A stretch of 32,357 nt of DNA from Bacteroides sp. SM23_62 (GTDB taxonomy: Bacteria > Bacteroidota > Bacteroidia > Bacteroidales > SM23-62), in contig LJUP01000035.1 in assembly GCA_001303955.1 (NCBI GenBank), positions 1 to 32,357 of the forward strand, read 5' to 3'. Below the pieces are notes generated by a model, which was not told the DNA's origin, ran no database searches, and saw nothing but the letters and a program-made list of their open reading frames with translations. Position 1 is the stretch's first letter; each line of letters begins with the position of its first letter. Below are positions 1-32,357 of the stretch, piece by piece. Made by a program: the position numbers and the translations under genes.

Positions 1-244
1 AGAGCCTTATGGCAAAAGTTGTGTCGCCCAGCAGAAACCTGGCAATATTGGCAAACACGGCTATCGATGGCGGTACTGAATGGTACCCCCAGGCCAGGTG
101 GTTTCCCAGGTCAATGTACATGAATGCATCACGCTGCAATTCATAATTGGTATTGGTCAGGAGATGAAGGAGCAATTTGACAACGCTGAAAAGCAGGACC
201 ATCCACCAGGTCCTGATCCATGCGGACGCTGAAAGTCTGTACAT
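1..244 (-). CDS. GT39/PMT-like membrane glycosyltransferase, N-terminal part
   Basis: Translating the minus strand from an ATG at 242-244 gives 81 open codons that run off the left edge. The N-terminus is basic and followed by one hydrophobic segment (about residues 14-28). Then come a charged Q-R-D motif, LGNHLAWGY, a PP dipeptide and LLGDTTFAIRL. This arrangement is typical of family 39 (ArnT/PMT-like) glycosyltransferases, integral membrane enzymes that move a sugar from a polyprenyl-phosphate donor to an acceptor outside the membrane. The usual R-D-E is R-D-A here. The gene lies 46 bp downstream of the M48-like gene on the same strand, so they may be co-transcribed. The catalytic C-terminal part lies outside the window, and the acceptor cannot be inferred. 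Confidence 0.78.
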   Translation of the reverse strand, partial: MYRLSASAWIRTWWMVLLFSVVKLLLHLLTNTNYELQRDAFMYIDLGNHLAWGYHSVPPSIAVFANIARFLLGDTTFAIRL

Positions 245-290
245 GGTGAGCAGGATTTATACCTGCAATTTATTAAAAATAAGGTAAGTA

Positions 291-1622
291 TCAGCGTTTT
301 TGCATAAGCTGGTCACATTTGATAAGCATGCGGTTGGCCCAGGTCAGGTTCCTGCCGGGTGGCATGTTTGACATTTCCGATACAGCTTCTTTGTAGGTGA
401 CAAAGACTTCCCTGGCCTCGGCTACTTCACCCAGCCGGATCAGGATCAGTCCTTTTTCCGCCAGGGCCTCCACAAAATCAAAATCATGCATGGCCAGTGC
501 CGTATTGATAAGACGCAAAGTCTCCGCATTGCTCTGATAAGTGTTTGACAGTGTCCTTGTCAGCTTGGCCCTGAGCAGGTAATCCTCCTCATTGGCTATC
601 CCCAGCCCGAATACCCGGTCCATATACCTCATGGCCTGGTCGTAGTTATGGTGATGATATTCCTGCCAGGCGGTCAACGACAGGGCTGAGGATATGTTGA
701 TCATATATTCTTTGTCCGGAAGAAATTCAAAATCTTCCCGTTGCTGTAATGCATACATGAATGCTTCGCTCAGGTCTTTTGCCCGTTGTTTCTGTTCGCT
801 GCTGAAATCAGCACCGGTAGATTGCACGATGGCATAGGAAATGGCCGCAGCCGAAAGTCCCGTTAATACCAGGTCCGCGGTATGAAAATCCGTACCATAC
901 CTGATATTGCTGAATTCCATGGCAACTGCCGAAGCGATGGTTGCGAAGGCTGTCCAGAACTCTGCGGAGCGCTCGTTGCGGATCTCCATGGTCAGGTTCA
1001 TCAGGTTATGGTCCAGTACCACATGAGCCGTCTGTTCCGACAATATGGTCAATAATTCCTGCTCACTCCTGGTTTTGGCCAGCATCCCTGTAGTGATCAC
1101 AATCGTACCGTTGTCAAAGGTAAAAACCTCAGGTTTGATGGCCGTAATCATCAGGATATTGAGCCGTGATGGTATTTCTTTTATCAGGGCCTTTGGATGG
1201 ACAATCAGCATCAGCTGCCGCAGGTAGTCCTCCAGGTATTCATCCCGGAAAACCAGGCCGTTGATCTCCATCTGGGAGGCATACTCATAGAAGTCGTCCC
1301 TTAAGGTTGACCGGAGATCTGACTGCCATCCTGTGGCATTGATATGGGAAGACTGGTTCTCCAGCCAGACCACCTGCCAGTAATCTAAATCATCATCCAG
1401 TAATGCTAACTTGGCAGAAGAAACATATTTTTCATTGAATCCGGTGCCAATCAGATAAAATGACTTGCCATACGAGTTTTTTTTGAATCCGAAAATATCT
1501 ACCGTATCCCCGGCACTGTACCCGTTGATATTTTTTAATGCGATGCCTTTGTAATTGGACTGCCCGAAGAAACATTGAAGGCTGATAAAAATGATGGTGG
1601 ATGCAGATATTAATGTTCTCAT
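291..1622 (-). CDS. Secreted M48-peptidase-like protein with degenerate zinc site
   Basis: This 443-residue protein starts with a signal peptide (hydrophobic residues 4-20). Residues 165-205 match the M48 metallopeptidase core: a NGTIVITTGMLAK strand-helix is followed by LSEQTAHVVLDH. In active M48 enzymes that stretch is LxHExxHVxxxH. Here the first zinc His is Glu196 and the catalytic Glu is Gln197, and only His200 remains. Further on, SSEQKQRAKDLS (about 274-285) aligns with the usual EADxxG helix, with Arg280 in place of the third zinc-ligand Glu. Residues 305-440 look helical and TPR-like. The family normally degrades or handles envelope proteins in the periplasm. Loss of both zinc ligands and the base suggests a non-catalytic, binding or chaperone-type member. 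That is inference. No clear TAnnTTTG promoter is visible upstream. Confidence 0.8.
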   Translation of the reverse strand: MRTLISASTIIFISLQCFFGQSNYKGIALKNINGYSAGDTVDIFGFKKNSYGKSFYLIGTGFNEKYVSSAKLALLDDDLDYWQVVWLENQSSHINATGWQSDLRSTLRDDFYEYASQMEINGLVFRDEYLEDYLRQLMLIVHPKALIKEIPSRLNILMITAIKPEVFTFDNGTIVITTGMLAKTRSEQELLTILSEQTAHVVLDHNLMNLTMEIRNERSAEFWTAFATIASAVAMEFSNIRYGTDFHTADLVLTGLSAAAISYAIVQSTGADFSSEQKQRAKDLSEAFMYALQQREDFEFLPDKEYMINISSALSLTAWQEYHHHNYDQAMRYMDRVFGLGIANEEDYLLRAKLTRTLSNTYQSNAETLRLINTALAMHDFDFVEALAEKGLILIRLGEVAEAREVFVTYKEAVSEMSNMPPGRNLTWANRMLIKCDQLMQKR

Positions 1623-1794
1623 GAGCGGTTTGCATTAAGGTTGGTTTCGAGTCTTGAATTTACCTGTTAATCTACCTCAAATTTCAAGCCAAAAAAACGC
1701 TAAATATCTGATATGACAGCAAATAAGCGGGAAAGATCCTGGCTTTCACACAGGGCCGTATTTTGCGTATCTTTAAAGGATTGATCAAAGCATT

Positions 1795-4700
1795 TTGTCG
1801 GGACTAACCATATACAAAGCATCGGCAGGATCAGGCAAGACCTTTGCCCTGGCAAAGGACTATATCAGCCTGGTGATCCAGGATCCTGAAATATTCAGGC
1901 ATATACTGGCGGTCACCTTTACCAACAAAGCCACAGATGAGATGAAGAGCCGCATCCTGGAGGAGTTATACCGCCTGGCATCCGGGGTGGATTCCTCCAT
2001 CAGGACTGAAATCATTGAGCAGCAAAAACTGGAAAGCGGGGAAGTCAGTGCCAGGGCAAGGATCATCCTGGAAACCATCCTGCATAATTACGCCCGCTTC
2101 CATATTGAGACCATTGACCGGTTTTTCCAGCGTGCCATACGTTCCTTTACCAGGGAAATAGGGCTGGCTGCAGGGTATGAGCTGGAGCTGGATGCACCCC
2201 GTATATTATCAGAAGCGGTAGACATGATGCTGGATGGCCTCGACCAGGATCCTGAATTGCAGCAATGGTTTGTGGATTTCGCCAGGGACAAGGTGCTGGA
2301 GGGCAAACACTGGAACCTGAAAAATGACCTGCTGGTGCTGGGTGCGGAATTGAACAATGAACGGTTCCAGGAAAACAGTACGGATCTGGTTGCGCAGTTA
2401 TCTGATAAGGACGGCTTCAACAGGTTCCGGTCAGCATTGAATACCATCAGAAGAGGTTTTGAAAAAGGGCTTGATTGCATTGCCAGGGATGCCCTGAAAA
2501 TAATGGAAGAGGAGCAACTGGACGTGAGTGATTTCAAGGGAGCATATGGAGTCGGATGGTTTTTCAGCAGGATCCTGCGAGGAGATTACCGGGTGCCCTC
2601 AAACACCATCAAAAACGCTGTGGATACACCCGAGAATTGGTACGCCAAGGGATCTGAGGCCAGGGACAGCATTTTGACGGTCTATGAAAGGGGCATGAAT
2701 GACCTGCTGAAACAGGCAGTCAATCAGTATGAGCGTGATTTCCGCCGCTACAAAACAGCCGATGCTGTCGGGAGATTCCTGTACACCCTGGGCATACTGA
2801 CGGATATTTCTGCCAGGATGCAGGACTATACTCGGTCACAGGGGATTTTCCTCCTGTCTGATTCCGCCAGGTTTCTTTACGGGATCATTGCAGAGAATGA
2901 AGCACCTTTTATCTATGAGAAGGTGGGCAATTATTTCCTTCATTTTATGATCGATGAGTTCCAGGATACATCCGGACTCCAGTGGAAGAATTTCAAGCCC
3001 CTTATTGACAATAGCCTGGCTTACAACCATAGATGCCTGATTGTGGGTGATGTAAAGCAGTCCATATACCGGTGGAGGAATTCTGACTGGGAGATCCTCA
3101 GTGAAGTGATCCCCCGGGCATTCAATCCCGCTCAAACGGAAGAAAAGGAATTGCAGCATAATTGGAGGAGCCGGCGCAACATCGTTGCCTTTAACAATGA
3201 TTTTTTCACCGCATCCAGAGAGGTACTAAAGGATTTCTTCGGAACGGAAAGTGAGTACGGTGACCGCTATCCGCAGAAAATTGACAGGGCTTATGCGGAT
3301 GTGATCCAGTTGGTGCCTGATCTTCCGGATAAGGAAGGCGGCTGTGTCAGGACAAGCATGATACGGAATGAGAAGGGAGGGGATTGGAAATCCACTGTTC
3401 ACGAAAAGGTAATAGGGCTCGTTGAACAATTGCAGGACAGGGGATTTGGCCTTTCCGATATAGCTATACTCGTCAGGACCAAAAAGGAGGGAAAAGAGAT
3501 CTCGGATGCCATACTCCGGCATAAAAGCCTGCACCCGGGATCGGGGTACAGGTATGACATGATCTCCAATGAATCATTGTTTCTTATCACTTCCTTATCC
3601 GTAAGGATCATTACCGGTGTACTGAAATATCTCACCCGGCCTGGTGACCTGATCAACCTCGCCCAGCTGGTTTATGAGTACCGGCGGTATACTGAGGGTC
3701 ATCTTGCCGAATTTGATTTTTCAGGGACCGGGACCGCTGAACTGCCCAGAGCATTTAAGGATAATATTGACACCCTGCGATACCTGACCCTTACAGCGTT
3801 GATTGAAAGGATAATCCGCCTTTTCTCTTTGCATGACCGTGAGGAGGAAACACCCTATCTCATTGCGTTCCAGGATATCATTCTGGATTACAGCCGGAAT
3901 CATCCGGCGGATATCAATTCATTCCTTTCCTGGTGGGATGTGCATGGAGAGGAATTGGCGCTGACCGTGTCGGAGGACCAGGATGCCATCCGTGTGATGA
4001 CCATTCATAAGGCCAAGGGACTTCAGTTCCCCGTGGTGATCATTCCTTATTGCCACTGGTCCTTTGATCACCGGGGATTGAATACGCAGATCCTCTGGTG
4101 CAAGCCGGAGGAGTCCCCGTTCAACCAGTTAAGCCTCCTGCCGGTGAAATACTCCTCGTCCCTCAGGGATACCTATTTCGAGCAGGAATACCATGCAGAG
4201 CGTTTCCGTGTATATGTCGACCACCTGAACCTGATGTATGTGGCATTTACAAGGGCGATGGAGGGATTATTCATTTTTGCGCCATTGCCCGCCAGGGAGA
4301 AATTGACGGATGCGGCTGACATGCTGCATAATGTGCTCGGAAGCCATACGGATGATCCGCCTGCAGGAGTTCAAATGGAGGACACAGGCCCGACGTGGAC
4401 ATGGGGAGATTTTGACACCATGGGGAGGACAAGAGAAAGGGAAGAGGCAGCACAATTACTGATCCGGAAACTCTGCAGCCATGAATTCAGCAGCAAACTT
4501 CGTCTGCAATACAGGGGAACAAGTTTTTTCGATACCAGGGCTGAACAACGCATTCACCAGGGGAACCTCATGCATGAACTGTTCTCCAGGATCCGGTCAT
4601 CCAGTGATATTGACAAAGCGATTGAGGCCGTCAGGAAGGCGGGGATGATTGAAACAGCTGATGCTGAAAAACTGAGAGGAGAAATAATCGGACTGATCCA

Positions 4701-4971
4701 AAACAATGATGTCAGGGATTGGTTTGATGGAAGCTGGAGGGTAATTGCCGAGCAGGATATACTTACCCCGGGGGGAGCATTAAAACGGCCTGACCGTGTC
4801 ATGCTGAAGGACGATCAGGTAATCGTAGTGGATTACAAGTTCGGTAAAGAGCAATCCGCCGGCCACCGGACCCAGGTCAGGAAATATGTGGATATGCTGA
4901 AACAAATGAATGTTGGAAAGGTGAAGGGATTCATCTGGTATGTGAACCTTGGGGAGGTGATGGAAGTATGA
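1795..4971 (+). CDS. addA: AddA-like UvrD-family helicase/nuclease
   Basis: This 1058-residue superfamily 1 helicase with a C-terminal nuclease is the AddA-type subunit of a double-strand-break resection complex. Visible motifs are Walker A ASAGSGKT (9-16), TFTNKATDEM (motif Ia), DEFQDT (387-392, Walker B), GDVKQSIYRWRN (about 419), NWRSRRN (about 456), TIHKAKGLQFP (about 737) and YVAFTRA (about 814). A PD-(D/E)XK nuclease is marked by Asp1000, Asp1013 and Lys1015 (DYK), with an upstream GNLMHE histidine. The TTG at 1795 is chosen because the SGLTIYKASAGSGKT start follows directly and an in-frame TAA sits at 1774. Its TGA stop overlaps the next ATG. It is shorter than Firmicutes AddA (about 1200 residues), as I recall is usual in Bacteroidota. 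RecB-like is an alternative name, but the AddB-like partner nearby favours AddA. Confidence 0.9.
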   Translation: MSGLTIYKASAGSGKTFALAKDYISLVIQDPEIFRHILAVTFTNKATDEMKSRILEELYRLASGVDSSIRTEIIEQQKLESGEVSARARIILETILHNYARFHIETIDRFFQRAIRSFTREIGLAAGYELELDAPRILSEAVDMMLDGLDQDPELQQWFVDFARDKVLEGKHWNLKNDLLVLGAELNNERFQENSTDLVAQLSDKDGFNRFRSALNTIRRGFEKGLDCIARDALKIMEEEQLDVSDFKGAYGVGWFFSRILRGDYRVPSNTIKNAVDTPENWYAKGSEARDSILTVYERGMNDLLKQAVNQYERDFRRYKTADAVGRFLYTLGILTDISARMQDYTRSQGIFLLSDSARFLYGIIAENEAPFIYEKVGNYFLHFMIDEFQDTSGLQWKNFKPLIDNSLAYNHRCLIVGDVKQSIYRWRNSDWEILSEVIPRAFNPAQTEEKELQHNWRSRRNIVAFNNDFFTASREVLKDFFGTESEYGDRYPQKIDRAYADVIQLVPDLPDKEGGCVRTSMIRNEKGGDWKSTVHEKVIGLVEQLQDRGFGLSDIAILVRTKKEGKEISDAILRHKSLHPGSGYRYDMISNESLFLITSLSVRIITGVLKYLTRPGDLINLAQLVYEYRRYTEGHLAEFDFSGTGTAELPRAFKDNIDTLRYLTLTALIERIIRLFSLHDREEETPYLIAFQDIILDYSRNHPADINSFLSWWDVHGEELALTVSEDQDAIRVMTIHKAKGLQFPVVIIPYCHWSFDHRGLNTQILWCKPEESPFNQLSLLPVKYSSSLRDTYFEQEYHAERFRVYVDHLNLMYVAFTRAMEGLFIFAPLPAREKLTDAADMLHNVLGSHTDDPPAGVQMEDTGPTWTWGDFDTMGRTREREEAAQLLIRKLCSHEFSSKLRLQYRGTSFFDTRAEQRIHQGNLMHELFSRIRSSSDIDKAIEAVRKAGMIETADAEKLRGEIIGLIQNNDVRDWFDGSWRVIAEQDILTPGGALKRPDRVMLKDDQVIVVDYKFGKEQSAGHRTQVRKYVDMLKQMNVGKVKGFIWYVNLGEVMEV

Positions 4972-5924
4972 CTCCGGCAGGCAGGACATATAGCTGGGGA
5001 CACCAGAGACGCTTCAACAGCTATCCCGAATATTTCAAAAAGAAATTCGGCGGACGGGTTCAGAAACTCTCCCTCGATGCCGGGTTTACCTGCCCTAACA
5101 GGGATGGGAGCAAGGGCAAGGGTGGTTGTACATTCTGTAACAATAATGCCTTCAATCCGGCTTACTGCCAGCCGGAAAAATCCATCTCGGTCCAGATCGA
5201 TGAAGGCATTGAGTTTCATAAAAAACGGTACCGGCGAACCGATAAATACCTGGCCTATTTCCAGGCCTATTCCAATACCTATGCTGAAATTGAGGTATTG
5301 AGGGAAAGGTACGAGGAGGCCCTCGGGCGGGATGAGGTGATCGGACTGGTCCTTGGTACCCGGCCTGATACCGTAGATGCTGAGATACTTGATTATATAA
5401 AGTCATTGACGAAGGACCATTATGTGGTTATTGAATATGGCATTGAATCCTGCTATAACAGTACCCTGGAACGGGTGAACAGGGGACATTCCTTCGAGGA
5501 TTCCCTGCGGGCCATTGAGATGACCGCATCAAGGGGGATCAGGCAGGGAGCCCATTTCATTATCGGCCTCCCGGGTGAATCGGTTGGTGAGATCCTGGCC
5601 GGGATAAGGACCATATCAAGATTGCCCATCAATAATATTAAATTCCACCAGTTGCAGATCGTCAGGAATACCATGATGGCAAGGCAGTACAGGATGGATC
5701 CGGAAGCGTTCAGGATTTTTGAGCTGGAAGAATACCTTGAGCTGATGCTAATGATCCTGGAACTGCTCAATCCGGAATTTGTCGTCGAAAGGATTGCTGG
5801 GGAATCGAATCCGGGATATTTGTTGAGTCCCTCCTGGGGACTCAGATATGACCAGGTACTGAATAAGTTTGAACAGATGCTTGCTTCGGAAGATACCTGG
5901 CAGGGAAAGCGTTTTAGCCCATGA
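4968..5924 (+). CDS. Radical SAM protein, YhcC/TIGR01212 type
   Basis: This 318-residue radical SAM protein carries the cluster cysteines in the spacing C42-x11-C54-x2-C57, within TCPNRDG...GGCTFC. That is the variant of the YhcC-like family (TIGR01212), not the classic CxxxCxxC. Further family marks are GTRPDTVD, the EYGIES segment, HFIIGLPGE (glycine-rich SAM-binding region) and NNIKFHQLQIV. The chemistry and substrate of this family were not known to me. The gene is inserted between the AddA-like and AddB-like genes: its ATG overlaps the addA stop (ATGA) and its own stop overlaps the next ATG in the same way. Translation of the three is therefore probably coupled. Whether it serves the repair complex or is a passenger cannot be told from sequence. 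Confidence 0.9.
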   Translation: MTPAGRTYSWGHQRRFNSYPEYFKKKFGGRVQKLSLDAGFTCPNRDGSKGKGGCTFCNNNAFNPAYCQPEKSISVQIDEGIEFHKKRYRRTDKYLAYFQAYSNTYAEIEVLRERYEEALGRDEVIGLVLGTRPDTVDAEILDYIKSLTKDHYVVIEYGIESCYNSTLERVNRGHSFEDSLRAIEMTASRGIRQGAHFIIGLPGESVGEILAGIRTISRLPINNIKFHQLQIVRNTMMARQYRMDPEAFRIFELEEYLELMLMILELLNPEFVVERIAGESNPGYLLSPSWGLRYDQVLNKFEQMLASEDTWQGKRFSP

Positions 5925-8785
5925 AACCATTTTTAAAGGAAATTGCAGAAGAATTATTCACATTGTATGGTGAAAGGATGGAGGAGCTGTGCCTGGTCTT
6001 TCCGAACCGCAGGGCAGGTTTGTTTTTCAATAAATACCTCGGGGGATGTCTCACAGGACCCGTCTGGTCTCCTTCCATATATACCATACAGGACCTGATG
6101 GCAGGCATTTCCGATCTGGCTTATGCGGATGAACTGGAACTGATCAGTGAATTGTTCAGGGTCTATACCGGGGTCCGGGGCAGGGAGGAGAGCTTTGATG
6201 ATTTCTATTACTGGGGAGAGGTGATGCTTGCTGATTTCGATGATGTTGACAAGTATATGGTCAGGGCCGCTGATCTGTTCCGCAACCTGGCCGACCTGAA
6301 GCAGATGGAGGATGGCTTCCAGTACCTTTCGGAACAGCAAATAGAGCTGATTCAGCGGTTCTGGGGACATTTTTCAACTGATCGGCAGAGTGAACAGAAG
6401 AAACAATTCATTGAAGTATGGAATATTCTCCATCCGGTCTATGACCGGCTGAGAGAAAATCTGCTTGGGAAGGGGACAGGTTATGAAGGGATGATTTACC
6501 GGAATGTCGCCGAAAGGATAAAGGAAGGGGAAACCCTCAACCTGCCCGCATCAATCATCGTGTTTATCGGTTTCAATGCCTTGAATCCATGTGAGGAAGT
6601 CCTGTTCAGATCCCTTGCCGACGCTGGAAAAGCAATGTTTTACTGGGATTTTGATAATTACTACCTGGAGAATGAGATGCATGAAGCTGGCCGGTTTATC
6701 AGGAAGAACCTCGATAAATACAAAGACTCAGGGCACCGGATCAGCCATGATAATATGCTGAAGTCCGGTAAGCAGATAGAGGTATATTCCATGCCGGGCG
6801 GTAGCGGACAGGCACAGCTGATACATCGCATTCTTGGGCAGGCCCGGCAATCAAAAGCACCAGGGGAAGAAACGGCCATCATCCTGGCGGATGAGGAATT
6901 ACTCATCCCTGTCCTGCATGCCCTGCCTGAAAACCTGGAGGAGATCAATGTAACCATGGGATTTCCGGTGAAAGCAGCCCCTGTTTTCAGCCTGATCGAA
7001 CATCTTATTGCACTGCAACGAAATATCAGGGAATGGAAAAATGATACCATCAGGTTTTATTATGCGGATGTACTGGCTGTATTGCAGCATCAATACATCC
7101 TGACGTGCGAGCCCGCAGATGTAAGGGTGATCGTAAAGGAGATCCATGAAAAAAACAGGATCTATCTCAGTACCGGGGACCTGAAAAAGAATGATCTGTT
7201 TATCCATGTCTTCAAAAAACTCGGGAACCCTGAAGATATCGCGGATTATCTGATGAGCATCCTGGAATACATAACCCGTTCGGATGATGGGGAAAGTAAT
7301 GCGGTACCTGCCCTTGAACTGGAATTCATCTACAGGGTATATACCAGGATCAAACGCCTGAAAGATGTGATCAGCCGCCTGGACCTTAGTTTCACCCTGC
7401 CTACATTTCTGCGACTGTTCCATAAGATCCTCCAGCGGACAAGCATACCTTTCTCAGGTGAACCGCTTTCGGGGATACAGGTAATGGGTGTCCTGGAGAC
7501 CCGTGTCCTGGATTTTGACAGGATCATCCTCCTCTCCATGAATGAAGGCGCTTTCCCAAAGACCAGTACCAGTGCAAGTTTTATCCCCCATAACCTGAGA
7601 TTCGGATTTAATCTCCCAACCCTTGAATACCAGGATGCCATCTATGCTTATTATTTTTACAGGCTGATTCACAGGGCACAGGAAATATCCCTGGTCTATA
7701 ATAATCAAAACGAGGGATTGAATACCGGAGAGAAATCGAGATATATCCATCAACTCCGGTATGAACCGGCATTTGAGGTCCGGGAATATTCCGCCGGTTT
7801 TGATCTGCAGTCCGGGCAGATCCCTCCGATTCATGTCAGAAAGACCGGACCGATCATGGATGAACTACTGAATTATGCTGCCGCTGTCGAAAATGGACAT
7901 TATTTTTCGCCCAGTGCACTGAATAGCTTGATTGATTGTACTTTGCGCTTTTATTTCAGGTATATTGCCGGACTCAAAGAGCCGGATGAGTTAAAGGAAG
8001 AGGTTGACCCGGCCTTGTTCGGAACCCTTTTACATGAAAGTATCAGGAAGATCTACGGGGGACTGGAAAATCCTATCCAAAAGGCAGATATTGAATCTGT
8101 CGTTAAGGATGCCAAAGGGGTAAGAAAGGCCATCAATGAAGCCTTTGCAGAGGTATGGTATAAAAATAGGACAGGCGTTGAACCGGAAGGCAGGAACCTT
8201 GTCATCAGGGAAATCATCTTCACCTACCTCCAGAAGATCATGGAAAGGGACCAGGAATACTGCCCGATCAATATATACAGCCTTGAAAAACCTTATTTTA
8301 CTGGACTGGCATTCGAATCATCCGGGCAAAACCATACGGTTAAAATAGGGGGCAAGATAGACAGGATAGATGAATCCGGCGGGATGTACCGGGTGCTTGA
8401 TTATAAGACCGGTGCCGGTGAAATGACCTTCGAATCCATACAGGATCTCTTTGAAGGGGAACAGAAGAACAGGAACAGGGCAGCTTTCCAGACATTCCTG
8501 TATGCAAAGGTGTTTGCGTCCCACATCGGCATGAAGGAGGCTAAAATAATGCCGGGCATTTACCTGATCAGGGATATTTATAGCCAGGATTTCAATTACA
8601 TATTCCGGATGGGGCCCCCGAGAAAACATATCCCCATAGAGGATTACTCAAATTTTGATGAGGTTTTTACAGAGCATTTGCGGGCCTTGCTCTCAGCCCT
8701 TTACGACCCGGAAGTACCCTTTCAGCAGACAGCCGAGGAAGAAAATTGCAGGAACTGTCCATACAGGGGAATATGTCACAGATAA
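5921..8785 (+). CDS. addB: AddB-like PD-(D/E)XK nuclease subunit
   Basis: This 954-residue protein pairs with the AddA-like helicase. The N-terminus reads LVFPNRRAGLFFNKYL. I see no Walker A motif there, so the helicase-like half is probably a non-ATPase scaffold. The C-terminal nuclease has Asp814, Asp827 and Lys829 (LDYKTG). It also has four cysteines in the AddB/Cas4-type iron-sulfur layout: C673 in front of the nuclease, then C943-x2-C946-x5-C952 at the very end. LFGTLLHESIRKIY supplies the motif-I histidine. The partner role is to cut one strand and recognise the end during recombinational repair. The ATG at 5921 overlaps the preceding TGA. The gene ends 28 bp before the convergent trmD stop, and I see no hairpin in that gap. 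Confidence 0.88.
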   Translation: MKPFLKEIAEELFTLYGERMEELCLVFPNRRAGLFFNKYLGGCLTGPVWSPSIYTIQDLMAGISDLAYADELELISELFRVYTGVRGREESFDDFYYWGEVMLADFDDVDKYMVRAADLFRNLADLKQMEDGFQYLSEQQIELIQRFWGHFSTDRQSEQKKQFIEVWNILHPVYDRLRENLLGKGTGYEGMIYRNVAERIKEGETLNLPASIIVFIGFNALNPCEEVLFRSLADAGKAMFYWDFDNYYLENEMHEAGRFIRKNLDKYKDSGHRISHDNMLKSGKQIEVYSMPGGSGQAQLIHRILGQARQSKAPGEETAIILADEELLIPVLHALPENLEEINVTMGFPVKAAPVFSLIEHLIALQRNIREWKNDTIRFYYADVLAVLQHQYILTCEPADVRVIVKEIHEKNRIYLSTGDLKKNDLFIHVFKKLGNPEDIADYLMSILEYITRSDDGESNAVPALELEFIYRVYTRIKRLKDVISRLDLSFTLPTFLRLFHKILQRTSIPFSGEPLSGIQVMGVLETRVLDFDRIILLSMNEGAFPKTSTSASFIPHNLRFGFNLPTLEYQDAIYAYYFYRLIHRAQEISLVYNNQNEGLNTGEKSRYIHQLRYEPAFEVREYSAGFDLQSGQIPPIHVRKTGPIMDELLNYAAAVENGHYFSPSALNSLIDCTLRFYFRYIAGLKEPDELKEEVDPALFGTLLHESIRKIYGGLENPIQKADIESVVKDAKGVRKAINEAFAEVWYKNRTGVEPEGRNLVIREIIFTYLQKIMERDQEYCPINIYSLEKPYFTGLAFESSGQNHTVKIGGKIDRIDESGGMYRVLDYKTGAGEMTFESIQDLFEGEQKNRNRAAFQTFLYAKVFASHIGMKEAKIMPGIYLIRDIYSQDFNYIFRMGPPRKHIPIEDYSNFDEVFTEHLRALLSALYDPEVPFQQTAEEENCRNCPYRGICHR

Positions 8786-8813
8786 ACTGATCATTGTATA
8801 CAGGAAAAGAGAC

Positions 8814-9497
8814 CTAAGGGCGATCATGCAGTAAGTCTGGCCTTAGCTTCTTGGTTCGTTCCAGGGATTGCTCAAACTTCCATTTTTCAATCTCAGCGGC
8901 ATTGCCTGACAAAAGTATATCAGGCACTCTCCATCCCTTGTAGTCAGCCGGTCGTGTATATACCGGCGGGGCCAGCAGTCCGTCCTGAAATGAATCTGTA
9001 AGTGCCGAGGTTTCATCAGAAAGTACACCGGGAATTAACCGTATGATGCAATCGACCATCACTACAGCTGCAAGTTCTCCACCGGTCATTACATAATCCC
9101 CTATGGATAGCTCCCTGGTAACCAAATGGTCCCTTACCCGTTGATCGATACCCTTGTAATGACCGCACAGGAAAATAAGATTTTCACAGGTCGATAGCTG
9201 GTTGGCCGTATGCTGGCGGAATGGTGCTCCATCCGGAGTTGTATATATAATTTCCTGGTATTCACGTTCTCTGGTAAGGGCATCGATGGCATCGTCAATG
9301 GGTTGTATATTCAGCACCATGCCAGCATCACCGCTGAAAGCATAATCATCTATCTTTTTATGTTTGTCCTTTGAGTGATCCCGCAGGTTATGGATATGCA
9401 CTTCTGCCAGGCCCTTGTCACGGGCCCTTTTGATAATGGAATGATTTACCGGACTATCCAGGAGTTCCGGAACACCCGTAATGATGTCGATTCTCAT
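8814..9497 (-). CDS. trmD: tRNA (guanine37-N1)-methyltransferase TrmD
   Basis: TrmD methylates N1 of guanosine 37 next to the anticodon, using SAM bound in a trefoil knot, and so prevents frameshifting. The signatures are [12 protein letters not shown] (usually GHYEGID), [12 protein letters not shown] and [13 protein letters not shown], followed by the C-terminal [19 protein letters not shown] place the start at the ATG at 9495-9497 ([13 protein letters not shown], 227 residues), the usual N-terminus of the family. The open frame extends 20 codons further upstream, but that extension has no family likeness. It would also run over a near-consensus -7 box (TATTTTTA on the minus strand, 9514-9521). 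The gene is convergent with the AddB-like gene and divergent from the DUF349 gene. Confidence 0.95.
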
Positions 9498-9513
9498 TGA
9501 TCCTGATTTTTTG

Positions 9514-9521
9514 TAAAAATA
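9514..9521 (-). promoter_or_regulatory. Probable -7 box for trmD
   Basis: On the minus strand this reads TATTTTTA, one mismatch from the Bacteroidota -7 consensus TAnnTTTG. It lies 16 bp upstream of the ATG at 9497. No TTTG -33 element is visible at the expected distance. Confidence 0.35.
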
Positions 9522-9541
9522 GTGAACATACTTAAAAAAAC

Positions 9542-9572
9542 TTTGACCATACTGCATATTTGGCTATTTTCG
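9542..9572 (+). promoter_or_regulatory. Promoter for the DUF349-pyrG-yidC group
   Basis: A TTTG (9542-9545) is followed after 19 bases by TATTTTCG (9565-9572). This fits the Bacteroidota pattern of a -33 TTTG and a -7 TAnnTTTG 17-23 bases apart, with one mismatch in the -7 box. Transcription would start near 9576, about 37 bases before the ATG at 9613. The site lies in the 115-bp divergent gap with trmD. Confidence 0.5.
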
Positions 9573-9612
9573 CAGGTAATTGCATGGATCAAGCTTGTTC
9601 AGACATTGATTG

Positions 9613-13373
<3,761 letters not shown>

Positions 13374-13379
13374 TTACAA

Positions 13380-15290
13380 ATGGATAAGAATACGATCATC
13401 GGATTATTAATCATCGCAGCGATCTTGATTGGTTACTCATTGTTCACGCGTCCAACCAAGGAAGAATTAGCGGAAAGGCAGCGGATCCAGGATTCCATTC
13501 GCATCGCACAGGAACTGATCCTGCAGCAGGAGCAGCAGCAAGCACAGCAGGCCCAGCCATCTGAAGAAGTGATCAGTCCTGTGCAAACAGAGGACGAGGT
13601 TGAATATACAGCAGATGATGCCGTCGACATGGACCAGTACAAGGATGTCTATGGTGTATTTGGTGAGGTCGCAGTCGGTGAAAGGCAATATATTACACTG
13701 GAAAACAACCTGCTTAAGATGAGCGTTTCCACCCTCGGTGGCAGGCCGTATTCCGTTGAACTGAAAAAGTATCAAACATATGATTCCCTGCCCCTGGTGC
13801 TGTTTGATGGAGATTCCACGATTTTCGGGATGAGCTTTTTCGCCCAGAACCGGAGTATTAATACCAATGAACTGTTTTTTACACCAAGTACGGATCAGAC
13901 ACATCTTGATGCAAGCAGTAATCCGGTCGCCCTATCGATGAAACTTCCTGCCGGTGAGGATCGCTATATCGAATATGTTTATACCATGTCGCCGGGTGAT
14001 TACAGGGTGGGCTTCGCTGTGAGATTTGTGAACATGAATGAGGTCATGGCACAGAATAACAATTATATCGATCTGACATGGAGCATTTATGTACCCGGAC
14101 AGGAAATGGGGAGGATGAACGAGATGAATTACACCACCATCTTTTTCAAACATTACCAGGACGAGGTGGAGAAATTCAATATGCGGACCAAGAAAGCGGT
14201 GATGGAGAAGGATATTCCAACCAGGATGAGATGGATCGCCTTCAAGCAGCAGTTTTTCTCATCCGTTTTGATCGCAGAAGATTACTTTGTCAATGCCACG
14301 GTCAGGTCAACAAAGCTGGAAGAGGATCCCAAATACCTGAAAATATTTGAATCCCAGATTGGAATACCATTCGAGCCGAGTCCGGACCAGGAACAGAAAA
14401 TGACATTTTTCTTTGGTCCGAACCATTTCAACACCCTGAAAAGTTATGACATGGAACTGCAGGATCTTGTCGGACTGGGGGGATTGATGAGCCGTGTGAT
14501 CAACCGTTATGCCATCATTCCCGTATTCAATTTTCTGAGTTCCTTCATAAATAGTTATGGTCTGATCATCCTGATCCTCACCATCCTGATCAAAATGGTC
14601 CTTTTTCCGTTGACCTATCGCTCCTATCTTTCAATGGCCAAAATGAGGGCGCTTAAGCCCGAGATTGATGCCATCAATGCGAAAATACCAAAGGAGAAGT
14701 CCATGGAAAGGCAGCAGGCCACCATGGCACTTTATAAGAAAGCAGGGGTAAGTCCCCTGGGAGGATGCCTGCCCGTTATACTGCAGATGCCCATATTGAT
14801 AGCCATGTTCAGGTTCTTTCCGACCTCCATCGAGTTGAGACAGCAAAGATTTTTATGGGCCCATGACCTTTCGACCTATGATTCCATTCTGGACCTTCCG
14901 TTCAACATCCCCATGTATGGAGACCACATCAGCCTTTTCACCCTGCTGATGACCGCATCAACCATCCTCACCATGCGGATCAGTAACCAGGCCAATATGT
15001 CTCAGTCCCAGATGCCAGGCATGAAAGGCATGATGTACATTATGCCCATCATGTTCATGTTCCTCCTGAATAACTGGTCATCGGCGCTGACCTATTACTA
15101 TTTCCTGGCGAACATCATCACATTCGGACAGAACCAGATTTCAAAGCGGTTCGTGGACGAGGATGCACTGAGGAAGAAACTGCAGAGTAACCAGAAAAAA
15201 TCTTCTGCAAAAAAACAGAGCAGTTTCCAGAAACGGCTGGAAAACATGGCCAAGCAACGGGGGTACAATCCACCCAAGAAAAAGAAATAA
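13380..15290 (+). CDS. yidC: Membrane protein insertase YidC
   Basis: YidC inserts and folds inner-membrane proteins, alone or with SecYEG. The 636-residue protein has an N-terminal anchor (about residues 5-22), a Q/E-rich linker (about 30-75) and a large periplasmic beta domain (about 80-365). The conserved C-terminal insertase core holds further membrane segments near 385-415, 460-480, 517-535 and 550-580. Family features include FPLTYRSYLSMAKMRALKPE, the GVSPLGGCLPVILQMP segment and a strongly basic Lys-rich tail (about 600-636) that may contact the ribosome. It sits 6 bp after pyrG and is convergent with ribH, 52 bp away. Confidence 0.97.
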   Translation: MDKNTIIGLLIIAAILIGYSLFTRPTKEELAERQRIQDSIRIAQELILQQEQQQAQQAQPSEEVISPVQTEDEVEYTADDAVDMDQYKDVYGVFGEVAVGERQYITLENNLLKMSVSTLGGRPYSVELKKYQTYDSLPLVLFDGDSTIFGMSFFAQNRSINTNELFFTPSTDQTHLDASSNPVALSMKLPAGEDRYIEYVYTMSPGDYRVGFAVRFVNMNEVMAQNNNYIDLTWSIYVPGQEMGRMNEMNYTTIFFKHYQDEVEKFNMRTKKAVMEKDIPTRMRWIAFKQQFFSSVLIAEDYFVNATVRSTKLEEDPKYLKIFESQIGIPFEPSPDQEQKMTFFFGPNHFNTLKSYDMELQDLVGLGGLMSRVINRYAIIPVFNFLSSFINSYGLIILILTILIKMVLFPLTYRSYLSMAKMRALKPEIDAINAKIPKEKSMERQQATMALYKKAGVSPLGGCLPVILQMPILIAMFRFFPTSIELRQQRFLWAHDLSTYDSILDLPFNIPMYGDHISLFTLLMTASTILTMRISNQANMSQSQMPGMKGMMYIMPIMFMFLLNNWSSALTYYYFLANIITFGQNQISKRFVDEDALRKKLQSNQKKSSAKKQSSFQKRLENMAKQRGYNPPKKKK

Positions 15291-15342
15291 TGGGCGGAAG
15301 CATGGCATGTCCGCAAGATGAATCTGCAGGATCATTCCGGTT

Positions 15343-15834
15343 TTATTTCAGGGAGTTTTTCATGTGGGCCATTTTAAGCGCCGTTACGGCGGCTTCGTCT
15401 CCCTTGTTCCCATGCTTACCACCGGCCCTGTCCTTTGCCTGTTCCAGGGTCTCGGTTGTCAGTACTCCGAAAATAAATGGAAGGTTGTATTTCAGGTTCA
15501 GATCGGTAATGCCCTGAGTGACTCCCTGACATACGTAATCAAAATGAGGGGTTTCACCCTGGATCACACATCCCAGACAGATCACAGCATCCGGTTTTTC
15601 ATACTCGGCGATGAATTGGGCACCCAATGTCAATTCAAAACTTCCGGGAACGTAATGGACGCGGATATGGTCCTCGCTGATGCCCAGCCGTATCAGCGTT
15701 TTTGCAGCACCTTCCAGCAGTGCCTGGGTGACTTCACGGTTCCATTCGGATACCACGATCCCGATCTTCATTCCGTTGGCAGGCGGAATATCTGCCGGGT
15801 CGTAGCCGGAAAGGTTTTTAAGACTGGTTGCCAT
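15343..15834 (-). CDS. ribH: 6,7-dimethyl-8-ribityllumazine synthase
   Basis: Lumazine synthase condenses 5-amino-6-ribitylaminouracil with 3,4-dihydroxy-2-butanone 4-phosphate in riboflavin synthesis and usually assembles into pentamers or capsids. The 163-residue sequence shows [13 protein letters not shown] (substrate loop), [32 protein letters not shown] with the catalytic-site histidine, and [21 protein letters not shown]. It has the usual length for the family plus a short N-terminal extension. It lies 7 bp downstream of the TPR gene, so the two are almost surely one operon read leftward. No other riboflavin gene is in the window. Confidence 0.96.
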
Positions 15835-15841
15835 GGTCGGG

Positions 15842-16522
15842 TCAGGAAGATATCCTGTTCCGTGTGATATATTTCTCTATATTGTTCCTTCTGGAATACT
15901 CTGGATAATCTTTCCGGATCCGCTGATAGACATCCAGGGCCTTTTTATTATCTCCAAGATTTTCATAGATCAGGCCGGCCTTCATCAGGAACATGGGTGC
16001 GGTGAAATTATTATCAGACAATGAAGCGGCTTTCAGGTAATGTTCGAGTCCCTTCTCGGTCTCACCCAGTTCGACATAGGCATCCCCGATAGCTCCTGTG
16101 GCAATGGGGGCAACCATTTTATCCTTGGATTTGAATTTCTGCAGGTACTCGATGGCATCATTGAACTGGCCAAGTTTCATAAAGGATATGCCTGCATAAT
16201 AGCTGGAAAGATTGGCTGCTTTGGTTATACCATAGTCATCTATGATCTGAAGAAAACCTGAATAGTTTCCGTCGCCATAGAGGGCCAGGTAAAAGGAATC
16301 AACCTCAAAATACTGTTCAGCCACGAACATCTGTCCGTGAGCTTCTTCCTCGAGGGGATTCAGGTAAAATCTTTTAGCACCTATAAAAATGACCACAATG
16401 GCCAGTATACCGGTAATGATCCTGACAATCCATTTCTGGTTATCCTCAATAAACTGTTCGGTTCTTGTCAATGCACCTTCAACGCCTTCTATCCCGGCAG
16501 AACCCTGTTTCTTCTTTGCCAT
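15842..16522 (-). CDS. TPR protein with single N-terminal membrane anchor
   Basis: This 226-residue protein has a charged, cytoplasmic N-terminus, one transmembrane segment (about 31-49) and a C-terminal domain of about 165 residues. That domain is made of tetratricopeptide-like helix pairs (for example [20 protein letters not shown] and [19 protein letters not shown]). The topology resembles YfgM-type proteins, in which the repeats face the periplasm and bind secretory partners. The closer relation to YfgM is only inferred from layout. It is the first gene of a two-gene unit with ribH and is divergent from recF. A TACATTTG box on the minus strand (16560-16567) lies 37 bp upstream of the start. 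Confidence 0.82.
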
Positions 16523-16559
16523 GGTGTTACTTCCTGAGTGTTTCTGAAAAAAAACAACG

Positions 16560-16567
16560 CAAATGTA
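16560..16567 (-). promoter_or_regulatory. -7 box for the TPR-ribH operon
   Basis: On the minus strand this is TACATTTG, an exact match to TAnnTTTG, 37 bp before the ATG at 16522. No TTTG is seen at -33. It sits back to back with the recF promoter. Confidence 0.45.
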
Positions 16568-16614
16568 ATTGTTTTGTATTGAATAAAAAAATAAGGCAAT
16601 CGCGCCGGATTTTC

Positions 16615-16622
16615 TATTTTTG
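16615..16622 (+). promoter_or_regulatory. -7 box for recF; decides the recF start
   Basis: TATTTTTG is an exact match to the -7 consensus TAnnTTTG. Its last three bases are also the TTG of an upstream in-frame start candidate (16620-16622). A start inside the promoter box is implausible, so the ATG at 16641 is the better recF start, with a leader of about 12-16 bases. No -33 TTTG is visible. Confidence 0.5.
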
Positions 16623-16640
16623 TTAAATAAGATTCAGATC

Positions 16641-17747
16641 ATGTACCTGTCTCATATTTCGCTTATCAATTTTAAAAATTATGACCAGCTGGAATTGAAT
16701 TTCAGCCACAGGATCAACTGTTTTGTCGGTGATAACGGGACAGGCAAAACCAACCTCCTGGATGCCATATACTACCTTTCCCTGACGAAGAGTTATTTCA
16801 ATTCCCTGGATTCCCAGAACATTCGTCACGGGGAGGACCAGTTCCTTATACAGGCGGAGTTTGAGAGAGAGGGACTGGATGAAAAGATCCTCTGCGGCGT
16901 ACAGAAGAACAAGCGGAAGATATTCAAGCGGAACAGGAAGGAATATACCAAGCTATCAGAACATGTCGGCCTTTTACCGGTGGTCATGATATCGCCTGCC
17001 GACAGCAGCCTGATCACTGAAGGATCAGATGAACGGAGAAAATTTATGAATGCGGTAATATCCCAGTTTGATGCGGAATACCTTGAAAGCATGCTGCGTT
17101 ACAACCGGGCTCTCGGACAGAGGAATATGCTGCTGAAGAACTTTCACCGTTCCGGCTCATACCAGCCAGCGCATTTGGAAGTATGGGATGAACAGCTGAT
17201 CCGGCATGGTGGTAATATACATAAGAAAAGGGTTGAGTTCATAAAGGACCTGCTGCCGATCTTTCAACAATACTATGAATCTGTTTCAGCAGTTAAGGAG
17301 CAGGTTGGCCTGGTTTATAAATCCCAGCTACTGGAAAAGGATCTTCGGAACCTTTTGAAGGACCATGAGCAAAAGGACAGGATCCTTCAATACACGACTG
17401 CCGGGATTCATAAAGATGACCTCGAAATGACCCTGTCTGGATACCCGATCAAGAGGATCGGTAGCCAGGGGCAGCAAAAGACGTTCCTGGTAGCCCTGAA
17501 GCTTGCCAAGTTTGATTTTATCCGCAAGGTGAATGGTTTTTACCCCATTTTATTGCTGGATGACGTATTTGATAAGTTTGATGCCAATCGTGTCAAACAG
17601 ATCATCAGGCTGGTGGCAGAGCATGAATTCGGACAGATTTTCATTACTGACACCAATCCCGAGCGTATCAAAAACATATTGAATGAACTGACCATTGATT
17701 ATAAATTGTTCTATGTTGGCTGGAACGGTGTAAATGAACAATCCTGA
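16641..17747 (+). CDS. recF: DNA replication/repair protein RecF
   Basis: RecF is an SMC-like ABC ATPase that loads RecA onto gapped DNA with RecO and RecR. The 368-residue protein starts MYLSHISLINFKNY and has Walker A GDNGTGKT (30-37). It also has an ABC signature region around SQGQQKTFLVALKLA and Walker B LLLDDVFDKFD with the D-loop after it, ending with a typical ITDTNPERI segment. The ATG at 16641 is preferred over the TTG seven codons upstream because of the overlapping promoter box. A DUF721 gene follows 11 bp downstream, a neighbour often seen with recF (and, as I recall, in other phyla with gyrB/dnaN clusters). Confidence 0.95.
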   Translation: MYLSHISLINFKNYDQLELNFSHRINCFVGDNGTGKTNLLDAIYYLSLTKSYFNSLDSQNIRHGEDQFLIQAEFEREGLDEKILCGVQKNKRKIFKRNRKEYTKLSEHVGLLPVVMISPADSSLITEGSDERRKFMNAVISQFDAEYLESMLRYNRALGQRNMLLKNFHRSGSYQPAHLEVWDEQLIRHGGNIHKKRVEFIKDLLPIFQQYYESVSAVKEQVGLVYKSQLLEKDLRNLLKDHEQKDRILQYTTAGIHKDDLEMTLSGYPIKRIGSQGQQKTFLVALKLAKFDFIRKVNGFYPILLLDDVFDKFDANRVKQIIRLVAEHEFGQIFITDTNPERIKNILNELTIDYKLFYVGWNGVNEQS

Positions 17748-17758
17748 CATACAAGCCG

Positions 17759-18049
17759 GTGGAGAGAAGCAATACACAGAATATTGGAGATGTCATCAGG
17801 GCATACCTGAAGGAATCGGGACTCGATAAACCTTTGAAGGAAAGACAGTTGATCCAGTCTTGGGAAACCCTGCTCGGTAGGTCAGTTGCCAGGGCAACCA
17901 CCCGGATATTCATAAGGGACCGCAAACTATTCGTCTACCTCAGCTCTTCGGTAATCCGCAATGAACTTTTCATGCTGCAGGAAGAGATCCTGAAGAAGCT
18001 CAATGAAGCTGCCGGGGAGGAAATGGTCAAGGAAATTATCCTCAAGTAG
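17759..18049 (+). CDS. DUF721 (DciA-like) protein
   Basis: This 96-residue protein begins at a GTG and shows the DUF721 pattern. NTQNIGDVIRAYLKESG is followed by a basic, strand-rich core (WETLLGRSVARATTRIFIRD, LFVYLSSSVIRNELF) and a helical tail with EILKKLNE. DUF721 includes DciA, a loader of the replicative helicase DnaB in bacteria lacking DnaC. Whether this short member does that here is inference, but its place directly behind recF fits a replication or repair role. The GTG is the first start after the recF stop and is consistent with family N-termini. Its stop is only 3 bp from the convergent ndk stop. Confidence 0.88.
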   Translation: MERSNTQNIGDVIRAYLKESGLDKPLKERQLIQSWETLLGRSVARATTRIFIRDRKLFVYLSSSVIRNELFMLQEEILKKLNEAAGEEMVKEIILK

Positions 18050-18052
18050 CCA

Positions 18053-18481
18053 TTACATGTAATCAACCCTATCGCTGTTCGCGAAAAAGAAATCAGCCTC
18101 CACCAGTGCATTTTCATCGCTGTCGGATCCATGTACTGCATTTTTCTGCAGGGATTCTGCATATTGTTTCCGGATGGTACCTTCTTCGGCATTTTCCGGG
18201 TTCGTAGCCCCGATTAATTTCCTGAACTCCTCAACAGCGTTATCCCTTTCAAGGATAGCAGCTACGATGGGTCCGGATGACATAAAATCCACCAGATCGG
18301 CATAAAAGGGCTTGTCGCTGTGAATGGCATAAAATGCTTCGGCCTGCCTGGTACTTAATTTTGTAAGTTTCATGGCTGCAATTTTAAAACCAGCTTCATT
18401 GATCATGTTCAGAATGGGACCGATATAATTTTTAGCTACAGCTTCGGGTTTGATCATGGTAAGGGTGATATTTCCGGCCAT
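18053..18481 (-). CDS. ndk: Nucleoside diphosphate kinase
   Basis: Ndk transfers the gamma phosphate of ATP to nucleoside diphosphates through a phosphohistidine. The 142-residue sequence has the [10 protein letters not shown] strand, [15 protein letters not shown], and a [17 protein letters not shown] loop. The active-site histidine is His117 in NAVHGSDS, where most homologs have NxxHGSDS. Length and motifs are standard. It is convergent with the DUF721 gene (3 bp) and divergent from the DHH gene. A near-consensus minus-strand -7 box, TATATTCG, lies at 18509-18516. Confidence 0.96.
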
Positions 18482-18527
18482 ATTTTGGATTTTTTTATTC
18501 GAACCGGGCGAATATACTAATAATTCA

Positions 18528-18535
18528 TAACTTTG
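18528..18535 (+). promoter_or_regulatory. -7 box for the DHH phosphoesterase gene
   Basis: TAACTTTG matches TAnnTTTG exactly and lies 32 bp before the TTG start at 18568. No TTTG is visible at the -33 distance. It sits in the 86-bp divergent gap with ndk. Confidence 0.42.
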
Positions 18536-18567
18536 CCCATTCGTTTTAAGCCATTATAAATAAGAAG

Positions 18568-19596
18568 TTGAAAGTGCTTCCGAAAGAACTATACGGGAAA
18601 TTAAAAAAGGTACTGGCTCCACCCTTTCAAATTACACTGCTGACACATATCAATCCTGATGGGGATGCCATTGGGTCCCTGCTGGGATTGTACTGGTTCC
18701 TGAAGAAAAAAGGTTGCCAGGTCAGCATGGCCATCCCCAACGAATACCCGCGGTTTCTTGATTGGATGGAGGGGACCGACAGGATTCTCATTTACTCGAG
18801 ACAGGAGAAACAGGTGAAGGAAGTTCTTCAGAAGGCAGACCTGGTATTTTATCTGGATTTTAATGAGCCGGGAAGGATTGGAGAGATCCAGCCGGTTCTT
18901 GAGGGTCTCGATGTCACCAGGATCCTTGTGGATCATCATCCTGAACCGGAATGTAAAGCAGATTACATAATCTCGGTCCAGCAGGTAAGCTCTACCGCCG
19001 AGTTGATTTATCAGCTGATAGAAGGCCTGGGGGAGCTGGAGCTGGTTGATACCTTGATTGCCACCTGTTTATATGTAGGAATCATGACAGATACCGGTTG
19101 TTTCAGCTTTAACAGTTCCCAGCCACGTACTTTTGAGATTGTCGGTGAACTTTTGCTTCGGGGAATTGATAAGGACCGTATATTCAGCCTGGTTTACGAT
19201 AATTATTCAGAAGACAGAATGCGCCTTCTGGGTTACAGCCTTGAGCAAAAGCTGGTCATCCTGCCGGAACAAAGGACCGCCTATATTTCCCTGACACGTG
19301 ATGAACTTGACCGGTTCAACCATGCTCAGGGTGATACCGAAGGGTTTGTGAATTATCCCTTCTCGGTATCAAATATTCGTGTATCCGCACTTTTTATTGA
19401 AAGGGAAGATCATATCAAAATTTCTTTCCGGTCAAAAGGGGATTTTCCCATTAATACTTTTGCAGCACAATTTTTCAATGGGGGTGGACATAAAAATGCT
19501 GCCGGGGGCGAATCCTATGAACCGCTCACAGATACCCTCAAAAAATTTGAAAATTTGATCGAACATTACAGTGATGAAATCAACCGTTTACCATAA
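18568..19596 (+). CDS. DHH/DHHA1 phosphoesterase, NrnA-like
   Basis: This 342-residue cytoplasmic enzyme has the NrnA-type layout. The DHH domain has HINPDGDAIGS (His27, Asp31, Asp33 as metal ligands), YLDFN and LVDHHPEP (DHH at 122-124), followed by TDTGCFSFN. The C-terminal DHHA1 domain carries GGGHKNAAGGES. Members hydrolyse short oligoribonucleotides and/or 3'-phosphoadenosine 5'-phosphate (pAp). A PAPS-type sulfotransferase encoded at 29075 would produce pAp, but the genes are about 10 kb apart and the link is only a possibility. The start is TTG at 18568, with a GTG two codons later as alternative. The 3' end overlaps the GldI-like gene by 23 bp. Confidence 0.92.
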   Translation: MKVLPKELYGKLKKVLAPPFQITLLTHINPDGDAIGSLLGLYWFLKKKGCQVSMAIPNEYPRFLDWMEGTDRILIYSRQEKQVKEVLQKADLVFYLDFNEPGRIGEIQPVLEGLDVTRILVDHHPEPECKADYIISVQQVSSTAELIYQLIEGLGELELVDTLIATCLYVGIMTDTGCFSFNSSQPRTFEIVGELLLRGIDKDRIFSLVYDNYSEDRMRLLGYSLEQKLVILPEQRTAYISLTRDELDRFNHAQGDTEGFVNYPFSVSNIRVSALFIEREDHIKISFRSKGDFPINTFAAQFFNGGGHKNAAGGESYEPLTDTLKKFENLIEHYSDEINRLP

Positions 19597-20131
19597 TATA
19601 ATCCGGGTATTCCTCATGGCACTCCCGGTCATATTGCTGCTTTCCTGCAGGAAACAAGCAGCCTCCGAGAAGGCTCCTGAAATGACGGCCGAAGAAGAGA
19701 AAGAAATGCTGCTTCGCGTAAATAAATTCCTGGTACAGAAAGATGTTGAATTAATTGAGAGTTATTCAAAACGGCATGGCTGGAACATGGAGTTTTCAGA
19801 AACAGGCTTGTTTTATGAAATTTACGAACCGGCTCAGGGTAAGAAAGTTGAGCAGGGTGATATCATTAACCTGAAATACGAACTAAGCCTCCTGGATGGT
19901 ACCCTGTGTTACAGCTCTGAAGAAGACGGGAACAAGATTTTCAAATTGGGCAAGAGTCAGGAGATATCCGGACTTGAACAGGGTGTGGCCTTGATGCGGG
20001 CAGGTGAAAAGGCACGTTTTATCATCCCCCCGCACCTGGCCTATGGATTGCTGGGTGATGAGGACCGCATCCCTGCCCGTTCCATTATTATTTACGACGT
20101 TGAACTGGTGGAAGCTAGAAGTCCGGAGTAA
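19574..20131 (+). CDS. GldI-like FKBP-type peptidyl-prolyl isomerase lipoprotein
   Basis: This lipoprotein has about 185 residues and a lipobox ending LLLSC (Cys25). A helical linker (about 38-70) leads to one FKBP domain (about 75-182), read as QGDIINLKYELSLLDGT, ISGLEQGVALMRAGEKARFIIP and HLAYG. It resembles GldI, the gliding-associated isomerase of Bacteroidota. No other gld gene is seen, so a motility role is not implied. The tryptophan at the floor of the FKBP pocket is Leu here (GLEQG instead of GWEEG), while the Tyr of LAYG is kept. The ATG at 19574 is preferred to the GTG one codon earlier. Both lie inside the preceding DHH gene, suggesting coupled translation. Confidence 0.85.
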   Translation: MKSTVYHNIIRVFLMALPVILLLSCRKQAASEKAPEMTAEEEKEMLLRVNKFLVQKDVELIESYSKRHGWNMEFSETGLFYEIYEPAQGKKVEQGDIINLKYELSLLDGTLCYSSEEDGNKIFKLGKSQEISGLEQGVALMRAGEKARFIIPPHLAYGLLGDEDRIPARSIIIYDVELVEARSPE

Positions 20132-20221
20132 AATCACATAATTTCATTTTTTTTTCGTTTGATTAATATGAACGCAACCCTTAGGTGGGTATAATCATCT
20201 GAACTTATAAATGATAATAGT

Positions 20222-21154
20222 ATGAGAAAGATATCAGAATATAAATTTGGGATGCTTGGCATTCTGGCTGCCATCATGGTGACCGGATGTGTGAAGGATA
20301 ACTCCCAGGAATTGAAAGAACAGGAAATGAAGTTGTTGCAACAATACCTGGAAACCAACAACATTACTGTAGAACCCACAGCTTCCGGATTATATTATAT
20401 CCCGATTAAGGAGGGTACGGGCATATCGCCTGATGAGGGGACCTGGATCGAGATCCAGTATACCGGTGAATTGATTGATGGTACTGTATTTTCAACCAGT
20501 ATCGAGGAAACGGCCGAAATGAATGATATACATGATGAAGGTTATCTCTATGGACCTTCCAGGTTGCAACTGGGAAACATTGGCCTTGCGGGACTGAATG
20601 AGGGCATCCAGCTTATGAAAGTTGGCGGGAAGGCGAAGTTCATCCTGCCCTCCGATCTGGGTATGGGAGGATTTGCATCGGGACTCGTCCCTGCCTATTC
20701 AACACTCATCTATACCATTGAGCTATTAGAGGCATTTGATGATCCGGAAAAACACGAGCAGGAAAAAATATGGGCCTACCTGAAAGAGGGTGCATTCGAA
20801 AATGTTGATTCCACGGAATCTGGCCTTTATTATATCCAGGAAACGGCAGGTATCGGGGAATTGTTCGTTGACGGTGATAATGTGACTGTGTGGTATACCG
20901 GTAAATTCCTGGATGGAAGGGTATTTGACAGTAATCTAACCGAAGAGGCATTTTCTTTTTCAGTGCCAGGTTCCTATATTATTGAGGGATGGCAGGAAGG
21001 TATTAAATTGATGAGGGATCAGGAAAAGGGCATTTTAATCATTCCCTACCATCTTGGATATGGTGCGGAGGGTTGTTATGATGAGTATGGCCGTGTTGTG
21101 GTCCCGCCCTATATGACCCTGGTTTACGAAATGGAGGCTGAATTAACCCCGTAA
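20222..21154 (+). CDS. Lipoprotein with two FKBP domains
   Basis: This 310-residue protein has a signal peptide with lipobox VTGC (Cys23), then two FKBP-type isomerase domains in tandem (about 45-172 and 188-308). Both follow the pattern SGLYYI...(V/I)xYTG(E/K)(L/F)xDGxVF. Domain 2 keeps the pocket residues in EGWQEGIKLM and HLGYG. In domain 1 the tryptophan is Leu (AGLNEGIQLM) and the HLxYG segment is SDLGMG, so domain 1 is probably weak or inactive as an isomerase and may bind clients. It likely acts on exported proteins in the periplasm or outer membrane. It lies 90 bp behind the GldI-like gene on the same strand. That gap has a T-rich run but no clear hairpin. Confidence 0.88.
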   Translation: MRKISEYKFGMLGILAAIMVTGCVKDNSQELKEQEMKLLQQYLETNNITVEPTASGLYYIPIKEGTGISPDEGTWIEIQYTGELIDGTVFSTSIEETAEMNDIHDEGYLYGPSRLQLGNIGLAGLNEGIQLMKVGGKAKFILPSDLGMGGFASGLVPAYSTLIYTIELLEAFDDPEKHEQEKIWAYLKEGAFENVDSTESGLYYIQETAGIGELFVDGDNVTVWYTGKFLDGRVFDSNLTEEAFSFSVPGSYIIEGWQEGIKLMRDQEKGILIIPYHLGYGAEGCYDEYGRVVVPPYMTLVYEMEAELTP

Positions 21155-21167
21155 AATACGGAATGGG

Positions 21168-21186
21168 TTCCGGTCCCTAACCGGAA
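21168..21186. terminator. Hairpin between convergent genes
   Basis: TTCCGGT (21168-21174) and ACCGGAA (21180-21186) form a perfect 7-bp stem with a 5-base loop, between the double-FKBP stop (21154) and the minus-strand methyltransferase stop. The methyltransferase TAG (21177-21179) lies in the loop. There is no T-tract on either side, so it is only a possible bidirectional terminator. Confidence 0.35.
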
Positions 21187-21881
21187 AGCAAGAATACAGC
21201 AGGCCGTTTGTGGATGTCGGGAAGATTGCCCTTCCATTCATGCACGGTCTTTGTTTTAATGGTCTCAGAGGCGAGGCTGATATCTGCCGCAATGCACAGC
21301 AATGTATTTTCCCTGCAGGTGAAAACAATATCCTCAAGCAGGCTCATGTTACGGTAGGGGGTTTCCATAAAAATCTGGGTCTCACCTGTTTCCAGGGCTG
21401 TTTTTTCAATTTTCCTCAGGCTTCCCAGTCGCAGTTTTTTTTTCACCGGCAGGTAGCCATGAAATCGGAATGACTGGCCATTCATCCCGGAAGCCATTAA
21501 AGCCATCAGGATGGAAGATGGACCGGCCAGCGGGACCACCCTGATACTTTGCCGGTGTGCCAATGCCACCAGTCCTGATCCCGGATCCGCAACTGCCGGA
21601 ACACCTGCTTCAGACAGCAAACCCGCATCATTGCCATTCGTCAGTACTGCCAGCAATGCTTCCAAGGCCTGGGCTTCCGTATGCTCATTCAGCAGATAAA
21701 ATGAAAGATCATCCATGGCCTTTGTTACGCCGGCTTTTTTAAGGTATCGCCTGGCTGTGCGAAGATCCTCCACAAAGAAGTGATCAAACCGGTTGAGCAA
21801 TTCCAGTACATATTCCGGGATGACATGCTGAACCGGTGAATCACCCAGTGTGACGGGAATGAGGTAAAGTGTTCCAGCCAT
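21177..21881 (-). CDS. Tetrapyrrole-methylase-family SAM methyltransferase (RsmI-related)
   Basis: This 234-residue SAM-dependent methyltransferase has the tetrapyrrole methylase fold. Key segments are FFVEDLRTARRYL, GLLSEAGVPAVADPG (SAM loop), VPLAGPSSILMALMASG and IFMETPYRN. It resembles RsmI, which 2'-O-methylates C1402 of 16S rRNA. The usual N-terminal ATPIGNLxD loop is replaced by IPVTLGDSPVQHVIP, and the protein ends about 40-50 residues short of classical RsmI. It therefore belongs to the shorter RsmI-like subgroup I recall in Bacteroidota, and the target should be left open. The gene is convergent with the double-FKBP gene and divergent from the PhnP-like gene. Confidence 0.85.
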   Translation of the reverse strand: MAGTLYLIPVTLGDSPVQHVIPEYVLELLNRFDHFFVEDLRTARRYLKKAGVTKAMDDLSFYLLNEHTEAQALEALLAVLTNGNDAGLLSEAGVPAVADPGSGLVALAHRQSIRVVPLAGPSSILMALMASGMNGQSFRFHGYLPVKKKLRLGSLRKIEKTALETGETQIFMETPYRNMSLLEDIVFTCRENTLLCIAADISLASETIKTKTVHEWKGNLPDIHKRPAVFLLSG

Positions 21882-21951
21882 TATAAAATCATCTTTATCC
21901 CTGTAAATTTACATTTTTAAAATCATCCCGGGCATGAAATCTAAAAAGGCA

Positions 21952-21986
21952 TTTGGGCGCATATCATCATTTTATTATTAATTTCG
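21952..21986 (+). promoter_or_regulatory. Promoter at the PhnP-like gene; decides its start
   Basis: TTTG (21952-21955), 23 bases, then TAATTTCG (21979-21986, one mismatch to TAnnTTTG) fit the Bacteroidota pattern. The -7 box ends 5 bases before the GTG at 21992, so the transcript would be leaderless or nearly so. The upstream in-frame TTG at 21953 would lie inside the -33 element and is rejected. Confidence 0.4.
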
Positions 21987-21991
21987 ATCCT

Positions 21992-22753
21992 GTGAAGATC
22001 ACCTTTCTTGGCACCGGTACATCACAGGGCGTTCCCGTCATCGCCTGTAAATGTGCTGCCTGCCAGTCGGATGATCCCAGGGATAAAAGGCTGAGGGCCT
22101 CGGTCCTTGTGGAACACAAGGATACGGTGTTCATCATTGATACCGGACCGGATTTCAGGCAGCAGATGTTATCCGCCCGGGTGGATAGGCTGGATGCAGT
22201 GATATTTACCCATGAACACCGGGACCATATTGCGGGACTCGATGATATACGTGCTTATAATTACCTGCAGGACAGACCGATGGATGTGTACGGAGAGGAT
22301 CGTGTACTGCGTGCACTTCAGCATACCTTTCCTTATATCTTTGCCGAGAAAAAATACCCCGGGATCCCACAGGTTAATTTTCACCATATCGGGAATGAAA
22401 CTTTTTCTGTAGGGGGACTGGAAATCATCCCTGTGCGGGCATATCATTACCGATTGCCGGTTTTAGGTTTCAGAATAGGGGATTTCACATACATTACGGA
22501 TGCGAATTTTATTGCCCCTGAGGAGCTGGAAAAGGTACAGGGAACCCGGTATTTTGCCATATGCGCCCTACGAAAGCGTAAACATATATCCCATTACAGC
22601 CTTTCAGAGGCCCTTGATGTAATCAGACTGGTAAAACCTGAACATGCTTACCTTACACATGTGTCCCATTTGATGGGAGCGCATGCTGAGACAGAACGCG
22701 GATTACCGGAAGATGTATCATTTGCCTGGGATGGTCTAAGCCTTGAGATCTGA
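21992..22753 (+). CDS. PhnP-like metallo-beta-lactamase-fold phosphodiesterase
   Basis: This 253-residue hydrolase has the metallo-beta-lactamase fold. From the GTG start it reads MKITFLGTGTSQGVPV, the family N-terminus. The metal site is THEHRDH (His74, His76, Asp78, His79), with further ligand candidates in YRLPVLGFRI, ITDANF and LTHVSHLMG. A C-x-C-x2-C group (Cys19, 21, 24) matches the extra structural zinc site of PhnP, the cyclic ribose-phosphate phosphodiesterase of phosphonate use. No phn genes are present, so the substrate may differ. RNase Z is less likely because of the cysteine cluster. The 3' end overlaps that of the MFS gene on the opposite strand by 18 bp. Confidence 0.87.
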   Translation: MKITFLGTGTSQGVPVIACKCAACQSDDPRDKRLRASVLVEHKDTVFIIDTGPDFRQQMLSARVDRLDAVIFTHEHRDHIAGLDDIRAYNYLQDRPMDVYGEDRVLRALQHTFPYIFAEKKYPGIPQVNFHHIGNETFSVGGLEIIPVRAYHYRLPVLGFRIGDFTYITDANFIAPEELEKVQGTRYFAICALRKRKHISHYSLSEALDVIRLVKPEHAYLTHVSHLMGAHAETERGLPEDVSFAWDGLSLEI

Positions 22754-23920
22754 CCTGTATTTACTGAAAAGAAAGGCAAGCAGCAAGCCTGATACAAGGA
22801 AAACGGTCCCCCCGAAAGTCAGGGCCGTCTGCAGGCTTGTTTTGTCCGTGATATAACCCATAGCAGGACCGACCAGCACGAAACAGATCCGGATGATGAA
22901 GTTCCTTACGGAAAGCACGGTAGCACGTACTTCCGAAGAGGTGAGCCTGTGGATGTAATCTTTCAGCACGGGAGTGGCAATCCCCCTGACTATATAGAAG
23001 AAAAACAGGATACTGATGGCCCAGATTGAGCTGAGTTGTCCCAATGCCAGGTAGCCTGCAGGGATCATTAAGGCCAATACCAGGACAGTAAAGCTGGCAC
23101 CTAGTCTTCGTTCGACCCGGTAGGCGAGCATGGCTGCAAATCCCACGGTCAGGTTCAGCAATGTCCACATGATCCCGAACAGGGAGAGCGGAAGTTCTAC
23201 AAATTCGAAATACGGCTGGGCAAACCAGGCCATGGTCAGTGTGGCAGTTCCGATAATGGCCGATAAAAAAATATTGGTCCGGAGTTCTTTGTTGATGAAC
23301 AGCGAATCCGTGACAACATTCAGGATTGTGCGGAAATTGAACACCCCCAGGCGCATATGCCTTCCGGGCTCAATCAGCAGGATGGCAGCCGGCACCGAAA
23401 GAAAAGCCACACCTGTCTGGACATAGTAATTGGTCCTCAGGCTTATCAGTGCCAGCAGTCCCCCTGCAATGCCAGCAAAAGCTTCTGCAACATTACCGAT
23501 GGAAACCATGCGGCCTTCATATTTGATATATTCTTTTTCCTTTTGATTATCCAGCAGGGAATCATAGAGCAGGGCCGAATCGGCACCCGAGACGAAACTT
23601 TGTCCGAATCCCAGTATCAATTCTGCAACGAGAAAACCCAGAAAACCATAGGATATGCTGTATATGCTCATTCCGATGGTGCCCAGGATCACCCCTAGGA
23701 TGAGCGTTCGGCGCCGTCCGATCACATCGGCGATATATCCTGACGGGATTTCCAGCACTACGATGGAAACAGAATAAATGGCCTGCAGCACCATGATCTG
23801 GTGCATGTCAAGTCCATTCTCCTGGTAGAAAGGGATAATATAGGGCATGAAAAGCATGAACCACTTTGAGATCTTGATAATATAAAGTTTCCAGATATTG
23901 GCTCTGGTGGTTCTTTTCAT
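22736..23920 (-). CDS. MFS transporter
   Basis: This 394-residue integral membrane protein has about 12 hydrophobic segments. The loop between segments 2 and 3 carries the MFS signature as GYIADVIGRRRTLI (GxxxDxxGRRxxL). QSFVSGADSALLYDSLLD is typical of the drug/sugar-type MFS subgroup. The substrate cannot be inferred. An in-frame TTG at 23959 would add 13 residues, but an exact TATTTTTG box (minus strand, 23938-23945) overlaps that extension, so the ATG at 23918-23920 (MKRTTRANIWKLYII) is chosen. It is divergent from the first hydro-lyase gene and convergent with the PhnP-like gene. Confidence 0.9.
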   Translation of the reverse strand: MKRTTRANIWKLYIIKISKWFMLFMPYIIPFYQENGLDMHQIMVLQAIYSVSIVVLEIPSGYIADVIGRRRTLILGVILGTIGMSIYSISYGFLGFLVAELILGFGQSFVSGADSALLYDSLLDNQKEKEYIKYEGRMVSIGNVAEAFAGIAGGLLALISLRTNYYVQTGVAFLSVPAAILLIEPGRHMRLGVFNFRTILNVVTDSLFINKELRTNIFLSAIIGTATLTMAWFAQPYFEFVELPLSLFGIMWTLLNLTVGFAAMLAYRVERRLGASFTVLVLALMIPAGYLALGQLSSIWAISILFFFYIVRGIATPVLKDYIHRLTSSEVRATVLSVRNFIIRICFVLVGPAMGYITDKTSLQTALTFGGTVFLVSGLLLAFLFSKYRSDLKA

Positions 23921-23937
23921 ACCCTTTTGAAGATTTA

Positions 23938-23945
23938 CAAAAATA
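23938..23945 (-). promoter_or_regulatory. -7 box for the MFS gene
   Basis: On the minus strand this is TATTTTTG, an exact TAnnTTTG match, 17 bp before the ATG at 23920. No TTTG at the -33 distance is visible. Confidence 0.48.
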
Positions 23946-23998
23946 CGATTTTCAGGCAATCATGCCAGGGATGTTATTTAACTATCCGTTGAAACCAG

Positions 23999-24006
23999 TA
24001 ATTTTG
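23999..24006 (+). promoter_or_regulatory. -7 box for the hydro-lyase cluster
   Basis: TAATTTTG matches TAnnTTTG exactly and lies 24 bp before the ATG at 24031. It argues against the upstream in-frame ATG at 23962, which would precede the transcript start. Confidence 0.45.
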
Positions 24007-24030
24007 TTCAGAACAGGAAAAAATCAAGAC

Positions 24031-25482
24031 ATGGGCAGGACCATCATTGAAAAAATCATTGCCAATCATGGCAGGGCAAAGGCAGTAACACCCGGAGACA
24101 TCCTTGATGTTGGAATTGATGCAAGGGTAGCGCGGGATTTTGGAGGTGCCAATGTGGTGAAGCATATACGGGATCATGACCTGGGGATTGATGACCCCGG
24201 GAAGACCTTTTTTACGTTTGACTGTAATCCTACAGGCTCTGACCAGAAGTATACGGCCAACCAGCAGATCTGCAGGGTGTTTGCACGAGAAAACGGAATA
24301 AAGGTATATGATATCAACCGGGGGATCGGTACACATCTGATGATTGAAGAAGGATTGGTCTATCCGGGTGCTACAGCCGTCTCAACAGACTCACATGCCA
24401 ACATACTTGGCGCCATCGGTGCCTTTGGACAGGGAATGGGGGACAAAGATATCGCCGCTGCCTGGAGCAGCGGGAAGATCTGGTTCAAGGTGCCGGAATC
24501 CGTCAAGCTGACAATCAATGGGAAAATCCCCGAAAAGTTAAGTGCCAAGGATATCATACTTTGCCTTCTCGCCCGTTTTGGAGCGAACACGTTTCTGGGG
24601 AAATCCATTGAACTATGCGGGAAAGAGATTGAAAGCCTCTCTCTTGACAAGCGGATCACCATTGCCTCGATGGCAACCGAAATGGGCGCCGTTACCATTT
24701 TGATCCCTCCAAACCAGGAAGTGATCCGGTACTGTGAGTCCAGGATCTGCCGGAGGATCGAACCGGTCCTTGCGGATCATGATGCAGCCTATGCGGAGAA
24801 GATTGAAATAGAGGCTGGTGAATTCACCCAGATGGTTTCCCGTCCGGGGAAACCACATGATGCCATACCACTGGATGAGGTAAGGGGTACCCCGATCGAT
24901 TCCGTCTTCATCGGCAGTTGCACAAACGGCAGGATAGAGGATATGCGGGCCGCCGCCGCAGTGCTGGAAGATCATAAAGTGGCTGACGGGGTGGTGCTGA
25001 AAATAGTTCCCTGCACCGACAGGGTCTGGAACATGTGCCTTGAGGAAGGGCTGATTGAGATATTCAAGGATGCCAGGGCCTTGGTATCCAATCCGGGTTG
25101 TGCAGGATGTGCTGCCGGCCAGGTTGGACAGAACGGACCGGGTGAGGTTTCCATCAGTTCAGGGAACCGGAACTTCCCGGGGAAGCAGGGCATGGGAGAT
25201 GTTTACCTGGCTTCCCCTGAGGTTGCCGCAGCCAGTGCAGTATCAGGCTTTATCACTTCTCCTGACCAGATCTCTGTAGCTCCCATGGAACGGGTGCCCT
25301 TACCCTCACAGGAATCCTTGCCATCACTGATATCAACGAAATGGGAGAACATGCTTTCGGGAACCTTGAGGGTTTTGAATCATTCGCCGGCCAGGCAAGG
25401 GAAGGCGACATTATTTTTACCGGTAAGAACTTCGGGGCGGGAAGTTCGAGGCAACAGGCTGTGGATTGCTTCAAATCTCTAG
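24031..25482 (+). CDS. Aconitase/LeuC-type hydro-lyase 1, large-subunit frame
   Basis: This is the large-subunit domain of an isopropylmalate dehydratase/homoaconitase-type [4Fe-4S] hydro-lyase. From the ATG at 24031 it reads MGRTIIEKIIANHG. It has VSTDSHANILGAIGAFGQGMG, and the cluster cysteines are Cys297 in GSCTNGR, Cys357 and Cys360 in GCAGC. The 60- and 3-residue spacing is the same as in LeuC. Family likeness ends at about residue 415 (GFITSPDQI, about 25275). The remaining roughly 70 residues to the stop at 25482 look like an out-of-frame reading of the small-subunit domain, which is open in the frame one base back (25266-25721). The gene is therefore a LeuC-LeuD fusion with a frame break, or it carries a deletion at the domain junction. 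The neighbouring paralog is an intact fusion. The substrate is unknown. Confidence 0.85.
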   Translation: MGRTIIEKIIANHGRAKAVTPGDILDVGIDARVARDFGGANVVKHIRDHDLGIDDPGKTFFTFDCNPTGSDQKYTANQQICRVFARENGIKVYDINRGIGTHLMIEEGLVYPGATAVSTDSHANILGAIGAFGQGMGDKDIAAAWSSGKIWFKVPESVKLTINGKIPEKLSAKDIILCLLARFGANTFLGKSIELCGKEIESLSLDKRITIASMATEMGAVTILIPPNQEVIRYCESRICRRIEPVLADHDAAYAEKIEIEAGEFTQMVSRPGKPHDAIPLDEVRGTPIDSVFIGSCTNGRIEDMRAAAAVLEDHKVADGVVLKIVPCTDRVWNMCLEEGLIEIFKDARALVSNPGCAGCAAGQVGQNGPGEVSISSGNRNFPGKQGMGDVYLASPEVAAASAVSGFITSPDQISVAPMERVPLPSQESLPSLISTKWENMLSGTLRVLNHSPARQGKATLFLPVRTSGREVRGNRLWIASNL

Positions 25483-25721
25483 GGGTAAGCTGTATTGTTG
25501 CGGCATCCTTTGGATCTATCTATGAGCGAAATGCCATCAATGCCGCTTTTCCGATCCTGATTTCAGACGAGCTGGATAAACTTGAGCTAAAAACGGGTGA
25601 TCAGGTATCTGTCAATGCAGGCAATGGAAAAATTATTAATTTGCGCAACCAGAAACGCATACAGGCCAATCCGTTTTCAGAAGTACAGATGGAGATATAT
25701 CAAAATGGTGGATTATTCTGA
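25341..25721 (+). pseudogene. LeuD-type small (swivel) domain belonging to hydro-lyase 1, displaced frame
   Basis: This frame encodes the small domain: GDIIFTGKNFGAGSSRQQA with the substrate-binding SSR, CFKSLGVSCIVAASFGSIYERNAIN, then FPILISDELDKLEL. It ends 2 bp before the next gene. Family-like sequence already begins upstream at AITDINEMGEH (about 25320), but this frame has a TGA at 25263 and no ATG, GTG or TTG before 25341. It therefore cannot start a complete small subunit on its own. The N-terminal swivel strand with the conserved N-T-D motif (present in the second copy as NLNTDQMF) is not found in either frame. One deletion of 3n+1 bases at about 25280-25320 in a fused gene would explain both the missing motif and the shift. 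An assembly or sequencing error would explain the shift alone. Confidence 0.72.
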
Positions 25722-25723
25722 TC

Positions 25724-27499
25724 ATGGGAAAGACTTTTGTAGAAAAGATATTTGATGCAACGTGCGGGAGCATTGTTTTCCGGAAACCGGACATTGTACT
25801 GTCACATGATAATACTGCCAGTATCCGGAAGACCTTTGAAAAAATGAATGGAAAGAATGTGGCTGATCCCGATCAGCTGCTGATCGTCCTTGATCACAAC
25901 GCCCCGCCTACCAGTGCCAAACTCGCCACAGATTATCAGGGGATGCGGGAGTTTGTCAATGCCGAGGGCATCAACAGGTTCTATGATGCAGGCAGGGGGA
26001 TTTGCCACCAGCTCATGGCGGGTCATGCCATGCCAGGCATGATCATTGTCGGGAGCGACAGCCATACCTGTACAGCAGGTGCTTTCAATGCCATGGCAAC
26101 GGGGATTGACCGTACGGAGACAGCCGGTATATGGAAACAGGGGGAAACCTGGTTCAGGGTCCCTGAATCCATGAAGATCAACCTGTCAGGACAACTGCGC
26201 GATGGTGTCTATGCCAAAGACCTGTCATTATGGATCATCGGGCTGATCGGTTCATCCGGTGCCAATTACAAATCCATCGAATATCACGGGGATGGTGTCA
26301 GGAACCTGGGCATATCAGAACGTATGACCCTTGCCAATTTGGCCTCAGAAATGGGAGCCAAAAATGCCGTCTTTCCCCCGGACGAAGTCCTGAGGGCATT
26401 TTATGGCAAAGGTAAGCTCAAAGGATTTTGGGCTGATCCCGATGCCAGCTATGTGGAAGAAATCAGCGTTGACCTGTCTGAAGTGGTACCGCTTGTTGCC
26501 GCTCCACATCATGTGGATCATATCAAGACGGTGGCAGAGGTAAGGGGGACCAGGGTTCAGCAGGGATTAATAGGCACCTGCACCAATGGCCGCATAGAAG
26601 ATCTGCGGGAGGCTGCAGCCGTCCTTGAAGGCCGCATGGTGGCGGATGGGTTCCAGCTGCTTGTTGTACCCGCATCCAGGGATATCTATATGCATGCGAT
26701 TGAAGAGGGACTGATCACCACTTTCCTGGAAGCGGGGGCCAATGTGCTCAGTGCTTCCTGCGGTCCTTGTCTGGGAACAGGGCAGGGTATTCCGGCCGAT
26801 GGCTTTACAGTCATATCCACTGCCAACCGTAATTTTAAAGGGCGAATGGGGAACCGGGAAGCGGAGATCTACCTGGCTTCACCGGCAACTGTTGCTGCCA
26901 GTGCCATAACAGGAGAAATCACCGCCCGGATTGCTTATGAGCAGAAGATAAAAAAATTCAGGCCGGATCAGAAAGAGGGCATTAGTGAAATAAGCGTGGG
27001 GGATTCTAGAATGATAAACGGGGTCTGGAACTATGCGGACGTGGATAACCTGAATACGGACCAGATGTTTGCCGGTAACCTGACCTATAGCGTATCCAGC
27101 GCCGATCCGGGAGCTATCCTTCCGCATTTGTTTGCAGGATTTGATCCTGCCTTTGCAGCAACGGTCAGGGAGGGGGATGTCATCATGGCAGGTGAGAACT
27201 TCGGGTGCGGCAGTTCCCGTGAACATCCGGCAGTTGGACTGGTGCATGCCGGTGTCAGGGCCGTGATCGTAAAATCAGTGAACAGGATTTTTTTCAGGTC
27301 GAGTGTGAACCAGGGGCTGATACTTATCGTACAACCGGAAGTGGTTGAGGGTTACAGGTCCGGCGACAAGGTGTCCGTCAGCCTGGAATCAGGCAGAATA
27401 ACACTGAATGACAGGGTTTTCCAGTATTCACCCCTGCCCGGGAAATTGCTGGATATTATCAGGAAAAAGGGCCTGGTCAACTGGATAAGGGAGTCATAA
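25724..27499 (+). CDS. Fused LeuC-LeuD-type hydro-lyase 2 (aconitase family)
   Basis: This 591-residue protein contains both halves of an isopropylmalate dehydratase-type enzyme in one chain. The large domain (1 to about 400) has VGSDSHTCTAGAFNAMATGI and cluster cysteines Cys286 (GTCTNGR), Cys346 and Cys349 (SCGPC). A linker of about 35 residues leads to the small swivel domain (about 425-590) with NLNTDQMF, GENFGCGSSREHP and RIFFRSSVNQGL. All visible catalytic and cluster motifs are intact. Such enzymes dehydrate and rehydrate 2- or 3-hydroxy di- or tricarboxylates. The exact substrate is not readable from sequence. It starts 2 bp after the first hydro-lyase and 10 bp before the reductase gene, so all are one operon. 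No leuA or leuB is in the window, so simple leucine synthesis is not supported here. Confidence 0.9.
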   Translation: MGKTFVEKIFDATCGSIVFRKPDIVLSHDNTASIRKTFEKMNGKNVADPDQLLIVLDHNAPPTSAKLATDYQGMREFVNAEGINRFYDAGRGICHQLMAGHAMPGMIIVGSDSHTCTAGAFNAMATGIDRTETAGIWKQGETWFRVPESMKINLSGQLRDGVYAKDLSLWIIGLIGSSGANYKSIEYHGDGVRNLGISERMTLANLASEMGAKNAVFPPDEVLRAFYGKGKLKGFWADPDASYVEEISVDLSEVVPLVAAPHHVDHIKTVAEVRGTRVQQGLIGTCTNGRIEDLREAAAVLEGRMVADGFQLLVVPASRDIYMHAIEEGLITTFLEAGANVLSASCGPCLGTGQGIPADGFTVISTANRNFKGRMGNREAEIYLASPATVAASAITGEITARIAYEQKIKKFRPDQKEGISEISVGDSRMINGVWNYADVDNLNTDQMFAGNLTYSVSSADPGAILPHLFAGFDPAFAATVREGDVIMAGENFGCGSSREHPAVGLVHAGVRAVIVKSVNRIFFRSSVNQGLILIVQPEVVEGYRSGDKVSVSLESGRITLNDRVFQYSPLPGKLLDIIRKKGLVNWIRES

Positions 27500-27509
27500 G
27501 CGTTTTTCA

Positions 27510-28520
27510 ATGGAAAAAACCAAGAGAATACTTGTGGTCGGAGCAGGTGCAGTCGGGGGAGTTACAGCGGCTATCCTGGCCCGTGAGCATTATGATATCT
27601 GGCTGGTTGCCAAATATCCGGAACTGGCTGAGAAAATCAGTAATGAAGGGATTGAGGTCAGCGGTTATTGCGGGGATCTATGCATGAAAGTGCCTGCGGT
27701 TGCCCGACCAGCTGAACTTACCGGCAAATTTGACTATGTATTCATGGCCACGAAGGCCGATTCTCTCATAAATGCAGCCAGGGAAACACTGCCTTTCATG
27801 CATGAGCAAACAAGGGTGGTATCGATGCAGAACGGGATTTGTGAAGAAGCCCTGGCCTCAGTTGTCGGCACATTGCGAACGATAGGCTGTGTTGTCGGCT
27901 GGGGTGCGACCCTGGTTGCCCCGGGAAAGGTTGAAATGACTTCAGGCGGAGAGTTTGTGATCGGAAACTGGAACCGGGAAAAAGATGAAAAACTGGAAGA
28001 AGTGGCCGGGATCCTGCGGTATATATTACCGACCGAAACAAGCGATAAGATCCTCTCACATCTTTATGCCAAGCTTATCATTAATTCTTGTATCACTACC
28101 CTGGGAGCGATCAGTGGCTTAGGCCTGGGAAAGATGCTGGCCAGACGTTATATACGTGACATTTTCATTGAGATCATCAGGGAAGCTATGGCGGTGGCGG
28201 ATGCCATGGACCTTAATGTAAAGCCATACGCCGGAAAATTGGATTATTACCAATTCCTGGGCTCAGGAATGATGGCTTCATTCAAACGACACCTGACCAT
28301 ACGGGTCATCGGATTTAAGTACCGGAAGCTGAAATCATCAAGCCTGCAGAGCCTTGAACGTGGAAGAAAAACCGAGATTGATTATTTCAATGGTTATATC
28401 TCCTCAAAGGGGAAAGAATATGGTGTGAAAACACCGGTGAACGGCAAGCTGACCCGGATGGTCCAGGAGATAGAAAACGGAATGAGAACGATTTCAGTAA
28501 ATTCCCTTGAGGAGATTTAA
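27510..28520 (+). CDS. Ketopantoate reductase family protein (PanE/ApbA-like)
   Basis: This 336-residue NAD(P)H-dependent 2-oxoacid reductase has the Rossmann motif GAGAVGG (11-17). Catalytic Lys188 and Asn192 lie in AKLIINSC, and the glutamate is in RKTEIDYFNGY, all at the positions expected for ketopantoate reductase. The classical reaction is 2-dehydropantoate to pantoate in coenzyme A synthesis. Because the gene follows two aconitase-type hydro-lyases by 10 bp and no other pan gene is visible, it may instead reduce a related 2-oxo acid in the same pathway as those enzymes. That is inference. Its C-terminus is slightly longer than PanE (about 300 residues). Confidence 0.9.
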   Translation: MEKTKRILVVGAGAVGGVTAAILAREHYDIWLVAKYPELAEKISNEGIEVSGYCGDLCMKVPAVARPAELTGKFDYVFMATKADSLINAARETLPFMHEQTRVVSMQNGICEEALASVVGTLRTIGCVVGWGATLVAPGKVEMTSGGEFVIGNWNREKDEKLEEVAGILRYILPTETSDKILSHLYAKLIINSCITTLGAISGLGLGKMLARRYIRDIFIEIIREAMAVADAMDLNVKPYAGKLDYYQFLGSGMMASFKRHLTIRVIGFKYRKLKSSSLQSLERGRKTEIDYFNGYISSKGKEYGVKTPVNGKLTRMVQEIENGMRTISVNSLEEI

Positions 28521-28544
28521 AATCCATGTATTTTTGTATTTTTG
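28507..28544 (+). promoter_or_regulatory. tRNA-Arg promoter with two -7 boxes
   Basis: TATTTTTG occurs twice in direct succession (28529-28536 and 28537-28544), each an exact TAnnTTTG match. A TTG at 28507-28509, within the last codons of the reductase gene, lies 19 bases before the first box and fits the -33 element. The tRNA starts 12 bases after the second box. Confidence 0.58.
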
Positions 28545-28555
28545 CCAGCGCTTAT

Positions 28556-28629
28556 GCTCCCGTAGCTCAGCTGGATAGAGCAACGGCCTTCTAAGCCGTA
28601 GGTCATGGGTTCGAATCCCGTCGGGAGTA
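28556..28629 (+). tRNA. tRNA-Arg, anticodon UCU
   Basis: The cloverleaf is complete. The acceptor stem pairs 28556-28562 with 28622-28628 (first pair G-U), and the D arm is GCTC...GAGC. The anticodon stem ACGGC/GCCGT encloses the loop CTTCTAA, giving anticodon TCT (reads AGA codons). The T arm has loop TTCGAAT. A discriminator A follows and CCA is not encoded. It stands alone, between the reductase gene and an intrinsic terminator. Confidence 0.97.
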
Positions 28630-28631
28630 CT

Positions 28632-28660
28632 ATGGGGTGTTTTTTCAATACCCCGTTTTT
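28632..28660 (+). terminator. Rho-independent terminator after tRNA-Arg
   Basis: Bases 28632-28641 pair with 28647-28656 (core GGGGT/ACCCC, about 10 bp with two wobble pairs) around a 5-base loop. A T-run at 28656-28660 follows. It lies 3 bp behind the tRNA. Confidence 0.78.
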
Positions 28661-29074
28661 GTAGCCAGGAACCTAATCCGGGCCCTGATGAGTTTTCGGA
28701 GGCCGGTCGTACCAAAACCAATCTTACAACCGTTCCTGGTAAAAGGATCAATATCTTATCAGTGAAGATGCCCGGACATCAAGGCGGGATAATATACACC
28801 TGATCAGGAACTTTTCATGAGGGTAATATTATTTCTAATACTGTGTCTTCTTTGTAGCTGCGGCGGGAAAGTATCATAAACCAGCAAGGAGACATTATAA
28901 GGTGCCCTAAAAATTCTCCATAGTACGAGCCGCGCGGATTGTACAACAAACTCTTTTATTAAATGGAAAAATGCTTTAATCGATCCACGAGAGTTCATAA
29001 CTTCAACTCAGCGGAGTACTATTTCCTTTGCCTTTGAATAATTGTATCTCCGCAAACCTTGACTCCATCGTTTA
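28661..29074. other. 414-bp stretch without an intact gene; probable gene remnants
   Basis: No intact gene is visible. An 8-bp inverted repeat, CCAGGAAC (28665-28672) and GTTCCTGG (28732-28739), lies near the left side. A 20-codon lipoprotein-signal ORF sits at 28817-28879. Further right, short protein-like stretches appear in different frames, for example YEPRGLYNKLF and then WKNALIDPREF to a stop near 29040. These suggest a decayed coding sequence of a family I do not recognise. No promoter box with a good match is seen in front of the sulfotransferase gene. Confidence 0.4.
28817..28879 (+). pseudogene. Truncated lipoprotein signal peptide remnant
   Basis: The ATG at 28817 opens a 20-residue ORF reading MRVILFLILCLLCSCGGKVS before TAA. 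It has a basic residue, a hydrophobic core, a lipobox-like L-C-S-C (Cys15) and a C-G-G start of the mature part, as in many Bacteroidota lipoproteins. The mature protein is missing, and downstream frames are interrupted by several stops. It is most likely the head of a decayed lipoprotein gene. A genuine tiny lipopeptide cannot be excluded. Confidence 0.4.
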
Positions 29075-30205
29075 ATGAAAGCAGGATTTCAATACCTGGT
29101 GAATCCGCTGATAGGATGCAAGCCGGATGTACTGAAGGAAATCGAGAATCGCTTTTCCGTGGACCCGGAATACCGGGTTAAATACAGCCGGTCTAAAATA
29201 CTTAGCCGGGTCCTGCATGAACTGGCCCGGTTCGACCTGATCCGTTACCGGACAATACGGCACCGTGCATCCCTGGCTGTCCCACCTGTATTTATTATCG
29301 GGCATTGGCGAAGCGGAACCTCCTTTCTTCATAATCTTTTATGCCGGGCTTATCCGGCCGCTTACACAACCACATACCATGCCGCTTTCCCAAACAACCT
29401 CTTTGCATTCAAGGGTCTGGTAAAGTTCTTTATGTGGGTGTTCATGCCGCGAATGCGTCCCACTGATGCAATGAAGATGCATCCTGACCTTCCACAGGAG
29501 GAAGAACTAGCCCTAGGTCAGGAACGGTTCTTTAGTTTCTACTACTGGTTTTATTTTCCAAGACAGGCGAAAAACCTTGCCGATGAATTCATGTACCTGG
29601 ATGACCCGCAAAGCATGAGGTCAAAAAAATTCCAGCAGCACTACATGGAATACATCCGCAGATGCCAGTTAAACACCCGTGGAGAAGTTTTCATCTCAAA
29701 GAATCCGGCCAACACGGCAAGGATAGCAGTCCTTATAGATCGGTTCCCGGATGCCCGTTTCATATACCTTAAAAGGGATCCTTACGAGACCCTGCAGTCA
29801 TCTATGATTTTCTTCAAGTCCCTTCTGAAGGGAATCTCCTTGCAGGATTACGAAGAGCGGGAGGTGGACCGCTTCATTCTCGGGAATTATAAACGGATGA
29901 TCGGTGCTTACCTCGAGAAAAAAAACCTTATCCCCTCAGACCAATTGATCGAGCTCAGCTACGAGGAGCTAACAAAGCATCCTGCGCAAGTCATACCAGC
30001 CGTAACAGAACGACTCGATCTCGGCGTGAAGGCCAACCTGTCAGAGGTGCAGGATTACATGGCTGCCAGCAGGGACTTCCCATCGCGAAAATACAGGTTC
30101 AGCAACAATTTCATCAAGGAGGTAAATAACACACTGGAAGATCTGATTGAGCGGCAGGGATACCGGGTTCGCAATACTCATTTAGGGGAACAGATGAAAA
30201 CATGA
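29075..30205 (+). CDS. PAPS-type sulfotransferase family protein
   Basis: This 376-residue protein transfers a sulfuryl group from PAPS to an unknown acceptor. The 5'-phosphosulfate loop is IIGHWRSGTSFLHNLL (about 74-89). The 3'-phosphate-binding region is ISKNPANTARI followed by RFPDARFIYLKRDPYETLQSS, where most relatives have K-S-P-A. No signal peptide or clear transmembrane segment is seen, though residues 121-133 are hydrophobic. It looks like the Sulfotransfer_3 type used for lipids, glycans or small molecules. The ATGA overlap with the next gene indicates coupled translation. The pAp by-product would need a phosphatase, and an NrnA-like DHH enzyme is encoded at 18568. Confidence 0.88.
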   Translation: MKAGFQYLVNPLIGCKPDVLKEIENRFSVDPEYRVKYSRSKILSRVLHELARFDLIRYRTIRHRASLAVPPVFIIGHWRSGTSFLHNLLCRAYPAAYTTTYHAAFPNNLFAFKGLVKFFMWVFMPRMRPTDAMKMHPDLPQEEELALGQERFFSFYYWFYFPRQAKNLADEFMYLDDPQSMRSKKFQQHYMEYIRRCQLNTRGEVFISKNPANTARIAVLIDRFPDARFIYLKRDPYETLQSSMIFFKSLLKGISLQDYEEREVDRFILGNYKRMIGAYLEKKNLIPSDQLIELSYEELTKHPAQVIPAVTERLDLGVKANLSEVQDYMAASRDFPSRKYRFSNNFIKEVNNTLEDLIERQGYRVRNTHLGEQMKT

Positions 30206-30798
30206 AGGTTTTAATTGTCCTGGCCCATCCGGATCAAAACAGTTTCAATCATGCCATTGCTGATACCTGCCTGAAAAGGCTGTCAGATAATGGTTATGAT
30301 ATTATCTTCCATGATCTGTACCAGGAAAAATTTGATCCATTACTGGATAAAAACGAAATTCCCAAGGATGGGAAGGTTGATGACATGATAGAATGGTATT
30401 GTGCTGAACTGGCAGATTGTGATGGGATTATCATCGTTCATCCGAATTGGTGGGGACAGCCTCCCGCTATTTTAAAAGGTTGGATCGACAGGGTCTTCAG
30501 ACCGGGTATTGCCTATGAATTTGAAGATGGAGACCTGGGAGAAGGGATTCCTGTGGGATTACTCAGGGCTGAAACAGCACTGGTTTTCAATACATCCAAC
30601 ACCAGCGCTGACAGAGAGTACACGGTATTTAAAGATCCCCTTGAGTTGATCTGGAATAATTGCATCTTTGATTTATGTGGTGTAAGGAGATTTGAGAGAA
30701 GAATGTTCAGGATCATTGTAACCAGTGATGCAGATCAGAGGAAGGCATGGCTGGATGAAGTTACAGGATTGATTGATAAGCACTTTCCCCGACAATAA
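30202..30798 (+). CDS. Flavodoxin-fold NAD(P)H:quinone oxidoreductase
   Basis: This 198-residue protein of the flavodoxin_2 (MdaB/KefF/NQO-like) family begins MKVLIVLAHPDQNSFNHAIA. It has HPNWWGQPPAILKGWIDRVF, the usual FMN/FAD-site segment with the W-x-x-P-A-x-L-K-G pattern, and a GLLRAETALVFNTSNT strand. It would reduce quinones or other electrophiles with NAD(P)H in the cytoplasm. Its ATG overlaps the sulfotransferase TGA (ATGA), so the two are coupled. A joint function, such as reducing the acceptor before or after sulfation, is speculation. Confidence 0.9.
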   Translation: MKVLIVLAHPDQNSFNHAIADTCLKRLSDNGYDIIFHDLYQEKFDPLLDKNEIPKDGKVDDMIEWYCAELADCDGIIIVHPNWWGQPPAILKGWIDRVFRPGIAYEFEDGDLGEGIPVGLLRAETALVFNTSNTSADREYTVFKDPLELIWNNCIFDLCGVRRFERRMFRIIVTSDADQRKAWLDEVTGLIDKHFPRQ

Positions 30799-30867
30799 AT
30801 GAAGCGTGTAAAACTGGCATATAAGCAGATTTTGCTATTTGAAAAGCCTGGCAAAAACCGGTGTTTA

Positions 30868-30898
30868 TTGTGAAGCAATAATAATATTACTATCATTG
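30868..30898 (+). promoter_or_regulatory. Possible promoter for the GH43-like gene
   Basis: TTG (30868-30870), 20 bases, then TATCATTG (30891-30898, one mismatch to TAnnTTTG), 7 bases before the ATG at 30906. It lies in the 107-bp gap after the oxidoreductase gene. Confidence 0.3.
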
Positions 30899-30905
30899 TA
30901 TTACT

Positions 30906-31883
30906 ATGCTATATCGCAGCCAGCTTGTCATTGCAATACTGATCCTGATGGTCGGATGCAGCGGGAGATCGAAGGAAAAAACGAATGCCAGTCAAGAAGG
31001 TGTGCTGACCTATACCAATCCGATCATCGATAAGTACCTCGCAGATCCTTGTATGATGTATGATAATGGGTTCTATTATCTATTCGCAACCGGCAAGGCA
31101 GATGATGGACGGTTTATTCCCATACATCGGACCACAGATTTTGTACACTGGGAATTTATCCGTGGAGCCGTGGAGAGAGGCAGTGAAAGGGATTGGAATT
31201 ACAAACATTTTTGGGCCCCTGAAGTGATCAAACTAAATGGTAAATGGCACTTGTATTACACTGCCTCACCCAGCCACTCTCCCCGTAACTCCGGTAACCG
31301 GGTCGGACTGGCCGTTGCGGATGATATTGCAGGTCCCTATCAGGATTTTGGCGTGATCATACCTCATGCGTCTATTGATGGACATGTTTTTGTGGATGAA
31401 GATGGCACGATGTACATATTCTATACCATTGAACATCTTAATGAGGATGGTTTAAGGGCAGGTCATATATATCAGGATCTCATGCTTTCTCCCACTGAGG
31501 TTGCCGGAAAGCCAAAACTGATGATCAGTCATCACCCCTGGCAGGAAGGACCCTTTTTACAACACCGGCACAATCAATATTTCCTGACATACAGCTGCGG
31601 TGCATGGACAGATCACACGTATCATATACGGTATGCCATTGGTCCCTCTGTAACAGGACCATTTATTGAACAACCTGATACTATCCTGGCTAGCAACGAA
31701 ATGGTAAAGGGTCCGGGACACCACTTTATGTATTCGGATAAAAAAGGGAAAGACTGGATCATTTATCACGGATGGGATACTGCTTTCACAGCCAGGTACC
31801 CAAGGATCGACCGGATTTTCTTCGATGAAAATTCCATATCTTCAGATGGCCCGACATATACCGAGCAAAGGGTGGATAAATAA
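30906..31883 (+). CDS. GH43-like glycosidase lipoprotein
   Basis: This 325-residue lipoprotein (lipobox MVGC, Cys18) has the five-bladed propeller pattern of glycoside hydrolase family 43. Putative catalytic residues are all present: Asp47 in YLADPCMMYDNGFYYLF (base), Asp158 in SIDGHVFVDEDGTMY (pKa modulator) and Glu214 in WQEGPFLQHRHNQYFLTYS (acid). HFWAPEVIKLNGKWHLYYTA is the typical second blade. Relatives act mainly on arabinose- or xylose-containing glycans. The substrate here is unknown. No SusC/SusD pair is in view, so it is not obviously part of a polysaccharide utilisation locus. The penicillin-acylase-like gene starts 11 bp downstream, probably in one operon. Confidence 0.88.
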   Translation: MLYRSQLVIAILILMVGCSGRSKEKTNASQEGVLTYTNPIIDKYLADPCMMYDNGFYYLFATGKADDGRFIPIHRTTDFVHWEFIRGAVERGSERDWNYKHFWAPEVIKLNGKWHLYYTASPSHSPRNSGNRVGLAVADDIAGPYQDFGVIIPHASIDGHVFVDEDGTMYIFYTIEHLNEDGLRAGHIYQDLMLSPTEVAGKPKLMISHHPWQEGPFLQHRHNQYFLTYSCGAWTDHTYHIRYAIGPSVTGPFIEQPDTILASNEMVKGPGHHFMYSDKKGKDWIIYHGWDTAFTARYPRIDRIFFDENSISSDGPTYTEQRVDK

Positions 31884-31894
31884 TCCGTTGAGGG

Positions 31895-32357
31895 ATGGAA
31901 AATTTGATAAAATACCTGCCACTTCTTGTATTTTTCATTTCGTGCAATGAGGACGGTGGGTATCATCATCAAATCCGGATACAAGGCCTCCTTGATGAGG
32001 TGGAAGTGATCAGGGATGAAGCAGGTATCAACCATATCTATGCAAGTAACCAGCATGATTTATTTTTGGCTCAGGGATATTGTGCGGCGAGGGACCGGCT
32101 ATTTAAATTTGAGATCTGGAGAAGACAGGCCACGGGTACAGTAGCTGAAATTCTTGGTCCCCGTGAATTGAAAAGAGATATCGGGACAGAATTAAGCATA
32201 GGCAGGGCGGTGGCAAAATTAAGTCCGGAGAAAGTGAAAGAATATTTCTGGTTCCACCCCATAGACCCGAAGATAGCATTGGCTCCCTCCATAGATGGAA
32301 CACTCTTGTTTAATGATATTTTAGAACTGTACCACAGTTTCAGATCGCCCGTGAGGT
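31895..32357 (+). CDS. Penicillin-acylase-family lipoprotein, N-terminal part with apparent internal gap
   Basis: 154 codons run off the right edge. A signal peptide with lipobox FISC (Cys17) is followed by VEVIRDEAGINHIYASN, HDLFLAQGYCAARDRLFKFE and WRRQATGTVAEILGPRELKRDIGT. This is a clear start of a penicillin acylase (Ntn-hydrolase) alpha chain. Straight after RDIGT (residue 98, about 32188) comes ELSIGRAVAKLSPEKVKEYF. From memory of the family, that matches a segment normally about 75-85 residues further on. The frame stays open. The nucleophilic serine of the beta chain would lie beyond the window. The start ATG follows AGGG and is 11 bp behind the GH43-like gene. Such enzymes hydrolyse acyl amides, including some quorum signals. 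Confidence 0.8.
   Translation, partial: MENLIKYLPLLVFFISCNEDGGYHHQIRIQGLLDEVEVIRDEAGINHIYASNQHDLFLAQGYCAARDRLFKFEIWRRQATGTVAEILGPRELKRDIGTELSIGRAVAKLSPEKVKEYFWFHPIDPKIALAPSIDGTLLFNDILELYHSFRSPVR

Follow-up and report, generated by a model that had tools for sequence, protein, structure and literature searches.

The M48 protein BepA (YfgC) assists as well as degrades outer-membrane proteins. Its zinc ligands are H136, H140 and E201, together with H246 on an active-site plug that has the motif HPx4R (PMC7950410), and this H246 switch in the plug represses the proteolysis (PMC8423444). The edge strand of the E. coli protein, at about N105-F107, contacts LptD and is required for degradation and for the chaperone-like function alike (PMC8423444). 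The protease-dead E. coli variant E137Q is dominant negative and restores LptD maturation weakly (PMC7950410, PMC8423444), which implies that an inactive site alone is not enough for a good chaperone. A BepA-like protease of the Bacteroidales, BVU_0371, is induced upon attack on BamA (PMC8546649). Pseudoenzymes that have lost their metal ligands, retained the fold and taken on binding roles are described for other metallopeptidase families (PMC11266112), and a term search of the available text of that 2024 review found neither M48 nor BepA. In the literature searched, M48 was combined with pseudoproteases in protozoan degradome surveys and plant transcriptome work, and an M48 pseudopeptidase of such a kind was not found in the literature searched, where most subscription journals lay outside the scope.

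The window, by which we mean the whole stretch of 32,357 nucleotides from Bacteroides sp. SM23_62 (contig LJUP01000035.1) that was analysed, encodes a protein that an earlier note had assigned to the M48 type from the letters of the DNA (Table 1). This assignment holds. Peptidase_M48 (PF01435) covers residues 158-254 with an E-value of 3.9e-7 and 30.5 bits, above the curated cut-off of 20.3, and the M48 fold is also predicted by AlphaFold2, with a mean pLDDT of 82.4 compared to 83.4 for the intact relative L048. Residues 218-249 of the window model are of low confidence. The small N-terminal domain has its modelled strands at residues 24-28, 40-48, 54-58, 65-68 and 72-74. Taken together, a signal peptide, a small beta domain, an M48 fold and TPR helices would make up the architecture of a secreted, presumably periplasmic protein.

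Table 1. Features of the zinc-less M48/TPR protein and of the adjoining gene; positions are those of the window.
Feature	Position	Strand	Basis or remark
Zinc-less M48/TPR protein (pseudopeptidase)	291..1622	-	443 aa; AlphaFold2 mean pLDDT 82.4
Probable signal peptide, residues 1-21, end ..FFGQ	1560..1622	-	by eye; modelled helix 2-16
N-terminal small beta domain, residues 22-76	1395..1559	-	SH3-like by eye; from modelled strands
Edge strand beside the ex-active site, residues 164-175, PEVFTFDNGTIV	1098..1133	-	alignment with BepA N105-A106-F107
Ex-HExxH, now EQTAH, residues 196-200	1023..1037	-	sequence and alignment
Ex-third zinc ligand, now K278 (= BepA E201)	789..791	-	alignment
Ex-EAD, now RAK, residues 280-282	777..785	-	sequence and alignment
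Shortened stretch, residues 283-305, site of the HPx4R plug in intact relatives	708..776	-	spacing
C-terminal TPR-like helices, residues 303-415	378..716	-	model helices, TPR_2 match, TPR structure matches
Start of PMT_2/GT39 membrane glycosyltransferase, clipped by the window edge	1..244	-	downstream; outside the system by conservation

The order of an M48 domain followed by a TPR domain is that of BepA according to the model, Foldseek and the profile comparison, with TPR matches in Pfam that stay under the cut-off (TPR_2, E 7.7e-4). In Foldseek the top match was BepA (6ait) for the window model (E 2.1e-7) as well as for L048 (E 3.4e-7), and a profile of the family covered both the M48 and the TPR part of E. 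coli BepA (E 1.1e-10) and matched the M48 peptidase 3c37 with an E-value of 1.6e-16. With VIA-align the window model had a Z of 12.9 to 3c37 over 175 residues, and of 13.1 to 6ait (173 residues, 3.6 A), a value level with those of many unrelated TPR chains and no outlier among them. For the L048 model 6ait ranked first, with a Z of 17.1 (224 residues, 3.6 A). With regard to the N-terminal beta domain, the structural comparison is dominated by the M48/TPR part. The likeness to BepA includes the predicted fold, the C-terminal TPRs, the position of the edge strand, the two-domain profile match and the best Foldseek match, but the window protein is without the counterparts of ligands H136 and E201, the general base and the H246 plug, and has the N-terminal beta domain in addition. 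The score against the NCBIfam BepA equivalog NF052400 was 17.4 bits and did not reach the cut-off of 570. LoiP, YcaL, HtpX and the 3c37-type peptidases also have an M48 domain, and the LoiP and HtpX models match part of 34 aligned family rows, but they are zinc proteases; HtpX and the 3c37-type peptidases do not have this architecture of N-terminal domain and TPRs, and LoiP and YcaL are not known to have it.

At the place of HExxH the protein reads EQTAH, as the earlier note had it, and a scan of the complete 443-aa ORF found no HE..H anywhere in it. It had also been claimed that two of the three zinc ligands and the general base are gone. The count is right, but the third ligand had been placed at RAK, on R280. 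In the numbering of the BepA sequence, E201 is the Glu that precedes the Asp of ExEAD by four positions, and its counterpart in the alignment is K278, which means that the residue marked was a neighbouring non-ligand. The fourth ligand had been overlooked; the counterpart of H246 in the HPx4R plug is missing as well, and about 40 residues are deleted there, leaving 23 residues between EAD and Tyr in the window protein as compared to 58-94 in the intact rows. An active peptidase of this type would have HExxH, the third-ligand Glu and the plug, and all three are absent here. Orthologues from the same genus have EQTSH, EQTAH, VQTAH and KHTAH at this position, and a relative in the same family has EHIAH. 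A sequencing error behind EQTAH is therefore ruled out, since the close homologues are degenerate too instead of all having HExxH. As a control, HExxH was found in 39 of 40 other M48-like ORFs from the same searches, and the exception, L026, belongs to this same protein family.

A protein-only search of 60 genomes gave nine matches, six of them across nearly the full length: the window's own genome, four other species in its genus and one relative in its family. The named relatives are assemblies from metagenomes that carry the label Bacteroides sp. (isolates CSMAG, HyVt-375 and SM23_62_1). With the family profile, 21 of 393 genomes of the order were matched at E <= 1e-15, and 15 were counted as holding family members, the intact ones included. 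A class sample of 395 genomes gave 102 matches at E <= 1e-10, nearly all from other M48 subfamilies and seven from this family, and a phylum sample of 395 genomes gave five at 1e-20; these draws overlap. In the family of G746, 3 of 13 genomes were positive, and in that of G693, 12 of 148. From these counts the BepA-like family, with zinc-less and intact members, is real and its distribution is patchy. Weak M48 matches from other subfamilies were left out of the counts, and so were two contig-end fragments without the HExxH stretch (L025 in G130 and L052 in G733) and L024 in G083. The latter is a relative of the intact type with the canonical motifs (AHEMAH, ExEAD and THP) and an in-frame TAA upstream of HExxH.

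The main alignment holds 34 sequences, nine intact and 25 without a complete zinc site. The intact Bacteroidota members (L019, L020, L021, L022, L023, L048, L079, L080 and L081) share the M48 core and the TPR-like C-terminus, except that the frame of L020 stops ahead of the latter, and the six nearer rows share the N-terminal domain. All nine have HPx4R together with HExxH and the third-ligand Glu, whereas the plug His-Pro is aligned in none of the 25 incomplete rows, and in 23 of these the EAD-to-Tyr stretch is 20-25 residues. A stray HP without a following R stood in the plug columns of the clade rows L050 and L051 in a first alignment, and is no longer in these columns in the 34-sequence alignment. 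The 23 rows in which both zinc site and plug are missing, the window protein among them, span five family-level groups (f1, f62, f64, f121 and f134) and form one clade, with 95/97 support (ultrafast bootstrap/SH-aLRT) in a 34-sequence tree from which the catalytic and plug columns had been left out. By another alignment method, and with the three longest branches removed, 22 clade rows were grouped at 98/95, and 11 clade rows of an earlier 22-row set at 99/98.

The earlier note had proposed to look for conservation of the replacements in a clade. The loss of the site is common to the clade, the first His of HExxH being gone in 23/23 rows, but the replacing residues drift, with seven residue types at position 196 and 12 at position 278. 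The second His is retained in 16 of the 23, the general-base Glu in two and the third-ligand Glu in two. The general-base Glu is also kept by L049, and by these retained residues the order of loss inside the clade is not uniform. In the tree L049 (SEISH, NRP) and L026 (NSLYR) are placed among the intact relatives. A single origin for all 25 degenerate rows was rejected (p-AU 0.0096; L026 is a long branch), so that these two are extra losses of both site and plug. Judged from the tree, zinc site and plug motif have been lost jointly three times in this sample, the long branch of L026 being one of the three.

L049 (G677, 1501-3000) is in an intermediate state, with SEISH, a changed third ligand (QIFEAD) and RP in place of the HP of the plug; the plug segment is retained at full length and the motif alone is changed. 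At the other end are L054 (G594), L051 (G746) and L123 (G1115), where the ex-active-site region itself is eroded. These three have lost much of the M48 core that lies between the ex-HExxH and the EAD helix and retain the TPR part; the edge strand is poor in L054 and L123.

Omega was 0.080-0.090 in three close pairs within the genus (dS 0.94-1.25) and lowest, 0.035-0.053, in the C-terminal part of the same pairs, and two pairs from another family gave 0.084 and 0.041. More distant pairs, with high or saturated dS, were not used, and a third pair of the other family was saturated. Several positions are near-fixed in the clade (W86 in 23/23, D132 in 22/23, K148 in 20/23 and W319 in 19/23), where the intact rows mostly have other residues. 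In the edge strand, of which residues 165-167 align with BepA 105-107, F169 is kept in 21, D170 in 19, N171 in 19 and G172 in 22 of the 23 rows, and most of them follow the consensus F-x-F-D-N-G. The N-terminal domain has G38 in 21/22, D39 in 22/22 and T40 in 21/22. The mean identity of the former EAD helix is 0.26 in the clade compared to 0.38 in the intact rows, and that of the TPR region 0.38 compared to 0.28; both comparisons are rough, as the groups differ in depth. A loss of catalytic residues that is common to a clade under purifying selection is what is expected of a pseudopeptidase, and the aligned sequences demonstrate the loss of catalytic and metal residues, the deletion of the plug, their conservation throughout the clade and the purifying selection.

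The protein had also been linked, in the earlier note, to the adjacent membrane glycosyltransferase. This partnership is rejected on synteny. A PMT_2/GT39 gene is next in 3 of 23 loci only, those of the window (an edge fragment), G001 and G002. G003 and G006 have a gene for an Ig-domain protein as the next sizeable one on that strand, in G004 and G331 the locus stops at the contig edge, and a neighbour of the PMT_2/GT39 type is not common to the remaining clade loci. Clustering of the neighbours in the clade loci gave no partner gene conserved across the whole clade, and none of the conserved neighbours was recognised as a BAM, Lpt or chaperone gene, most neighbour clusters being unannotated. 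A trio of AddA-like, radical SAM and AddB-like genes lies upstream, in divergent orientation, in five of the six gene-holding genomes of the window's family (G000, G002, G003, G004 and G006, the last with one intervening gene), which reads as neighbours and not as partners, and other neighbour clusters are common to near relatives alone.

In the window this AddAB-like cluster of UvrD-helicase/PDDEXK, radical SAM and PDDEXK proteins is found at 1795-8785 (+), and its UvrD-helicase ORF has a TTG start. Further along, an aconitase-family ORF at 23962-25482 (+) overlaps the ORF 25341-25721, which is in a different frame and has the aconitase C-terminal domain. The pair, 23962-25721 (+), is a split or frameshifted gene, and it is directly followed by a complete second aconitase-family gene at 25724-27499. 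At 29075-31883 (+) a sulfotransferase-family gene is followed by genes for a flavodoxin-like protein and a GH43 glycoside hydrolase.

On balance we favour a secreted, BepA-like M48 non-peptidase that has lost the protease centre and the plug and would serve as a chaperone or adaptor, with outer-membrane or envelope proteins as its most likely clients. A Bacteroidota ancestor would have lost the zinc site together with the HPx4R plug; once the zinc centre is lost the plug has nothing to restrain, which fits the joint loss. The edge strand and the TPR helices are largely retained, and extended polypeptide segments may be held at the edge strand and the TPR surface. The chaperone or adaptor role would then be the mode of BepA in which it promotes and does not degrade, made permanent. 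The pseudopeptidase that binds rather than cuts, as suggested in the earlier note, stands as far as the pseudopeptidase is concerned, given the clade-wide loss, the selection and the BepA-like fold with TPRs, and the non-catalysis of the clade proteins is well supported by their sequences. The binding is something we infer, and the window protein itself would be inactive, bind polypeptides and reside in the periplasm, where its client may be an outer-membrane protein. The client is the weak step of what is a reasoned proposal, and no result here connects the zinc-less clade with BAM.

It is also conceivable, though less probable, that the protein is a pseudopeptidase scaffold or regulator, working through the N-terminal beta domain and the TPRs on a client outside outer-membrane protein assembly, for instance in a glycan, cell-wall or stress pathway. 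The conservation of G38, D39 and T40 in the clade would agree with this, and so would the lack, among the conserved neighbours, of a genomic partner that points to BAM or Lpt. BepA is nevertheless the closest architecture, and the edge strand is retained in most of the clade. That the protein regulates an active M48 protease of its own cell, as an inhibitor or a decoy, seems improbable to us. Two further canonical M48 proteins are encoded in the window's genome, on C363 and C68, but they belong to other subfamilies, and a second family member was seen in none of the genomes that hold a plug-less member at the thresholds used, only weak matches to other M48 proteins (E 1e-4 to 3e-5; 5.8e-6). 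This search, made in incomplete draft genomes with only some of the candidates scored, thus gives no indication of an active paralogue as a partner.

Still less probable is a metalloenzyme whose metal site has shifted or been built anew, for instance on H200, H205 and other side chains. H205 is present in 20/23 clade rows and 9/9 intact rows and H200 in 16/23, but H200 has become Asn or Leu in the other seven, positions 196 and 278 are variable, and no three candidates among His, Glu, Asp and Cys at the site are retained through the clade. The patchy presence (about 15 positive genomes among the 393 of the order, counting intact members too) could suggest a gene that is decaying and will be lost, which we consider very improbable: the frame is open in 23/23 members, with L017 and L051 clipped by a contig end, omega is 0.04-0.09 and clade-specific residues are near-invariant. 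The pseudogene reading is ruled out by the omega values and the open frames.

Returning to the chaperone or adaptor for envelope proteins, it is possible, and put forward here tentatively, that the two jobs of BepA have been split by nature, and that the clade is a dedicated protease-free chaperone for stalled outer-membrane protein intermediates. If this is true, nature would provide evidence, in the repeated loss of the plug motif along with the zinc site, that the only task of the plug is to restrain the protease. The clade would also offer a natural set of proteins without the protease and the switch, with the binding parts kept, in which the chaperone half is testable alone. For the zinc-less clade proteins, the Pfam-based label "M48 family metalloprotease" would be misleading.
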